From NCBI GenBank assembly GCA_029001845.1, contig JAREWP010000075.1, positions 62,001 to 126,000 on the forward strand: a stretch of 64,000 nt of DNA, in the 5' to 3' direction. This document shows, piece by piece, positions 1 to 64,000 of this stretch. Numbering within the stretch: the first letter of the stretch is position 1; each line of letters begins with the position of its first letter. Source of the DNA: Candidatus Magnetocorallium paracelense. GTDB taxonomy: Bacteria; Nitrospirota; Thermodesulfovibrionia; Thermodesulfovibrionales; Magnetobacteriaceae. The position numbers were made by a program, and so were the translations under genes. The notes under the pieces were generated by a model. That model ran no database searches. It was not told the origin of the DNA and saw nothing but the letters and a program-made list of their open reading frames with translations.

Positions 1-1
1 T

Positions 2-28
2 TAAAGAATATCATTAAACATCCGATAT
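2..28 (+). promoter_or_regulatory. Sigma-28 (FliA)-type promoter
   Basis: TAAAGAAT at 2-9 and TCCGATAT at 21-28 are separated by exactly 11 bp. This matches the enterobacterial FliA consensus (TAAAGTTT-N11-GCCGATAA) at most positions and resembles the flagellin promoter at 24979-25005. The element is followed by a leader similar to the flagellin leader, which argues against chance. No flagellar gene follows. Confidence 0.6.
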
Positions 29-53
29 ATTACTTATCCATAACACAGGCCAT

Positions 54-97
54 TGACAGCAGGAAGCTGTCAGCCGCGATTTTACAAGGAGGTAACA
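54..97 (+). promoter_or_regulatory. Flagellin-like leader with two possible CsrA sites
   Basis: A perfect 7-bp hairpin (54-60 with 66-72) shows GGA in its AGGAA loop. A second GGA lies in the ribosome binding site ACAAGGAGGT just before ATG 98. Both parts closely resemble the leader of the flagellin gene at 25138 (hairpin with CGGAA loop, then ACAGGGAGGT). A loop GGA plus a Shine-Dalgarno GGA is the classical arrangement for CsrA repression, as in Bacillus hag. CsrA binding here is inferred. Confidence 0.5.
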
Positions 98-205
98 ATG
101 TCATATCTAAAAAGCATATCTTTCCATCTGCTCTTTATTTCAAAGAAAACTCGAGTCCTCTCTATCTGTGGTGTTCGATTTAAAGGGACCTCCGAATCTT
201 TTTAA
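98..205 (+). CDS. Possible 35-residue basic peptide behind a flagellin-type leader
   Basis: An ATG five bases after a strong GGAGG opens a 35-codon frame ending in TAA at 203-205. The product starts MSYLKSISFH, is rich in Lys/Arg and hydrophobic residues, and does not resemble the flagellin N terminus (MGFxINTN). I recognise no family. It could be a short regulatory peptide, a leader whose coding gene was lost and replaced by unrelated sequence, or simply the start of a non-coding RNA. The only support for translation is the ribosome binding site, which nearly copies the flagellin one. Confidence 0.3.
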   Translation: MSYLKSISFHLLFISKKTRVLSICGVRFKGTSESF

Positions 206-708
206 ACCGACGACAACGCAATGTAAGTAATCTGCACCGGCTCGACACCTCCCTTGAACCGGGATAGATTATATAGATTCTCTGAAAGGATTCTTACGCT
301 TTAACGGATATTATGTTACCCTTTTTGTAAAACCCCTTACTAAACCCTGTTACCCTAAAAAGGCGGGAGAAAGAGACACTCCCGCCAACCTCCCTTTTCA
401 TTTATCCCGAAAATAACCGGCATCGTGCCGGAAGGAGCAGCAATGTCCCGCCAAAACAAGCTGAAACTCGCAGACTCAAACACCACCTTGTTTTGGCAGG
501 ACATCACTGCTCCTTCTTAACCATTTTCATGCTTTGTGGTGACTCGGAGAGTCATGGACGTTTTCTCAGAAAATAGACGAATGCGCACCGGAATGACCGG
601 CAATGTCCTGACAGAAGAAACTGAAACTCGCAGTAAAGTACAGATAAATATTTAGAGGGATTTAGGACAGTTAGGACAGCTGCAATTCATATATAAGGCA
701 ACGTTGAA
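206..708. other. Intergenic region with inverted repeats
   Basis: I see no gene here. Besides the hairpin at 362-386 it holds an imperfect palindrome with arms of about 30 bases (about 430-460 and 487-516). A partial second copy of its left half, sharing the 'gcaatgtcc' and 'ctgaaactcgcag' segments, lies at about 600-634. This looks like a decayed small mobile palindrome with no coding capacity. Confidence 0.5.
362..386 (+). terminator. Strong GC hairpin, terminator-like
   Basis: GGCGGGAG (362-369) pairs perfectly with CTCCCGCC (379-386) around a 9-base loop. A pyrimidine-rich run follows but not a clean T tract. It could end a transcript of about 350 nt begun at the sigma-28-type promoter at 2-28. 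Confidence 0.4.
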
Positions 709-1182
709 TCACAGCGCTGTGTTCGGAGTGAAGATATCTTTAAGGACATCCTGATCTTTCACAGGCTTAGACGTTCTATGATCCATCATCGTAAGTCGAC
801 CGAAATCATAGTCCCTAAGCTGCTTTTCGATGCTGTCGCGCAGGTGAACCCATACCGGATGAATTGTACATACATCACTCATATCGCACTTGTCTTTATC
901 AATTGCGCATTTGTTTACTAAAATGGGTCCTTCCATAATCTCGATAATATCCAGCAAAGTAATGTCACTGGGCTTCTTTGCCAGAAGGAACCCCCCCTTA
1001 GCCCCCCTTATGGATTCAATTAGTCCGGCCTTTACAAGCTTCTGCATAATTTTTGCCAGAAAGCTCTTGGGGATGTCTCTGTTCTCCGATATCTCGGAAA
1101 CCCTGAATATCCTGTCAGGCTTACTCGATATACAAAGCACGCACCTGAGGGCGTATTCCGTTTCTATAGTTATTTTAAGCAT
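709..1182 (-). CDS. Rrf2/IscR-family transcriptional regulator
   Basis: This 157-residue protein has the standard Rrf2 layout. An N-terminal winged helix begins MLKITIETEYALR, followed by the recognition and wing region with GAKGGF near residues 60-65. A cysteine-bearing segment follows (CAIDKDKCDMSDVC, about residues 92-105), which in this family usually carries an Fe-S cluster that senses iron, nitric oxide or redox state. Length and cysteine spacing are typical. The gene is divergent from the Rpn remnant at 1270 and has no iron-sulfur operon beside it, so its target is unknown. There is no strong ribosome binding site before the start. The C terminus is longer than minimal family members. 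Confidence 0.85.
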   Translation of the reverse strand: MLKITIETEYALRCVLCISSKPDRIFRVSEISENRDIPKSFLAKIMQKLVKAGLIESIRGAKGGFLLAKKPSDITLLDIIEIMEGPILVNKCAIDKDKCDMSDVCTIHPVWVHLRDSIEKQLRDYDFGRLTMMDHRTSKPVKDQDVLKDIFTPNTAL

Positions 1183-1269
1183 CTCTATAGGTTAAAACAA
1201 AGGGTGGCAAAATATCAATGAAAGTTACGACAGTGCATAATTCGCATGTTTCAGGTATAATGAAACACA

Positions 1270-1569
1270 ATGAAAGCGAAATATATAAATCCATATACTG
1301 ATATATTCAGTGAGGAGATATTTCTGCAAGGGTTTAAGAGAGCTGAAATAGCCGGTTTTGACGAGAAACAGTTGGCTGAATATGAAGAGAGTCTGAAAGT
1401 ATACAGATATCTGAAAGGAGTTATAGATACTTCATATGAAGAAGGGAAGACAGAAGGGAAAATGGAAGGGAAGTTGGAAATCGCTGAAGCAATGAAGACG
1501 TCCGGCGAGAGTCCGGACAGGATAGTGAAATTTACAGGGTTGTCAAAAGAAGAGATAGATAGGATATGA
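1270..1569 (+). pseudogene. Internally deleted Rpn-family (PD-(D/E)XK) gene
   Basis: The first eleven residues (MKAKYINPYTD) are the typical start of Rpn/transposase-like nucleases of about 280-300 residues. From there the frame jumps directly to what is normally the C-terminal third, with RAEIAGF, YEESLKVYR, a charged EGK stretch and a closing helical segment ending EEIDRI. The whole PD-(D/E)XK nuclease core is missing, yet the frame is open for 99 codons. The intact family acts as a nuclease linked to recombination and phage defence. Its C-terminal part alone can be made as a small antitoxin-like protein (RpnS), so this remnant might still be functional. I call it a deletion derivative. Confidence 0.7.
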
Positions 1570-1654
1570 ATATAATCCATCTCTGACAAACCCGAAAGAT
1601 TCATGGCATATATTTTCCTGTTTTAATTGACGGGGTCTATATCTGTTATAAGAA

Positions 1655-2124
1655 ATGGACGTTTATTCCGATATTATGCAACTCGCCCTGGAGGAAGCAT
1701 ACAAGGCCTATAAAAAAGGGGAGGTACCCATTGGCGCCGTTATTACAGACCGCGCCGGTAACATTATCTCCAAAGGACACAATGAAAAGGAGGGCCTTAA
1801 TGATCCCACTTCTCACGCCGAGGTCAATGCAATAAAAAGGGCCTGCTCTCGAACAGGAGACTGGCGGCTGAACGATCATACCCTCTATGTAACAAAGGAG
1901 CCTTGCATTATGTGTTCCGGCGCTATCCTTAATTCTCGTATCGAGCGTATTGTTTATGGTTGCAATGACTCTAAGGGCGGCGGAGTCGACAGCCTCTATA
2001 ACCTCCTTACCGATAAAAGGTTAAATCACCAGGTGGAAGTCATTTCCGGAGTAATGTCCGATGAGTGCGGTAAAATTTTAAAGGATTTTTTTGATCGATT
2101 AAGGTACAATAGTAAGGGTTTACC

Positions 2125-2146
<22 letters not shown>
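1655..2146 (+). CDS. tadA: tRNA-specific adenosine deaminase TadA
   Basis: TadA converts adenosine 34 of tRNA-Arg(ACG) to inosine. The 163-residue protein has the zinc-deaminase signature: HAEVNA with His54 and the catalytic Glu56, then PCIMC with Cys84 and Cys87. VPIGAVI near residues 24-30 and NDPTSHAE are typical of the family. Length is normal. The last seven codons and the stop (TGA 2144-2146) lie inside the tRNA-Ser gene that starts at 2125, so the C terminus LPERWPSG is encoded by tRNA sequence. The start ATG 1655 has only a weak ribosome binding site. Confidence 0.93.
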
Positions 2147-2216
<70 letters not shown>

Positions 2217-2231
2217 AACATATTGTTTTTA

Positions 2232-2310
2232 AGTAGCTACTAAGGTGTATAGACTGAAGACTGTTAGGCAAAACATGCGTTATCGATAAAAATCTAAGTT
2301 TTTTATTGGC
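2232..2310 (+). repeat. Repeat family B, half copy
   Basis: The segment starting AGCTACTAAGGTGTATAGAC and running through 'aaaacatgcgttatcgat' matches the left half of the complete inverted-repeat element at 12097-12242. The right half is absent, so this is a truncated copy just inside the presumed island boundary. Confidence 0.6.
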
Positions 2311-2447
2311 TGACTCTATCTTGAATTTCTTTCTTAAAGCGGTTTATGGCAACCCGTAACATAAGAGCTTTTTATATTTGAATCCATACGCTTTTTAGTT
2401 ATCCGGATGTTTTTATTTTTAAAGGATTGCTCTTCTATTTTTGCTCA

Positions 2448-3413
2448 CTACTTGATTTTAAGGACAGGAGGGCCGAAGAAATAGGCATCCTCAAAGACCG
2501 GCCCTCCCGGAATTAATTCACTATAGGTTATGGGAAGATTATTAAAGGTGATTTCTCGGAGTTCCTCCTCTTGAAAGTGATTGTCATTTTTTCGCAATTC
2601 ATCAATAAAAAAATTAGCCAGATACTGCATGGCGAGGATGGATGCCTTTGTATGCGTTAAGCAGGAAAGGTCAGTTTGATTGAATTCAAAAATTTGTAAA
2701 GAGGGGTGCCATTGAAACCCGTAAACAGGTAATGCTTTGCCATCGATAATTTTCCCCTCTACAGTAGAGACAAATTGCTGCTTTTCATCGGCAAAATTTG
2801 TAGAGATCACATTAAAACTATCATTCAAAACCTTGGTGTCGCAAAATGTGCTGTACAGGATGCCGTTGGAATGAAAATTAGGGGTTACCGGATTCTCTTT
2901 GTCCGATAAAATGTCTCTTACTGTTTCATTCAGAATCGGAATGCCGGAACTATTCAACATCCGGCTTTTTGCTGCATACTTCGTGAAGTCAAGGGGCAGC
3001 AGCACATTATCGGTCCCCTTAAAATAATCGATGAGCAATTCGGGGCCGAAATCCGTTGCACTTAAAACAATCTGCTCAAATCCCTGACAAATACCCAAAA
3101 GGGGAAAGTATCGGGTTTTGTTGATCTCAATCACTCGATCATAAAGGCATTTAATTTTTTGAAAATAGGGTGTGGGAGGTTTTTTGTCCTGTTGTGGACC
3201 GCCTGGAAACAGCAACCCATTTGTACATTCCAGAATATAATTCAGTTTACCTTCATCGGCATCCCAAGGTACAACAACAGCCCGGGCGCCGGCCAATCCC
3301 GCCCATTTGACATATCCTGCCGCGACATAGCTGGTCCCTTTGGTGGAATATCCTCCGGCATCATAAGTGGGTTGTGTGACAATACCTACAGTGACTCTGT
3401 TATTGATTTTCAT
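2448..3413 (-). CDS. Gamma-glutamyl hydrolase-like protein (class I amidotransferase fold, peptidase C26)
   Basis: The product of about 321 residues has the hallmarks of folate gamma-glutamyl hydrolase: GIVTQPTYD near the start, a glycine-rich LLFPGGPQ turn, the nucleophile elbow LLGICQGFE with the catalytic cysteine, and YGFQWHP with the catalytic histidine. Gamma-glutamyl hydrolases trim polyglutamate tails from folates and are mainly known from plants and animals. The layout and length fit that eukaryotic type better than bacterial PuuD-like enzymes. No secretion signal is evident. I chose ATG 3413 because AAAGGAGGT precedes it at good spacing; an upstream in-frame codon at 3452 lacks one. 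The gene stands alone in the tRNA-Ser island, so its substrate is uncertain. Confidence 0.75.
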   Translation of the reverse strand: MKINNRVTVGIVTQPTYDAGGYSTKGTSYVAAGYVKWAGLAGARAVVVPWDADEGKLNYILECTNGLLFPGGPQQDKKPPTPYFQKIKCLYDRVIEINKTRYFPLLGICQGFEQIVLSATDFGPELLIDYFKGTDNVLLPLDFTKYAAKSRMLNSSGIPILNETVRDILSDKENPVTPNFHSNGILYSTFCDTKVLNDSFNVISTNFADEKQQFVSTVEGKIIDGKALPVYGFQWHPSLQIFEFNQTDLSCLTHTKASILAMQYLANFFIDELRKNDNHFQEEELREITFNNLPITYSELIPGGPVFEDAYFFGPPVLKIK

Positions 3414-4178
3414 ACGACCTCCTTTGGTAAAATAAAAATTTGCTTCAAACATAAATTAAACTAACCCGGCAAGCTGGAGCTAAACATGGTTTAAGGCATA
3501 AATATAATAAAGTTGTTTTAAGCAGATAAATCAGTAATCTTTCAAGCGAAAGCCTGCCGGTTATAAGAAGTTTCCACGTTCCACCTCTCATATTCCTCAT
3601 AAAAAAATCAAACAATAATTTATAATTTTTTATCCGGTATTTTATGCTGTAACTATTGAATTATACTATTCATAATTAATAAACATTATATTTATTATTT
3701 AATTAAAGATAATTATAACATATTATAAATTATAAATCTTGACATTTTATTTTTTAGTTGTTTTTCAAGTGGGAATGATTTTTTTATTCAATAAAACTAA
3801 GGTGAGCATTTTAAGGGATCCGGTAACAGTCATGGTATTATTATGTGGGCTTGCGTGTAGTGGTGGCAGAGTAGGGGAAGTCGTTGTGTTTTTGGATGTC
3901 TCTTATTTCCTTATGTCACGGTTTTTTATTTGTGAACATTCAGTAAAGAGCGCCCAAGATTCAGCATAGGTGGCATGGATAAACTTGTTTAGACCTGCCT
4001 GTCTCGCATTTGATGCGCTGTGATCACCACACGGACAAACAAGTTTGTCCATGCCACCCTCTTGATACAAAGATTTAAGAAAACAACGCCCTTAACTGAA
4101 TACTTACTTTTATTCTATAGCCTCCAATAATGATTGCGTTATTATTTTGAATACATTATTTAATTAACAACGTTATGC
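3414..4178. other. Non-coding stretch in island, with a large palindrome at 3969-4058
   Basis: No convincing gene. 3600-3740 is extremely A+T rich. At 3969-4058 an inverted repeat has arms of about 22 bases (GGTGGCATGGATAAACTTG and its near complement ending CCATGCCACC) around a loop of about 45 bases. A fragment of the same arm recurs at about 22734-22752, so it is a dispersed element. A frame at 3739-3969 has no family features and unusual composition; I do not call it. Confidence 0.5.
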
Positions 4179-4207
4179 TTTACAATACGTTCTCCTTGTG
4201 ATATAAT
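4179..4207 (+). promoter_or_regulatory. Sigma-70-type promoter of the ATPase operon
   Basis: TTTACA (4179-4184) and TATAAT (4202-4207) are separated by 17 bp, a near-consensus housekeeping promoter. The expected start lies about 70 bp upstream of the GTG at 4282. No operator-like repeat overlaps it. Confidence 0.6.
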
Positions 4208-4281
4208 TGTGTAGTATTAATAGGTTATTAGAATACAGTAACTCTTTGGAACTGTCATGAAATGAAAAAAGGAGATTTGAG

Positions 4282-5499
4282 GTGGAAAATATAACAGGCT
4301 TTCCGGTCACTTACCAAGATTTTCTCACAACCAGGCTATATCTTGTCGATGAATTCAGGGAAGAGGTAAGAAAAAAATCGATTCTCATTGTAGGACCTCG
4401 CAGGTTTGGGAAAACAAGTCTATTAAAGGAATTTATCAGGCAGAATAGTGAAATTTCGGAAAACGAGTTTAATACCCTCTTTTTGGAACTGGAGGGATGT
4501 GAAAATATAGAGAATTTCTGCTTTTGTTTATTCAAAGAACTTCTGACTCTTTATCGCTTTCACAGATACATTGATCAAGTTAAAAATTTCTTGGGTGATA
4601 TCTGGAATGCTATAGCTTCCAGGATAAGCAAGATTCCCATACCAGAACTTGATCTTGAATTACGAGAAAAAACAAGAGATATGAGTTTTTCCCAATGGAA
4701 GGAAAAACTTACTCCAATGATTGAAGGTTTAAACTCTTTCAATAAAAATACGATTATGATTTTCGATGAATTTTCTGACATGGTTATGAATTTTTTAAAA
4801 GAATATCCTCACTTTGAAGAATCTGTCGATGCTCTGAACGGGTGGTTACGTACATTGAGGCAGACCTCTGATATGGGATTGGGATGCAAGTATCAGTTTG
4901 TATTTTGTGGGTCTATAAACCTTAGAAAGAGTCTTGAAAATATGGGAATAAGTAAACGTATTAATGATCTTGAATCATTCGTAATCCCTCCTATGGAAAA
5001 TAGTGAAGCAAAAACTCTCATTACCTCTTTGACAGAAAGTTACTCAATGGAGATAGATCAGAAAGGCATAGAATTTATGACATCAAGGATTACGGATGGT
5101 CCTCCTTACTATGGTCAGATATTTTTCAAGGCATTAAAAGAGACAAGGAAAAAGAGCTTTACCGGTATGGAAGTCGAGGGAGTTTATAACGTAATGTTGA
5201 GGGAAGGAAATCATGATCTCAGTCACTTTCATTCACGACTTGTGGATTATCTTTCTCCTCTTAAAAGAGAGTGCTCGTCACTTCTTTTAAAACATCTGAC
5301 TCATGAAACTTGGGATGAAAAAGAGTTATTTGACCAATATTTTTATGAAACCTACGATTATCAAACCTACCAATCAGTTGTTGACAGACTCATATATGAA
5401 GGATATATAAAAAGGGATATCAATGACAATGGTAAGCTTCGATTTATGTCCTATTTATTGAAAGACTGGTGGGCTTATAAAACAAGAGGAGCGAGATAA
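4282..5499 (+). CDS. P-loop ATPase (archaeal ATPase/STAND-like), first gene of a pair
   Basis: This 405-residue protein has an intact Walker A motif, GPRRFGKTS (residues 38-46), and an intact Walker B, IMIFDEFSD, with Asp162 and Glu163. A sensor-like strand (FVFCGS) and a C-terminal helical winged-helix-type region follow. This is the layout of the archaeal-ATPase/STAND group, often involved in signalling, defence or toxin-antitoxin-like roles. No fused effector domain is visible. Translation starts at GTG 4282 after AAAGGAG. It is separated by one base from the next gene, so the two are cotranscribed and probably form a complex. The specific function is unknown. It lies in the tRNA-Ser island. 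Confidence 0.75.
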   Translation: MENITGFPVTYQDFLTTRLYLVDEFREEVRKKSILIVGPRRFGKTSLLKEFIRQNSEISENEFNTLFLELEGCENIENFCFCLFKELLTLYRFHRYIDQVKNFLGDIWNAIASRISKIPIPELDLELREKTRDMSFSQWKEKLTPMIEGLNSFNKNTIMIFDEFSDMVMNFLKEYPHFEESVDALNGWLRTLRQTSDMGLGCKYQFVFCGSINLRKSLENMGISKRINDLESFVIPPMENSEAKTLITSLTESYSMEIDQKGIEFMTSRITDGPPYYGQIFFKALKETRKKSFTGMEVEGVYNVMLREGNHDLSHFHSRLVDYLSPLKRECSSLLLKHLTHETWDEKELFDQYFYETYDYQTYQSVVDRLIYEGYIKRDINDNGKLRFMSYLLKDWWAYKTRGAR

Positions 5500-5500
5500 A

Positions 5501-7762
5501 ATGTACGCATATAATCCAAGAAAAAAAACAGCTCGGGAACTGGAAGAGACTCTGGTTGGAGATGACAGGCGGGAAATATTAAATAATATTCTCAGAGAAC
5601 TATCCCTGGAAGATGGAGAGACACCGAAGCAACATTGGATAGTGGTAGGGCCCAGGGGAATAGGAAAATCCCACCTCTTTACCCTGCTTTACTATAAAAT
5701 TAGGGAAGAAGAAAAACTCAATGATCTCTGGATCCCCATACTATTTCCTGAGGAGTTGCGGATGGTTGGAGGCCTTGCCAAATTCCTGGAAAGGGCTATA
5801 GGAGAGATTTCCAAAGAGGTGAGTGACAATTCCAAGGTGTATGATGAACTAACAGGAATGATAGAAAAGATCAGAAGCATACCCCAAACGGAAAGGATTG
5901 ATTATATCTTTTCCGTAATAACATGGATTCACAAGGAAACAGGTAAATTTATCCTTTTTATTGCGGAGAACCTCCAGCACTTACTGGGAAAAAAGATAAA
6001 AACCATTGAACAGAAAAAACTAAGGGCCTATCTCCAAACCGGTAACGCCATACTATTCATCGGTTCCGCCACAACCATATTCAATGCCATCCATGATCAT
6101 AGCCATCCCTTTTACCATTTTTTTCATATAAGACGTATGGAAGAGTTGGATTTCGAGAGCGTAAAGAAACTCATTATTAACATATTATCCGGAGAAGGGA
6201 GGGGGGAGCTGATCGCACGGATTTCTGATAATGAGGTGCGCCTAAAAGCCGTTTACTCTTTTACCGGGGGAAATCCGAGGATGGCTGTCTTTATGGCTGA
6301 TGTGCTGAAAACAGATATTCCCGATGAAATGTTGGAACTTATGGACAGGATACTGGATGAATTGACCCCATATTTTGATGCCATACTAAAAGATGTCCCC
6401 GATTATCTCGAAGATATTTTAAATACCCTGGCGGCAAACGAGCCGGCCCAAAGTCCTAAAGATATCTCCGCCTATCTTGAAATACCCCAAAATAGTGTAA
6501 GAGGTTATCTCAAACAATTAAAAGAGAGCGGTTATGTGAGAGTTGCCTTTTCGATGGGTAAGTCCAATTACTATTGCCTGAATGAGTACCTCTATCGCAT
6601 CTGGTACCAGATGCGAGATGGTGGCCATAGAGAAGAGACACGGTGGTTAATGGAACTGTTATTAATGCTTTACTCTCCCCACTTTATTGTTCAGGAGAGA
6701 GCAAGATTGGGTAATGATAGAAATCATCTCTATAAAAGATTGATTGAGCAAACAATAGATTTTATTAATACCAATCCTGAATATTGCAGAAGTTTGGAGT
6801 TGTGTGTTAAGTCAGAATTAAAGGGATATGGAGAGAATGGGGAGTTGGAAAGGGAAAAGTTTGAAGAGATTGATAAATATATTGAAAATAAAGAACTTGA
6901 CAAGGCCATTGGGTTGTGTAAAGAGATTTTGGAGATAAATCCTGACTCAATAGAGGCTTATATAAGGTGGGGAAAGTGTTTAGGTAAATTGGAACGTAAT
7001 GATGAGGCCGATAAGAAGTATTTAAAAGCTCTTAAACTTTTAATGAATGAGAGTATTGAAAAAAATTATTATAAAGGAGCTCTGGTATCAACTTTAATAT
7101 ATCTCAATATTCTTTCCAATGACTCATTTGTTATTACGCTTCAAAAAGAGTACGAAGAACGTATTCTGCCAATTCTTAACAACGTGAATCCTGACGATTA
7201 CATAAAAGAGTTTTATTTGCAAGAAAGAGAGATGACAGTTTACAAATCCGCAATTGTATTAATGATTGTTTCTTTTGATAAATACGACGTATTGATTGAT
7301 AATATCAAAAATATTTCAGTAGAATACTTTAGAAATGATCAAGTCTCTCTTGGTGTTTTTATCTTTACAATCAAGATGAAAATCTGGTTGCATCTCATTT
7401 ATGGAGCCCCTTACGAAGCTTTACGTCCTCTTAAACTGTACATAGAATACATAAAATCAATAGAGAAGCTTGAAGAAAAAGAAGAAAAAGTCTCTACCCT
7501 CTGTCTGAGCCTTTTCAAGGTATATATTCTTATGGATATTGAACTTGACGGTATATCAAATATCCTGAATATCTTGAAGGAAGAAGAGGGAGTGCCCTTT
7601 AGTGATGCCTTCAGTAAGATATGGACCTGCATTTATGATCCCGAATCTATCGATGGAAGAAGATATATGGGAGATAAGGCGATAGCAAATGTAGTTAACG
7701 AATTAAAAAAGGAACAAGTTGAGAGTGTCGAATCCCTCTCTCTCCGCCATAGTCAAATATAG
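5501..7762 (+). CDS. P-loop ATPase with winged helix and TPR-like C terminus, second gene of a pair
   Basis: The 753-residue product has Walker A GPRGIGKS at residues 50-57. Its Walker B is degenerate: ILFIAEN at 151-157 has Ala where Asp is expected, though Glu156 remains. A sensor-like LFIGSA (about 185-190) and FTGGNPR (about 254-260) are typical of STAND/archaeal ATPases. A winged helix (PKDISAYLEIPQNSVRGYL) follows near residue 330. The C-terminal half is helical and includes TPR-like segments around residues 460-510. Such a NACHT/STAND-like order suggests a sensor that binds a trigger through its repeats. It follows the partner ATPase by one base. The final ten or so residues are encoded by a tRNA-Ser fragment, so the native C terminus may have been changed at integration. 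Confidence 0.72.
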   Translation: MYAYNPRKKTARELEETLVGDDRREILNNILRELSLEDGETPKQHWIVVGPRGIGKSHLFTLLYYKIREEEKLNDLWIPILFPEELRMVGGLAKFLERAIGEISKEVSDNSKVYDELTGMIEKIRSIPQTERIDYIFSVITWIHKETGKFILFIAENLQHLLGKKIKTIEQKKLRAYLQTGNAILFIGSATTIFNAIHDHSHPFYHFFHIRRMEELDFESVKKLIINILSGEGRGELIARISDNEVRLKAVYSFTGGNPRMAVFMADVLKTDIPDEMLELMDRILDELTPYFDAILKDVPDYLEDILNTLAANEPAQSPKDISAYLEIPQNSVRGYLKQLKESGYVRVAFSMGKSNYYCLNEYLYRIWYQMRDGGHREETRWLMELLLMLYSPHFIVQERARLGNDRNHLYKRLIEQTIDFINTNPEYCRSLELCVKSELKGYGENGELEREKFEEIDKYIENKELDKAIGLCKEILEINPDSIEAYIRWGKCLGKLERNDEADKKYLKALKLLMNESIEKNYYKGALVSTLIYLNILSNDSFVITLQKEYEERILPILNNVNPDDYIKEFYLQEREMTVYKSAIVLMIVSFDKYDVLIDNIKNISVEYFRNDQVSLGVFIFTIKMKIWLHLIYGAPYEALRPLKLYIEYIKSIEKLEEKEEKVSTLCLSLFKVYILMDIELDGISNILNILKEEEGVPFSDAFSKIWTCIYDPESIDGRRYMGDKAIANVVNELKKEQVESVESLSLRHSQI
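7728..7751 (+). repeat. Putative attR: displaced tRNA-Ser 3' end
   Basis: TCGAATCCCTC[T]CTCTCCGCCATA matches tRNA-Ser positions 2193-2216 at 23 of 24 bases, including the CCA end, but there is no tRNA body upstream. It lies inside the last codons of the second ATPase gene and just before the Nudix gene, and marks the right edge of the island. Confidence 0.65.
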
Positions 7763-8244
7763 GAAGAATATCTATTGTACTCGTCTTCAAAGTTGTCGCT
7801 GAAAATTCCTTTACCAAGATTCGATTGTATATCGCCTGCGCTCCAGCCTTTTACTGTGTCTATCTCGTCTTCGTTAAATACGATTTTGCCGGCGTACAGA
7901 CATTTATAAGAAAATACGAGTTCCGATTCATAGTCGTTTCTGTGTATGTAGCTGTACATAAAGCTTGGAGTAACGCCTGCGATGCCGAGTTCTTCCTCCA
8001 TTTCTCTAAGTACGGCCTCTTCAACGGTTTCATCCAAATCGACATGACCTCCCACTGAAGTGTCCCACTTTCCGGGCGCTACATCTTTTTTCATTGAACG
8101 TTTTTGCAGAATTAGATCGTTCCTGTCATTAAAAACAAAGATATGAACTACTCTGTGCAAAAGGGAGTTGTTACCGTGAATTTCCGAACGAGGAGCCGAG
8201 CCTGTTATATTCCCCTCTTCATCAACAATATTAAGCCATTCCAT
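7753..8244 (-). CDS. Nudix hydrolase (YfcD/IPP-isomerase-like group)
   Basis: Nudix enzymes cleave nucleoside diphosphate-linked or related substrates. The full Nudix box is present, from GGHVDLDETVEEAV to REMEEELGI, with all catalytic glutamates. The opening VDEEGNITGSAPRSEIH and LLHRVVHIFVFN resemble the YfcD and isopentenyl-diphosphate isomerase-like branch. The protein is about 163 residues. I chose ATG 8244 because GCGGAGGT precedes it; the frame stays open upstream but without a ribosome binding site or family similarity. The 3' end is next to the att-like repeat, so this gene probably lay directly downstream of tRNA-Ser before the island inserted. The substrate is unknown. Confidence 0.88.
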   Translation of the reverse strand: MEWLNIVDEEGNITGSAPRSEIHGNNSLLHRVVHIFVFNDRNDLILQKRSMKKDVAPGKWDTSVGGHVDLDETVEEAVLREMEEELGIAGVTPSFMYSYIHRNDYESELVFSYKCLYAGKIVFNEDEIDTVKGWSAGDIQSNLGKGIFSDNFEDEYNRYSSYI

Positions 8245-8634
8245 AACGGACCTCCGCATCCCGGATTTAAAGATAGTAATCTTGTGAATATCCGGTAAAC
8301 GTCCATGACCCTCCGGGCCACTATAAAGCATGAAAATATTTTAATTGTAGTAGGAGCACATTATTTTTTGACCACGAAGGTCACGAAGAGCACAAAGTTT
8401 TTTTTTAAATTTTTTTTCTTCGTCCACTTCGTGATCTTCGTGGTTATTTAAGTGGTTATTTAAATAAAGTCCTTTTTGGGCTTATTTTCGGGACTAAAAG
8501 CATCTTAGTCTTCACAAATGCACTTTTGATCGGTAAGATTACGATTAAGAAGATTACCAAAAGCGAAAGATCGAGAGTGTAAAAGCAGAAGTGAAGGATG
8601 CTAAATTAAAATCACTTACTGAATGCCCCCGTTT
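8245..8634. other. Intergenic region with a CACGAAG-type inverted repeat (8371-8443)
   Basis: No gene. ACCACGAAGGTCACGAAG (8371-8388) is complementary to CTTCGTG-ATCTTCGTGGT (to 8443), with A/T-rich runs between. A related tract with CACGAAGCACGAAG occurs at about 18658-18672. These repeats are simple dispersed sequences; no function can be assigned. Confidence 0.5.
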
Positions 8635-8964
8635 TTATTTATTGAAATAGTCTCCCAGTGTAAATCTGCTGTGTTCGTCTTCGTGACAGTAGACACAGAG
8701 ATTCTCCCAGTTCGATCCGTCTTGGGGATTATTATGATGGTTTCCGTCTTTGTGATGAACAGTCAGAAGTTTTCTGTTTTTAAAATCGAACTCTCTGCCG
8801 CACTTGGCGCATATCATACCATGTATTCGAAGCGATTGCTCTCTGTAATCACTTGTAGGCGCATTGCTCTGTTTAAGCTCCTTTATTATCTCTGCAACAG
8901 GCCTGTCATCGGACGGTTTTTTGGTTCGCCTTTTAAGATCTCTTCCATATCGTTTATTTTGCAT
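8635..8964 (-). CDS. HNH nuclease, YajD family
   Basis: A 109-residue protein with the HNH fold: CAKCGREF supplies the first zinc cysteine pair, TVHHKDGNHHNNP carries the HNH histidines, NLCVYCH the second cysteine pair, and DEHSRFT the end of the motif. The order and the phrase DGSNWENLC are very close to Escherichia coli YajD, a small HNH protein of unresolved role. The N-terminal 45 residues are charged and non-conserved. The gene is monocistronic and convergent with nothing nearby. HNH proteins also occur in mobile elements, but nothing else here suggests that. Confidence 0.85.
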   Translation of the reverse strand: MQNKRYGRDLKRRTKKPSDDRPVAEIIKELKQSNAPTSDYREQSLRIHGMICAKCGREFDFKNRKLLTVHHKDGNHHNNPQDGSNWENLCVYCHEDEHSRFTLGDYFNK

Positions 8965-9055
8965 AATTTATAATAACCTCTGAAGAGTAACAGGATATTT
9001 TATTATACTATGCATAATCAGATATGTAAAGGGCCGGGTTTTATGAAGGTGGCAC

Positions 9056-9190
9056 CAATGTCATTAACTTAAGGAGCAAAGCATCTTCCGCCTTCAGCGG
9101 CTAAACTCGAAGGCTCCGCTTCGCTGCGCCTTCTCAAACATGACCCGCTTACGTCGGAAGGTGCTTCACCCCTTAAGTTAATGGTATTGA
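9056..9190 (+). mobile_element. Element A copy 1 (135-bp MITE-like palindrome)
   Basis: Begins CAATGTCATTAACTTAAGG and ends CCTTAAGTTAATGGTATTGA, imperfect 19-bp terminal inverted repeats. A degenerate 9-bp flanking duplication is visible (AGGTGGCAC at 9047-9055, AGGTGGTGT at 9191-9199). The interior has the shared 'gcggctaaactcgaaggctc' core and no coding capacity. It is one of seven copies in the window. Confidence 0.85.
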
Positions 9191-9253
9191 AGGTGGTGTG
9201 AAAGAAAAGACAATTTGATGTTTGGATGGAAGAGGGTATAATTACGAATACAG

Positions 9254-9865
9254 TTAATAGGCTCCGTTTCTCCTTAAGACTGCAAATATAGTGGTAAAAA
9301 GTATTTTAATATCAAAAAATATAGATTGTCGGCTCACATACTCTATATCGTACTTTACCCAATCGCTGAACTTTTCACTGGCCCGCCCTTTGACTTGCCA
9401 CAGCCCCGTCATTCCGGGTTTTACACTACTTCTGATCTCTTTCCACTTCTCATCGGCTCCCAACTCTTCCAGGGACAAAGGTCTTGGGCCGACAAGACTC
9501 ATTTCGCCTCTCATTACATTAATCAACTGAGGCAGTTCGTCTATGCTCCATTTTCTCAAAACCTTCCCCACTCTTGTGATCCTTGGATCGCACTTGACTT
9601 TAAACACAGGGCCGTCCATCTCGTTTTGGAGCTGATTCTTAAGTGACTCTGCATTCTTTACCATCGTCCTGAACTTGTACATTTTAAACTCTTTCATGCC
9701 TAGTCCGCAGCGTTTTTGTTGAAAAAAAATCGGCCCTTTGGATGTAAGTTTCACTAAAAGAGCTACCGTTAAAAAAAGCGGAACAAAGATAATGAACAAC
9801 ACGACACTCAATGAGGCGTCGAACACTCTTTTAAAGAAGTAGATTTTTTCCTTTGCTCTTTTCAC
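9254..9865 (-). CDS. Bacterial sugar transferase (monotopic phosphoglycosyl transferase)
   Basis: This enzyme type transfers a sugar phosphate from a nucleotide sugar to undecaprenyl phosphate at the inner membrane, starting assembly of O-antigen, capsule or exopolysaccharide. The 203-residue protein is the minimal catalytic form. One hydrophobic membrane-embedded helix lies at about residues 14-38, then KFRTM (about 69-73), then the Asp-Glu catalytic dyad in SIDELPQLINV, then SLVGPRP and the GLWQV region. The large polytopic N-terminal domain of WbaP-type enzymes is absent. The gene is flanked on both sides by element A copies in the same orientation. No polysaccharide operon adjoins it. Confidence 0.92.
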   Translation of the reverse strand: MKRAKEKIYFFKRVFDASLSVVLFIIFVPLFLTVALLVKLTSKGPIFFQQKRCGLGMKEFKMYKFRTMVKNAESLKNQLQNEMDGPVFKVKCDPRITRVGKVLRKWSIDELPQLINVMRGEMSLVGPRPLSLEELGADEKWKEIRSSVKPGMTGLWQVKGRASEKFSDWVKYDIEYVSRQSIFFDIKILFTTIFAVLRRNGAY

Positions 9866-9889
9866 GCTAAACTCTTATAAACTGACTCT

Positions 9890-10024
9890 CAATGTCATTA
9901 ACTTAAGGAATAAAGCGCCTTCCGCCTTCAGCGGTTAAACTCGAAGGCTCCGCTTCTCTCCACCTTCTCAGACATGACCCGCTTCTGTCGGAAGGCGCTT
10001 CACCCCTTAAGTTAATGGTATTTA
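9890..10024 (+). mobile_element. Element A copy 2
   Basis: 135 bp with the same ends as copy 1. Flanking nonamers ACTGACTCT (9881-9889) and AGCGACTCT (10025-10033) agree at 7 of 9 positions, a decayed target duplication. It is inserted 25 bp upstream of the sugar transferase start. The interior is more diverged (gcggttaaactcg, 'tctctccacc'). Confidence 0.85.
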
Positions 10025-10265
10025 AGCGACTCTTATTAAAATCCATTCCGAACTTCTATTCTATGAAATTAAAGAAATAATAATCTGTATTCAGAACTAC
10101 AGTAAGAAATAAAAACGGCCATGGTTGTGCCGGTCAACTTTATGCCTTATATCGTATCTTGTTCCGGTTTACCGGGCTGGATGTTATCGGTGAGCAAGTC
10201 ATTAAACAGGGAGATCATAGCCGGAGATTTATGAGGTAGTCACTTAAACACCGACAATCGAAAGC

Positions 10266-10508
10266 TTACTGCTTATTAAAAGGTATGCTTACGTATAATT
10301 CGTCTTTATTTTCCTCAGCCTTAAGCTCGACTGCTATATTGGCAAAATCGAACTGCGGATATTTAGAAAAAACTGTCATTAAATCCTGCTGCAATATTTC
10401 GGCAAAATTGGTGGGGAGTCCCTTTCTTTCGTAAGAAAGCACCATGGTCAGTCTTTTCTTGGCTTTATTTGCAGAGCTTTGCTTCTTAAACAATCCGAAC
10501 AGCGCCAT
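10266..10508 (-). CDS. minE: Cell division topological specificity factor MinE
   Basis: MinE stimulates the MinD ATPase and drives pole-to-pole oscillation, placing the division septum at mid-cell. The 80-residue protein opens MALFGLFKK, an amphipathic membrane-targeting segment, followed by the anti-MinCD helix region KAKKRLTMVLSYERKGLP. The C-terminal topological domain has QQDLMTVFSKYP. It lies 3 bp downstream of minD on the same strand, the standard minCDE order. About 240 bp downstream to the element A copy hold no recognisable gene. Confidence 0.93.
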   Translation of the reverse strand: MALFGLFKKQSSANKAKKRLTMVLSYERKGLPTNFAEILQQDLMTVFSKYPQFDFANIAVELKAEENKDELYVSIPFNKQ

Positions 10509-10511
10509 TTT

Positions 10512-11294
10512 CTACCTCCTCCAAAATCTGCTGAGTAAGCCTTTCTTCTCTTCCAATTCCGTGAAAGGAACTTCGGCTCCCTCAAGTCTCATTGCTATAT
10601 TAAAAAACGCCTTTTTAACGTTCGAATCGTCGGATAAGACAATTGGTTCTCCTTTATTGGTGAAATCCACCATTCTTTCTTCCTCCGGGATGATTCCTAT
10701 CCTCGGTATATGGAGAATGTCCTCTATGTCCTCAACGGAAAGCATCTCCCCTTTTCTTACCATATGTATCTTAATTCTGTTTACTATAAGAGATGTCTTC
10801 TCTTTTCCCATGGATTCCAAAAGACCTACTACTCTGTCTGCATCTCTTACGGACGACACTTCGGGATTTACAACAACAAGAGCCTCATCTGCCGGAGCCG
10901 AGGCTGTCCTGAATCCGCCTTCTATACCCGCCGCCGAATCTACAAAGATGTAATCGAAATTATGCCTGACCCTATTCACTACATCGATCATCTGTTCCGG
11001 CTGGACAGAGTCCTTGTTTTTTGTTTGTGCCGCAGGTAACAGATATAATGAATTTTGCCTCTTATCTTTTACAAAGGATTTTTCAGGTTGTACTTTACCC
11101 TCGATCACATCAACGATATCGTAAACGATCCTGTTTTCCAGACCCAATATCATGTCAAGGTTCCTAAGGCCGATATCGGCGTCTATAGCAAGCACCCGTT
11201 TATTCATGATAGAAAGTGCAGTTGCAATATTTGCTGTTACAGTTGTCTTTCCGACTCCGCCTTTACCTGAAGTTACTACAATTACTCTGGCCAT
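10512..11294 (-). CDS. minD: Septum site-determining ATPase MinD
   Basis: A 260-residue ParA/MinD-type ATPase that binds the membrane in its ATP form and recruits MinC. It has the deviant Walker A KGGVGKTT at residues 10-17, switch I region DADIGLRNLDM, and the Walker B-like DYIFVDSAAG. The C-terminal end is a basic amphipathic tail (KKGLLSRFWRR), the membrane-targeting sequence. Length is normal. Between minC and minD, normally a few tens of bases apart, a 135-bp element A has inserted (11324-11458), so the operon mRNA now carries a large palindrome ahead of minD. Confidence 0.96.
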   Translation of the reverse strand: MARVIVVTSGKGGVGKTTVTANIATALSIMNKRVLAIDADIGLRNLDMILGLENRIVYDIVDVIEGKVQPEKSFVKDKRQNSLYLLPAAQTKNKDSVQPEQMIDVVNRVRHNFDYIFVDSAAGIEGGFRTASAPADEALVVVNPEVSSVRDADRVVGLLESMGKEKTSLIVNRIKIHMVRKGEMLSVEDIEDILHIPRIGIIPEEERMVDFTNKGEPIVLSDDSNVKKAFFNIAMRLEGAEVPFTELEEKKGLLSRFWRR

Positions 11295-11323
11295 TCTTGT
11301 GCTCCTAATTTAGGTTATATAGT

Positions 11324-11458
11324 CAATGTCATTAACTTAAGGAGCAAAGCACCATCCGCCTTCAGCGGCTAAACTCGAAGGTTCCGCTTCTCTCCGCCTT
11401 CTCAAACATGACCCGCTTCCGTCGGAAGGTGCTTCACCCCTTAAGTTAATGGTATTGA
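11324..11458 (+). mobile_element. Element A copy 3, inserted at the minC stop codon
   Basis: 135 bp flanked by a perfect 9-bp target duplication, TTATATAGT (11315-11323 and 11459-11467). The right duplication contains the minC stop codon (TAA on the minus strand, 11459-11461), so insertion preserved the end of minC exactly. Removing the element and one duplication leaves minC about 20 bp from minD. A young, precise insertion. Confidence 0.92.
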
Positions 11459-12067
11459 TTATATAGTATCTATAAATATTTGATTATTTTCTACAAACGC
11501 CTTTTCCGGATGTTCAGGCAAATCTAGGTTGTCAGGAGACCTGGTTACATAACTGCCTATTCTCATCTGCTGAGGCTGGAGCTTTAACGCGATAATCACG
11601 GAAGATTCGTCTCCATTGGCGCCTGCATGAATAATTCCTCTAAGCGTACCTATAACAATTATATTGCCCGAAGCTACTACATAAGCGTCGGGATTTACGT
11701 TTCCCATAATCAAAATATCTCCGTCGTATTCCACCTTTTGTCCGCTTCTTAATGTTTTGTTGATAATCTTTAACGATTTTTTCTCATTGATCCTGGTCAG
11801 GCTGTCAGGTCGATCCTTATCCTTCTTTTCGGAAAGGGGTTTATATCCCAGAACCTTTGTGTTGTGCTTTTTTAACACCTCTTCCAGTTTTTCTTTCTCT
11901 TCATCCCTGAGTTCCGACTCATCCATTTTTATTACAACCATCGAACCGCTGAAAAAAGTGTTGGATAACTTAGACTCGAGCTCTCTTATATTGTCGTCAA
12001 GGCTCATAGCGTTGTCGATCTTCAATAGCAAAGCAGGAACTGTAATGCCTTTTATCTCAATGGCCAA
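11459..12067 (-). CDS. minC: Septum site-determining protein MinC
   Basis: MinC is the FtsZ polymerisation inhibitor recruited by MinD. The 202-residue product has a typical N-terminal domain (MAIEIKGITVPALLLKI) and the conserved C-terminal beta-helix domain with GDILIMGNVNPDAYVVASG and IIVIGTLRGIIHAGANGD near residues 118-150. The order minC-minD-minE is complete. The stop codon lies within the target duplication made by element A copy 3, so the C terminus DTI is unchanged. The upstream 250 bp contain repeat family B rather than a clear promoter. Confidence 0.94.
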   Translation of the reverse strand: MAIEIKGITVPALLLKIDNAMSLDDNIRELESKLSNTFFSGSMVVIKMDESELRDEEKEKLEEVLKKHNTKVLGYKPLSEKKDKDRPDSLTRINEKKSLKIINKTLRSGQKVEYDGDILIMGNVNPDAYVVASGNIIVIGTLRGIIHAGANGDESSVIIALKLQPQQMRIGSYVTRSPDNLDLPEHPEKAFVENNQIFIDTI

Positions 12068-12096
12068 GTGAATTTATCTCCTTCATTTCCTGTATT

Positions 12097-12242
12097 GTAA
12101 CTACTAAGGTGTATAGACTGTAGGCTGAAGACTATCAGGTAAAACATGGGTTATCAATAGAACTTTACGTTTTTATCGGCCAAAATTCCCAAGTCATTTG
12201 ATTTTTTGCTTCAGCCTTCAACCTATATACCTGAGTAGTTAC
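12097..12242. repeat. Repeat family B, complete inverted-repeat element
   Basis: About 146 bp whose ends are inverted repeats: GTAACTACTAAGGTGTATAG on the left and CTATATACCTGAGTAGTTAC on the right, extended inward by GGCTGAAG/CTTCAGCC. The interior is non-coding. A left-half copy is at 2232-2310. No flanking duplication is clear. It is placed between minC and the divergent or unrelated gene at 12318, in the likely promoter region of the min operon. Confidence 0.7.
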
Positions 12243-12317
12243 GAAAAGGGATACATTATAACCTAAAGGGAGGTTAAAAAAGCCAGTAAATATAATGAAA
12301 AGTCATTATACCATTTT

Positions 12318-13133
12318 TCAAAATTTAAATCGAATTTCAAAAAGGCAGGGCCAGAGCTTTCCTGTAACGAATATTCTTTTTTTAAAAGCATCATAAGCTA
12401 TACCGTTAAGTACGCCTTCAGGATCGCCGGGTCTTCCCTTTTTCAAAAGTCCCGACATATCGTATTTTGCTTCCACTTTACCTGTTTTTGGTGATATCTT
12501 ATAAATACGATCGCTCTTCCAAACATTGACATAAAGAAATCCTTCAATGAACTCCATCTCGTTTATCCTGTGCAAGGGAGCCGAGTCGTCACGGACCGCC
12601 AGCTTTTTTGTTAAAGACAAAGTGGGATGCATAAAAAAATGTAAAGTATCGGTTCCGTTACTCATTACCAGATACTTTTCGTCCGATGCAAGTCCCCAGC
12701 CTTCCGAATTATACGTAAATACACCTTGCTGCCGAAAACTCTCTTCATCATAGATAAATCCGGTTCTCGACCGCCATGTCAGTTGATAGATTTTACCTCC
12801 TGCAGCAGCAATTCCTTCTCCGTAAAAGCGATAAGGTAGATTTACATGCCTTACGACTTTCCCGGTTTTCAGCTCTACTTTTCTTAAAGTCGACTCTCCG
12901 TGGCGTCCCGTACTCTCATATAGAAATCCGTTTTTATAATAAAGTCCCTGCGTATATGCATTGACATCGTGTCGGTAGGAGTTTACAACAACATAGTCGG
13001 AACCGCTGTTATTTGACTCATCCAGGCAAAGAGAAATCCGGTTTTTTTCCTCAGCCTGTGCTTTTATACTAATAATCAGAATAACAGCAGTAAGAAGTAA
13101 TAAAAAATAAGTTTTGCCATTCATTTTTATCAT
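12318..13133 (-). CDS. Glutaminyl-peptide cyclotransferase (bacterial/plant beta-propeller type)
   Basis: This enzyme forms N-terminal pyroglutamate from glutamine on exported proteins. The 271-residue protein has an N-terminal hydrophobic signal (FLLLLTAVILIISIKAQA, about residues 10-27), so it is expected in the periplasm. The mature part shows PF05096-type blades: AYTQGLYYKNGFLYESTGRHGES, YGEGIAAAGGKIYQLTW, GWGLASDEKYLVMSNGTD, INEMEFIEGFLYVNVW and PEGVLNGIAYDAFKKRIFVTGKLWP. These are typical of the family. Another start codon lies at the third codon after the first (MNG); no strong ribosome binding site separates them. The substrate proteins are unknown. Confidence 0.9.
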   Translation of the reverse strand: MIKMNGKTYFLLLLTAVILIISIKAQAEEKNRISLCLDESNNSGSDYVVVNSYRHDVNAYTQGLYYKNGFLYESTGRHGESTLRKVELKTGKVVRHVNLPYRFYGEGIAAAGGKIYQLTWRSRTGFIYDEESFRQQGVFTYNSEGWGLASDEKYLVMSNGTDTLHFFMHPTLSLTKKLAVRDDSAPLHRINEMEFIEGFLYVNVWKSDRIYKISPKTGKVEAKYDMSGLLKKGRPGDPEGVLNGIAYDAFKKRIFVTGKLWPCLFEIRFKF

Positions 13134-13199
13134 GCCATTGAATCAGGAATAGCAAGGCTTTGTCCCGCCTTATTGACACATTGTTTTTTTGAACGGATA

Positions 13200-13235
13200 C
13201 TATTATACAGAGAATTATTGAATCCTGTATAATAG
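13200..13235. promoter_or_regulatory. Perfect 11-bp inverted repeat, possible divergent promoters or operator
   Basis: CTATTATACAG (13200-13210) and CTGTATAATAG (13225-13235) are exact reverse complements with a 14-base spacer. Each arm contains a TATAAT-like -10 box on one strand, so the site could be back-to-back promoters for the divergent genes at 12318-13133 and 13295-13651, or a dimeric repressor site. Confidence 0.5.
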
Positions 13236-13294
13236 TAATTGAGTTGCATACTATTTTTCCTGAGTGCTTGCTACTGTTTTTTTGTGGTCATATT

Positions 13295-13651
13295 ATGAAC
13301 CGTTACCTTATTACTATACTATTGCTTTGTTGCAGCAATGTTTTTATGACCTTTGCCTGGTATGCTCACTTGAGGAATCTTTCTCAAAAACCCTGGCTGG
13401 TAGCGGCTTTAGTCAGTTGGGGGATCGCGTTATTCGAGTATCTGCTTCAGGTCCCTGCAAATCGGGCAGGTCACCAGGTAATGAATCTGGGACAACTGAA
13501 AATACTTCAGGAAGTTATAACTCTGACTGTTTTTGTTCCTTTTGTTTTTTTTTACATGAAAGAAAGACTTACCCTCGATTATCTGTGGGCCGGGCTTTGT
13601 TTGATGGGTGCAGTGTTTTTTATGTTCCGTAAAAAGATAATCGGAACCTGA
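13295..13651 (+). CDS. DMT-superfamily-like membrane protein, DUF486 family
   Basis: A 118-residue protein with four hydrophobic segments, starting MNRYLITILLLCCSNVFMTFAW. The phrases SNVFMTFAWYAHLR, WLVAALVSWGIALFEYLLQVPANR, QLKILQEVITL and LWAGLCLMGAVFFMFR are characteristic of the DUF486 family, a small relative of the drug/metabolite transporters with no assigned substrate. I use ATG 13295 because this is where family similarity begins; an upstream in-frame ATG (13244) would add 17 residues not seen in the family. The gene stands alone, divergent from the cyclotransferase. Confidence 0.85.
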   Translation: MNRYLITILLLCCSNVFMTFAWYAHLRNLSQKPWLVAALVSWGIALFEYLLQVPANRAGHQVMNLGQLKILQEVITLTVFVPFVFFYMKERLTLDYLWAGLCLMGAVFFMFRKKIIGT

Positions 13652-13833
13652 TTAGCGCCTGTTCACAGAAATCACGGGACAGTTGAGCAGAAATTTTACA
13701 TCCGATTTTGCCGGTGTGCAGAAAATGCTCACTTTATTAATTCAATTTTAAAGAAGCGATCCTGTGAAGTTCATATGTTCCTTTAGAACTCAAGGATTTT
13801 CATTACAAACATATAATTTCTCAAAAGGAAAAA

Positions 13834-13851
13834 CCGGCACGTTATTTGATA
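13834..13851 (+). promoter_or_regulatory. Weak sigma-54-like site before the Gly/Ser-rich trio
   Basis: CCGGCACG-N4-TTGAT has the -24 GG and TTG of sigma-54 promoters at proper spacing, but the usually invariant -12 GC is GA. It lies about 50 bp before the first trio gene. Offered as a possibility only. Confidence 0.2.
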
Positions 13852-13898
13852 TTATTATTTACAAGATCAACAAAAAAAATTAAGGAGGACACAAGAAC

Positions 13899-14150
13899 AT
13901 GGCAGATCAAAATTTCGCAAATATGGAAAAAAGCGGAGGAGATTCATCGATTGGGGAAGCTTCCACATCGTCGATGGCTTCCGGCGGATATGCAAGTGGT
14001 GAGGGAGATGCAAGCGTTGTTAATGCCGATCCCTATGGAACAGGTTTGGCTTATGCAAGCGCCGGTGCTGTTGGAGAGAACGCCATAGGCGCCACAGGCG
14101 GTGGAGTGACCGACAACACAGACATTAGTTCTATCAATATCTCTTCATAA
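13899..14150 (+). CDS. Gly/Ser/Ala-rich 83-residue protein, trio member 1
   Basis: First of three tandem paralogues of identical length. Residues 1-20 (ADQNFANMEKSGGDSSIGEA) and the last 19 (GVTDNTDISSINISS region) are nearly invariant between the three, while the middle is low-complexity Gly/Ser/Ala. There is no cysteine, no signal peptide and no membrane helix; the net charge is acidic. A good AAGGAGG lies before the ATG. The short segment before KSGG could be a double-glycine-type leader, but no peptidase-transporter is nearby. Other ideas are a secreted amyloid or matrix peptide. I do not recognise the family. This copy diverges most in the middle (YASGEGDASVVNADPYGTG). Confidence 0.75.
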   Translation: MADQNFANMEKSGGDSSIGEASTSSMASGGYASGEGDASVVNADPYGTGLAYASAGAVGENAIGATGGGVTDNTDISSINISS

Positions 14151-14182
14151 ATGAAAAACAACTAAGCAAGGAGGATTTTACA

Positions 14183-14434
14183 ATGTCAAACGATTTTGCA
14201 AACATGAGTAAATCAGGCGGAGATTCGGAGATTGGTTCAGCCTCTCTGTCCACAGGAGCAGAAGGAGGAAGCGCAACCGGTACAGGCGAAGGTGATGTAT
14301 CAGGTTGGGGATATTCAGAAGGTACAGGTTATGCAGGCAGCAGCGCCGGTGCAATCGGGCAGAATGCCGTAGGTGCAGCAGGCGGCGGGGTAACTGACAA
14401 TACCGATATCAGTTCCATCAATATTTCTTCATAA
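14183..14434 (+). CDS. Gly/Ser/Ala-rich 83-residue protein, trio member 2
   Basis: It opens MSNDFANMSKSGGDSEIGSA and ends GGVTDNTDISSINISS, the shared ends of the family. The middle holds TGTGEGDVSGWGYSEGTGYAG and SSAGAIGQNAVGAAGG, with a GxxNAxG pattern that recalls the short alternating repeats of bacterial amyloid subunits without matching curlin. It has its own AAGGAGG and follows the first gene by 32 bp. Separate ribosome binding sites and equal lengths suggest that all three products are made in quantity. Function unknown. Confidence 0.78.
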   Translation: MSNDFANMSKSGGDSEIGSASLSTGAEGGSATGTGEGDVSGWGYSEGTGYAGSSAGAIGQNAVGAAGGGVTDNTDISSINISS

Positions 14435-14462
14435 AAATTATAATTAAAGGAGGATTTTTAAA

Positions 14463-14714
14463 ATGTCAAACGAATTTGCCAACATGAATAAATCAGGAGG
14501 AGACTCCAGCATAGGGGCCGCCGATATTGCAACAGGAGCAGATGGAGGCAGTGCAACAGGCTCAGGCGAAGGTGATGTCTGGGGTGGCGGATACGCCGAA
14601 GGCACAGGGTATGCAAGCGCCGGAGCAGGTGCGATCGGTCAGAATGCAGTGGGCTCTGCAGCAGGCGGAGTAACGGATAATACCAATATCGACTCCATAA
14701 ATATTTCTTCCTAA
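14463..14714 (+). CDS. Gly/Ser/Ala-rich 83-residue protein, trio member 3
   Basis: Closest to member 2: MSNEFANMNKSGGDSSIGAA, then TGSGEGDVWGGGYAEGTGYAS, AGAIGQNAVGSAAGG and the conserved end DNTNIDSINISS. Substitutions among the three are mostly conservative, and the two ends are under evident constraint. It is preceded by AAAGGAGG with 28 bp after member 2, and followed by a clear terminator, so the three form one transcription unit. No enzyme, transporter or modification gene is included, which makes a structural or signalling peptide more likely than a modified natural product. Function unknown. Confidence 0.78.
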   Translation: MSNEFANMNKSGGDSSIGAADIATGADGGSATGSGEGDVWGGGYAEGTGYASAGAGAIGQNAVGSAAGGVTDNTNIDSINISS

Positions 14715-14754
14715 TTAATCGACAATCCAGACTATAAGATAAAGTAGCTTTACT

Positions 14755-14827
14755 AAAAGGGTGTGATTGTCAGGATATGGTATCATGAAGCTTTTTGATA
14801 CCTCTCCTGCTATTTACACCTTTTTTT
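14755..14827 (+). terminator. Rho-independent terminator of the trio operon
   Basis: Nested inverted repeats, AAAAGGGTGT with ACACCTTTTT outside and GGTATC with GATACC inside, are followed directly by seven T residues (14821-14827). The position, about 40-110 bp after the last trio gene, is right for an operon terminator. Confidence 0.75.
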
Positions 14828-14951
14828 GTTATAAGAAGTCATTTCAGAACATCTGATCCCGCCTTGTCTGTTCGCCCGGCTCCCGGGACAACACATAAAC
14901 ACGACCGGGTGAATACATAGGTTTTCCCTACTTCCATCGAAAGTGTTAACT

Positions 14952-15086
14952 CAATGTCATTAACTTAAGGAGCAAAGCACCATCCGCCTTCAGCGGCTAA
15001 ACTCGAAGGCTCCGCTTCGCTGCGCCTTCTCAAACATGACCCGCTTCTGTCGGAAGGTGCTTCATCCCTTAAGTTAATGGTCTTGA
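14952..15086 (+). mobile_element. Element A copy 4
   Basis: 135 bp with the family ends. Flanks GTGTTAACT (14943-14951) and TTGTTAACT (15087-15095) agree at 8 of 9 positions, a target duplication. It lies in the 516-bp space between the trio operon and the GT2 gene. Apart from this and the terminator I see nothing else there. Confidence 0.88.
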
Positions 15087-15230
15087 TTGTTAACTTATAA
15101 ATGGCTTGCCTGTCTTGAGTTTTCTCTCTTTTTACTGTTATTCTGTCCTAAAATATCGAACTCGCACACAAAACGAAACCTTTAATGTTTAATGTTAATA
15201 TAATTTTTCGTGACTATAAATATGTGATTT

Positions 15231-15980
15231 ATGCATAAAACATGTATGATTATTCCATGCTATAACGAAGCGAGACGTCTCCCCTTTAAGGCACTTTCCC
15301 GGTTTCTTGAAAAGCACGCCTCCATTTCACTTTGTTTCGTAGACGACGGCAGCAGGGACAGAACTTCTAAATCCGTCAAAGCTTTTCAGAAGAGAATTCC
15401 GGAAAGAATTTTTCTTACCTCTCATACTAAAAACAAAGGGAAAGCAGAAGCTGTCCGTACAGGAATAAACACGATTCTGAAGCAAGGCGCTTTTGAAACA
15501 CTTGCCTATTTTGATGCTGATTTCGCTACTCCGCCTGAGGAAATATTCCTCCTGCTGGATGCGATTCAAAACAATCCCGGCTGTATGATGGCAACCGGAG
15601 CGCGTGTACTGCGAGCCGGATCGGATATAAAACGAAAAAGATACCGCCATATTCTCGGACGAACATTCAGTGTGATTGCAGGTATTATGCTTCGGCTGCC
15701 CGTATACGATACCCAGTGCGGTGCAAAAATCTTTACAAAGGACCTGGCTGAAAAAATTTTTCATAAGCCTTTTATTTCACCCTGGTTTTTTGATGTTGAA
15801 ATTTTTAAACGCCTTACATATCTTCATGGGAAAAATAGGGTGTCTACTGTTTGGATGGAAGTGCCTTTAAGAAAGTGGCGTCATATAGAGGGCTCAAATC
15901 TGAAGATTGCGGATTTTATAAAAGCGCCCTTTGAACTTATCAAAATCTCGCTGTGGTATCAGTTGTATTATAAGGGCTGA
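15231..15980 (+). CDS. Glycosyltransferase family 2 (dolichyl/polyprenyl-phosphate hexosyltransferase-like)
   Basis: GT2 enzymes of this branch transfer a hexose from a nucleotide sugar to a polyprenyl phosphate lipid. The 249-residue protein has MIIPCYNEARRLP at the start, FVDDGSRDRT (about residues 35-44), NKGKAEAVRTG, the metal-binding DAD in YFDADFATPP (about 89-98), TGARVLR, and the acceptor region TQCGAKIF. WFFDVEIFKRL near residue 190 resembles ALG5-type enzymes. There is no obvious C-terminal membrane segment. No operon partner follows immediately. The donor sugar is unknown. Confidence 0.85.
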   Translation: MHKTCMIIPCYNEARRLPFKALSRFLEKHASISLCFVDDGSRDRTSKSVKAFQKRIPERIFLTSHTKNKGKAEAVRTGINTILKQGAFETLAYFDADFATPPEEIFLLLDAIQNNPGCMMATGARVLRAGSDIKRKRYRHILGRTFSVIAGIMLRLPVYDTQCGAKIFTKDLAEKIFHKPFISPWFFDVEIFKRLTYLHGKNRVSTVWMEVPLRKWRHIEGSNLKIADFIKAPFELIKISLWYQLYYKG

Positions 15981-16039
15981 CAACGTTGTAGGTAATCAAA
16001 TTATCTAAGAGCCTATAATCGTGATAAATGCCCATGATC

Positions 16040-16130
16040 CGGTTAGGCATAAGGTAACAGGCATAAGGTTGGTTTTTTCTTATGCCTGTTGCCTGCATAG
16101 CGATTAATATAAAGTGTCGCTATTGTATTA
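16040..16130 (+). repeat. Repeat family D, copy 1 (partial)
   Basis: The sequence from GGTTAGGCATAAGG through GCGATTAATATAAAGTGTCG to GTATTA matches, on the opposite strand, the element at 23940-24068. It has an internal inverted repeat of GGCATAAG/CTTATGCC units. Its left end is not the same as the second copy, so it is incomplete or rearranged. Confidence 0.6.
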
Positions 16131-16154
16131 GGTCAGGCGCCATGAACAGGCAGC

Positions 16155-18377
16155 ATGAAAAACATACTCATTCCTTTAATTAAAAGCATATCGAAAACAG
16201 CGGCGGCAACACTCTTTTTCGCTGTTATAACGTCTGTTTTTTTCAAAGATGTCATTTTTCGAACACACTGGCTGAGAGAAGATTTTTTTATACAAAACTT
16301 TCCTAACAGATTTTTCGCCACCTTTGAGCTTTATAATCTCTCTTTACCACTATGGAATCCCTTCGTTTTCAGCGGTATGCCCTTTCTTGCCGATATTCAG
16401 ACAGGTCTGCTTTATCCTCTAAACCTGATTCTTCCATTATTCTCGGATAAGGGGGCTTTATCGTACAGCTCATTTGAATATCAGGTTATTCTTCACTTCG
16501 TACTTTCCGGCCTGTTTATGACACTCTTTCTCAGGAGCCTGGATTTTAATTTTACTGCCTCTCTTTTGGGAGGAACCGTTTTTTCTTTTAACGGATTTCT
16601 TATTAATCATGCTCACCATTCGAACATGATCCATTCCGCTGTATGGTTGCCTCTGGTACTTTACTTCTGTCATATGGGGTATAAAAAAAATAAGTACATG
16701 TTTTTTGGAGCATCCCTGGCGCTGACGATATCCCTTTTCGGAGGACACCCGCAGATCACAATGTTTCAGTTATACATGTTTACGCTCTTTTACTTTTTTT
16801 TATATTACCTTTATCGGTGGAAGTATAATTTTTTTAAAATAGTTCTTATATACCTCTTTACAATAATCGTTTTTCTCCTCCTGTCCATGATTCAGATATT
16901 ACCGACATTGGAGTTTCTTACACATACAGTCAGAAAATCTTTGGATTTAAACAAAGCGGCTCTGGACTCCCTTCCCCGAATGTCCCTGTTAACGCTATTT
17001 ATGCCGGACCTGTTTATGGAAACCTATGGGATATGGCAGAGGTGGGAGTTCAGGTTCTATGCAGGAACAGGTACTTTAATAGTGGCTGCTTACGGATTAT
17101 TCCTGAAATATGACAGTCGGAAAATATTCTTTCTGCTTATTGCCTCCTTCTCTTTAATCCTTGCACTTGGCAATAATTCCGTTGTTTACCCGATTTTCTT
17201 TAAAATTATACCGGGCTTTACTCTCTTTCGCGTACCTGCCAGGTTTACCTATGTTTTCACCTTTACAGCCGCAGTTCTTGCAGGCGTTGGATTTCATGCC
17301 TTAACAAAAGGAGAATACAAAAAATCGTGGACAGAGGTGCTAGTAATCTCATTGCCTGTATTGTTTTTTTCGTTTATACCGCTTGCTATATTGTTTGTAA
17401 AAGATCAAAACCCGCAACTCTACCTGCCGGAAATAAGTAAATATACCGCGCTCTCTCTTGTTAATATTATTCTCTGTATGATCATGATCAGGTACGGAAA
17501 AAGAGCCGGAGGTGTAGGGATTCTCCTGTTTATCATTTTATTATGTGATTTATATTATTACAAAGGTTCATACAATCTTAAGAAGTTTGACAGCCATGAT
17601 ATATCAAAAACGATTTACTACTCGCCTTTGGCTTGGGTTCTCAGGGACGCGCCGGAGGGAGTCCGGTTTTCGGCAGGGCGTAAATATAGTGAATATGTAA
17701 ACATGGGGCTTGTGTACAGAAAGTCGAATATCGGTGGATATAATCCTTTTATGTTAAAGCGATACTCCCCTTTGAACAGGGACTCTCAAAAAACAGCTGA
17801 TTTTCTTGGTGCTCTTTTTGTCGAAAATAAGAAACCGGTTAATCCCGGAGAGCGCGGTTTCCGTATAAATGTTTCTGCCTTGCCGAGAGTATATTTTGTA
17901 AACCGGGCGAAAATCGATCCCTCCTTTGATATTAAACACCATCTGAACAATGGTACATTTGATCCTTTAAAACTTGTTTATTTGGAAAAAGAGATTTCAG
18001 GATTCAACGATGACGACCCCTCTGTCCCGGCCCCGAAGTATACAATCACTAATTATGAAAACAGAGGCGATGAAATTTATGTATCCATGACTAATGACAC
18101 TCCCGGTTTTTTGATTTTTTCGGAAATTTTTTACCCCGGATGGAAGGCTTATGTAAACGGTGAACGGACTGAAGTGTTATGCGCAAATTCTCTGCTGCGC
18201 GCCGTTAAAACGGATATGGGAAGACCTTACAACGATATTGTACTGAAATTCGAACCGGCCTCATTTAAAGCAGGCCGTATAATCTCTGTCATCACCTTTT
18301 TTGCTCTACTCGTTTTTGCGATTGGAAAGTTTGTTTTCCGATATAATACCGGAAAGTCGAACAGTATGCTTTACTAA
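16155..18377 (+). CDS. YfhO-family polytopic membrane protein (GT-C-like)
   Basis: A 740-residue integral membrane protein with about a dozen hydrophobic segments and a C-terminal soluble domain. PLWNPFVFSGMPFLADIQTGLLYPLNL (about residues 65-90) and NHAHHSNMIHSAVWLPL are signatures of the YfhO family, which belongs to the GT-C glycosyltransferase-like membrane proteins and is linked to glycosylation of cell-wall polymers in Gram-positives. The C-terminal region (FSEIFYPGWKAYVNGE) is the usual soluble end. The gene follows the GT2 gene at 15231 by about 175 bp in the same direction; the GT2 could supply a lipid-linked sugar. The sugar and acceptor are not known. Element A copy 5 begins eight bases after the stop. 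Confidence 0.85.
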   Translation: MKNILIPLIKSISKTAAATLFFAVITSVFFKDVIFRTHWLREDFFIQNFPNRFFATFELYNLSLPLWNPFVFSGMPFLADIQTGLLYPLNLILPLFSDKGALSYSSFEYQVILHFVLSGLFMTLFLRSLDFNFTASLLGGTVFSFNGFLINHAHHSNMIHSAVWLPLVLYFCHMGYKKNKYMFFGASLALTISLFGGHPQITMFQLYMFTLFYFFLYYLYRWKYNFFKIVLIYLFTIIVFLLLSMIQILPTLEFLTHTVRKSLDLNKAALDSLPRMSLLTLFMPDLFMETYGIWQRWEFRFYAGTGTLIVAAYGLFLKYDSRKIFFLLIASFSLILALGNNSVVYPIFFKIIPGFTLFRVPARFTYVFTFTAAVLAGVGFHALTKGEYKKSWTEVLVISLPVLFFSFIPLAILFVKDQNPQLYLPEISKYTALSLVNIILCMIMIRYGKRAGGVGILLFIILLCDLYYYKGSYNLKKFDSHDISKTIYYSPLAWVLRDAPEGVRFSAGRKYSEYVNMGLVYRKSNIGGYNPFMLKRYSPLNRDSQKTADFLGALFVENKKPVNPGERGFRINVSALPRVYFVNRAKIDPSFDIKHHLNNGTFDPLKLVYLEKEISGFNDDDPSVPAPKYTITNYENRGDEIYVSMTNDTPGFLIFSEIFYPGWKAYVNGERTEVLCANSLLRAVKTDMGRPYNDIVLKFEPASFKAGRIISVITFFALLVFAIGKFVFRYNTGKSNSMLY

Positions 18378-18385
18378 TTGGAAGC

Positions 18386-18520
18386 CGATGTCATTAACTT
18401 AAGGAGCAAAGCACCATCCGCCTTCATCGGCTAAACTCGAAGGCTCAGCTTCGCTGCGCCTTCTCAAACATGACCCGCTTCCGTCGGAAGGTGCTTCACC
18501 CCTTAAGTTAATGGTATTGA
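18386..18520 (+). mobile_element. Element A copy 5
   Basis: 135 bp with a perfect 9-bp target duplication, ATTGGAAGC (18377-18385 and 18521-18529). The left duplication starts at the last base of the YfhO stop codon. The remaining bases to 18746 hold a CACGAAG-rich tract (about 18655-18675) and no gene. Confidence 0.92.
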
Positions 18521-18746
18521 ATTGGAAGCAATCTTGACATCGTCCTGTTGAAACTGTATATAATTTAACGTTCAGTCTTATAAAAATATAAACTCACACA
18601 AAGACCGGAACTCTATAAATCCGGCTAAAACCGGAGAAATAATCTCAAATCAAAAGATCACGAAGCACGAAGAAAAAAGAAAAATTTTTAAAACTTCCTA
18701 AACGACCAGGCCTTTGTGTGAGAAGAAATATGAGGTATAGTGGATT

Positions 18747-19538
18747 TTGCTGGAACCGCTGAGGGATTTAAACGGAATATACAGATCATCCGATAAAAAA
18801 GCTATCTTCTTATCTAAAATATTCCCTTCTCTCTCCTTTTATGCCCCTACTTTGATGACAGTATTAAGGGCCTATTCGAGAATAGGACGATCTAAGTTTG
18901 CAGTATATGAATGGAGCAGTAGTTGTCTGGAAGTATTTTATCATCTTGAAAAGGCCGGAGTGAAAACCGAGGTGCTGGGTCTGGCCAATATAAGGGATGT
19001 CAAAGGGCCTTGCGTGATTGTGGCGAATCATATGAGTTCGCTTGAAACTCTGGTGCTTGCCGGTGTTATAGGACCTTATAAAGACAGCACTTATGTAGTC
19101 AAGTCGAGTCTTTTAAAAATACCTGTCTTAAACACGATTTTAAGGAGCAGAGAGGTCATTGTCGTTAACCGTGTCAATCCCAGGGAGGATCTTTCAACTG
19201 TACTGAACGAAGGAACCAGAAAGATAAGCGAAGGGAAATCAATCGTTGTATTTCCTCAGTCATCTAGAAGCCTCGACTTTAACAGCGAGAGATTCAATAC
19301 GATAGGCGTAAAGCTGGCAAGGAAAGCAGACGTCCCGGTTGTCCCGATTGCTCTTAAGACCGACGCATGGCAAAGCGGCAAATTTGTAAAAGATCTGGGA
19401 AGAATCAATCCCTGCAGTGAGGTTCATTTCGCCTTTGGAGAACCCTTAAGAATTAAGGGAAACGGAAGAGAGGAGCATCGACAAATCGTGGAATTTATAT
19501 GTAAGCATCTGGCTAAATGGGGTGTAGAAACAAACTAA
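18747..19538 (+). CDS. PlsC-like 1-acylglycerol-3-phosphate acyltransferase, HX4E variant
   Basis: PlsC-type enzymes add the second acyl chain in phosphatidic acid synthesis at the inner membrane. The 263-residue protein has the acyltransferase blocks in order. Block I is NHMSSLE (HX4E instead of the usual HX4D), near residue 94. A conserved SREVIVVNR region follows, then block III is FPQSSRS where most enzymes have FPEGTRS, then VPVVPIALKTDAW. These deviations appear to be features of a subfamily rather than damage, because the rest is well conserved. It starts at TTG 18747, just after an in-frame stop at 18738. Its end overlaps the convergent HDOD gene by four bases. The acyl acceptor may not be lysophosphatidate. 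Confidence 0.8.
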   Translation: MLEPLRDLNGIYRSSDKKAIFLSKIFPSLSFYAPTLMTVLRAYSRIGRSKFAVYEWSSSCLEVFYHLEKAGVKTEVLGLANIRDVKGPCVIVANHMSSLETLVLAGVIGPYKDSTYVVKSSLLKIPVLNTILRSREVIVVNRVNPREDLSTVLNEGTRKISEGKSIVVFPQSSRSLDFNSERFNTIGVKLARKADVPVVPIALKTDAWQSGKFVKDLGRINPCSEVHFAFGEPLRIKGNGREEHRQIVEFICKHLAKWGVETN

Positions 19539-20383
19539 CCCATAAAGACCTGTTTTTCCTGGATGAATCTCTCTTTGAATATCTCTATTAATTCATCGAT
19601 ATCCTCTTCACCGAAACCAAGACTCTTCATTCTTATGTCCTGATCAGGACACAGTTCAGGCATTGGATCGCGAAAACCGATACCCAATCTTTCGCACAGG
19701 CAGTCGGCCATACTAACGATTTTGCACAGACCTTCCGTTGTTTCCTCAAAGTCGGCATGGTGGCAACGGTGATGGTTTCGGGCGACTTCTATTAATTCGT
19801 CAGGCATTTCCCACTCCCGGAACAGTAAGGCCCCTACGTCCTGATGGGTAAATCCGAAAATGTCTTCCTCTGCTATTTGATAAGGCATTTTTTCGTCGAA
19901 TACCTGCTCTATAACCATAGAAAAACGCTCTTTATTGTTAAGGTTCAAAATAGCATGTCCTATATCGTGCAAAAGACCTCCCACAATGCACTCTTCAAGA
20001 CTGACCTTGTAAGAGTTTTGTCTTCCTGCAATCAGGCCGGATGCAACGGAAACGCCGATTGCATGTTCCCACAGTTTTTGTTCGATAAAGCCGTGCACCT
20101 GAAATATTTCTCTTGTAGAGAGCGCTATGGATATATTTTTAACGGATTCCATTCCCAATACGAATATAGCATCAGTCAGTGTATCCACTCTTCTGTTGAG
20201 GCCGTAAAAAGCAGAGTTGGCTACCATCAATATCCTGGATGTGAGCGCCTGATCAGCGAAAATCACTTTCTGAATATCGTCGGAATTGGTTCGAGGATCT
20301 TCGACAAGGCCCATTATTTTTGAAGCGACCTGCGGCATCGGCGGCAGTTCGACTTCTTCCAGGAGTCCCTCAAGGTCAGACAT
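19535..20383 (-). CDS. HDOD-domain signalling protein
   Basis: HDOD proteins are metal-independent relatives of HD phosphohydrolases used in bacterial signal transduction and stress or chemotaxis networks. The 282-residue protein opens with LEEVELPPMPQVASKIMGLVEDPRTNSDDIQKVI, the classical start, followed by QALTSRILMVANSAFYG, AIFVLGMESVKNI and GGLLHDIGHAIL. The latter retains HD residues, which many HDOD proteins lack, so hydrolase activity cannot be excluded. A later ARNHHRCHH cluster also resembles HD-type metal sites. No partner domain is fused. It is convergent with the acyltransferase gene. Confidence 0.9.
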   Translation of the reverse strand: MSDLEGLLEEVELPPMPQVASKIMGLVEDPRTNSDDIQKVIFADQALTSRILMVANSAFYGLNRRVDTLTDAIFVLGMESVKNISIALSTREIFQVHGFIEQKLWEHAIGVSVASGLIAGRQNSYKVSLEECIVGGLLHDIGHAILNLNNKERFSMVIEQVFDEKMPYQIAEEDIFGFTHQDVGALLFREWEMPDELIEVARNHHRCHHADFEETTEGLCKIVSMADCLCERLGIGFRDPMPELCPDQDIRMKSLGFGEEDIDELIEIFKERFIQEKQVFMG

Positions 20384-20909
20384 CTGTTATTCTCCTCAAT
20401 TATTGAATGTGTAGATGCGAAAAAAAGACAAAATATTCCGGCTGACAGTAAAAAGTAATTTCTGTAGTTATGTATTGTATATAAAACTCATTGAAAAAGT
20501 ATATACTTTTTTTGAAACTACTCTGCCCGGATGAATGAGAGTTTTAGAAGAGATTAACGTCAATCACCGGGCTTTGTTATACTTGCCCCAGGGGATAAAC
20601 CTTATACGGTCTTCCTTTTAGAGGGCTTGCAGGTTTGCCGGACTGCTTCCTTCGGACAAAACCTTACGATTTCCCCCTTGCCTTCAGACGGTGGTTGTGG
20701 TATACTTTTAACGTGTACGCCATCATCCTTACCGGAGGGGACTTTCTCCCTGTCAACCTGCTCGAGTCGTTTGTTAGTCGCCCTCGGCGCAGGCTGAAGT
20801 CTGCGGCGACATTTAATTATTTAGGAATTTCAAAGAAATTCCGTGACATCCGAAGCTTTAATAATTGAGGGACGGTCCTGCAAAAAGATACGTCCCATGA
20901 TATATAATA
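20384..20909. other. Long intergenic region with a repeat E fragment
   Basis: No gene that I can support. On the minus strand, about 20775-20818 carries the 'gccgcag-cttcagcctgcg' core of repeat family E (full copies at 22768 and 36463). An open frame at 20635-20868 has no recognisable features and overlaps this repeat, so I treat it as chance. A short A+T-rich stretch near 20470-20510 could be the promoter region of the HDOD gene. Confidence 0.5.
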
Positions 20910-21044
20910 CAATGTCATAAACTTAAGGGGCAAAGCACCTTCCGCCTTCACCGGCTAAACTCGAAGGCTCCGCTTCGTTGTGCCTTCTCAAACATGACCC
21001 GCTTCCTTCGGAAGGTGCTTCACCCCTTAAGTTAATGGTATTGA
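20910..21044 (+). mobile_element. Element A copy 6, 10 bp before the hydroxylase start
   Basis: 135 bp with slightly altered left end (CAATGTCATAAACTTAAGG). Flanks TATATAATA (20901-20909) and TACACAATA (21045-21053) agree at 7 of 9 positions. Its right end is 10 bases before the ATG at 21055, so the original ribosome binding site of that gene was probably separated or replaced. Confidence 0.85.
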
Positions 21045-21054
21045 TACACAATAT

Positions 21055-21876
21055 ATGGACCAAAGCATTTATTTAACAGAAAACGCTCCACAAATAAGGA
21101 TGATGTTCTTCTTTTCCGGTCTCGTTCTTTTTCTTATTATCGAATTGGTTGCGCCATATAGAAGACCGACCATTTCCAAGCTAAACAGGTGGATAGACAA
21201 TATCTCGCTGGCAATGTTTAACACCATTGTCCTTAAGCTTCTGTTTGCATCTATCCTTATACAAACAGCGGATTTTGCAACGACAAATAACCAGGGAGTT
21301 TTGAACACCTCTTTTTTGTCACACATGCCATACTGGCTCAAAACCCTCATTGTTGTTGTTTTCCTTGATTTTATGCTTTATGTGTGGCATCTTTTAAATC
21401 ACATAATGCCTTTCCTCTTCAGATTTCATCGCGTCCATCACTCCGACCTCAATATGGACGTCTCTACTGCTACGCGCTTTCATATCGGAGAGCTTTCAAT
21501 ATCTATGGTCATTAAGACCGGACTTGTCTTTTTTATCGGAGCAGAACCGGGAGCCGTCATAATTTACGAAACTCTTGTCGTACTGTGCGCGCAGTTTCAT
21601 CACAGCAGTCTGAAAGTACCGGTGTTGTTCGAGAAAATATTTGGATTTTTCTTTGTACCCCCATCTATGCACAGAATTCACCACTCCGTTAAATTCAATG
21701 AAATGGATAGCAATTACGGTGTCATATTTTCATTATGGGACAGGGGGCTTGGGACTCTGAAAAAAGATATCGACCAGGATAATATAGCGATCGGTATGGG
21801 AGCATATCGGAATTATTCAAAAATCCGGCTCAAGGGTATACTGATTATGCCCTTTATAGGGACTGCCGGGAGGTAG
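21055..21876 (+). CDS. Fatty acid hydroxylase / sterol desaturase-family membrane protein
   Basis: A 273-residue protein with several membrane segments and the histidine clusters of this di-iron family: HLLNH (about residue 117), HRVHHS (about 127), HHSS (about 180) and HRIHHS (about 205). Members hydroxylate or desaturate lipids such as fatty acids, sterols or carotenoids; the substrate cannot be told from sequence. ATG 21055 lies 10 bp after element A copy 6 and lacks a ribosome binding site; a later Met-Met pair at residues 14-15 is an alternative start. It precedes the rhodanese-ferritin gene by 26 bp, so the two may be cotranscribed. Confidence 0.88.
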   Translation: MDQSIYLTENAPQIRMMFFFSGLVLFLIIELVAPYRRPTISKLNRWIDNISLAMFNTIVLKLLFASILIQTADFATTNNQGVLNTSFLSHMPYWLKTLIVVVFLDFMLYVWHLLNHIMPFLFRFHRVHHSDLNMDVSTATRFHIGELSISMVIKTGLVFFIGAEPGAVIIYETLVVLCAQFHHSSLKVPVLFEKIFGFFFVPPSMHRIHHSVKFNEMDSNYGVIFSLWDRGLGTLKKDIDQDNIAIGMGAYRNYSKIRLKGILIMPFIGTAGR

Positions 21877-21902
21877 CCTTTTAAGGGGAAAAAGGAGTAT
21901 TT

Positions 21903-22730
21903 ATGAAGTGGAAACAATTTTTAATGCCGGTAAAATCAATGGACAGTAGTGAGGCGAAAGAATACATATCTCAACACAGGGAAGGGGATTATCTCCTTCT
22001 CGATGTAAGACAACCATGGGAATATGAGGAAGAGCGTTTGCCGGGCGCAAGACTTGTGCCGATGGGTGAACTCCCCTCAAAGATGAACGACCTCAACCCC
22101 GAAATGCCGACAATTGTTTACTGCGCTGTAGGCGGAAGGAGCCGGGCCGCTTCTCAATTATTGGCGGGACAGGGATTTTCGGAAGTCTATAATTTAACGG
22201 GAGGGATAAAGGCATGGCATGGTTATAAAGCCGAGGGTAAAAAGACTGAGGGGGCGGATATTCTTACAGGAGATGAATCGCCTGAGGATATTATAATGAT
22301 CGCCTATGGGATGGAAGAGGGATTAGGCAGCTTCTACAGGCATTTGGCGGCCAGAGCGGAAGATAATGAGATTGCAGGACTCTTTAACAAGCTTTCCAAG
22401 GTGGAGGAATCTCATAAAGCCGGATTAATAAAGTTATACAAAACATTCAAACCCAATATGGGGGATATAAAAGATTTCGAGGAAAGAACCCTCTCAAATT
22501 ACCTGGAAGGCGGGCTTACGACTGATGAGTTTATAAAAAGAAACGAAATCGATATCGACTCAGTCCGAGATGTCCTTGAGCTTGCTATGATTATTGAAAC
22601 TCAGGCATTTGACCTTTATATGAGATTCGGAGAAAAGGTGACCGACGAGAAGTCGCGCTCTCTTTTACACAAAATTGCCGAAGATGAGAAAGGCCATATA
22701 AAACGGCTTGGGGAATTAATGGTCCGGTAG
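21903..22730 (+). CDS. Rhodanese-ferritin-like (rubrerythrin-type) fusion
   Basis: Residues about 15-110 are a rhodanese domain, with LLLDVRQPWEYEEERLPGA and the active-site loop YCAVGGRSR carrying the catalytic cysteine, followed by NLTGGIKAW. Residues about 125-275 form a ferritin-like four-helix bundle with repeated acidic and histidine ligands (GMEEGLGSFYRHLA, VEESHKAG, ETQAFDLYMRF, AEDEKGHIKRL). Rhodaneses move sulfane sulfur; the second domain should bind a di-iron centre. The fusion suggests sulfur transfer coupled to peroxide or redox handling in a low-oxygen organism. A good GGAG-type ribosome binding site precedes ATG 21903. Confidence 0.88.
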   Translation: MKWKQFLMPVKSMDSSEAKEYISQHREGDYLLLDVRQPWEYEEERLPGARLVPMGELPSKMNDLNPEMPTIVYCAVGGRSRAASQLLAGQGFSEVYNLTGGIKAWHGYKAEGKKTEGADILTGDESPEDIIMIAYGMEEGLGSFYRHLAARAEDNEIAGLFNKLSKVEESHKAGLIKLYKTFKPNMGDIKDFEERTLSNYLEGGLTTDEFIKRNEIDIDSVRDVLELAMIIETQAFDLYMRFGEKVTDEKSRSLLHKIAEDEKGHIKRLGELMVR

Positions 22731-22767
22731 ATGGTGTTTGTCCATGCCACTCTCTTAATGCATAGGT

Positions 22768-22850
22768 TAACGTCCTTCGGACGGACTTCATAAATGTAGC
22801 CGCAGGCTTCAGCCTGCGCCCGGGTTCATCTGACCAACGGTTCGCGCAGG
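22768..22850 (+). repeat. Repeat family E, copy 1
   Basis: Shares, in reverse orientation with 36463-36533, the segments AAATGTAGCCGCAGGC, GGGTTC and CTGACCAACGGTTCGCGCA. A third, shorter copy is at about 20775-20818. The units contain inverted GC-rich arms (GCCGCAGGCTTCAGCCTGCG) and look like a dispersed REP-type repeat. Confidence 0.65.
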
Positions 22851-22897
22851 CTGTAGTATAGCTTTGCATGCAATACAAAGGGAACAACCGCCACTTC

Positions 22898-23860
22898 TCA
22901 ATATTCAAGAAGCTCAAGGCACGTTTCGAAAACACATTCAACTGAGATAGCATTCATACAGTATAAATCGCACTTTCCGAATTTTTTCCCTGCTGCGGGG
23001 TGACAAGGCCCACACTTCGGTGAGGTATAAATGACTTTTGTATTTCGATTTGTCGGACACCATACAAAAGGATCGGAAGGACCGAAAAGCAAAAGAGAAG
23101 GAAGCTTAACAGCGGCGGCGAGATGAGAAATCCCGGAATCGTTGCCTATAAATAACAGGCAATCCTTCAATAGCAGTGACAACTTCATAAGGCTCTCCTC
23201 TCTGATAACCTTTATACCTGCCGGAATGGCCATATTTTTTTCTGCAGGTCCGAGTATCCAAAGGACTTGAAATCCTCTCTCTTTTAGAAGTGCCGAAAGA
23301 TCGCTCCACTTTTCCAAGGGCCAGTTTTTTTTTGCCCCCCCGCTACCGGGGTGGATGAAAATCTTTTTTTTTGAATCTTGCAATCCACTTTCTTTATCAC
23401 CGGTAAACAGATTAGGCAAATAAGGAATCTCAGGGGAAAGCCATGTCTTATCGAATAGATGTTCAGGAAGATGGTTTTTAATCAGAGAAAGTCTGTAGTC
23501 AATTATGGGGATTCTTTCATTAGGGATCTGTGGCTGAGTAAGGATATGTTTAATACCTGTATATCTCAGATTTCCGGAAAGAGGCGAGGTTTTTGAGGCG
23601 AAGAGGATGGCGCTGTCAAAGGTGGCAAGAATTCTTTTTAAGCTATCATCAGGGACGGCAGAGAAAAGAGAAACGAATGCAGCGCCGTTTACATCCCAAA
23701 ATTCGTCAAAATATCCGCTTTCGACTCCCAACGCTCCGGTCGATACCCTGCCAAGTAGTGTAATCTCGCAAAGCTTACTTATTCGCCACAGCTTTATAAT
23801 AGGAAGAATCGTTATAAAATCACCAATTCCCCCTGAGTGATATACCAGTGTTTTCTTTAT
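22898..23860 (-). CDS. Glycosyltransferase family 9 (ADP-heptose:LPS heptosyltransferase-like), start codon lost or unusual
   Basis: GT9 enzymes transfer heptose to the lipopolysaccharide core in the cytoplasm. The C-terminal domain is well conserved: KKIFIHPGSGGAKKNWPLEKW, SGISHLAAAVKLPSLLLFGPSDPFVWCP. The essential N-terminal motif is also encoded, but upstream of any standard start: from 23860 the frame reads IKKTLVYHSGGIGDFITILP, the typical opening of the family with ATA where ATG is expected. The frame stays open to about 23947 without ATG, GTG or TTG. A start at the TTG at 23731 would remove the nucleotide-sugar fold. Repeat family D ends at 23940, suggesting that the insertion removed the native start region. 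Either ATA is used or the gene is dead. Confidence 0.75.
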   Translation of the reverse strand: MKKTLVYHSGGIGDFITILPIIKLWRISKLCEITLLGRVSTGALGVESGYFDEFWDVNGAAFVSLFSAVPDDSLKRILATFDSAILFASKTSPLSGNLRYTGIKHILTQPQIPNERIPIIDYRLSLIKNHLPEHLFDKTWLSPEIPYLPNLFTGDKESGLQDSKKKIFIHPGSGGAKKNWPLEKWSDLSALLKERGFQVLWILGPAEKNMAIPAGIKVIREESLMKLSLLLKDCLLFIGNDSGISHLAAAVKLPSLLLFGPSDPFVWCPTNRNTKVIYTSPKCGPCHPAAGKKFGKCDLYCMNAISVECVFETCLELLEY

Positions 23861-23939
23861 CTTTTTCTTTATGGCTGTAGCAGCACTCCGATTTTTTTGT
23901 AGAAAGTCCCGCTTATTTAAGAACTCCCAAGTCCATAAT

Positions 23940-24068
23940 TTAATACTGGAGCGACACTTTATACTAATCGCTATTCAGGCACAAGGCAAAAGGCATCAGG
24001 CATAAGAAAAATCCAACCTTTTGCCTAATCGGTTCGCTGTATATAACAAAGTGTCGCTGTCGTATTAA
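23940..24068 (-). repeat. Repeat family D, copy 2 (129-bp inverted-repeat element)
   Basis: Ends TTAATAC and GTATTAA are inverted, extended by GCGACACTTT and AAAGTGTCGC. The interior carries several GGCA-rich motifs and matches 16040-16130 on the other strand. No coding capacity. It sits directly upstream of the GT9 coding frame. Confidence 0.65.
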
Positions 24069-24291
24069 TTATAGCATGAATTAACCTGGGATTATTAAAC
24101 TTATTCTCTCGATATTTCAGAATAACCTTCCATTTGCCTGTTCAAATCGACCGGCGAAACTCTTTTCTTGGCTGGAGAGATTAAAATTTTGCTATTTATC
24201 CTCTATATTTGTCAAAATATTTTTAACTCCCGCTTTATGCCCGGAACTGTGTTTGGTTTCGGCTACGCTACATTATGTATGAGAAAAAATT
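24069..24291. other. Intergenic space before the decayed gene pair
   Basis: With repeat D this makes a stretch of over 400 bases without a gene. It contains nothing I recognise beyond ordinary A+T-rich sequence. No clear promoter motif precedes the frame at 24292. Confidence 0.4.
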
Positions 24292-24546
24292 ATGAAAAAT
24301 TTACAACAGCAGGAGATTGAAAGATGGATCGGAGCGTGGCGAAGGGCTTCTATATCCTTAATAGAGGCAAAAAAGAGCGAACTCAGATCAAAGGATTATT
24401 ATGAAAAAAACAGGATAATCCTTGACGAAATGCTTCAATATAGCTGTGATTACAGCAAAGTACGTTTGTCCAGTGGTCTTATCGAACAGCAACGCTTATT
24501 CCTTAAAATGAAAGAAAACACTGTGAAAAGAGATAACGGATTATGA
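24292..24546 (+). CDS. Small protein upstream of a nucleotidyltransferase remnant
   Basis: The 84-residue charged, helical protein opens MKNLQQQEIERWIGAWRRAS and has no signal or membrane segment. Its stop codon overlaps the next start (ATGA at 24543-24546), so it was translationally coupled with the nucleotidyltransferase. Small partners in this position in AbiEii/MNT-type loci usually act as antitoxin or accessory protein. I do not recognise a named family. As the partner is damaged, this gene may be a relic, though its own frame is intact. Confidence 0.55.
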   Translation: MKNLQQQEIERWIGAWRRASISLIEAKKSELRSKDYYEKNRIILDEMLQYSCDYSKVRLSSGLIEQQRLFLKMKENTVKRDNGL

Positions 24547-24844
24547 ACTCGCTGTTTCAGGCTGCATTTGAAATCCAGAAGACTTTAAAAGACAAAGAGT
24601 GGCCCTTTTGCTATATTGGAGGACTCGCTGTCATACGTTGGGGTGAAATGAGGATGACACAGGATATCGATCTTTGCCTGATGTGCGGATTTGGAAAGGA
24701 AGAAAGATAGAAGGAATTGTGTTGAGACAGAATAAAGGCTTTAATACCGATTATATCATAGAAAGACTAACTCCATTATGTGACTTGAAGGAATCGCCTG
24801 AAATTATAGAAAAATTAAAAAGTTTTTTTTCGGATTTGATGTAA
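24543..24844 (+). pseudogene. Nucleotidyltransferase (AbiEii/MNT-like toxin family) with internal deletion
   Basis: The N-terminal part is clear: PFCYIGGLAVIRWGEMRMTQDIDLCL contains the nucleotidyltransferase GG...DID-type metal motif. After CGFGKEE the frame stops (TAG 24708-24710). In another frame the text resumes with IEGIVLRQNKGFNTDYI, ERLTPLCDLKESPEIIEKL, which is the usual C-terminal end of the same family. Around 100 residues are missing and the ends are out of frame. So the gene is inactive. It formed a coupled pair with 24292-24546. Confidence 0.75.
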
Positions 24845-24928
24845 TGACGAATGTAGTGAGTTTTTAGACGGGTGAAGAGGCCCATTCATTTTAATTGCTT
24901 GTTTTTGGCATCATTTCAGGAATTTCCA

Positions 24929-24967
24929 AAGCTGAAGGCTGATAACCAATAGCTGACAGCTGTTTTT
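24929..24967 (+). repeat. Repeat family C, fragment
   Basis: GCTGAAGGCTGATAACCA...AGCTGACAGCTGTTTTT resembles one end of the family C elements at 32430-32573 and 58484-58622. Only the terminal part is present. It lies just upstream of the flagellin promoter. Confidence 0.5.
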
Positions 24968-24978
24968 AAGTTTATTGT

Positions 24979-25005
24979 TAAAGTTTAAAAAAAAATGTCC
25001 GATAA
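24979..25005 (+). promoter_or_regulatory. Sigma-28 (FliA) promoter of the flagellin gene
   Basis: TAAAGTTT (24979-24986), 11 bp, then TCCGATAA (24998-25005). Only one base differs from the FliA consensus TAAAGTTT-N11-GCCGATAA. Transcription would leave a leader of about 125 nt before the flagellin ATG at 25138. This strongly indicates late-class flagellar control. Confidence 0.85.
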
Positions 25006-25087
25006 AGATAGCAAGTACGAAAAATAAGGCCGATTATCTGAAAGGGAGGTGAAGAATTCGGTTAGATATCAGGCCGCTGATTTACTG

Positions 25088-25137
25088 TGACAGCCGGAAG
25101 CTGTAATGAGTAAAAAGGGAATTACAGGGAGGTAAAA
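25088..25137 (+). promoter_or_regulatory. Flagellin leader with two predicted CsrA sites
   Basis: A 5-bp hairpin ACAGC-CGGAA-GCTGT (25090-25104) presents GGA in its loop. Downstream, ACAGGGAGGT overlaps the ribosome binding site (about 25123-25132). A loop GGA plus a Shine-Dalgarno GGA is the CsrA repression arrangement known for Bacillus subtilis hag. No csrA or fliW gene is inside the window. Confidence 0.6.
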
Positions 25138-25998
25138 ATGGGTTTTGTAATTAATACTAATATCATGTCTCTGAATGCACAGAGAAATTTGCGCAAGACA
25201 CAATCTCCTCTCGAGACAGCTATGCAGAGGCTGTCATCCGGTCTAAGGATCAATTCGGCAAAGGATGACGCGGCAGGTCTCGCAATTGCTACGAGGATGA
25301 CATCGCAGATAAGGGGTTTACAGGTTGCTGTAAGAAATGCAAACGATGGTCTTTCCATAGTGCAGACAGCGGAGGGTGCTATGGATGAGATAATTAATAA
25401 CATTCAAAGGGTCAGGGAACTTGCCATTCAGGCAAAGAGCGGGCAGTATTCGGCATCGGATATAGGTTTCATGCAGGCGGAAGTTAACGCCCTGGTTTCG
25501 GAGATCAGCAGGATTTCTCAACAAACGAAATTCAATGACAGAGCCCTGTTGGATGCTACGGGCGGATATTCGCAAACCATGCATGTAAGCTATAAAGCCA
25601 GCGATACCGGAATAGCAGTTAATATCGCCAATATGGATATCGACAACCTTGGAAGCGGTTCCAATTATCTTAACACTCTTCAAACCGGTCAGACATACGC
25701 TCTTTCCACGGTTGCGACGACAATGCAGACAACTATAAATATTCTGGACGGCTCACTCAATACCCTGTTAACTGAAAAAGCTAATCTCGGCGCACTTGCC
25801 AACAGGTTTCAGGCGGCGATCAGGAACCTGGATAATGTTATAGAGACTACGGAAGCTGCGAGGTCAAGAATAGTAGACGCGGACTTTGCCGTGGAAACGG
25901 CAAACCTCACAAAGCAGTTAATACTCCAGCAAGCAGGAGTATCGGTTTTGGCGCAGGCGAATTCACTGCCTCAAAACGTGCTTTCTTTATTACAGTAA
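25138..25998 (+). CDS. Flagellin (copy 1)
   Basis: Major filament subunit, 286 residues. The N-terminal D0/D1 domain begins MGFVINTNIMSLNAQRNL and includes LSSGLRINSAKDDAAGLAIATRM and NDGLSIVQTAEGAM; the C-terminal half ends EAARSRIVDADFAVETANLTKQLILQQAGVSVLAQANSLPQNVLSLL. The middle is short, so there is no exposed D2/D3 domain and the filament would be thin-surfaced. It starts at ATG 25138 with GGGAGGT before it. Control is by the sigma-28 promoter and the CsrA-type leader. Copy 2 follows after about 100 bp. Confidence 0.97.
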   Translation: MGFVINTNIMSLNAQRNLRKTQSPLETAMQRLSSGLRINSAKDDAAGLAIATRMTSQIRGLQVAVRNANDGLSIVQTAEGAMDEIINNIQRVRELAIQAKSGQYSASDIGFMQAEVNALVSEISRISQQTKFNDRALLDATGGYSQTMHVSYKASDTGIAVNIANMDIDNLGSGSNYLNTLQTGQTYALSTVATTMQTTINILDGSLNTLLTEKANLGALANRFQAAIRNLDNVIETTEAARSRIVDADFAVETANLTKQLILQQAGVSVLAQANSLPQNVLSLLQ

Positions 25999-26102
25999 TA
26001 TTTGCCGGTACTTTAAGAAAACGGGTGTACTTCAGGCTCGTTAAAGAGATTTGGATCAGCGGGACGGAGAGTTTCTGTGTTTATTGCGCAGGGAGGTAAA
26101 AG

Positions 26103-26963
26103 ATGGGTTTTGCAATTAACACTAACTTAATGTCTCTAAATGCGCAAAGAAATTTAAGAAAAACACAAGGTCCTCTTGAGACAGCCATGCAGAGGTTGTC
26201 GTCCGGTTTGAGGATCAATTCCGCTAAAGACGATGCAGCCGGTCTCGCAATTGCAACAAGGATGACCTCACAGATCAGAGGTTTGAGCGTTGCAGTAAGA
26301 AATGCGAACGACGGTTTGTCTATAACCCAGACAGCCGAAGGGGCCATGGACGAGATCATTGAAAACATTCAAAGAATCAAGGAGTTGGCAGTACAGGCTC
26401 GCAGCGGACAGTACTCGGCCTCTGACATTAACTTTATGCAGACTGAGGTGGACGCACTTATCAATGAGGTCAGCAGAATATCGAGCCAGACAAAATTCAA
26501 CGACACGGCATTGTTGAATGTAGAAGGAGGCTATTCAAAGACGATTCATGTAAGTTACAAAGCGAGCGATACAGGAATCAATTTCAACATCGGCGATATC
26601 GATATTGACAACCTGGGAAGCGGCAGCAACTATGTCAACACCATTTTGTCAGGCGGCACATACGCTCTTTCGACAGTCGCCAGCACAATGACAACAACGG
26701 TCAGCATACTCGACGGAGCCCTGAATACGATTCTTACTGAAAAAGCCAATTTGGGAGCCGTAGGCAACAGGTTTTCAGCGGCGATAAGAAACATCGAAAA
26801 CGTCATGGAAACAACCGAAGCCGCAAGATCGAGGATTATGGATGCGGATTTCGCTATTGAAACCGCAAACCTGACAAAGCAGCTCATATTGCAGCAGGCA
26901 GGAGTGGCGGTACTTGCTCAGGCCAACACTCTACCGCAAAATGTACTGGCTTTGTTACAATAA
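26103..26963 (+). CDS. Flagellin (copy 2)
   Basis: The second 286-residue flagellin is a close paralogue of copy 1: nearly identical D0/D1 ends (MGFAINTNLMSLNAQRN, LTKQLILQQAGVAVLAQANTLPQNVLALL) and more changes in the centre. I see no sigma-28 motif in the 100 bp upstream, so it probably depends on read-through from the first promoter. A GCAGGGAGGT ribosome binding site resembling a CsrA site precedes it. Two coordinated flagellins may form different parts of the filament or simply raise output. Confidence 0.96.
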   Translation: MGFAINTNLMSLNAQRNLRKTQGPLETAMQRLSSGLRINSAKDDAAGLAIATRMTSQIRGLSVAVRNANDGLSITQTAEGAMDEIIENIQRIKELAVQARSGQYSASDINFMQTEVDALINEVSRISSQTKFNDTALLNVEGGYSKTIHVSYKASDTGINFNIGDIDIDNLGSGSNYVNTILSGGTYALSTVASTMTTTVSILDGALNTILTEKANLGAVGNRFSAAIRNIENVMETTEAARSRIMDADFAIETANLTKQLILQQAGVAVLAQANTLPQNVLALLQ

Positions 26964-27061
26964 TAATTATTAAACGGGGATGGGTAAAGCTGATCTTTTA
27001 CCTTGCCATTTGTTATAATGTGGCAAAAGATTATGGTTAAACACTAAGGAGGGTATTTACC

Positions 27062-27463
27062 ATGGAAATTAAAAACTTTAACACATACATGCCTCCGGAA
27101 GCAGGACGCGCCACGGCAATAAATAAGTCGGCTGACGAGACAAGCGGCGTATCCTCGTTCGGCCATACCGGACATAAGGAAGATCAGCGCCTTTCAAAAC
27201 AGTTACTTCTCAGGGCCGAGCAACAGAGGCCCGAAGCTGCACAGGGCAGGGACAGCGAAAAAGTCGAATTCACAAAGGAGGCTCAAAAGCATCAACGCTC
27301 TAACAATAAGGCTTTTTTCGCTCTCGATGAAAACGATAATGTCGTAATTAAAGTCGTTGACGATAAAAATGAGCTTGTAAAGCAGATACCTCCCGAGGAT
27401 TATCTCAAGGTGGTTAATAAACTGGAAGAGAACAGAGAACATCTCTTTCATAAGGAGGTATAG
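27062..27463 (+). CDS. flaG: FlaG family flagellar protein
   Basis: FlaG influences filament length and is usually found before fliD. The 133-residue protein has a disordered, charged N-terminal half and a conserved C-terminal segment FALDENDNVVIKVVDDKNELVKQIPPEDYLKV, the FlaG signature. Translation starts at ATG 27062 after AAGGAGGG. It is followed after 2 bp by fliD, and the gene order flagellin-flaG-fliD-fliS is standard. Confidence 0.88.
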   Translation: MEIKNFNTYMPPEAGRATAINKSADETSGVSSFGHTGHKEDQRLSKQLLLRAEQQRPEAAQGRDSEKVEFTKEAQKHQRSNNKAFFALDENDNVVIKVVDDKNELVKQIPPEDYLKVVNKLEENREHLFHKEV

Positions 27464-27465
27464 CA

Positions 27466-28806
27466 ATGCCAATCTCAGCGTCTGTCGGAACTTTTTCCGG
27501 TATAAATTACCAGGAGTTGATTACAGGACTTCTTGCCGTTGAGCAACAGCGCCTCGATACCCTTGAGGAGAGAAAAAGCGATTATGAAACACAGATAAGC
27601 GCCTATGGGGAACTCTCTTCCTCTCTTGGAGAACTTCAAAGCGCTGTGGAAGACCTCCAAAGCAGCGCGACAACAGCATACAGCGCCACCTCATCGGATG
27701 AAGATGTATTCACGGCGTCCGCTTCAACCAAAGCCGCTGACGGACAGTATCAGATAAATGTGAGTCAGATAGCAAAGAATCATCAGATATATTCGTCGGC
27801 ATATTCAAGTGAATCGGCTACTTTTACACAGGGGTCGCTGATTATTGCCGCAGGCGGAGAATCTACAAGTGTAACCATCGATTCCTCTAACAATACACTG
27901 GCGGGAGTCAGAGACGCTATAAATCAATCCGACGCCAACGTCACTGCCACGGTTTTACATGACATAGACGGTTACAGGCTGGTATTGTCTTCAAAAACAA
28001 CAGGCTCCGATAACGCAATAAGCGGTGTGGGAGTAACCGGGGAAAGCGGCAGCGGAGAAAGCAGCCTGACAAGCTTTAATTTCGATCCTGAATTTGGCTC
28101 CGGAAACATGACGGAATCTCAGGCAGGACAGGACGCGGTGTTTACCGTAAACGGATTAACTGTAACGAGCGCGGAAAACACTGTGACCGACGTGATTACC
28201 GGGGTCACGCTGAATATCAGGAGTACTTCTACAACCGATGAAACCCTGAGTATAGAAAGCGACGCCGACAATATAACAGATAAAGTAGACGCCTTTGTAA
28301 CGGCGTATAATAACTCGATAACGAAGTTAAACGAGCTGTCCAATCGTGAAACAGGAGGCACCCTCTCTTCTGACAGTTCGTTAAGCATAATTAAGCGGAG
28401 GCTGAGGAATATTACATTTAATACATACAATGACCGGTTACTGCTCAATTATGGGATATCTCATGACAGTTACGGTTTTCTTCAGTCCAACAGTTCTGAT
28501 ATATCTTCTGCCGTTACGAATGACATGGACACGCTAATCGCTACCTTAGATACCTTCTCGCAGTCCTTTGACAGCACGCTGGACGATATCCTTGATTCCA
28601 TGATCCCGACCAGGGAAAGCAACTTAAGCACAAGAGCAAGAGATGTGGAAGACGATATCTTCGATGAGCAATATAAACTTGAAAGGCTCGAGGAATCTCT
28701 TGTAAAGAAATTCGCCGCTCTTGAGAGTACTATTGCAGAGCTGCAATCATCAGGAGATGCTTTAAACAATTCTCTCGGAAGTCTACCAAAACCTGGAGGT
28801 CAATAA
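27466..28806 (+). CDS. fliD: Flagellar filament capping protein FliD
   Basis: FliD (HAP2) caps the filament and guides flagellin assembly. The 446-residue protein opens SASVGTFSGINYQELITGLLAVEQQRLDTLEERK, has the coiled-coil of FliD_N, Ser/Thr-rich beta domains, and a long C-terminal coiled coil (EDDIFDEQYKLERLEESLVKKFAALESTIAELQ). There is AAGGAGG before ATG 27466. Length is typical. It is coupled with flaG upstream and fliS downstream. Confidence 0.94.
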   Translation: MPISASVGTFSGINYQELITGLLAVEQQRLDTLEERKSDYETQISAYGELSSSLGELQSAVEDLQSSATTAYSATSSDEDVFTASASTKAADGQYQINVSQIAKNHQIYSSAYSSESATFTQGSLIIAAGGESTSVTIDSSNNTLAGVRDAINQSDANVTATVLHDIDGYRLVLSSKTTGSDNAISGVGVTGESGSGESSLTSFNFDPEFGSGNMTESQAGQDAVFTVNGLTVTSAENTVTDVITGVTLNIRSTSTTDETLSIESDADNITDKVDAFVTAYNNSITKLNELSNRETGGTLSSDSSLSIIKRRLRNITFNTYNDRLLLNYGISHDSYGFLQSNSSDISSAVTNDMDTLIATLDTFSQSFDSTLDDILDSMIPTRESNLSTRARDVEDDIFDEQYKLERLEESLVKKFAALESTIAELQSSGDALNNSLGSLPKPGGQ

Positions 28807-29256
28807 ATGATGCATACCGCTTACGCCCAAAATGCTTACAGGAGTATGGAATTAAGCGATTCTTCTCCTCTAGAACTTATAATTAAGCTGTATAACGGCA
28901 CAATCAATTTTCTGTCAAAAGCCGTAAACGCCATAGATGAAGGCGACAGACCTCAGAAAGTCTATTACATCAATAAAAGCAGGGCGATTATCGAAGAGCT
29001 TCTCTCTTCCTTAGATCCAAATGTAGGAGGCGATGTCGTGGCCAATCTTCAGGATCTTTACAGCTATATGCTGATAGAGCTGACAAAAGCCAATGCAACT
29101 GACGACAAAGAGAGACTTGCCCACATCCAGGAATTATTAAGAACCCTTAAACTCGCATGGAACGAAGCAGGCACAAACATGACGCTTCCGGCCGCCTCGC
29201 CTTCCCCTTCGCCGGGGATCGCCCCCGTTACAAGCAGCTTTGCTTTGTCTACGTAA
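28807..29256 (+). CDS. fliS: Flagellin export chaperone FliS
   Basis: FliS binds the flagellin C terminus in the cytoplasm and prevents early polymerisation. The 149-residue protein has the conserved QNAYRSMELSDSSPLELIIKLYNGTINFLSKA start and a four-helix arrangement, ending in a Pro/Ser-rich tail (PAASPSPSPGIAP) that is longer than in most homologues. ATG 28807 follows the fliD stop directly, so translation is coupled. After its stop, 29288-29352 contain TTACGGTA and TACCGTAA in inverted orientation around about 45 bases; no clear terminator. Confidence 0.93.
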   Translation: MMHTAYAQNAYRSMELSDSSPLELIIKLYNGTINFLSKAVNAIDEGDRPQKVYYINKSRAIIEELLSSLDPNVGGDVVANLQDLYSYMLIELTKANATDDKERLAHIQELLRTLKLAWNEAGTNMTLPAASPSPSPGIAPVTSSFALST

Positions 29257-29459
29257 AAAATTAAATCTCATTCTTTAAATGTAGTAGTTACGGTAGTGAA
29301 GAGAGTTGAGTGATTCGTTAACTATCTTTAATATATTAAAGTTCGTACCGTAAATCTTGATACTAAAAATTAAAATACTTATATAATGTTACATTCTCTT
29401 GTTTCCGGCATCAAGTATTTCGGTATAACAACCCGATACTTCATAGTCACTTCGAATTT

Positions 29460-30071
29460 CTAAACCTCTATGCCAACGATAACCAACGGGACTGCCGGAA
29501 CTCCTCTGCCTTGCCGTACAACATTATACAGCTCGCTTTCATAGTATGCCACACCTGAACTCATTTGAGCTTGTAGCGATTTCATTGGTAATATCTCTAT
29601 CCCGACGTCTATTTTGTCTCCTACATAAAAGGCAAGATGCTTTACGAATAAATCATATGCAACAAAAGAATATTTCCCGAACTGTACTTCAATCGCCACT
29701 CTGTCTTTTACATAATCTGTTTGATTATAGCTGAAAATCGGAGTTGCTCCGGTGATCTCTATTTCTTCCTTCTGCTCTTCCGGGGGCATGGTTAATATTT
29801 TGCGAATTAACCTCTCATCCTTAGTCACCCAATAACTAACACGGCTCTCTGTCCAATTTTTGTCGTTAAGAAGTTTTTTATAAGCTTTATTCATATCAAT
29901 AGGGCTGTACAGTAGTCGTCCTTTCATTGTCTTTTCCTTTGAAACTTTAGTTTTACATGCACCGGCATCGACAGATTCTACGACTACTTTAATTTCATCC
30001 CAAAGTTTTGGTTTATGAATAAGCAAATATTCAAGCCCGTTAAGGTGAGAATATGTTTCAACTACTTTCAA
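29460..30071 (-). CDS. Type II restriction endonuclease, BstYI/BglII family
   Basis: The protein of about 203 residues closely follows the pattern I know from BstYI: VETYSHLNGLEYLL at the start, ILYSP-like LLYSPIDMN, then SYNQTDYVKDRVAIEVQFGKYSFVAYDLF with the catalytic Asp/Glu-x-Gln of the active site, VGDKIDVGIEILPMK, and YESELYNVVRQGRGVPAVPLV. BstYI cuts RGATCY; the target here is inferred by similarity. I chose the TTG at 30071 because AGGAG precedes it; an in-frame ATG at 30095 would add eight residues. It overlaps the methyltransferase end by 14 bp, so the two are coupled. Confidence 0.88.
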   Translation of the reverse strand: MKVVETYSHLNGLEYLLIHKPKLWDEIKVVVESVDAGACKTKVSKEKTMKGRLLYSPIDMNKAYKKLLNDKNWTESRVSYWVTKDERLIRKILTMPPEEQKEEIEITGATPIFSYNQTDYVKDRVAIEVQFGKYSFVAYDLFVKHLAFYVGDKIDVGIEILPMKSLQAQMSSGVAYYESELYNVVRQGRGVPAVPLVIVGIEV

Positions 30072-31056
30072 TATGATACTCCTCGTTTTTTTCAAACAAC
30101 TTTAAATCGTCGGATGTAACAATGGTGTTGTACTGCCAGGGGGGAGTTATTAATTTATTACCTGCCTGCTGCGGATCATATTTAGGCTTGTTCATTGGAC
30201 GTGTTTTAAGAGTCCCATTGATTGCCTTCTGAACACGTTCCTTTGCTATAACGGCGTATCTATCTAGAATTTCTGCACCGACCCCTCGCCTGTTATGCTT
30301 TAAGGCTGCAATTACAGTCGTGCCAACTCCAAGAAAAGGATCCAATACCCAGTCATTCTCATTCGTCATCGCCAGAACAAGCCGTTCTATTAGTTCTACC
30401 GGAAACTGACATGGATGTTCGGTTTTTTCAATATGATTACTTTTAACATTAGGAATATCCCATAAATCTCCGGGGTTCTTGCCAAGGGGGTTGCAGGAAT
30501 ACTGCCCTGCTTTGGGACCTTTAAAATATTTTTTAGCCGGATACTTTTGAGGAACTCTCACAGGATCAAGATTAAAAACATAATCCTTAACTTTGCGAGT
30601 AAACCAGACAATCGTTTCATAACGACCTGAAAACCTCTTTGAACAATGCAGTCCATGCTCAAAATGCCAAACGATCCGATTCCTCATCACAAGGCCCATC
30701 TCTTTAAAAATGGGGTATAAAATGGTGTCAAGCGGAATTATCACACCATTATCGACATGATTTCCAATCTGCCAGCAAATACTCCCCTTGTCAGTAAGAA
30801 TACGTACACATTCCTTAATAACTTCTGCCTGTTGCTCAATATAATCTTCAATTTTTAATCTGTTTTCATATTCTTTTCCAATATTGTAAGGTGGTGAGGT
30901 GACAACGAGTTGTATCGATTTATCGGGGATTTGCTCAAGAAGATCAAGACAATCGCCATGGAATAATACAACCTGCTCGTTTATCGTAAATTGGGTTGCA
31001 ATTTTACTATTTTTAAAAACACTCTTCATACCCTGATTGCAGAAATACTTCGACAA
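30058..31056 (-). CDS. DNA methyltransferase of the RM pair (beta class, N4-cytosine or N6-adenine)
   Basis: The 332-residue enzyme protects the host from the neighbouring BstYI-like nuclease. Motif IV, TSPPYNIGK, comes first (about residues 53-61) and the SAM-binding motif I, DPFLGVGTT, near residue 245. This order marks the beta class. LHCSKRFSGRYETIVWFTR and NPLGKNPGDLWDIPNVKSNH are typical of this group, and SPPY is compatible with N4-cytosine methylation. An alternative start is the Met at residue 10. The pair is located between fliS and the arsenic genes, with no control (C) protein gene nearby. Confidence 0.92.
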   Translation of the reverse strand: MSKYFCNQGMKSVFKNSKIATQFTINEQVVLFHGDCLDLLEQIPDKSIQLVVTSPPYNIGKEYENRLKIEDYIEQQAEVIKECVRILTDKGSICWQIGNHVDNGVIIPLDTILYPIFKEMGLVMRNRIVWHFEHGLHCSKRFSGRYETIVWFTRKVKDYVFNLDPVRVPQKYPAKKYFKGPKAGQYSCNPLGKNPGDLWDIPNVKSNHIEKTEHPCQFPVELIERLVLAMTNENDWVLDPFLGVGTTVIAALKHNRRGVGAEILDRYAVIAKERVQKAINGTLKTRPMNKPKYDPQQAGNKLITPPWQYNTIVTSDDLKLFEKNEEYHIESS

Positions 31057-31206
31057 AACAATGTATATTTAAATCTGTTATTACAAGAACATTAAAAAAC
31101 AGTGCATCACCGGAGGAAGTAGGGATAATACATTTATTATGAAAGCATTTTCTATAGAGTAATATACACCACGGAGCGGAATTAGTCAATTGATTTTGTA
31201 AAGTAT

Positions 31207-32403
31207 TTATCCTCTCTTGAACCAGTGCTGCGTGCTTAAGCAGATTCTCACAAGCATCAGCATAACCGGCACTTCGATTAATACACCTACAACGGTCGCC
31301 AAAGAGGCTCCTGAAGATAGTCCGAACAGCATCGTTGCAGTGGCGATGGCAACTTCAAAATGGTTTGAAGCACCTATCATTGAGGCAGGAGCAGCGTCTT
31401 CATATCTTAACTTTAAAATCCGCGCTGCTACATATCCTATTACAAAAATTAAAACGGTCTGAATAAAAAGAGGTATGGCTATATAGAGTATTGTCAAAGG
31501 GTTTGCAAGGATAACAGCACCTTTAAAGCTGAAAAGAAGCACTAAAGTGACCAGTAGGGCAGTGATGGAAAGGGGAGACAAAATATGTAAGAATTTCTCT
31601 TTAAACCACTGTTGTCCTTTAACATTAATTATCCATTTCCGAGTAAGGTATCCGGTGACAAGAGGCAGGGCGACATAGACTGAAATAGACAACAACAATG
31701 CCTCCCAGGGAACAGGGAGTTTGCCCACCCCCAACAGATATCCGCCAAGGGGACCATAAAGAAAGAGCATGGCAAGGCTGTTTATGGCTACCATCACAAG
31801 TGTGAGACCGTCGTTACCCTTTGAGAGATAACCCCAGACAAGGACCATGGCAGTGCAAGGGGCGATTCCAAGCAGAATACAGCCTGCCAGATAGGACCTC
31901 CACAGAGGAATTTCAAGCATTTTCAAACCTTCATGTATTACAACGGCGCCTGAGCCGTGCACAGAGCCCTCCGGCCAGTCGACACCGGGAGGCATTTTTA
32001 CATAATCCATTGCATCGGGGCCAATGAGATTATAAAACAGAGTACCCAGAAATAAATTCGTTATGGCCACCATGGTAAAAGGTTTGATTGCCCAGTTTAA
32101 AAGCAATGTAAGGAGCACAGGCTTTGGAGTCTTTCCTGCTTTAATTACTTCAGCGAAATCGATCTTCACCATAATAGGATACATCATAAAAAAAAGACAT
32201 ATAGCAATCGGTATTGAAACGACAGGCGCCTTACCGACATAGATTGCCAGGCTGTCAAGAAATTTCGCTATTTCCGGTGCAACCTTTCCTATAACAATAC
32301 CTGAGATAATACACAATAGAACCCACAGTGTAAGATATTTTTCAAAAAAACTAAGACCCTTTCCCCGGCTCACTGCAACGGAATTATTATTCAAATTTTC
32401 CAT
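31207..32403 (-). CDS. Arsenite efflux transporter, ACR3 family
   Basis: ACR3 proteins export arsenite (and sometimes antimonite) with proton exchange. The 398-residue protein has about ten membrane helices and the family's conserved segments: [29 protein letters not shown] (with the cysteine essential for As(III) transport), and [19 protein letters not shown]. It follows the arsR-like gene on the same strand, but 320 bp separate them and contain a repeat C element. No arsC arsenate reductase is in the window. Confidence 0.93.
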
Positions 32404-32429
32404 TATCCCTCCATAAACATGTTTTAACC

Positions 32430-32573
32430 TAAAAACAGCTGTCAGCTATCAGCGGTCAGCCTTCAGCTAAAGAAAGAATTGATGTATAAACTTCACATTA
32501 CGGGTGAATCTGTTTTGAACCATAAAGTGTTGCCATTAAAAAGCTGATAGCTGACTGCTAAATGCTGTTTTTA
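32430..32573. repeat. Repeat family C, complete copy 1
   Basis: About 144 bp with inverted ends (AAAAACAGCTGTCAGC on the left, GCTAAATGCTGTTTTT with GCTGATAGCTGAC on the right). It shares its interior with 58484-58622, for example TTTTGAACC and the 'aaagtgttgccattaaaaagctga' segment. It is non-coding and separates arsR from the ACR3 gene. The remaining sequence of this 320-bp gap shows nothing else. Confidence 0.7.
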
Positions 32574-32723
32574 GTTAAAGAAGTAAACTTCCTGTAACTG
32601 CCCGATCATTATAGACGGAAGTCTGTTTGTGATAAATCTGCGAATGATAAAATCACTGCGTAAGGCAGCATAACCTATTTGTGGTAATATGGTCAAATAA
32701 CCATGTAAATTATTAAAAAAAAG

Positions 32724-33053
32724 TCACTCTATGCATTTTAGCTGTGCTTTAACGCTGCTCTTTACAACTGTCTCTATACACTCAAAGAGGCTTTTGAAAC
32801 AGAAGCATCGGAGACTGTAGTAAATTTTAGTTCCTACCTTTTCATCACTGACAATGCCGGCGTTTTTCAGTACACTCAAATGTTTAGAGACTGTAGAAGC
32901 GTCTGCGCCTATCATATCCGTTAACTCACAAACGCATCTTTCATGCATAGATAACTGATCTATAATAAAAAGACGTGTCGGATGAGCCATTGCTTTTAAA
33001 ACCCTGGCTCTGATATCGTATTTACCTCTTGTTTCAGTATCCATAAAAATCAA
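32724..33053 (-). CDS. ArsR-family metalloregulator
   Basis: A 109-residue winged-helix repressor. The DNA-binding helix carries the As(III)-type cysteine pair in HERCVCELTDMIG, followed by DASTVSKHLSVLKNAGIV and the wing DEKVGTKIYYSL. A third cysteine cluster (RCFCF) follows. Binding of arsenite would release it from DNA. It lies upstream of the ACR3 gene in the same direction and probably represses it and itself. Element A copy 7 is 40 bp upstream of the start and lies in its promoter region. Confidence 0.92.
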   Translation of the reverse strand: MIFMDTETRGKYDIRARVLKAMAHPTRLFIIDQLSMHERCVCELTDMIGADASTVSKHLSVLKNAGIVSDEKVGTKIYYSLRCFCFKSLFECIETVVKSSVKAQLKCIE

Positions 33054-33092
33054 TTCTCGGCATGTCTGAGAACCTCCTTACCGGTATAGCTT

Positions 33093-33140
33093 CAATGTCA
33101 TTAACTTAAGGAGCAAAGCACCTTAAGTTAATGACATTGA
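33093..33140 (+). mobile_element. Element A copy 7, 48-bp minimal form
   Basis: Two perfect 19-bp inverted repeats (CAATGTCATTAACTTAAGG and its complement) around nine bases, with one extra A at the end. It is flanked by a perfect 9-bp duplication, GTATAGCTT (33084-33092 and 33141-33149). The whole interior of the 135-bp element is missing. It lies upstream of the arsR-like gene. Confidence 0.92.
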
Positions 33141-33306
33141 GTATAGCTTATTTGTTATTTATTTGTAACTACATTTCGACAGGTCGAAGACTTTCAGTAA
33201 AGCAAGTACTATGGTCATCTGACAGGCAGAACGATTCACAAGAAAAAAACGCCGGAGCTCCTATATAAAGCAAATTTTATATTAACATTATGTTAATATT
33301 GAGTTA

Positions 33307-34893
33307 ATGTCCTGTGGCGGACTAATTTTTCTTGCTTTAGATGTAACAATCAAACCAAAATATAGTTTTGCCAATAAACTGTCTCCATCAATAATTACAG
33401 AAATGGAACCCTTAGATACAGACATATTAAAAGAACTTACAGTCTTATATGTGGAGGATGATCCGCAGATAAGAAATGAAATGGGAGCTTTTTTAAAGAG
33501 AAGAGTCAGAAAAGTTCTGATGGCTTCAAACGGGAAGAAGGGGCTTCAGCAACTTGAAGCACACAAACCTGATATGGTTATTACAGACATCAGAATGCCT
33601 GAGATGGACGGGTTGAAAATGTCTGAAATCATAAAAAAGAAGAATCGCGATTTACCGATCATCCTGACAACAGCATTTGACGATACTGAACTTTTGATGA
33701 AAGCCATCGATATTGGCATTGATAAATACATAAAAAAACCAATCCATATGAATACTCTGATTCAGGAAATGTACAACTGTTGCAAGTTGTATTATATGGA
33801 GAGAACGATAAAAGAGAACGAGCTCTTTCTTCAGGAAATTATTGACGGCATCGAACATCCTATCATGGTTATTGGCACGGACTACTATGTAAAACTGCTA
33901 AACAGAGTCGCTCGTGAATCTTTACCTCCCGGAATAACGGATCTGAATAAAATCACATGTCACCAAATTTCCCACAACAGGGATATGCCCTGTGACAGCA
34001 AGGAACACCTGTGCCCGCTTGAAGAGATACAACAAACCCATCGCTCCACAACGGTAATTCACAACCACTATTTACCAAACGGGGAATCACGTATTTGTGA
34101 AATTGTGGCCTCTCCTTTATGGAAGAGCGATGGTACATTTAATACCTTTATAGAGTCAGTACACGATATCACTGAAAGGAAACGTGCAGAGGAGTCGCTC
34201 CATAAACAGAGAGAACAGTTTATCTCCGTATTGATTCACGATCTGAAAGGCCCGCTAATTCCTGTTCTGGGATACGCCGGAAGGCTGTTGTCTGGGAAAA
34301 TAAAAAATGAGGAACAAAGGGATGACGCTTTGAGGATAATTGAGAAGTCAACAAAAGAGGTGTTAAAGATAATCGAGATGACTTCTCATGATCTCAGGAA
34401 TAAGTCTTCATTGGATACAGTCAATCTCACAGACACAGAGCTGAATCAGATTTTATTTAAGGTTGTTATTAATTTTGCTCCATTAATGGAGAGTAAAAAA
34501 ATTAACCTTCATATTAACAATAAAACCGTAGAAGAGTATAATAAAATAGAAAAAATTACGCTTAAAGCAGACGGCAAACAATTGCAATCCATGATAGAAA
34601 ATCTTTTTGGCAATGCCGTAAAATATGCAAAAAGCATTATAACGATAGATTTTAAAAAAGTTAATTCACATATTGAATTCCTTATTACTGACGACGGGCC
34701 GGGAATTCCGGATAAATATCATAAGAAGATATTCGATGAATATTTCCAGGCGCCGGGCAGCAAGAAAGGAACAGGTATTGGTTTATACAGTGCAAAAAAA
34801 GTAGTTGAAAACCACAAAGGGGAAATTTCCATCCAATCAACCCCGGGCGAAGGAACCTCTTTTGCAATAACTCTTCCCAGAGGCAATGAATAA
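33307..34893 (+). CDS. Response regulator-PAS-histidine kinase hybrid
   Basis: The 528-residue cytoplasmic protein starts with a receiver domain (LYVEDD, MVITDIRMPEMDG with the phosphoacceptor Asp, IKKPIHMNTL) at about residues 44-160. A PAS-type segment follows (about 175-295), then a HisKA dimerisation domain with the phosphorylatable His in LIHDLKGPLIPVLGYAG, and an HATPase domain with FGNAVKYAK, DDGPGIP and GTGIGLYSAKKV. Having the receiver in front of the kinase allows relay from another kinase. Residues 1-31 are not similar to any domain; the ATG at 33400 (MEPLDTD) is a likely true start. No ribosome binding site distinguishes them. Confidence 0.92.
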   Translation: MSCGGLIFLALDVTIKPKYSFANKLSPSIITEMEPLDTDILKELTVLYVEDDPQIRNEMGAFLKRRVRKVLMASNGKKGLQQLEAHKPDMVITDIRMPEMDGLKMSEIIKKKNRDLPIILTTAFDDTELLMKAIDIGIDKYIKKPIHMNTLIQEMYNCCKLYYMERTIKENELFLQEIIDGIEHPIMVIGTDYYVKLLNRVARESLPPGITDLNKITCHQISHNRDMPCDSKEHLCPLEEIQQTHRSTTVIHNHYLPNGESRICEIVASPLWKSDGTFNTFIESVHDITERKRAEESLHKQREQFISVLIHDLKGPLIPVLGYAGRLLSGKIKNEEQRDDALRIIEKSTKEVLKIIEMTSHDLRNKSSLDTVNLTDTELNQILFKVVINFAPLMESKKINLHINNKTVEEYNKIEKITLKADGKQLQSMIENLFGNAVKYAKSIITIDFKKVNSHIEFLITDDGPGIPDKYHKKIFDEYFQAPGSKKGTGIGLYSAKKVVENHKGEISIQSTPGEGTSFAITLPRGNE

Positions 34894-34904
34894 TTTCTGA
34901 ACAT

Positions 34905-35303
34905 TCACTTGATTTTTATTTTTTTTGAAAGCTTGTCCAGATGCCCCGTTTCCGCTGACACACTGATTCGATCCATATCGGTTATGTTTTCTATAAGATC
35001 TGCAATTTTTTCTATTGTATTTCCAAGTATGGATATACTGTTTGCATCGGGCAGAAGCCCTTGATCACGAAAGAGCTGAAGAATATCCTCGAGTTTATTG
35101 GCAAGATATTCGATTTTTTTGAAACCAAGGAGGTTGGCTCCTGATTTCATGGAATGAACATCCCTGAAAATCATATGAACTGTATTGGTTGTGTGCTCTC
35201 CGCTTTGGTTAAGTTTTAACAGACCTTCCCTGATATGGAAGAGCCTGTTTTGGGTCTCCTCAATGTATGTCTCAATAACTTCTTCGTCATCTCTAAAATT
35301 CAT
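34905..35303 (-). CDS. Hpt-domain phosphotransfer protein
   Basis: A 132-residue helical protein with the Hpt signature FRDVHSMKSGANLLGF, the histidine being the phospho site, and EYLANKLEDILQL after it. It has no kinase domain. It lies 2 bp downstream of a CheV-like protein on the same strand, so the two probably operate together in phosphorelay or chemotaxis. The adjacent hybrid kinase, in the opposite direction, is a plausible partner. Confidence 0.88.
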   Translation of the reverse strand: MNFRDDEEVIETYIEETQNRLFHIREGLLKLNQSGEHTTNTVHMIFRDVHSMKSGANLLGFKKIEYLANKLEDILQLFRDQGLLPDANSISILGNTIEKIADLIENITDMDRISVSAETGHLDKLSKKIKIK

Positions 35304-35305
35304 AA

Positions 35306-36268
35306 TTAATACTCATGTTTTTCAATCAGTCTAATAGCCATCTCCGCCATTTTATCCATTTCGGGCTTTGAAACCTGATAATCGGCTTTAACGGACTCTC
35401 CTTTATGACGAAGTTCTTCTGTTATTATAGAGGAGTACAGAATTACAGGCAGCTTATTCAGCTCACTGTCGTTTTTAATTTTTTTTGTAAGAGTGAAGCC
35501 GTCAAGTTGCGGCATCTCGATATCGGCGATAACAATGTCTATGAAGTCATTAATAGATTTATTCTCACTTTGCGCCTTGAAAGCAATTTCTTTTAACTGA
35601 ATCAGCGCTTCTTCGCCATTGTTAACAAGATGAGTGCGAAAGTTCGATGCCTGTAGATTTTTTTTCAGCATTAAACGTATCGTTGGAGAATCGTCGGCTA
35701 CCAAAGCCATATAGTTCTTTTTCGCCTTTACAGTGGTTTTCCATGTTTCTTCCGCAGATTCGGGATTCAATACAGATATGATATGCTCCAGATCGAGGAG
35801 CTGTATAAAATGATCTCCCTTGTGAACCATACCTATGATCGAACTTGTACCCAGTCTGGTAATAAACTCCCCGGGGGGTATGACTTCTTTCCACTGAACT
35901 CTCTGTATCTCCGTTACTCCGGAAACCAAAAACCCCTGAACAGAGCGGCTGAACTCAGTGATGATTATAATTTCATGCTCTTTCCTCGCTCTTTCTATTC
36001 CAAGCCAGATACTGAGATCGATAACAGGTACGATCAGATTGCGTAAAGGAATGGTTCCGAGAAAGCAAGGGTTTTGCGCATAATCGTCCTGTTTTAAATC
36101 GGGGCTCTCAATCACCTCCACAACTTTCGCGACATTCATCCCGAAATAAGAGGACTCTGAGCTATTGTTAACCGAGGAATTCTCATTCAGAAAAAACTCC
36201 AGTATCTCAAACTCATTGGTTCCTGTCTCCAACAGTATTTCCGATTTGATCTGATCAATTATATTCAT
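35306..36268 (-). CDS. CheV-like chemotaxis coupling protein (CheW-receiver)
   Basis: 320 residues: a CheW-type coupling domain in the first about 165 residues (FLGTIPLRNLIVPVIDLSIWLG, IVPV) and a receiver domain at about 190-320 with VADDSPTIRLMLKK, DIVIADIEMPQLDGFTL (phosphoacceptor Asp) and VILYSS...KPEM. CheV links receptors to CheA and adapts by phosphorylation. Upstream is a 280-bp intergenic region with repeat E. It is followed closely by the Hpt protein gene. Confidence 0.92.
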   Translation of the reverse strand: MNIIDQIKSEILLETGTNEFEILEFFLNENSSVNNSSESSYFGMNVAKVVEVIESPDLKQDDYAQNPCFLGTIPLRNLIVPVIDLSIWLGIERARKEHEIIIITEFSRSVQGFLVSGVTEIQRVQWKEVIPPGEFITRLGTSSIIGMVHKGDHFIQLLDLEHIISVLNPESAEETWKTTVKAKKNYMALVADDSPTIRLMLKKNLQASNFRTHLVNNGEEALIQLKEIAFKAQSENKSINDFIDIVIADIEMPQLDGFTLTKKIKNDSELNKLPVILYSSIITEELRHKGESVKADYQVSKPEMDKMAEMAIRLIEKHEY

Positions 36269-36462
36269 TGACGCCCTCCTTCTTATTCAGTTTATTTATG
36301 CTTTGCGTTTCGTGAAATTCACCCCTGTAATAATGATATCTATTACATCTATAATAGCAAATTCAATAGAAGAATAACACCAAAGCAGAAAGAGTAATTT
36401 TAAAATCCAACTCCACACATCGCAGATGTTCTTTTGTTATAATGTAATGATTCAGTTGTTTG

Positions 36463-36533
36463 GCTTGCGCGAACCGTTGGTCAGCCGAACCCGCCTGCGG
36501 CTACATTTAAAGACATCCGCCGAAGGCGTTGAC
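36463..36533 (-). repeat. Repeat family E, copy 2
   Basis: The reverse complement of this stretch shares AAATGTAGCCGCAGGC and CTGACCAACGGTTCGCGCA with 22768-22850. It ends about 20 bp before the radical SAM gene at 36551. Confidence 0.65.
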
Positions 36534-36550
36534 TAAAAGTATACTCGTAT

Positions 36551-37693
36551 ATGAAAGTGAAATTTGCTACTCCGGTCAGTGTCGCCGGATACAGGCTTGC
36601 CAGGTACGGGCTTATTAAACCGCCCATGCCTTTGACTCTAACCTTTTCCGTGACAAACATGTGCCAGTCAAAGTGCGGGACATGTAATATATGGAAATTG
36701 TATATCGATAAACCTGAGTTAAAGGAGGAGGAGCTGACATTAAAGGAAATTGAGAAAATATTTTCCTCTCTGGGAAGGATATATTTCTTTAATATTTCAG
36801 GGGGTGAGCCTTTTTTAAGAAAGGACCTTCCCGATATTGTACGACTGGCCTGTAAATATCTAAAGCCCGATATCATTCATACTCCCACAAACGGAATTGC
36901 TACCGGTTTAATAATTCATCAAACCGAACGAATCCTCGATACAATGAAGGAGAGCGGTTACGGGGATGTTCCCTTTACGATAAAACCATCCTTTGACGGT
37001 GTAGGAGAGATGCAGGATAAGGTGAGAGGAGTAAAGGGGAATTTCAAAAAGACCTTGGCTACCATTGAAGGATTGAGGGAATTACAAAAAAATAATAAAA
37101 ACTTCTATCTCGGTGTGGGATCGGTAATTTCCAATTTAAATCTTGCCCATATAGAGGAGGTTTCCGAATATGCCCACAGTCTGAATGTTGATACATATAT
37201 AAATGAAATAGCAGAGCAGAGATCCGAACTCTTTAATGAGGAAGACCCTGTCACACCGGATGCAGAAAGCTATGAAGAGATTATGAAATACTTTAAAAAG
37301 CGCGTCAGAGACGAAATGAAAAACAAAAGAGTGCTGGCAAGATTTACTCAGTCATTCAGGCTGGTCTATTATGATCTGGTTGTCAGGATCTTACGGGAAA
37401 ACAGACAGGTCATTCCCTGTTATGCGGGCCTGTCGAATGTGCATATAAACCCCTATGGTCAGGTGTGGCCATGTTGTATCCTGGGATATAAAAAGCCTTT
37501 AGGTGAGTTAAGGGAATCGGATTATGATTTCAATAACATATGGCATTCTGCAAAGGCCGCTCATGTCAGGAAATTTATAGGCGCAAAAAAATGCGCCTGC
37601 CCTCTGGCCAATCAGGCTTACTCCAATATACTCTGTGATCCGGCTTCCATGATAAAGGTTATAGGGAATATGTTGTCAGTGTCTTTCGCATAG
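36551..37693 (+). CDS. Radical SAM protein with C-terminal SPASM-like cysteines
   Basis: A 380-residue protein with the radical SAM cluster motif CQSKCGTCNIW (CX3CX3C-like with CX2C; about residues 39-47), the FNISGGEPFLRKDLPD glycine-rich motif, and a C-terminal region with YGQVWPCCILGYKK and KKCACP that resembles auxiliary-cluster (SPASM or twitch) sequences. Such enzymes modify peptides or small molecules. The N terminus (MKVKFATPVSVAGYRLARYGL) resembles those in lipid or glycan clusters. The neighbouring genes do not indicate the substrate. The 3' neighbourhood has no gene up to yoeB. Confidence 0.83.
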   Translation: MKVKFATPVSVAGYRLARYGLIKPPMPLTLTFSVTNMCQSKCGTCNIWKLYIDKPELKEEELTLKEIEKIFSSLGRIYFFNISGGEPFLRKDLPDIVRLACKYLKPDIIHTPTNGIATGLIIHQTERILDTMKESGYGDVPFTIKPSFDGVGEMQDKVRGVKGNFKKTLATIEGLRELQKNNKNFYLGVGSVISNLNLAHIEEVSEYAHSLNVDTYINEIAEQRSELFNEEDPVTPDAESYEEIMKYFKKRVRDEMKNKRVLARFTQSFRLVYYDLVVRILRENRQVIPCYAGLSNVHINPYGQVWPCCILGYKKPLGELRESDYDFNNIWHSAKAAHVRKFIGAKKCACPLANQAYSNILCDPASMIKVIGNMLSVSFA

Positions 37694-37985
37694 AGTAATG
37701 CATTTGTAATACAAAACCTGAAAGCTGAACACCTTCCATAACACGTTTTCTTCTTCTCGAACTCTGGATTCCCGCTTAAGGGACTGCGGGAATGACGGTA
37801 TCTTATTTTTGAAACCAAAGGTTATTATGACAGTTGGATACGGAGCGTGAACAGCCAATCAACTAAATATAAGCTCAGGCAACATTAAAAAGCCCGTCCG
37901 AAGGACGTTAAACTGATAAAAAAGTCGATTGAGGGTGCGCTTATTTCAGTACCTGAAACAGATGATATTTTCCCGGTTAAGATAT

Positions 37986-38240
37986 TTAATAATGATAGCG
38001 ACATTGAGCAATCAACAGGTCGTCATTTTTTCCCCTATATATTAAACGATGTTCTCTCGTAATATGTCTGGACCAATAACCATTCATGTTATGCTTTAAT
38101 GGTTCCGGCTCTCCGATTCCCCGGGAAGGATGACGCAAGACCTCTTTAATCAAGAAATTTATATGTTTAAGAATTTTTTTGTCTTTGTCTTGCCAATAAA
38201 GATAATCATCCCAAGCCTCTTCCGACCATATAAGCCTCAT
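37986..38240 (-). CDS. yoeB: Toxin YoeB (ribosome-dependent mRNA interferase)
   Basis: The 84-residue product opens MRLIWSEEAWDDYLYWQ and ends RGKNDDLLIAQCRYHY, both typical for YoeB, with GIGEPEPLKHNMNGYWSRHITREHRLIY in the middle. YoeB cleaves mRNA at the ribosome when YefM is degraded. The start overlaps the antitoxin gene end by 4 bp (ATGA-type coupling), as usual. Intact. Confidence 0.95.
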   Translation of the reverse strand: MRLIWSEEAWDDYLYWQDKDKKILKHINFLIKEVLRHPSRGIGEPEPLKHNMNGYWSRHITREHRLIYRGKNDDLLIAQCRYHY

Positions 38241-38491
38241 TCCTCAATTAGCTCATGTGTGGCGCCCTGACCCGACTCCAGACTTTCAATTGCTTTGCTT
38301 AAACGCTCGGCGTTTTTAGGGCTCCTCATTAAATACAATGTCTCTTCATATGATTTATAATCATCTAAAGACATAAGTACGGCAGGCCGTTCATTCCGGC
38401 GAGTAATTAAAATCGGACAGTGATCGTCGTTTACTTTATCAATAAAAGCCGACAGTTTTTTACGGAAGGCGGAATAATTAATTGTGTTCAT
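38237..38491 (-). CDS. yefM: Antitoxin YefM (Phd/YefM family)
   Basis: YefM neutralises YoeB and represses the operon. The product (about 84 residues) starts MNTINYSAFRKKLSAFIDKVNDDHCPILITRRNERPAVLMSLDDYKSYEETLYLMRSP, the DNA-binding part, and ends with a variable toxin-binding tail (LESGQGATHELIEE). I chose ATG 38491 because GAGGTGACT precedes it and the family starts there; an upstream codon at 38539 would add 16 unrelated residues. Confidence 0.94.
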   Translation of the reverse strand: MNTINYSAFRKKLSAFIDKVNDDHCPILITRRNERPAVLMSLDDYKSYEETLYLMRSPKNAERLSKAIESLESGQGATHELIEE

Positions 38492-38743
38492 AGTCACCTC
38501 AGCTTTTTGTATTGCGTACGTATTCTTGTACTCTACCATAAAACAGGTTAATTGTCAAAGGATATAGAGATGCTCTTGACATTTGTTTTTTTTTAAGCGC
38601 TCCTTATAATTTGCCGGCATATCTTGTAATTCCTCTCTAGGATGTGCTATTTTTATAGTTCCCTATCTATTGGGCAAGAGCGATTTCCTGTTGATATTCA
38701 TTGAGAACTTGCCTGAAAATTAACATAAATCGGAGTTTTACAT

Positions 38744-40621
38744 ATGAAGATGAAAAATATAAAATCACCGGAAGATCTTAAACTACTTGACAACGATGAG
38801 CTGGTGAGTTTATCGAATGAACTTAGACAATTAATCATAGAGAGAGTATCTTTAAACGGTGGGCATCTCGCTTCGAACCTGGGTGTTATCGAGATGACCA
38901 TTGCCATGCATTATGTCTATAATACACCTGAGGACAGGATCATTTGGGATGTCGGTCATCAAACATATCCTCATAAGATACTTACAGGCAGATATGAACA
39001 ATTCCATACATTAAGGCAGTTTGGAGGTATTTCCGGTTTTCCCAAGCCCGTGGAAAGCCAGTTCGACCCCTACGGGACAGGTCACAGTTCCACATCTATC
39101 TCCGCTGCTCTCGGCATACTTGAAGGACGTGACAGGATAGGTAAGGATTTTAAAGTGATTGCCGTAATCGGAGACGGCGCCATGACCGGAGGCATGGCCT
39201 TTGAGGGCCTGAATCACGCAGGACATCTGAAAAAAGACCTCACTGTTGTACTAAATGACAACGAAATGTCGATCTCAAGAAATGTCGGCGCGCTTTCTTC
39301 TTATCTCACCAGAATCATGTCAGGCAATTTATACAGAAAACTGAAAAAAGAGACTAAAAACTTTATGGAGTATATTCCTAAAGTTGGCGAGCACTTTTCC
39401 AAGCTGGCTCAGAAAACGGAAGATACTCTAAAATATTTTTTTCTCCCCGGCATACTCTTTGAAGAGTTAGGTTTTAACTACATAGGACCTGTTGACGGTC
39501 ATGACATCGAGAAACTTATCAACACCTTTGAGCTGATAAAAGACAACACCTCTCCCACCCTTATTCATATCACGACCAAAAAGGGTAAGGGCTATGAATT
39601 TTCCGAAAAGAACCCCTGCTTTTTTCACGGCGTCGGTCCCTTTGAGCCCGATACCGGCGAAGCTATAAAGAACCAGGAAAACCCCTCTTTCAGTTCCCTA
39701 TTCGGACAATCGATTACAGAGATTGCCGAAAAAGATCCCAGAGTCATAGCAATCACCGCTGCAATGACCGAAGGCACCGGATTGACAGGGTTTTCCGAGA
39801 GCTTTCCCGAGAGGTTCTATGATGTGGGAATAGCAGAGCCACATGCCGTAACCTTTGCAGCAGGGTTGGCCGTACAGGGCCTGCGTCCTATCGTTGCCGT
39901 CTATTCCACATTTCTTCAGCGAGCATACGATCAACTGGTGCATGATGTGTGCCTCCAAAACCTCCCTGTCACATTCGCCATAGACAGAGCCGGAATCGTC
40001 GGAGAAGACGGGCCTACTCACCAGGGCCTGTTCGATATCTCCTATCTGCGGCATATACCCAATCTGACTATTGGCGCGCCTAAAAACGGTTATGAACTTA
40101 AAGAGATGTTGAAACTTTCGATCAGACAGGATTCCCCGACAGCTATCAGATTTCCAAGGGGATATATAACTGATGAAATGGAGCTGCTCTCTTTCGGATC
40201 TCTCGAATACGGAAAAGCAGAGGTGATGAAGGAAGGAACCGATCTTGCGATACTTGCCGTGGGACAAACAGCCTTTCCCGCCTATAGAGCGGCCATGAAA
40301 CTGGAGAAAGAGAACCACTCGGTTTGTGTTGTGAATATGAGATACATTAAACCGATTGACACAGAGCTTCTCTCCGCCCTGGCGCAAAGAGGCGTTCCTC
40401 TGTTGACTGTGGAAGAAAATATGCTTGCAGGCGGATTCGGAAGCCTGATTCTCGAATATCTGAACCATATAGGCGCCAACAATGCAATGGTCAAATGCCT
40501 GGGCATACCGGATGCTTTTGTGGAGCACGGAAGACAGGATGTTTTGAGAAACATATACGGACTGGATGAAGAAGGGATGTATAAGGCCGCTCTTTCATTG
40601 ATTGAATCGGTGAGGAGATAA
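38744..40621 (+). CDS. dxs: 1-deoxy-D-xylulose-5-phosphate synthase
   Basis: Dxs condenses pyruvate and glyceraldehyde 3-phosphate using thiamine diphosphate, the first step of the methylerythritol phosphate route to isoprenoids. The 625-residue length is standard. Signatures are HLASNLGVIEMTIAMHYV, WDVGHQTYPHK, the cofactor-binding GDGAMTGGMAFEGLNHAG with NDNEMSISRNVG, the catalytic-glutamate segment VGIAEPHAVTFAAGLA, and DRAGIVGEDGPTHQG. The start is ATG 38744 after CGGAG. It stands alone, with no other isoprenoid gene near. Confidence 0.97.
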   Translation: MKMKNIKSPEDLKLLDNDELVSLSNELRQLIIERVSLNGGHLASNLGVIEMTIAMHYVYNTPEDRIIWDVGHQTYPHKILTGRYEQFHTLRQFGGISGFPKPVESQFDPYGTGHSSTSISAALGILEGRDRIGKDFKVIAVIGDGAMTGGMAFEGLNHAGHLKKDLTVVLNDNEMSISRNVGALSSYLTRIMSGNLYRKLKKETKNFMEYIPKVGEHFSKLAQKTEDTLKYFFLPGILFEELGFNYIGPVDGHDIEKLINTFELIKDNTSPTLIHITTKKGKGYEFSEKNPCFFHGVGPFEPDTGEAIKNQENPSFSSLFGQSITEIAEKDPRVIAITAAMTEGTGLTGFSESFPERFYDVGIAEPHAVTFAAGLAVQGLRPIVAVYSTFLQRAYDQLVHDVCLQNLPVTFAIDRAGIVGEDGPTHQGLFDISYLRHIPNLTIGAPKNGYELKEMLKLSIRQDSPTAIRFPRGYITDEMELLSFGSLEYGKAEVMKEGTDLAILAVGQTAFPAYRAAMKLEKENHSVCVVNMRYIKPIDTELLSALAQRGVPLLTVEENMLAGGFGSLILEYLNHIGANNAMVKCLGIPDAFVEHGRQDVLRNIYGLDEEGMYKAALSLIESVRR

Positions 40622-40687
40622 TTCTCAGAAGGTAAAAGTCGGAATCCGGCGCTTTTAAATCACTATTTCATGTATGGTGCGTTAATT

Positions 40688-43126
40688 TTACCTCCCGGAT
40701 TCCTTCATCAATAGGGCAGCCCTTTCAGCGGTTTTCGCGGCTTTTTCAAAGAGACCTGCTGCCTCGTAAGCAACTGCAAGGGTGTCCAGCATGGCCGGTT
40801 GTTTAAAATCGGTTAGTTTGCAGGCCCTTTCAGCGAATAGGACAGCTTCTTCAATGTATTTGATTTGGTTGTTTTTGCTGGTTGCAAGTATCCATGCAAG
40901 ATTATCCAGTATTTCCGGCAAGTCAGGTTCCAGCTTCAATGCCGCTCGATATTCCTTTATGGCGGCGTCATAGTCGCCCTTTAATTCCAAAGCCAACCCC
41001 TTGTTGCGACGTGCGCCGAAATCGCCGGGGTTAATATCTATAACCCTGGAGAAATAGAAGACAGCTTCTTCGTTCCTGTTCATGCCGGCAAGTGTGATAC
41101 CCAGGTTGTTTAAAGCTCCTGTATAATCGGGTCTGATATTTACAGCCCTGCTAAAATGCATAAGCGCTTTTTTGTGCATTCCCAGTTTACTGTACAGAGC
41201 GCCGCTGTTATTATGGGCCTCTGCATTTTTCGGATTAATATCCAAAGCCTTGCCATAGTGGTTCACAGCGTCGTCGAAATTGCCCTGTTTTTCCATAAGA
41301 GCGCCTAGATTTATATGAGCGGCTTCGCTTCCGGGGTCGATCGTTAATGCCTCTTTATAACGTAAAACCGCTTCATCGGGTTTACCCAGCATTTCAAGGA
41401 CGATCCCAAGGTTTATACAGGACTCTAAATGTTCCGGATTTAGTTCCAGGGCGCGAGTGTAAAAAATCGCTGCTCCTTTGTAATGCTGTTTTGCACCCAT
41501 TGCAGCACCCAGGTAAAAGTATACTTCAGGATCATCGGGGGCTTCTTTCCTTGCATGTTCAAAATATTCTATGGCCTCATCGATTTTTCCTGTTTTAAAA
41601 AGAGTTATTCCCATATTTAAACGAGATTCCCTGAAGTGAGGATTAAAGTGCAGCGCCTTTAGGAAAAACCCGACGGCTTTGTCGAACTTTTCCAGTTTGG
41701 AATAGGCAAGTCCCAGATTGTTCAGGGTGTCCGGGTTTTGGGGATTAAACTCCAGAGCCCTCTGGAAATAGACTATACTTTCCGTGATTTTGTCTTGAGC
41801 CATCAGGCCGGATCCTACATTATTAAGAGCTATAAAATTGTTCCTTGTTACTTTCCCTGTATGTTCGAAAATCGTTATGGTATCCTTCCATTTACCTGTC
41901 TGATTCCATGAAAGTATTGCAGAAAGAGAGAGAATCAAGCCTGCCAAAACAATAGAAATTATTGCCCCAAAGCGATTCCGTGATAACAGATCGTATGCTC
42001 CCCAGGAGATTATTATAAAAAGTCCGATTAAGGGGATATAGGTATAGTGATCCGCCATGGAGTGAATACTGATTTGTATCAAACCGATAACCGGAACAAG
42101 GGTCCCTGCATACCAGAGCCATCCCACGGCAAGGTAGGGCTTCTCTCTTAATTTCCAAAGTATGAAACCGGTTATGACAATAAAAAGCACAATCGAGCCG
42201 GCGTAGCTCTGCCATGGCAGTGAAAGGCGGGGGTGAGGGTAAAGGACGCCCAGGTTTACAGGCCAAAACATCTTTATAATATAACCTGTATATGAGACCG
42301 GTGCATTTAATAACCGTGTAGTCAAAGGCAGGCTATCAAATGAAGCGACTGCTCCTCCTCCCTTTTGCGCAATAAAAGCCGTGATGGCGAAAAGGCCCGC
42401 CAATATAAAGAATGGAATCTTTTCTTTAAACAACGAAAAAGAAACAGGATCCGTAAAAATATTTTTCAACGAAGGATAATAATCTGCAAAATCGTCCGCC
42501 CTCTCTTTCGTTTCGTTAAATCTCTTTAAAGGCCAGTAATCCAGCAGGAGCAAGGCAAAAGGCAAGGTTATAAGCATAGGTTTGGCGCTTAAACCAAGAA
42601 TAAAAACAGAGAGTGACATGATATATCTAAACCGGCCGGGCTTCTTTGTATAATAGAAATATAACAACATGGTCAGTACCCAGAAAAAAGTGCTTAACAG
42701 ATCTTTTCGCTGTGCAACCCATACTACCGGTTCAACATGGAGGGGGTGAATTGCGAACAATGCAGCCGTAAAGGCGCTGCGCCACAGAGTATTCGTAAAT
42801 GCGGAAAGAGTCCAAAACAAAAGGACTGTATTGGATATATGAATAATCAGGTTGGTTATGTGGTGGCCCGCCGGGTTCAGTCCGTAGAGTTGACAATCCA
42901 ACATATGAGAGAGCCATGTCAGAGGATGCCAAAAATTGGCGTATCCCGTTGTAAAGGCCCAGGTCACACTGCGTAACGATATCCCTTGCCTTACATTGAG
43001 ATTATCGGTGACATAAATATTATCGTCATAATTAATAAAGTCATTGTACTGAACCCGCCAAAATACAAGTAATGTAATAAGGATAAGTAAGAGGCCGATT
43101 ATAAGGGTATTCTGTCTGTTTATCAT
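40688..43126 (-). CDS. TMTC-like membrane glycosyltransferase with C-terminal TPR array
   Basis: 812 residues: about ten membrane helices in the first about 420 residues, with the GT-C-like NYDDNIYVTDN loop and HPLTWLSHMLDCQLYGLNPAGHH near the N terminus and HPLHVEPVVWVAQRKDLLS further on. A TPR array of about ten repeats follows (residues about 430-790), with LNNLGLAYSKLEKFDKA, NPHFRESRLNMG and similar 34-residue units. This is the layout of TMTC/DUF1736 proteins, O-mannosyltransferases in animals. In bacteria the role is unknown. A paralogue is at 60243. The gene lies 190 bp downstream of the PWD gene in the same direction. Confidence 0.85.
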   Translation of the reverse strand: MINRQNTLIIGLLLILITLLVFWRVQYNDFINYDDNIYVTDNLNVRQGISLRSVTWAFTTGYANFWHPLTWLSHMLDCQLYGLNPAGHHITNLIIHISNTVLLFWTLSAFTNTLWRSAFTAALFAIHPLHVEPVVWVAQRKDLLSTFFWVLTMLLYFYYTKKPGRFRYIMSLSVFILGLSAKPMLITLPFALLLLDYWPLKRFNETKERADDFADYYPSLKNIFTDPVSFSLFKEKIPFFILAGLFAITAFIAQKGGGAVASFDSLPLTTRLLNAPVSYTGYIIKMFWPVNLGVLYPHPRLSLPWQSYAGSIVLFIVITGFILWKLREKPYLAVGWLWYAGTLVPVIGLIQISIHSMADHYTYIPLIGLFIIISWGAYDLLSRNRFGAIISIVLAGLILSLSAILSWNQTGKWKDTITIFEHTGKVTRNNFIALNNVGSGLMAQDKITESIVYFQRALEFNPQNPDTLNNLGLAYSKLEKFDKAVGFFLKALHFNPHFRESRLNMGITLFKTGKIDEAIEYFEHARKEAPDDPEVYFYLGAAMGAKQHYKGAAIFYTRALELNPEHLESCINLGIVLEMLGKPDEAVLRYKEALTIDPGSEAAHINLGALMEKQGNFDDAVNHYGKALDINPKNAEAHNNSGALYSKLGMHKKALMHFSRAVNIRPDYTGALNNLGITLAGMNRNEEAVFYFSRVIDINPGDFGARRNKGLALELKGDYDAAIKEYRAALKLEPDLPEILDNLAWILATSKNNQIKYIEEAVLFAERACKLTDFKQPAMLDTLAVAYEAAGLFEKAAKTAERAALLMKESGR

Positions 43127-43315
43127 TTTAAAAGCTTTTTCGTTTAAGTAAATGCGGAATAATCAGTATGCAGAGTCCGACAGAAGGGAGTGAGCGGTTT
43201 CATTAATTGTGCTTAATTAACTAAAAGAAAAACCTGCCTCGTTATAATACGTTGAGATATCTGGAAGATGAATTTTTCAACGTATACAACTAAGGCAAGG
43301 TTCGATATATCCCGC

Positions 43316-46300
43316 TTAAAGCCCCTGCTGAGGTCTGGACTGGAGAAGGTAGATATCGTCTCCTGCGATTGCGCCTTCGATATCCTGGGGAGAGCCGAAA
43401 AAGACTTCCACCTCTTTTCCGATAGCCGCCAGAGAGGCCCCTGTCCTGTTGCGGGATTCTGCGTCTACAGAGAGCGGGATATTTGAGTAGTCCGTTCTTT
43501 TATAAAGCAGCCCCCCTTTGTCAGAGGGTAAAATAGAATAGGAGTAGTTGGCAAAGGAGTGCATTGTCGTCTTTCCCGTTGATTTCAGGCATATCATTCT
43601 GTATGGTACACCCTTCGCCGAAGCAGAGGCCAGAGTCTCCCCAAGTCCGGGAGCAAGCTCTATAAAAATTTCGTCGTTGTTTTTGGTTAGGGGATTCACT
43701 GTATGCATAATAAAAGAGATATCGGGGATCACCATCCTTTGAATAAGAATCGCCATATGAGCTCTGCGATGATCTATTCCTGCTTCTCTTCTGCTGATTA
43801 CGGCCCGTCTTGTCCAAAGCGAGGCCCATACCTTGAGAATCGCCTCCTTTACCTCAGAGGGAGGGACATTGGCTATAGAATCATAGAGTCCTGCACCGGA
43901 AATATCCTCCAGGTCTTCACAATTGGAGCTGGAACGAACCATCAGCCTCTCGTTTTGGGAAAACATATCATTAATTCCTGAAATAATTTCATTATCAACA
44001 GGTAATTTTTCAATAGTCTTCTGAAGTTCGGAGATTACATTATCCAAATTGTCGCCATTTGAATTATCAACATTGGACAGTAACTTACTATATTCCTCAT
44101 TAATGACAGGTGATGAGGAGAGAGCCTCTTCCAATACGCCAAATGGAATCGTAAGAGAAGAAGGGGTCTTAAAGCCCGTTGAAGAGGATTTGGACAGCTC
44201 CTCGAGCTTCCTTGCCCCACAGGCCTTTCCGCCGCCTCCCTCTATATCCGTTTCAGCAAGTGTATACAGCCTCTTTGAAGGTGTCAGCGAAATTTCTGGA
44301 ACAATCGATGAATAGGATTTTGAGGAGATATAGGAAATATTTTTGGTATCGTTATTGTCTTTATGGTCGTCTGCCGGAGCGGATAACTTAATACTTGCGG
44401 AATCGGGTCTAACATCGAGAATCACATTTTTGCCGACAAACTCTTTAAGGCCATCGAAGTTTTCTCTATCTTCACAGACAACAAAGACAGCGCCTTCCTG
44501 CCTCGCTCTTACAGCGAGATGAGAGAGGTGCGGTATCTCATGGCCTAAGATAATCCCTGCAGTACCTCGCTTTATCTCCTCGTCGCCATCTGCAAACCTT
44601 AGAAGTAAAACAGTCCTTTCGTCAAAAGAACCTTTAATGTCTCTCAGCTTTTCGGCGAATACCAGGCGGCCCTGCGTCTTTCCCGTTACAATAGCATCCC
44701 AGGGAGGGAGCCCGGCTGCATCTCTTATACTCTTAAGCAGATGTGAAATGAGCCTGGACATCTGGAATACAAGGTTTCCCCGAATATCGCCTTCGCAATA
44801 TACATCTACTGCGTGACCGGGGACACTTAAAGATTTTCCCAGGCGCTGAGCTTTTTCAAGAAAAAGATTCAGAATATTGTTGCTGTAGTCGTCGGCAATG
44901 CGTTTACAACGTTCCACACCGGCCTTAATACGCAGCAGATCATCATGAGTTTCATGGTTAAACGATGACATCCAACGATTAAGTTCCGATTGCGTAACAA
45001 CGCTTTCTTCACGAAAAATACAAGACAGTTCGAGATTCTTCAGGGATAAAGACAGCATTTTAAGAGAATACAACCAGTATGGAGGACTTTTCGGAGTAAC
45101 TCTGCCCTTTTCCAGCTCATTGATAAAACGGCTCAAAGTAACGAATGCGAAATCTTCAAGACCGATATCGGCGGTTATTATTTTTTGCGCTTCTGCGCTT
45201 GCTCTTCCTTCGGTCTCCGATACAAAGGCGGTTCTAACATCCGTTAATATTTCGATCGCTTTTACGAGATCATCGATTTGAGCATCTTTTTTCCCTGTCC
45301 CTAACTTCGACTTAACGGTAAGGAATTCACTGATCTTTTCAGATTCTTTCACTCCTCCTTTGTCTGTCAGCGATTTAAGAATCTCCTCGCTTGAACCGGC
45401 ATTAAAAAACTCCTTTAACTCCCTGTGAAATATCTTAAACTGTTCCACAAAGGTCGATGAATAGTCAGCTCCCGGAGATGTTATACGTTTCAGAATCGTC
45501 TTGGAAGTAATCAGATCCTCAGGCCCTGCGCACCTGTGGAGTTTGTTTTGCAGGGTGTGTTTTATTTCGTTTTTCAAATCCTTGGGAATATCGTTTCTGT
45601 GGGCAATATCTCTGATCCTTGTCAAGGGTTCGGCTCTGGTGTAAGCGCTGTCATATGAGGGAAGCAGGGGATATATTTTTCTGATTATATAGGCGTTGTC
45701 CTCTGTGGTGAGCTCGATTAATCTGCCGTGAATCTCCTGAGACATCCTGGCGTGATGGCATGGTCTGAAATGCCTTCCGTCTTCGGTACAGGGTATTTCC
45801 CCTGTATTGAGAAAACGAAGATAAATGGATATATAGATCAATTGTTCCTTATCAGGGACAAAGCTGTCGTCTCCAAAGAGAGCATTGATCCAGTTCAACT
45901 TCTCTCTCCAACTCCTGTAGTGTCCGTCAGCCTCGGATATGGTGTCTACAAAGTCGTCTCCCTTTTTCGGAACAGGCATCTTACCATCGTATCTGACCGT
46001 TTTCCTTTTCGGTTTTGGAGGCGTCTGATCCTCTTTTTTGGCTTTGTCCCTTATCTCAATTTTCGAAGTTTTGCTCATATTTGGAGAATCGGCATGATGA
46101 GGCTCTCTTTTCTTTTCTTTAAGGGGCTTCTCTTTTACAAAGTGCTTAAGGCCCTTGTGATCGAACATTTTGTAAAGCCTCTCCCTGGCCTGATTCAACA
46201 GAGAAGGAGGGTCCGGCCACTGCTCCATTATTATGGCTCCTTCAAATTTTCTTTTCTTCAGCAGTTTAATAAAGCCGTATATACCGGCGTCGTTTTCCCG

Positions 46301-46960
46301 AGAGGGCCCGGTAAAAATCGTCAGGTGGCTGTCGTGATCGCCGTAGTTTTCATGGAGATGGATATGAATTACAGGAACGCCGGAATCCAGGCGTTTAATA
46401 AAACCGAGATAATCGTTTTTACTGGAATCGCAGAGATTAGCATGACCCAGATCAAGGCACATACCGACATGACTGACAGAAGCGTTGTTCATTGATCTTA
46501 TCATAGCGAAAAGTGCGTTAAAATCTTCGGGAGAGGTAATAGGGGTATTTTCGATAGAAAGCCGAATCCCGGCCTTGGCAGTTTTATCAATCAGGGGTTC
46601 GATGCTTCTTGCATAGGCTTCGATTCCCTCTTCCAAATGGAAATGTATATTTAGAAGAGTTGCGCCTATATCTTCTGCAAATTCGATCTGCCTGTCAAGA
46701 ACGCTCTCCGATTCCGGATTGAGAGGGTTGGCCTGCCACGGTGCATGCACAGTTAAACCCATATCGGCGGCAATGGATTTTTCTTTTATAATTACTCTTG
46801 TCTCGCTGTCAATATCGCTCTCTTCCCAGCCGGCGCCTGAGTCATGTTTGTCTGGAAACCACTCAAAGGCGTCAAATCCGTTGGATATGGCGTAATCGAA
46901 AGGTTCGAGAATCGACGGCGCCGAAAATGCGGTTTGGTTGCCTGTTCTTATAATCTTCAT
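43316..46960 (-). CDS. Phosphoglucan, water dikinase (PWD/GWD3)-like protein fused to an N-terminal xylose-isomerase-like TIM barrel
   Basis: 1214 residues. About 1-275 form a sugar isomerase-type TIM barrel with likely metal ligands in VHAPW, NIHFH, SIENTP, CLDLGHAN, HIHLHEN and MEQWPDP. A charged linker (about 280-340) follows. From about 350 the text tracks plant phosphoglucan, water dikinase, e.g. PLTRIRDIAHRNDIP, KNEIKHTLQNKLHR and AGPEDLI. The phosphohistidine motif is IPHLSHLAVRARQ (His814). The ATP-binding domain has MVRSSSNCEDL and PQDIEGA. PWD transfers beta-phosphate of ATP to C3 of prephosphorylated glucan. The starch-binding CBM20 of plant PWD is replaced by the barrel. The start codon touches the GWD stop (TAAATG), so translation is coupled. 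Confidence 0.86.
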   Translation of the reverse strand: MKIIRTGNQTAFSAPSILEPFDYAISNGFDAFEWFPDKHDSGAGWEESDIDSETRVIIKEKSIAADMGLTVHAPWQANPLNPESESVLDRQIEFAEDIGATLLNIHFHLEEGIEAYARSIEPLIDKTAKAGIRLSIENTPITSPEDFNALFAMIRSMNNASVSHVGMCLDLGHANLCDSSKNDYLGFIKRLDSGVPVIHIHLHENYGDHDSHLTIFTGPSRENDAGIYGFIKLLKKRKFEGAIIMEQWPDPPSLLNQARERLYKMFDHKGLKHFVKEKPLKEKKREPHHADSPNMSKTSKIEIRDKAKKEDQTPPKPKRKTVRYDGKMPVPKKGDDFVDTISEADGHYRSWREKLNWINALFGDDSFVPDKEQLIYISIYLRFLNTGEIPCTEDGRHFRPCHHARMSQEIHGRLIELTTEDNAYIIRKIYPLLPSYDSAYTRAEPLTRIRDIAHRNDIPKDLKNEIKHTLQNKLHRCAGPEDLITSKTILKRITSPGADYSSTFVEQFKIFHRELKEFFNAGSSEEILKSLTDKGGVKESEKISEFLTVKSKLGTGKKDAQIDDLVKAIEILTDVRTAFVSETEGRASAEAQKIITADIGLEDFAFVTLSRFINELEKGRVTPKSPPYWLYSLKMLSLSLKNLELSCIFREESVVTQSELNRWMSSFNHETHDDLLRIKAGVERCKRIADDYSNNILNLFLEKAQRLGKSLSVPGHAVDVYCEGDIRGNLVFQMSRLISHLLKSIRDAAGLPPWDAIVTGKTQGRLVFAEKLRDIKGSFDERTVLLLRFADGDEEIKRGTAGIILGHEIPHLSHLAVRARQEGAVFVVCEDRENFDGLKEFVGKNVILDVRPDSASIKLSAPADDHKDNNDTKNISYISSKSYSSIVPEISLTPSKRLYTLAETDIEGGGGKACGARKLEELSKSSSTGFKTPSSLTIPFGVLEEALSSSPVINEEYSKLLSNVDNSNGDNLDNVISELQKTIEKLPVDNEIISGINDMFSQNERLMVRSSSNCEDLEDISGAGLYDSIANVPPSEVKEAILKVWASLWTRRAVISRREAGIDHRRAHMAILIQRMVIPDISFIMHTVNPLTKNNDEIFIELAPGLGETLASASAKGVPYRMICLKSTGKTTMHSFANYSYSILPSDKGGLLYKRTDYSNIPLSVDAESRNRTGASLAAIGKEVEVFFGSPQDIEGAIAGDDIYLLQSRPQQGL

Positions 46961-49900
46961 TTAGACACCCACCTGCGGACGGGTCTGCACGACATAGAAC
47001 TTACCCTTTGAATAGACGCCTTCTATGTCCTGAGGACAACCAAGGAGCCCTTCGATTTCCGCGCCTATCCTTGTTATGTTTATGAGAAAATCGTTTTTAA
47101 AGATTTCATTCCATAACAGAGGCTCTTCCGTATAATCCAGCGGTTTCTCAACCGGGGGATCGGCCATAATACTGTCATAAAGACCGGCCCCGGCATACCC
47201 GGAAAGGTCTTCGCCGTTGGAATCGGATCGAAATATCAGCCCCCCTCCAAAAAGGCCGATGCTCTTATTGGGAAAGGCCAGGAGTTTTGGTTTGGGCTTG
47301 TCCTTTTTCGATACAAACCCGAGAGCCCGTCCCGGAAAATTCGCCACAAGAGCCTCGCCGAGACCGAGAACCACTTCTGCAAAGAGTTCGTTTTTGTTAC
47401 CTGAAACAGGATTTGCCGTGTGTATGACAAAGGCGTACTCTGCTTCCACGACTTCCTGAATCAACACTGCCATAAACAGATTGTCATGGGAAATCTCCAT
47501 CGCCTTTCTGCTTAAATAGGCCCCTTCGTTCCACTTTGACGCCCAAACGCTTTTTATGCACATCCATGCTTTATCCCAATCCTCTATGGGTTTCAATCTA
47601 CTCTCCTTTATTGCGGAATTCAAGGTGTCCGTTAATTCGTTGTTGTGATGCAGGGACTTCACACACTCTCTCATTTGGGAAAGTATTTCGCGTGGACTGT
47701 TATCGAGTTCTTCAAATAATCGATAATAGTTTTCTCTGATATCAAGATTTTGTTCCTCTTCAAGGACCTTTTCAAATACACCGAAGGGGAGAGCCGCAGA
47801 AGCCGGCAGATTAATCCATTCAGGGAGTTTCCCGTATAGTTTTACGAGATTGAGAGATTTACCGCCTACAACATCTTCTTTAAAAGAACCTGAAGAGAGT
47901 GCATACCCTTTAAATTCTCTTGGAATGGTCTCCTCTTTAACGGTTGCCGTTATGACAGGCTTTTCTGTCACCTCTGCCTCACCCTCTTTAAATACCACTT
48001 CGCCGGCTGCATTTACCGAAAAATTCATCACTTCACCTTCAAAGGACTTTAGTTTATCGATAATATCCGCATCGTAACAGGTGGCGAAAAGCAGCCCCAT
48101 GTTTCTCGCACGTACAGAGACATGGGAGACAATATCCGTAACATCAGGCGTAATAACAGTTGTCACAGCGGCAGGAACATCTTCATCGCCGGCTACTTTA
48201 TCTGCAATAATTACCTTCGATTCTTCATAGACCTTTCCCTGAATCGATTTTAAGGCTTCTACGACCTCTACTCTTCCGGATCCTCTGCCGGAGCTTATTA
48301 CCTGCCAATTACCAAGGTCCGCAGTTTTGCGAAGAATCGGATCCAGTCTGAACAGGAGCATGGAGAGAACGAAAGAGAGACGCCCTCTTACAACTTCTTC
48401 GGTGAAGAGTTCGATGGTCCATGCGTCGGCCTCAAAGGCCTTTCCCAAGGACTCGGCCTTTGACTGAAACAAATTGTAAAATCTGTCGATATTTTCACCC
48501 AATGTCCGTCTCAGACGATCCAATACAGACTTTACGTGCAGGGACCACTCCTTTTTAAAGCGAGACATATCCTTTAATCGTTCCCACTGTTTAAAACAGT
48601 CTGTCAGTTCTTTGTTGTCATGATCGAAACTGAGATTCTCGACAACGAGACAGATTAGTTCGACAAGTTGATTTCCGCTTAGTTTTTCATGAATATTTCG
48701 CTCCACGACAATTCGGAAAAACTCTTCCAGCGCTAAATCGAGAAAAAGAATATCCCGTACTTTTCCGGCGTCTCTGTCGGAATTCAATATCTTATTGAGC
48801 CTTCGGCGCGCTTCCGTAATCTTGACAACAAGATTGACGATCAATCTTTTGCTGTCCTTTCTGCGTTTCCAGATATAATCGAGAACTTCTGATGTTTCTT
48901 TATCGAGAAATCTGGCGGCTGTTTTTAAAGTGTTTTCCAGATCAGTGCTGGAATGAACGCCATTTAGTATTCTCAGGTAGTTTTCAAAATCATGGATCAG
49001 CCCGTCCTTTATATGGGGAACGAATTCGGGATCTGTGACGATGGGGCGATCGAAGCTTTCAAGTCTCTTTTTAGTGACACCGGCCTCTTCACAGGTCTTA
49101 TAAAAGACCTTCAGATTACCGTTGCTTCGTAAAAAGGCGAGATAGGCTTCGCAGATAACGATATCGTCAGGTGTCGTATTGTTGTGGAGCTTTTGATGCC
49201 ACTCTTCCATAAAGTGTCCGGCCACCTCTTTGATTTTGTGTCTGTGCATAATATTGAGGATTTCGTCGCGCACTTTCTGCCCTTCGCCCCCTCTTCCGAG
49301 TGTTGTATATATGAGGCGTATCAATTCGCGACTGGAAGGTTCGCTTGTAAATATCTCGGAGAGCCTGAGAGTAAGTCTGTCCTGTGCATGACTCAGCTCC
49401 CTGGGTTTGGTGTTGTATCTTCTCTGCCAGTCCAGTTGTCTTATTGCGGAAAAACGAAGCCATACGTAGATAAGGGCAAGGCCGTCCATGTCACGTCTGA
49501 CATTGTAGACCAGGTCATGGCAGAGGTTGAATCTGTGCATCAATGTCCAGGAATTTTTGGTCATTTCAGCCTGAACGACCTCTCTTGATATATTATTGAG
49601 AATATTGGAATCAAAGGATATTTCGCTTTGTCCTTCTCCTGAAAGTTCTATATAAAAATCTCCCCCCCGGTTTTTTAACCATCTCCCTGTTTCCGGCTGG
49701 AAGAGGACAAATTTAATTCCCCGCAGTTCCTCGTCTTTTACTGTCTTCAGTGTAATCATTTTCAGTTCTTCCGCCTGTATAAAGGGACTCTGCGCAGCTT
49801 TGTCCTGAAATAATGCAGTGCCATGAGGAAACATCGATTCCGGAGGCGGAAGCCACTCACGAGAAGATTTTTTGCATATCCCCCAATGGAGCAGTAAATC

Positions 49901-50440
49901 GCCGGTTATATCGGTTGTCATGACAATCCCGGCTGTTTCCTCTCCATTTTCTATACCTATTGCAAGCCTGCCTTCGTTTCCTATGGCATATTCCTGAATA
50001 TAGGACGCCTCCATGATTTTATCTATCGGATCGGTGAGCGACAGCATGGGTTTTTCCGCAACAGGAAGGTCGATAGTATAATTCCTGCCCTGGTTGTTAT
50101 CCCATCTGTTTTCGTCAGGGAAAAAGAGAACAAAGGAGAGAGCGGAAAAACCACTCTCTTCATCTATGGAAATATCTGTTTTGTACTCTGACTGCGAGCT
50201 GACAAAGGGGGTCTGTACTGCATTTTTATCGAACTCTTTTGTTCCTTCGGGGCGGAAATCAGCCGGCGGGAGTATCCATTTGTTATTGCCCCTTTTGTTC
50301 AGCCCCCAGTGCAACAGGCAGTTGGCCGGTTTTTCAAGCTTCAGGGAGAGTTCGACCATGGATTCAACGTTCCGCTTCTCTACGGATAGTGTAAAACCCT
50401 TTCTCACGTTTATCTTCTCATAAATACTCATAATACACAC
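46961..50440 (-). CDS. Alpha-glucan, water dikinase (GWD)-like protein with two CBM45-type domains
   Basis: 1159 residues in the plant GWD order. Two CBM45-like starch-binding modules are at about 1-130 and 150-270 (LLHWGLNKRGNNKWILPP...AVQTPF, and LLHWGICKKSSREWLPPP...AAQSPF). A helical middle region has RRYNTKPRELSHAQDRLT and FMEEWHQKLHNNTTPDDIVICEAYL. The phosphohistidine domain carries IVSHVSVRARN with catalytic His773. The ATP-grasp-like domain has GGKSLNLVKL, FRSDSNGEDLSGYAGAGLYDS and PQDIEG. GWD phosphorylates C6 of glucosyl units in starch, opening it for degradation. It precedes PWD directly. The start could also be Met4. Such a pair is characteristic of starch-making eukaryotes. Confidence 0.9.
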   Translation of the reverse strand: MCIMSIYEKINVRKGFTLSVEKRNVESMVELSLKLEKPANCLLHWGLNKRGNNKWILPPADFRPEGTKEFDKNAVQTPFVSSQSEYKTDISIDEESGFSALSFVLFFPDENRWDNNQGRNYTIDLPVAEKPMLSLTDPIDKIMEASYIQEYAIGNEGRLAIGIENGEETAGIVMTTDITGDLLLHWGICKKSSREWLPPPESMFPHGTALFQDKAAQSPFIQAEELKMITLKTVKDEELRGIKFVLFQPETGRWLKNRGGDFYIELSGEGQSEISFDSNILNNISREVVQAEMTKNSWTLMHRFNLCHDLVYNVRRDMDGLALIYVWLRFSAIRQLDWQRRYNTKPRELSHAQDRLTLRLSEIFTSEPSSRELIRLIYTTLGRGGEGQKVRDEILNIMHRHKIKEVAGHFMEEWHQKLHNNTTPDDIVICEAYLAFLRSNGNLKVFYKTCEEAGVTKKRLESFDRPIVTDPEFVPHIKDGLIHDFENYLRILNGVHSSTDLENTLKTAARFLDKETSEVLDYIWKRRKDSKRLIVNLVVKITEARRRLNKILNSDRDAGKVRDILFLDLALEEFFRIVVERNIHEKLSGNQLVELICLVVENLSFDHDNKELTDCFKQWERLKDMSRFKKEWSLHVKSVLDRLRRTLGENIDRFYNLFQSKAESLGKAFEADAWTIELFTEEVVRGRLSFVLSMLLFRLDPILRKTADLGNWQVISSGRGSGRVEVVEALKSIQGKVYEESKVIIADKVAGDEDVPAAVTTVITPDVTDIVSHVSVRARNMGLLFATCYDADIIDKLKSFEGEVMNFSVNAAGEVVFKEGEAEVTEKPVITATVKEETIPREFKGYALSSGSFKEDVVGGKSLNLVKLYGKLPEWINLPASAALPFGVFEKVLEEEQNLDIRENYYRLFEELDNSPREILSQMRECVKSLHHNNELTDTLNSAIKESRLKPIEDWDKAWMCIKSVWASKWNEGAYLSRKAMEISHDNLFMAVLIQEVVEAEYAFVIHTANPVSGNKNELFAEVVLGLGEALVANFPGRALGFVSKKDKPKPKLLAFPNKSIGLFGGGLIFRSDSNGEDLSGYAGAGLYDSIMADPPVEKPLDYTEEPLLWNEIFKNDFLINITRIGAEIEGLLGCPQDIEGVYSKGKFYVVQTRPQVGV

Positions 50441-50561
50441 TTACCTCTTAGATGTTTGAAATTGTAGTTGGATTGTGAAAAAAACCCGGTGACAGGACTC
50501 GGATGCTGTTTGGATTCAGGTATGTTGTTAATTATATAAAAACGCTCTTTTTTTTATCAAA

Positions 50562-52082
50562 TCACGAAGGGCTCATAAAGCGGAGTAATGTCTTCCATAT
50601 GGCGTATTCAATCGGGAAGTGGGGGAAATTTCTTTTGAGACGAAAGTTTGCAACAGGTTTATAAATTTTTGCTCCCAATCGTAACAAACGAAAATAGAAT
50701 GACTTGTTATTCCCGGATTCGTTTACCAGCTTATCTCCTATTACAAAGGATGTTATCTGCAAAATTTTAATCAAATTATTCAATCGATTGGTGTACCAGG
50801 GAAACCTGATCTTCTCTTTGGCGTCGGATGAATCTATTTCGATCCACTCATCGATTGTTTTTGGAGGGACGTAGCCGTACTGTTTTTCGGCGATCGATAT
50901 CATTACAGTTCCCGGTATGGGTTTCCAGTCACCTCCGAGATTAATGTAGGCATTGGGGTTATCTTCCTTGAGCTTTAGTATTGCATCTTTGGTTTCTATA
51001 AGCGATTGATAAGTTTCGCCGGGGCAGCCATAAATAAAATTGTACATAGGTCGCAGTCTTTTATGAGTTGCAAGCTTTTTGTTTACCCTGAAAATTTGCT
51101 CTCTTGTAATCCCCTTTTGCATCTCCTTTAAAATTCGGTCGCTTGCCGATTCGACGCCTACCAGTATAACGCGTCCTCCCGCCTCTTCCATAAAATCAAG
51201 AAAACTGTGGCTCATCCTGTCAAGTTCGTTAATCCTGGCGCCGCGAAACTCAATGTCGATATTGAGTTTTTTTTCGATTATAAAATTAAAAATTTTCTCC
51301 ATCCTCTTGAGATCGGGAAAACTGGTATCGTCTATAAAACAAAAAAACTTTGCATTATATCGAGAGATCAAATATTCCATATGTTCAATCACTTCCTCAG
51401 GCGTGTAGGGCAGCCATTTTTTCCCGTTTATTATCTTGTATACTTCCGGGTGAATGCAAAAAGTACATTTATAGGGACAGCCGATTGCCGTAAACATCGG
51501 GAATACTTTGGCATTGGAGTAAGAGCGGGAGTATAGGGGATTATTCATATCGATTAAGTCATATGGAATGTCTCTGTAGTCAATCATTTCATGCACAGAT
51601 GATCGAGGATTATGGATTGGGAAATTCTTTTCCCGATAGGATATCCCGTAAATTGTTGATATTTCGGGACTCCCGGTTTTTAAAAAAGAGATTAAATCGG
51701 CCAATGGGAGAGAGCCGTACCCTCGCACAATAAAGTCAAGAAAAGGTTCGGCCATTGTTTCGGGAATAACCGTTACATGCGGCCCTCCCCAGACTATTTT
51801 TGTGTCGGGATAATGCTCCTTTATAAACAGGGCGATATCTCTTGCATTCTTTAAAGGCGCACCGGTCATTACCGATATGCCCGCCAGCAAAACACCTTTA
51901 TCAAGATACTCTTTTAATGCCCATCTCCAATTGCCGGAAACCAGACGTAAATCGATAAGCTTTATTTTATACCCTCTCTTTAAAGAGTTTGCTGCTGAAT
52001 ACATTATACTCAACGGCAAATCAACTACCATACTGTCCATACTGCCCAGTCTGGGGTAAATTATTAATGCATCATATAAAAT
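50562..52082 (-). CDS. B12-binding radical SAM protein (predicted AUU start)
   Basis: A B12-binding domain (about residues 1-150; WGGPHVTVIPETMAEPFLDFIVRGYG) is followed by a radical SAM domain with CPYKCTFC (CX3CX2C) at about 210-217, GVESASDRILKEMQKG and FIYGCPGET. Enzymes of this type often make methyl or C-C bonds on lipids or tetrapyrroles. The first strand of the B12 domain (LYDALIIYPRLGS) is encoded upstream of the first ATG (52040). The only in-frame candidate with a ribosome binding site is ATT 52082, eight bases after AAGGAG. I use it; rare AUU starts are known, e.g. infC. The 3' neighbour GWD gene is 120 bp away. Confidence 0.85.
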   Translation of the reverse strand: MLYDALIIYPRLGSMDSMVVDLPLSIMYSAANSLKRGYKIKLIDLRLVSGNWRWALKEYLDKGVLLAGISVMTGAPLKNARDIALFIKEHYPDTKIVWGGPHVTVIPETMAEPFLDFIVRGYGSLPLADLISFLKTGSPEISTIYGISYREKNFPIHNPRSSVHEMIDYRDIPYDLIDMNNPLYSRSYSNAKVFPMFTAIGCPYKCTFCIHPEVYKIINGKKWLPYTPEEVIEHMEYLISRYNAKFFCFIDDTSFPDLKRMEKIFNFIIEKKLNIDIEFRGARINELDRMSHSFLDFMEEAGGRVILVGVESASDRILKEMQKGITREQIFRVNKKLATHKRLRPMYNFIYGCPGETYQSLIETKDAILKLKEDNPNAYINLGGDWKPIPGTVMISIAEKQYGYVPPKTIDEWIEIDSSDAKEKIRFPWYTNRLNNLIKILQITSFVIGDKLVNESGNNKSFYFRLLRLGAKIYKPVANFRLKRNFPHFPIEYAIWKTLLRFMSPS

Positions 52083-52230
52083 AACGGTAACTCCTTATAT
52101 TCTCCGGAGAATTGATTTTTAAAACATTAATATTCGGCCTTGATGTCTTAAAATATCTTTTTGTCATCTAAATCTCTTGGTTGTGATTTTTCCTATCTCT
52201 GCTTCTTATCTGCTTCCAATTACTTTCAGA

Positions 52231-52685
52231 TTATCCCTTTATCACTCCCGCTTCCGTTAAAATATTTCTGACATAATCCGGTTCAAGCTCCAGTATCCCG
52301 GCGATACTTTCTACTGGCATACCCCCTCTTATATACAATTTTATGATATCCTCTCTTTTCCCCTCAATTTTCCCCTCAATTTTCCCCTCAATTTTCCCTT
52401 CCAGTTTCCCCTCTATTTTTCCCTCTTTATACAATCCGTGTTCTCTTATATCGATGGTAATCGGCATCTTTCTCACCTCCTTTGTTACTATCTCCTCCAT
52501 CTTTCTTAATCCGGCAAGATAGAGCAGTTTTGTTATATAATCACCGCGCACTCCCGGCTTCAGCATGTTCAACTTTTCAAGTATCCTCCTTACAGTCTCT
52601 TCTCTGTACCTGTTAGAAGTCTTAAAAATACGCCGGGCACATTCTTGAAGAGTTCCTTTAGCGTATAGTCGTATCGATATGGCAT
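52231..52685 (-). pseudogene. Rpn-like/PD-(D/E)XK family remnant with internal deletion and frameshift
   Basis: ATG 52685 opens a 31-codon frame reading MPYRYDYTLKELFKNVPGVF, LRLLTGTEKRL, which matches the N terminus of this family. A TAA follows at 52590. In another frame the C-terminal part continues: ETVRRILEKLNMLKPGVRGDY, ITKLLYLAGLRKMEEIV, PITIDIREHGLYKEG, then a run of five EGK(L/I) repeats and a closing helix ending LTEAGVIKG. The nuclease core is missing. The EGK run is encoded by 12-bp tandem units (about 52360-52430). It is the second such remnant in the window, with 1270-1569. Confidence 0.65.
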
Positions 52686-52788
52686 GAATTATTATAGCAG
52701 GAATGTTTTCAGGGCAACAATGGAGGGTAATGTTAAAAAGAAGAGGGGAACAATATTATTATATCTCAATAGTACCCCTATAAATCGC

Positions 52789-53631
52789 TTATTCCAGCGA
52801 AACGAGATGATATGTCACAACCAGATTGAAATGAAAGCTCGGAAAGCGAAAAGGAAAAAAAATTCTTTTTTTAACGGCAAAATATCGCTTCAGAACTCTT
52901 TGAACCTGCCAAACGCAATTCACATGTATAAACTTAATAATACGGCCATAGTCGATTCCCATTTTTGTAAATTTTTTCATGGAAGTAAAATGGCGTCCCA
53001 AGACCCAGGCAAGTCCGCCCTCGCCGGGTATGCTTACAAAGCAATCTCCTCCGGAGGCAAGCACCCTGACCATCTCCTCCAGTATAAAATCAAGATGGAC
53101 CATATGTTCCAGATTATAAACATTTACAATGCAGGGGATGCTGTTGTCTTTAAAAGGAAGCGAAGTTACATCTCCTCTGAAAACAAAAGCGTTGTTGTAA
53201 CGACTTTTCAACTGTTTTAAAGAGGGCAGATCGATATCGACTCCTATGTAGTTATCGAAATTTTCAATAAAGGGCGCATGAGCACCGTCTCCACAGGCCA
53301 GATCGAGGACGATGTCATACTCTCTTTTGCGTCGCAAATTTGTAACATGTCTGTGCCCGGCGTTTTGAACAAAAGAGATCAGGCTGTTTTCCCGATATAA
53401 AAAATTCTCCACCTGAGTCCAGTTGTCACAATATTTTATAAATTCCTTATCTTCATAAAACTTTGGTAGTTTCATGGTGCTTTTGTCGATTATTTGCGGG
53501 ATGGATTGGTCAATTGCAAATTTTTCATTACAGTTGGAACAGATGTAATACTCCCGATCAGGAATAAGAGAACCCTCTTTGCATTTAACACATTGCGATA
53601 TATCGATAAATTTTTTTGTAATTGATGTCAT
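52789..53631 (-). CDS. Class I SAM-dependent methyltransferase with zinc-ribbon N terminus
   Basis: 280 residues. A Trm112-like segment with CVKC and CSNC pairs (about residues 14-36) precedes a Rossmann methyltransferase with VLDLACGDGAHAPFIE (motif I, about 107-122), DIDLPSLKQ and NVYNLEHMVHLDFILEEMVRVLASGG. Such proteins are common in glycan or lipid clusters; the substrate is unknown. The C-terminal part is basic with aromatic patches. It lies downstream of the asparagine synthase operon in the same direction. Confidence 0.85.
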   Translation of the reverse strand: MTSITKKFIDISQCVKCKEGSLIPDREYYICSNCNEKFAIDQSIPQIIDKSTMKLPKFYEDKEFIKYCDNWTQVENFLYRENSLISFVQNAGHRHVTNLRRKREYDIVLDLACGDGAHAPFIENFDNYIGVDIDLPSLKQLKSRYNNAFVFRGDVTSLPFKDNSIPCIVNVYNLEHMVHLDFILEEMVRVLASGGDCFVSIPGEGGLAWVLGRHFTSMKKFTKMGIDYGRIIKFIHVNCVWQVQRVLKRYFAVKKRIFFPFRFPSFHFNLVVTYHLVSLE

Positions 53632-53760
53632 ATTTCTATAATTATTAATTTAGGAATTACGTATTTAGGAATTCCTATATCCCAAACCCGGCCGGTGGTC
53701 ACCAAACACGGATTAAGGCATAAGGAAAAAATAATGTGACCTTTTTGAGAACAATTTTAT

Positions 53761-55491
53761 TTATAATCGACCAAATCCTGATTTCACTTCGATTTTTCGA
53801 CTCAAATTTCCGTTTTGTAATTGGGGCGCCAGATTTTCACTGCTTCGGCTTTGAATATAATCCTGTTTTCTGAAATAGCGTGCAGAGGCCATATAAACTA
53901 CGGAAAAAAAGCCATGCTCTCTTAAGTCTATTATGGTTCCCGAATCATTAAAGGTAAGATTATCTTCAATAATTATGGATGAATTATCGAATGTCAGGGT
54001 TCTCTTAAGCTCGGCTTTAATCGGAATTCTGGATTTCAGATATCTGCCGATTATAATATGCTTACGTACAAAATCGTTGACTGCCCGAATTTTTCCAACT
54101 GTAAGATTAAAAATTCGAAAAAAAAGGAAGCGATAGGGAGTCATGATTCTTTCCGGCTTAAAATAATAAAATGGCGCTTTCACTGAAAAGGCGCTTAGAT
54201 TTTCAGGCTCTTTATCTTTGTCTCCTGTATCGTCTGTACATTCCACATCCGGTTTCTCTGTCCATAACTGAGTCGTACCGAACTTATTGTTTTGAAATTC
54301 CACTGTATAACCGCATGACGAGAAAACCGGCTCTTTCCGGGTTTTGTCGAACACTTTTATCACTCCTCCCTTGGAAGCGCTTACAATCGTATAATGGAAT
54401 TTATCGGATCTGACAAGAAGTCCGGCTTCGGGAAAATACCGCTCAAACTCACATTCAAAGGGAAGTATGGACGCTTTATAATCGCCATGCTCACTCAATG
54501 CTCTGTGGGCAAGGATATAACTGGTAGCCAAAGGAACGCTGTTTCTCGTGTCCGAATCCGCCAGGCCGGAAGCTGTGTTCATGTACAGGCCCAACGTTCC
54601 TGCTCTGGCGATATTTTCTGAAAGAGGGATGTATTTCGCGAAGACTTCAAATCCTCCCGGGAAAAAGTGAGGACAGGAGCGACTTCCGTATTCGCCTCCT
54701 ATTCCGGAATCAGGATGTATAAAATACGACAAAAAGCGTATTGACTCCGACAGGACTTTCAATATCCTTTTATCATCGGAGGAATAGCTGAAAAACAGCG
54801 CCTGGTAGTGGGTATCCAAGGTTTGGTAACCCGGGTCCGGGCCGTCGTATTCCAAAAACCACCCCTCCTTTGAGCGGTTGTTATAAACGTCATCCATTAA
54901 TTCGCGGGCCCTTTTATGAAATATCTCCATTTTCGAGATATGGAACAGACCAAGGAGCGCGGCAGCTGCTCCGGCTCTGTGGTTGCTTATGTAGCCGTGG
55001 AGCTCATCATACTTAACCAGATAAATACCTGCCTTTATCATGGCTTCCAGCCACCGAGTCTTTAAATTGGAATCAATTTCGTCGATAATCAGTTTATAAG
55101 TCTCTACCATATCGATAAGAGTAAAAGCCGCCGCCATCCAACTGTTTTCATTAAGATAAAGGTGATTGAAAGCTCCCCTTGGGTTTTGATTTTTTATCCA
55201 GAAATCGACTCCCCCTACGATCCAGTCGAAAATCTCCCTTTTGCCGCAATAGTCATTTTCTTTAAAGGGAGTGCGATACGCATATGTAAGTATCCATAAT
55301 CCCCTTTGCATATCCATGTTTGCGAAATCCTTTGTAGCCCAGGCCCAGTATTCCCTGTCAAGACAACCTCTGGTCGATGAAACAGGACAGCGATCCATAG
55401 AGGAGAGGAGTCGCGGGATTTCTTTTACTATCTCCTTCTCATAAAATATTTTTCTTGCACTTCTGTCGCTAAAAAAGGTTTCCGTTATCAT
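53761..55491 (-). CDS. Toroid-fold polysaccharide enzyme (heparinase/C5-epimerase-like)
   Basis: 576 residues. The N-terminal about 330 residues are a helical (alpha/alpha) toroid rich in Trp, Tyr and His (REYWAWATKDFANMDMQRGLWILTYAY, YQTLDTHYQALFFSYSSD), and the rest is beta-rich. This is the usual arrangement of heparinase II/III-like lyases and D-glucuronyl C5-epimerase-like proteins. The precise activity is not clear. No signal peptide is evident. Its start overlaps the asnB stop by 4 bp (ATGA), so it is coupled to asnB. That order (asnB then this protein) is common in exopolysaccharide loci. Confidence 0.6.
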   Translation of the reverse strand: MITETFFSDRSARKIFYEKEIVKEIPRLLSSMDRCPVSSTRGCLDREYWAWATKDFANMDMQRGLWILTYAYRTPFKENDYCGKREIFDWIVGGVDFWIKNQNPRGAFNHLYLNENSWMAAAFTLIDMVETYKLIIDEIDSNLKTRWLEAMIKAGIYLVKYDELHGYISNHRAGAAAALLGLFHISKMEIFHKRARELMDDVYNNRSKEGWFLEYDGPDPGYQTLDTHYQALFFSYSSDDKRILKVLSESIRFLSYFIHPDSGIGGEYGSRSCPHFFPGGFEVFAKYIPLSENIARAGTLGLYMNTASGLADSDTRNSVPLATSYILAHRALSEHGDYKASILPFECEFERYFPEAGLLVRSDKFHYTIVSASKGGVIKVFDKTRKEPVFSSCGYTVEFQNNKFGTTQLWTEKPDVECTDDTGDKDKEPENLSAFSVKAPFYYFKPERIMTPYRFLFFRIFNLTVGKIRAVNDFVRKHIIIGRYLKSRIPIKAELKRTLTFDNSSIIIEDNLTFNDSGTIIDLREHGFFSVVYMASARYFRKQDYIQSRSSENLAPQLQNGNLSRKIEVKSGFGRL

Positions 55492-57398
55492 AAAATACCC
55501 AGATCTTCGAATTTGTTTCCAACGATAAATTTTTCATACCACAGTTGAAAGCTTAAGAGGGCCCACAGATTACGACCGTGATTTGATTTTTTCATTTTAT
55601 GTTCCCTAATAAGGCGGGAGATTTCGTCATAGTGAAACAGAGCCTGCGAATTGACTCTCTCTCTCGAAAACAGTTTTTCGATTACAGAGGCGAAGGGGCC
55701 GCGTATCCAGGCGTCCGTAGGCGGGCCGAAGCCTTTTTTGGGTTTGCGTAAAATATGCTTCGGAAGGTAAGGGGCCAGAGCCTGACGGAGCAGTTCCTTG
55801 GGTTTTCCTCCCCTCATCTTAATGTCAGAGGATAATGGATTTATATAATCTATTATATCTTTGTTTAGCAAAGGAACTCTTGCCTCTAAGGAAGCGGCCA
55901 TAGTCATTCTGTCAGCTTGAAAGAGTCCGTTTCCTTCCAGAAAAAAGAGAGCGTCCAGATGGAGAATTCTGCTTATACACTCCTTCTCCTCCATTAAATC
56001 AACAGCTTCTTTAACAGGTGCGAGAGCTTCCTCTTTGATTCGGCTCCATACTTCATCTTGGATTAAACCTTTTTTGCTCTCCTCATCATAATACCCCATC
56101 CAGATGAAATGTTGAATATCCGGAGCCAAATCCATTCCCCTGATAAACCTTCGGGCCTTAAACTCGAAACTCATGTATTTATCCGATATGGGCAATCCCC
56201 TCACTAAAGAGGGAACAATATGTTTGGTAAAAAGCAAAGGGAGTCGTCTGTAAAGTCCGCCAAGTTTGTGCGCCCTGTAAGTGGGATAACCTGCAAAAAT
56301 TTCGTCGCCGCCCCAACCGGTCAATACTACTTTTACATACTTACGGGCATATTCCGAGAGAGTCAGGAGGGGCAAAACCGTTGAATCTGCGAATGGTTCG
56401 TCAAGTCGATCATAGACCTTTATAAAAGATTTGTACAGCTCTTCTTCCGTAAAGGTAAAGCTGTGATGAACGATCCCCAGGTGAGTAGCCACATCCATTG
56501 CATCGGAAGACTCGTCATGACTCTTTTCCATGAATTTGAGGCCAAAGGAGTGTAATTCTGACTTACAATGTTTTACTGCAAAGGCTGCTACAGCCGAGGA
56601 ATCGAGGCCGCCGCTTAAAAATACGCCTGCCGGGACATCACTTATGAGCTCACTTTTTACGGCTTTATCCATAAGAGAAACAAGGGTGTTTTTAGCTTCT
56701 TTAAAAGAGACTTGACCACCACCGTCATAGCTTGGCTTCCAGTAGGCGACTCTTTCGAAGCTGTTATTCTCTAAAAAGGCGTAATTACCGGCCGGGAATT
56801 TCTCTATTCCCGAAAAGGGGGAGCCAGGTGAGGGAATATAACCGAATGCAAAATAGCGGGATATCTCGGTCCAGTTCGGTTCGATTGTCTTTCCCATAAA
56901 AGGAAGGAGAGCTTTCGCCTCGGAAGCAAAGATGATTCCTCTTTTATTTTGTGTCATATAGAGGGGTTTAATTCCCAACCGATCACGGGCCAAAAACAGC
57001 TTTCGTCGTTTTTTATCGTAAACAGCAAAAGCGAACATACCATTGAAATATTCCAGGCACCGGGGACCATACTCTTCAAAGGCATGGAGTACTGTTTCGG
57101 TATCCGATGAGGAGCGAAACAAATGCCCCCTGCCTATAAGTTTTTGTCGCAAAGCAGGGTAATTATATATCTCTCCGTTATACACAATGACCAGCGAACC
57201 GTCTTCATTATAGATAGGTTGATTTCCCTGCTCAGGATCGATAACAGAGAGCCTGTTAATACCTAAGCAAACATCTGAGTTGTAAAAGAGTCCCGATTGA
57301 TCGGGACCGCGACTTAAAATCGCCCTCTGCATTCGGTCAATCGACTCTCTCTCGATTTCCCCCTTTTCTGATAAAAAAAAACCAAAAATTCCGCACAT
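55488..57398 (-). CDS. asnB: Asparagine synthase (glutamine-hydrolysing), exopolysaccharide-cluster type
   Basis: 636 residues. The Met-Cys start (MCGIFGF) gives the catalytic N-terminal cysteine for glutaminase activity. GRGHLFRSSSDTE, YNGEIYNY and RDRLGIKPLY are the class II amidotransferase signatures. The synthase domain has the PP-loop SGGLDSS (residues 262-268), GWGGDEIFAGYPTYR and a long C-terminal domain. It may supply asparagine or amidate a glycan or peptide; many AsnB-like proteins in surface polysaccharide clusters are of this kind. The downstream gene is coupled. Confidence 0.92.
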   Translation of the reverse strand: MCGIFGFFLSEKGEIERESIDRMQRAILSRGPDQSGLFYNSDVCLGINRLSVIDPEQGNQPIYNEDGSLVIVYNGEIYNYPALRQKLIGRGHLFRSSSDTETVLHAFEEYGPRCLEYFNGMFAFAVYDKKRRKLFLARDRLGIKPLYMTQNKRGIIFASEAKALLPFMGKTIEPNWTEISRYFAFGYIPSPGSPFSGIEKFPAGNYAFLENNSFERVAYWKPSYDGGGQVSFKEAKNTLVSLMDKAVKSELISDVPAGVFLSGGLDSSAVAAFAVKHCKSELHSFGLKFMEKSHDESSDAMDVATHLGIVHHSFTFTEEELYKSFIKVYDRLDEPFADSTVLPLLTLSEYARKYVKVVLTGWGGDEIFAGYPTYRAHKLGGLYRRLPLLFTKHIVPSLVRGLPISDKYMSFEFKARRFIRGMDLAPDIQHFIWMGYYDEESKKGLIQDEVWSRIKEEALAPVKEAVDLMEEKECISRILHLDALFFLEGNGLFQADRMTMAASLEARVPLLNKDIIDYINPLSSDIKMRGGKPKELLRQALAPYLPKHILRKPKKGFGPPTDAWIRGPFASVIEKLFSRERVNSQALFHYDEISRLIREHKMKKSNHGRNLWALLSFQLWYEKFIVGNKFEDLGIL

Positions 57399-57487
57399 AA
57401 AAAATAAATAAAATAAAATTTAGGAATTCTTAATTGAGGGATTAAAGAATTATTATCCCCACCCTAAATCCCTCAATCCCTAAATCG

Positions 57488-58459
57488 TCAATCGTCAATC
57501 ATCAATCCAATAATTTTGTCTATTTGTTTTGTCCTCCAGTCTTTTAACTGACCGTATCTTGTCATAATATCAAGATGGAGGCCCATCAGCGGAAATATAG
57601 TGCTTAAGAAAAAGCACCACAAACCGAATACTCCGGTGAGAGTCGACAAAACTCTGGTATTTTCATCGGTTCTCATATCGCCTGTATTTAAGAATAGCCA
57701 TATGAAAAGGCATCCTGCAGCAAGAATAAAGAAAACAAAGGCAGGTTTTATAAAAGCATGAAATGACCTCCACGGCCTGTCGTCTCCGCCAATTCTCAGA
57801 GAAAGCATATCGAGAATACCTGTATATCGTATCAAAGGATATCGAGATTTCCCTTGTAGTCTTTTTGAATGTTTCACAGGAAACTCGGTTACTCTAAACC
57901 CCTGCATTTCAGCGATAACCGGAATCAGTCGATGAAAATCTCCTCTTAATCGCAATTTTGTATAAACACGTCTGCGCATGGCTTTGAGACCGCAGTTAAT
58001 GTCATGAAGTCGACTGCTTAAAATAACTTTTGTCAAGATATTAAAGAGATGGGAGATCATTTTTTTAATAAATTTGTCCTGTCTGTCGACTCTCCAGCCG
58101 TTTACCAGATCGTAACCTTCCTCGAGTTTCTCCAGAAGTCCGGGAATAAACTCGGGGTGATCCTGAAGATCTGCGTCGATAGTGACAACCGCTTCCCCTT
58201 TGGCCATATCGAATCCCTGCATCAGAGCAAGGGATTTACCGATGTTACGATAGTGTCTGACTGCTATGATGTTTGTCTCATGTCTGCACAACTCCTCCAG
58301 AATTTCGAAGGTATCGTCAGTGCTGCCGTCATCAATTACGATAAATTCAAATTCCCAATCGGAACCTATGCTTTTTTTTGTTCGTTCATAAAGCTCCTTC
58401 AAGGTTTTCGATTCATTTAGGGCCGGCACCAGAACAGTGATAAATTTTAAGGAAGACAT
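57488..58459 (-). CDS. Glycosyltransferase family 2 with two C-terminal membrane helices (ArnC/DPM-like)
   Basis: 323 residues. TVLVPALNESKTL, VIDDGSTDDT, the DAD of VTIDADLQDHPEF, RVDRQDKFIKK and INCGLKAMRR identify a polyprenyl-phosphate glycosyltransferase of the DPM1/ArnC type. Two helices at about residues 235-300 anchor it. It would load a sugar onto undecaprenyl phosphate for use by membrane GT-C enzymes, such as the TMTC-like proteins in the neighbourhood. No deformylase or arn gene is present. Upstream, 58484-58622 is a repeat C element. Confidence 0.87.
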   Translation of the reverse strand: MSSLKFITVLVPALNESKTLKELYERTKKSIGSDWEFEFIVIDDGSTDDTFEILEELCRHETNIIAVRHYRNIGKSLALMQGFDMAKGEAVVTIDADLQDHPEFIPGLLEKLEEGYDLVNGWRVDRQDKFIKKMISHLFNILTKVILSSRLHDINCGLKAMRRRVYTKLRLRGDFHRLIPVIAEMQGFRVTEFPVKHSKRLQGKSRYPLIRYTGILDMLSLRIGGDDRPWRSFHAFIKPAFVFFILAAGCLFIWLFLNTGDMRTDENTRVLSTLTGVFGLWCFFLSTIFPLMGLHLDIMTRYGQLKDWRTKQIDKIIGLMIDD

Positions 58460-58483
58460 GATTTACAACTCCTTATTCAATCC

Positions 58484-58622
58484 AAAAAACAGCAGTCAGC
58501 CTTCAGCTATAGAAAGTATTGATGATAAGCCAATAATAAGCTTCACCTTACGGTGAATGTATTTTGAACCGTAAAGCACTGCAATTAAAAAGCTGACGGC
58601 TGATAGCTAAATGCTTTTTTTG
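58484..58622. repeat. Repeat family C, complete copy 2
   Basis: Shares with 32430-32573 the ends (AAAACAGC-GTCAGC and GCTAAATGCT-TTTTT) and the interior TTTTGAACCGTAAAG, 'gcaattaaaaagctgac'. Non-coding. It lies between the GT2 and the radical SAM gene. Confidence 0.7.
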
Positions 58623-58652
58623 TTATTCCTTCAAGTGAATGACATTGACTCC

Positions 58653-60107
58653 TTATTTGTTTCCTGTCATGGAAAAACGAAATATGTTTAAACCTGCTAT
58701 TGCCAGTATCATAAACTGTTCGAAGCTGTCTATTCCTTTTAAACGTCTTAACAGATAGGAGGGCCTCAAATAAAATCGACGATAGGCGTTCACGACTGCT
58801 TTCGATAATTCTTCGCCCTTTATGCCGCATATCGATTCCGAAAAAAATCCTTCTGTATGAAGATTTAGCATTGTACTATCCGAACCGTCGAGGATTTCAG
58901 GATGCTTTCCAGCTGCCATTTCGAATAAAGCCGTACCCGGATAGGGAGTGAGAATGCCGAAACTTGCACTGTCAGGATCAAGCTTCTTTACAAAGGAAAT
59001 CGTATTGTCTATGGTTTCAGGTGTTTCGCCGGGACCGCCGATTACTATATGGGCATGTGTTTCCAGGCCGGTTTCACGGGTCTCTCGAAAAACTTTTTCC
59101 GCCTGTACGGCAGTTGTCCCCTTTTTGTAGTTTTTCAAAATTTCGTCGCTCCCGGTTTCGACTCCGAACTTCAGCATATGGCATCCTGCTCTCTTCATCA
59201 ATATCATAGTCTCTTTATCGATCATATCGACTCTTCCGTTTGCTATCCAGGAGAGATCCATTTTTTCGCGAATCATGGCTTCACAGATTTCGATGTTCCT
59301 TTTCTTCATAGCCGTAAAGGTCTCGTCGCGGAAGAAGACCTCTCTGTACCCCAGCCTCTTAATTTCTCGTAATTCTTCCAACACCTTTTCAGCCGATTTA
59401 AAACGATATTTTCGACCGTAAAATTGGGGGGACGTACAAAAAATGCATTTACCGGGACATCCTCTGGAGGTCTGAATCGTTGTATAAGGCAATCGTCTGA
59501 CAACGGGATTAAAATAGTCTGCGCCTGACGTAAGAAAGCTGCGATCAGGAATGGACAAAAGATTTAAGTCCATAAATTCCCGTTCTCTGTTATAGTGAAT
59601 CGTCCCTTCGTGATCTCTGTAACCGATACCGGCCACCTCTTTTAAAGAAGTTTTCTCTTCAATGGCCTTCATCAGATATCGCATCGTTTCTTCCGGTTCT
59701 CTAAGTACTATGAAGTCGACGACCTCCTCCTTCAAGCAGTAATCCGGCATAAAAGTGGGATGGGACCCGAAGAGTATTGCGATTATGTGAGGCTTTGTTT
59801 CTTTGATACGGCGAAGTACGCGCACATCGTCCTTAAAGGACTGTGTAGAACTCATTAATGTAATGGCGTCTATATCGCGAAATTTTTCTCTATAAAGAGA
59901 AGTCATACGTTCCGGTTCAAGCTGCTCGTCAATAAAAGATACGCCTGTTCCACTTGCTCGAACATGGGTGGCTACGTAAATTTCATTTAAAGGCGGCATC
60001 TGCATACCTCCGATACGTCTTCCGTTACACCAGCAACCGTAAACAAAGTCCCTTACAATATTCTTGGCAGAACCGCCTGAGGAAGGTTTGAGAACCAATA
60101 AGTTCAT
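58653..60107 (-). CDS. B12-binding radical SAM protein (BchE-like)
   Basis: 484 residues. The N-terminal B12-binding domain lies at about 1-150 (LRRIKETKPHIIAILFGSHPTFMPDYC); the radical SAM domain has TSRGCPGKCIFC (CX3CX2C, about residues 199-206) and VFFRDETFTAMKKRN, FGVETGSDEILKNYKKGTT and HIVIGGPGETPETI. The C-terminal region is short and helical (LRRLKGIDSFEQFM). This family acts on lipids, hopanoids or tetrapyrroles. It is the second such gene in the region, with 50562. It is divergent from the TMTC-like gene at 60243. Confidence 0.9.
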   Translation of the reverse strand: MNLLVLKPSSGGSAKNIVRDFVYGCWCNGRRIGGMQMPPLNEIYVATHVRASGTGVSFIDEQLEPERMTSLYREKFRDIDAITLMSSTQSFKDDVRVLRRIKETKPHIIAILFGSHPTFMPDYCLKEEVVDFIVLREPEETMRYLMKAIEEKTSLKEVAGIGYRDHEGTIHYNREREFMDLNLLSIPDRSFLTSGADYFNPVVRRLPYTTIQTSRGCPGKCIFCTSPQFYGRKYRFKSAEKVLEELREIKRLGYREVFFRDETFTAMKKRNIEICEAMIREKMDLSWIANGRVDMIDKETMILMKRAGCHMLKFGVETGSDEILKNYKKGTTAVQAEKVFRETRETGLETHAHIVIGGPGETPETIDNTISFVKKLDPDSASFGILTPYPGTALFEMAAGKHPEILDGSDSTMLNLHTEGFFSESICGIKGEELSKAVVNAYRRFYLRPSYLLRRLKGIDSFEQFMILAIAGLNIFRFSMTGNK

Positions 60108-60242
60108 AGCAATTCTATTATACAGAAATATATGCTATTATATCCTGAATAGTGTCCGCAAGCCCTGTTTTGTTCCGGTTTTGACGGGTCCGCTTTGCAT
60201 TCCCTTCAAAAATTCACTAAACTACTTAATAGATAATAAAAA

Positions 60243-61928
60243 TTGAAGAATCTAAAATGCATTACTTCTTCTCTTCATAAATATCGATCCCCCTTTCTTT
60301 GCCTGGCAATCCTTACAATCACGTTCCTGACTTTTTTACCGACCCTTGAACATGAATTTATTAATTATGACGACATAGCGTACGTAACACAAAACGAGAA
60401 GGTAAAACAGGGATTTTCTGTAGAAAATATCATTTGGTCTTTTACCACGATAGAAGCTTCCGGATGGTTTCCCTTTGCATGGCTTTCACATATGCTGGAC
60501 TGTCAAATCTATGGATTGGATCCAAGGGGCCATCATTTGACAAATTTGCTTTTTCATCTTGCAAATACATGGTTGCTATACTTGTTTCTATCCAAAACAA
60601 CGGACTCGGTTTTTCGAAGCGCCTTTGTCACGGCCCTGTTTGCACTACACCCTCTTCATGTCGAACCGGTTGCATGGATTGCTGCGCGTAAGGATTTAGT
60701 AAGTGCTTTTTTCTTTCTTCTTTCAATGTCAGCTTATATACACTACATTAAATCGCCTAACATCGGTAGGTATTTCCTTGTTGCTCTTTTTTTTATTATG
60801 TGCCTCCTTTCCAAGTCTTCCCTTGTTACCTTGCCTTTTTTGTTACTTTTGCTCGATTTTTGGCCTCTTTGCCGAATCCAGGCCTGTCCGTTAAATAATG
60901 GCGGGAAAGCATCTTCTATCATGACTTTGCAAGCGGATTATTATGTGCAAAGGCTTTTAGTACTGACTTTGGAGAAGGTTCCTTTACTCTTTTTTTCAGG
61001 AATGCTGACTGCCATAGCATTTATTTCTGCAAAAAATACCAGTTCCCTGATTTCAACCCAAGACTTATCTGTATTCACACGCATTTCAAACGCCCTTATG
61101 GCTTATGTCAATTATATAGAAAAAACAATCCGGCCCCATGCCCTTGCTCTTCCTTATCCATACCATCACTCTTTTTCTCTGTGGAAACTAACTTTCTCCA
61201 TTTTATTGTTATGTATCATTACCTCGTTGACAGTATATTATGTAAGGCGATCTCCTTATCTGATCGTCGGATGGTTCTGGTATATTGGAACTCTGGTACC
61301 TGTTATAGGGCTGGTTCAAAGCGGAACACACTCCATGGCGGACCGTTACACCTATATACCATTAATCGGACTCTTCATCATGATTACATGGAGAGTTTCC
61401 GATTTTTTGTCGAGTCGACGAGCAGGTCAAATCGTTCTTACAACATCGGCAACCATAGTGATATGCATTATTGTCATGTTCACCGGTTTTCAGATAAACC
61501 ACTGGTATAATTCCGTTACTTTATTTCAACATACGCTGAAAGTAACGGACAATAATTCCGTGGCCCATGCCCAGTTGGGCCATGCTTTATCGATGACGGG
61601 CAAATATGATTTAGCAATGTTTCACTACAAACAATCGTTACGTTTATTTCCAAACCAGATGATTGTCTACAATAACCTTGGTAATATCTTGGCCAAATCG
61701 GGAAAGCCCGATGAGGCCATTTCTCAATATAAAAAAGCGATAACCATCGATCCGGATTATATTAATTCTTATATTCATTTAGGAATTCTGATGCTTTCCA
61801 TGGACAAGCCCGACGATGCAATCGAAATTTTCAAAGGAGCTTTAAAAAGAAATCCCGATCATGGAAGCGCTAAAAAATATTTAGACATTGCTATGCAGTA
61901 TAATGTCTCAAAAAAAACGAGCGATTAG
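60243..61928 (+). CDS. TMTC-like membrane glycosyltransferase, short TPR array
   Basis: 561 residues, a paralogue of 40688-43126. It has the same NYDDIAYVTQN loop, FPFAWLSHMLDCQIYGLDPRGHH, HPLHVEPVAWIAARKDLVS and TGTLVPVIGLVQ, with about ten membrane helices, but only about three TPR units (residues about 430-545). The start is TTG at 60243, since no ATG lies upstream in frame near a ribosome binding site; the start is uncertain. Similar topology but fewer repeats suggests a different protein substrate or partner. Confidence 0.82.
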   Translation: MKNLKCITSSLHKYRSPFLCLAILTITFLTFLPTLEHEFINYDDIAYVTQNEKVKQGFSVENIIWSFTTIEASGWFPFAWLSHMLDCQIYGLDPRGHHLTNLLFHLANTWLLYLFLSKTTDSVFRSAFVTALFALHPLHVEPVAWIAARKDLVSAFFFLLSMSAYIHYIKSPNIGRYFLVALFFIMCLLSKSSLVTLPFLLLLLDFWPLCRIQACPLNNGGKASSIMTLQADYYVQRLLVLTLEKVPLLFFSGMLTAIAFISAKNTSSLISTQDLSVFTRISNALMAYVNYIEKTIRPHALALPYPYHHSFSLWKLTFSILLLCIITSLTVYYVRRSPYLIVGWFWYIGTLVPVIGLVQSGTHSMADRYTYIPLIGLFIMITWRVSDFLSSRRAGQIVLTTSATIVICIIVMFTGFQINHWYNSVTLFQHTLKVTDNNSVAHAQLGHALSMTGKYDLAMFHYKQSLRLFPNQMIVYNNLGNILAKSGKPDEAISQYKKAITIDPDYINSYIHLGILMLSMDKPDDAIEIFKGALKRNPDHGSAKKYLDIAMQYNVSKKTSD

Positions 61929-62006
61929 TTGAACAGAGGATTTTCCGGCTTTTTAATTGCTGTTTTTGACGACATTTAGAAGGACAGACTTCAATTCATC
62001 AGGACT

Positions 62007-64000
62007 CTAATCATCTTTACGAATTTTATTGTAGAATGCTGTTTGCTCTTTCATGTATCCGGAGAATAACATTTCGCTTTCAACACTCCTGCCCTTTATG
62101 AGTTTAAAGAACTCTTCCTCATAATAGACCTTTCCTCTTGAATCGCTGCCTGTATCATAAAAAGCCGACAGAGAAGCGGCGTAGTATGGAGATTTTTCGA
62201 GGTTAAATAATTTGTGGAGATAATATTCTATTGAGGAGAGGTTTTTTTTCTGTGCGGCGGCTTTCAGCTTATTGTGATATTGTTTCTTATGAGTATTGAA
62301 AGCTCTAAAAAAATTTCGATAGGAAACAGCTTTATTGGGAACGTTGGCAGCCTCTGTGAAGTACGATTCCGATAATAAAAGCGCAAGGGAGCGTTTATTC
62401 CTGAACGAATCGGATAATTTCTCAAACTCCTCTTTATTATTGGTGTATACTGCAGACAGAGCGGCGTATTCAAGTATCCTTTCATTTTGAGAGTCCTTTA
62501 AATAAGTGAGAGAAGTTTTATAATCGTCTTCCAAAAAGGCTTTTAATCCTGTTAGCCTTTTTTTTGCGTTTTCATCGAATAAATTAGATATTGCTTCGGA
62601 AACATGAAGTTTATTAATGTCTGCCAAGTAAACCAGAAGGTCCTCGATTAAAGAGAATCTCACTTTTCCATTGGCCCTGGTTTTTATGAGTTCAAATAAT
62701 ATATCTCTGTACTTATAAAAATCCTCATCTATCAAATATGTTTGAGGGAGATATTCGGCCAGATCGTTTTTATAGATCGATATATATTGTCTTAAAAGGG
62801 ACGAATACTTAAACTCCAGCATAATCTTGGCGAATCTCTTTATATTCATTGTATTAAAAGTCATAATATCCTTCTGACGAGCAGGTATGTGCATTTCCAT
62901 GATAACGTTTTTTACCGTATTGCTTACTCCTGTTTGCTTTGCATAAGCCAACTTTCCGATACGGCCTTCAACGTACAAATTATTATCCGAATTAAAGGGA
63001 GAGGAATATCTGCTCGTTACTACATCGAGTATAGGCGATGAGAAACCAATCCATGACAAGATATCGGACTCATTCAGGTCGATCTGTTTAAATACCAGGT
63101 GATTTTCTTTATATTTTTCGAGAATTTTCGGGAAATCCAGTTTAAGGGGCTCCCTTGAGCCGATTAGCATAATCTCGGCAAAACGGTTATTTATAACCAG
63201 ATGATGAGGGAAAACAGAAGAAAAAGCTTTTAGTATCGATGACAGCGCCTCCTCATCCATCCTGGCGAGGTTGAACCATTGAATAAATAACCCCTGCTCA
63301 CTTAGATTATCTAAAGATATTTGCATAAACTCTTTGGTAAAGAGGTTGGCGGAACCGGTAAGCCATGCACGAGAGGGTTGAGAGACAATGGCATCGAATT
63401 TATTTTCGGAAATTAAACTGTTAAGATAGAGGTAATTCCTGCCATCTGCTATCTCCAGACGCACTCTTTTATCGTTCAAAGGATTGATCTCACTGTTTGG
63501 AGGATAGATGGTGTGTACAAGATCGACGATTTTTTTCTCATATTCAATAACTGTAATTTCCTCAAAATTATTTGCTTTTTCCAAAGACAGCAATGTTCCG
63601 CCTGCGCCAAGTCCGATTAAACAGGCATTCCGCAGATTGTCTCTTAAAAAAGAAGGGATTACACCCATCCATGTCTCTATTATACCGCCGGAAACATCTC
63701 CGTTCCTTTTGATAACAACGGCAGCTTCGGCGATACCGTTATTATATACTGAAAAACTTGCCTGATCTTTTGATTTTGTTATTGCCAAGGTAGAAATCGT
63801 ATTCTCACCTTCCTGTACAACAGCGATACGTGACTTTATTAATTCCACTCGCTCAAGGAATTGCGCTCTACTGTCGGAATACCATATTGTCAGACCGGTG
63901 GCAAGTATTTTCTTAAGATCAAAGTTTACGTTCACTCTTGGCAGTAAACATAATAATACAAGCGAGGCAGCCAAAAGTTTCTTTTGCTTAAAGCTTATTG
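62007..64000 (-). CDS. Spermidine-synthase-like membrane protein with long C-terminal region (partial, cut by window end)
   Basis: The frame is open to the window end, so the 5' end is missing; the visible part is at least 660 residues. The start of the visible frame is hydrophobic (LAASLVLLCLL), the end of a membrane segment. Next is a spermidine-synthase-type SAM fold with LIGLGAGGTLLSLEK, ITVIEYEKKIVDL, DGRNYLYLN and DAIVSQPSRAWLTG. The C-terminal about 300 residues are helical and may contain TPR-like repeats. Such fused membrane/spermidine-synthase proteins occur in bacteria; the methyl or aminopropyl substrate is unknown. Confidence 0.75.
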   Translation of the reverse strand, partial: ISFKQKKLLAASLVLLCLLPRVNVNFDLKKILATGLTIWYSDSRAQFLERVELIKSRIAVVQEGENTISTLAITKSKDQASFSVYNNGIAEAAVVIKRNGDVSGGIIETWMGVIPSFLRDNLRNACLIGLGAGGTLLSLEKANNFEEITVIEYEKKIVDLVHTIYPPNSEINPLNDKRVRLEIADGRNYLYLNSLISENKFDAIVSQPSRAWLTGSANLFTKEFMQISLDNLSEQGLFIQWFNLARMDEEALSSILKAFSSVFPHHLVINNRFAEIMLIGSREPLKLDFPKILEKYKENHLVFKQIDLNESDILSWIGFSSPILDVVTSRYSSPFNSDNNLYVEGRIGKLAYAKQTGVSNTVKNVIMEMHIPARQKDIMTFNTMNIKRFAKIMLEFKYSSLLRQYISIYKNDLAEYLPQTYLIDEDFYKYRDILFELIKTRANGKVRFSLIEDLLVYLADINKLHVSEAISNLFDENAKKRLTGLKAFLEDDYKTSLTYLKDSQNERILEYAALSAVYTNNKEEFEKLSDSFRNKRSLALLLSESYFTEAANVPNKAVSYRNFFRAFNTHKKQYHNKLKAAAQKKNLSSIEYYLHKLFNLEKSPYYAASLSAFYDTGSDSRGKVYYEEEFFKLIKGRSVESEMLFSGYMKEQTAFYNKIRKDD

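Follow-up and report, generated by a model that had tools for sequence, protein, structure and literature searches.

The bacterium Candidatus Magnetocorallium paracelense carries, on the minus strand of the 64,000-nucleotide stretch of its DNA analysed here (the window), two intact long open reading frames for GWD-family dikinases, the second of which is fused to an N-terminal TIM barrel that accompanies GWD in several bacterial phyla. We reasoned that these proteins could form a bacterial cycle of alpha-glucan phosphorylation: phosphate would be added by GWD and the PWD-like dikinase and removed or remodelled by the TIM barrel. We hold the chances of this reading to be evenly balanced. Its parts differ in strength: the addition of phosphate to an alpha-glucan by the dikinases, predicted from sequence, is well supported by homology, while the phosphoesterase role and the substrate proposed for the TIM barrel are predictions drawn from its metal ligands and its genomic association.

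The first-pass annotation had described two coupled dikinase genes, and this description was confirmed; the ORFs meet in a TAAATG junction (read ...gtc TAA ATG aag...), and both the pair and its domain matches are far beyond chance. An in-frame ATG at 50431 provides an alternative start for GWD. Upstream of it, the candidate promoter is the region's best match, in a region where the total of such matches is not above chance. Two large membrane-plus-TPR proteins, alike in make-up, flank the region (window 40688-43126 and 60243-61928). The features of the locus are as follows:

50531..50560, minus strand: candidate sigma-70-type promoter TTGATA-18-TATAAT, upstream of GWD, 11/12 matches
46961..50440, minus strand: ORF of the GWD-type alpha-glucan, water dikinase, 1159 aa, GTG start at 50440
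50021..50419, minus strand: first Ig_N_CWD1 / CBM45-type module, about residues 8-140, approximate limits inferred from alignments
49643..49987, minus strand: second Ig_N_CWD1 / CBM45-type module, residues 152-266, PF23166
48320..49552, minus strand: GWD central domain with EEWHQKLHNNTTPDD, residues 297-707, homologous to the solved plant GWD 9ha9
47984..48310, minus strand: GWD phosphohistidine domain GWD1_pHisD, residues 711-819, catalytic His773
46973..47863, minus strand: ATP-binding domain of GWD, PPDK_N type, with the FRSDSNGEDL motif, about residues 860-1156
43316..46960, minus strand: ORF of the TIM-barrel / PWD-like dikinase fusion, 1214 aa, directly 3' of GWD
46157..46960, minus strand: AP_endonuc_2 (xylose-isomerase-like) TIM barrel, residues 1-268, Pfam PF01261
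45956..46156, minus strand: charged linker, about residues 269-335, variable or short among relatives
44702..45955, minus strand: central domain of the PWD-like part with RIRDIAHRNDIP and QNKLHRCAGPEDL, about residues 336-753
44372..44701, minus strand: phosphohistidine domain of the PWD-like part, residues 754-863, catalytic His814
43325..44233, minus strand: ATP-binding PPDK_N domain of the PWD-like part, residues 910-1212

The likeness of the first protein to plant GWD, noted earlier from two CBM45-type modules, the phosphohistidine motif with His773 and FRSDSNGEDL, held up in every domain (two Ig_N_CWD1 modules, CBM45-type, PF23166, 2.8e-55; GWD1_pHisD, PF22973, 4.2e-34; PPDK_N matched in three pieces). 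Residues 297-707 match the solved plant chloroplast GWD 9ha9 (E 2.6e-93), and His773 is invariant in 23/23 aligned relatives.

The second protein had been taken for PWD, and this identification stands in part. It is a GWD-family dikinase with a phosphohistidine domain (GWD1_pHisD, 2e-23) and PPDK_N (2.4e-43), His814 is kept in all eight sequences that cover the position (10 aligned), and its motifs appear to resemble those of the PWD type, which makes PWD orthology a lead; in a fragment tree built by a quick method, the PWD-like proteins split from GWD as a group of their own with full support. Plant PWD, however, has a CBM20 at its N-terminus, and CBM20 had no match in the window PWD-like protein or in the four relatives scanned; the N-terminal place in the PWD-like proteins scanned is taken by a TIM barrel (in the window AP_endonuc_2, 9.9e-25), by a separate TIM ORF or by nothing. 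The protein is thus a TIM-barrel/PWD fusion without CBM20 and not a plain PWD; its TIM barrel had escaped the first-pass annotation.

The pair had also been called very unusual for a bacterial operon, which proved not to be the case. A GTDB scan returned 138 bacterial GWD relatives (80 loci kept) in several phyla, and the pair is therefore not unique; examples come from Nitrospirota, Desulfobacterota, Planctomycetota and Verrucomicrobiota, among others, the phyla of the GWD relatives as named in the records being Nitrospirota, Desulfobacterota/Deltaproteobacteria, Planctomycetota (including Scalindua), Verrucomicrobiota, Nitrospinota, Acidobacteria and Chromatiales. A GWD tree of 2018 already takes in bacteria and led its authors to suggest lateral transfer (PMC6260743). 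Of 296 Nitrospirota genomes, 22 have a GWD phosphohistidine domain above cut-off (0/14 in well-known control genomes), and the TIM family (profile threshold E <= 1e-20) was found in 20/22 genomes with GWD vs. 0/274 without it (Fisher p = 4e-29, in a test that ignores shared ancestry). Chance co-occurrence of a common superfamily was considered and rejected: PF01261 as a whole occurs in 196/296 genomes and the TIM family in GWD genomes only. DSPc phosphatases occur in 122/296 genomes and in 8/22 of those with GWD; because of these counts for PF01261 and DSPc, we regard the GWD association as specific to the TIM family. The TIM profile detected no member in two Nitrospirota GWD genomes, G120 and G146 (loci L058, L056 and L060 between them), natural exceptions of which G146 has two GWD genes.

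In GTDB, TIM is present in 50 of the 70 GWD loci whose downstream flank spans 1.2 kb or more, almost always directly downstream and nearly always within 420 bp. Relatives of the TIM domain take one of three forms: fused to PWD, as in the window; alone right after GWD in loci that lack PWD; or as an ORF of their own between GWD and PWD. All 27/27 PWD-bearing loci carry TIM, and PWD never occurs without it. Of 30 genomes with no TIM seen at the GWD locus or on its contig, 20 proved to have one elsewhere, and such an unlinked TIM can sit in a glycogen cluster (genome G188, locus L181, with GH13, DUF4912-like, GH57 branching enzyme and GlgA genes); about 10 GTDB MAGs with GWD have no detectable TIM. 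Directly upstream of GWD, on the same strand, 10 Magnetobacteriaceae-type loci encode a probable membrane protein of 212 aa that matches no Pfam model (L137:9184-9822 and nine others).

The window genome, as covered by family searches and individual stretches, encodes a full alpha-glucan metabolism: GlgA (C36), a GT4 glycogen synthase (C17), two GlgB (C59, C64), GlgX and a MalQ-type 4-alpha-glucanotransferase (C74), TreS-maltokinase and TreZ (C46) and an hDGE-type GH13 (C59). The first-pass annotation had proposed a search for glycogen synthase and debranching enzyme, and had named the absence of all alpha-glucan metabolism as evidence against its reading; since glycogen synthase, branching and debranching enzymes are all encoded, that objection falls away. 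Elsewhere, GWD loci adjoin GH57 branching enzyme, GlgA, GH77, GT4, GH57 and hDGE-type GH13 genes. That this bacterium phosphorylates a storage alpha-glucan, as had been suggested, is favoured by dikinase homology and by its alpha-glucan genes, with the role itself predicted by homology. A crystalline glucan as substrate, and the order C6 before C3 known from plants and algae, are conjectural for this bacterium. A small GH13 (hDGE_amylase-like, ~430 aa) without an NCBIfam name is found in about 30 GWD loci, often within the GWD-TIM operon (L109:11257-12543); the one in the window genome (L187:7947-9251) adjoins GlgB. In GWD genomes, DUF4912 or DUF4912-like proteins repeatedly neighbour branching enzyme and GlgA (L104:18963-19766, L181:4436-5017, L188:7109-7663), and a glycogen-associated role for them is possible. 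A 1621-aa protein of the window genome (C16, L064:6850-11715) has PPDK_N without the GWD phosphohistidine domain.

The TIM barrel falls in the AP endonuclease 2 superfamily, which includes both the phosphodiesterase endonuclease IV and one-metal sugar epimerases. Eleven of its residues (H72, H106, E137, D170, H173, H199, H201, H203, D210, H212 and E246) are invariant in 35/35 sequences from several phyla. The metal ligands of endonuclease IV are H69, H109, E145, D179, H182, H216, D229, H231 and E261; in profile alignments to E. coli endonuclease IV Nfo (hhalign, 8.7e-6), with MJ1311 (1e-14) and M. tuberculosis endonuclease IV as further references, all nine of these positions are filled in the TIM barrel, the counterpart of H216 being one of H199, H201 and H203, ambiguous among the three. 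An AlphaFold model of the domain (pLDDT 93.2) matched MJ1311, an AP endonuclease, sugar (ketose 3-) epimerases and Thermotoga Nfo (TmNfo) in Foldseek (4.3e-12). A complete three-metal site favours phosphoester chemistry, and the genomic association points only to the phosphoester made by GWD and PWD; we therefore propose that the TIM barrel is a glucan phosphoesterase.

In the cycle that we propose, GWD would use its two CBM45-type modules to bind the storage alpha-glucan that the cell itself makes, and transfer the beta-phosphate of ATP via His773 to glucosyl units; the PWD-like half would transfer phosphate via His814, probably to another position or to already phosphorylated glucan; and the TIM half, a predicted metal-dependent phosphoesterase, would remove or remodel the glucan phosphate, taking the place held in eukaryotes by the DSP phosphatases SEX4, LSF2 and laforin. 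To our knowledge, all known glucan phosphatases are DSPs of this kind. An LSF/SEX4-like glucan phosphatase, which the first-pass annotation had suggested looking for, did not emerge in the window genome, whose DSPc match is an unrelated small membrane protein; a DSP as the partner phosphatase was accordingly rejected, DSPc being present in 8/22 GWD genomes and thus showing no association with GWD. Against the cycle stand the GWD genomes in which TIM went undetected (G120, G146 and the ~10 GTDB MAGs) and the missing CBM20 of the second protein, which makes its targeting to granules uncertain.

The fold itself speaks against a phosphoesterase, since sugar epimerases share it and make up a large part of the Foldseek matches. 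The TIM barrel of the same dikinase operon might then be a sugar or sugar-phosphate isomerase or epimerase acting on phosphorylated glucose or malto-oligosaccharide from glucan breakdown, an unlikely alternative but one to be taken seriously: Foldseek rank 1, MJ1311, is annotated as D-tagatose 3-epimerase-like, many of the top 50 matches are ketose 3-epimerases, and the Pfam name itself is xylose isomerase-like. However, our literature search found no demonstrated function for MJ1311, and the TIM barrel has H72/H106 and H173/D210/H212 at the metal 1 and metal 3 positions of endonuclease IV, ligands that one-metal epimerases of the superfamily are not known to need. We think it distinctly improbable that the TIM barrel stands in for CBM20 as a module without catalytic activity or with a structural task, which would bind glucan or dock PWD to GWD; while it occupies the N-terminal place that CBM20 has in plant PWD, and is often encoded beside GWD where there is no PWD, eleven invariant His, Asp and Glu of active-site type would be superfluous in a pure binding domain.

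A phosphodiesterase or DNA-repair nuclease of the endonuclease IV or CbiR type, with a substrate unrelated to glucan phosphate, would also account for the endonuclease IV metal ligands and for a weak match to the CbiR model (4.3e-8, far below that model's cut-off), CbiR being a phosphodiesterase member of the same superfamily (PMC7733943). The strict co-occurrence of the TIM barrel with glucan dikinases and its fusion to one of them make DNA or cobamide substrates unlikely, and we give this alternative very little credence. Least credible of all, to the point of being negligible, is that both proteins belong with the ordinary relatives of PEP synthase or pyruvate phosphate dikinase and are unlinked to glucan, the finding that had been named in advance as fatal to the GWD/PWD identification: the PPDK_N ATP-binding domain is indeed held in common, but NCBIfam PEP-synthase models match this nucleotide-binding domain only, with scores far below cut-off, there are Ig_N, central and pHis domains specific to GWD, and glycogen enzymes are neighbours across phyla, so that both proteins are GWD-family dikinases.

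A second family, here termed c2 (344 aa, no Pfam match; L079:6654-7688), follows TIM-PWD in many loci (L079, L073, L075, L087, L104 and L115 among them) and is in some of them fused to an hDGE-type GH13 (L115:16454-18799). It has its own invariant His/Asp/Glu set and a weak profile similarity to the first TIM barrel (1.3e-7), and its confident model (pLDDT 91.8) has an endonuclease IV as best Foldseek match, at a low TM-score; we read c2 as a second, divergent AP-endonuclease-2-like TIM barrel. It occurs in 6/296 Nitrospirota genomes, all PWD-bearing, and in 17 GTDB loci, each of which also carries PWD. A single-protein and profile search found no c2 in the window genome, nor was one found in genome G172, and c2 is therefore not essential to the GWD/PWD pair. 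Rather tentatively, and with somewhat less than even confidence, we propose that the TIM barrel represents a new, non-DSP, three-metal, endonuclease IV-like class of glucan phosphatase dedicated to GWD-phosphorylated glucan, to which c2 would add a further such step in most PWD-bearing lineages, so that bacteria would run a cycle of phosphorylation and dephosphorylation on phosphatases of their own.

In the fragment tree, made by the same quick method, the phyla of the bacterial GWDs are intermixed, and the single plant GWD row (one fragment) stands apart from them on a long branch whose placement is unsupported. The window GWD falls outside the supported clade of the other sampled Magnetobacteriaceae-type GWDs, a position that hints at a separate acquisition. 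According to a proposal cited in PMC6260743, GWD arose together with the primary plastid; the wide occurrence of the system in bacteria puts the origin of GWD and PWD in question again. Within the library searched, we found no report of a TIM partner of GWD/PWD. The core enzymes belong, as bacterial representatives, to a family already known; the dedicated, widely conserved TIM partner and its fusion to a PWD-like dikinase look new. Reversible phosphorylation of storage glucan has so far been treated as a trait of starch-making eukaryotes; with a widespread bacterial system that has a dedicated third enzyme, the phosphorylation of bacterial glycogen or of a starch-like glucan becomes directly testable, and the TIM barrel becomes a candidate for a new class among glucan phosphatases.

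Compared with known systems, the window GWD has the tandem CBM45/Ig-like, central, phosphohistidine and ATP-binding domains of plant GWD in identical order, with 41% identity to the solved plant fragment over 417 aligned positions, but it is bacterial and operon-coupled to a TIM-barrel enzyme. Its partner shares the phosphohistidine and ATP-binding domains, and apparently the PWD-type motifs, with plant PWD (EC 2.7.9.5), and differs from it in having a TIM barrel at the N-terminus instead of CBM20. With the DSP glucan phosphatases SEX4, LSF2 and laforin, the TIM barrel would share its proposed step, the release of glucan-bound phosphate; their fold, however, is unrelated, and DSPc does not track GWD. 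With the AP endonuclease 2 superfamily (endonuclease IV, CbiR, MJ1311 and the ketose 3-epimerases) it shares the TIM fold (Pfam, 9.9e-25), and with endonuclease IV the nine filled metal-ligand positions; unlike these relatives, it is a separate, well-defined family, fused to a dikinase and confined to GWD genomes among the Nitrospirota searched.
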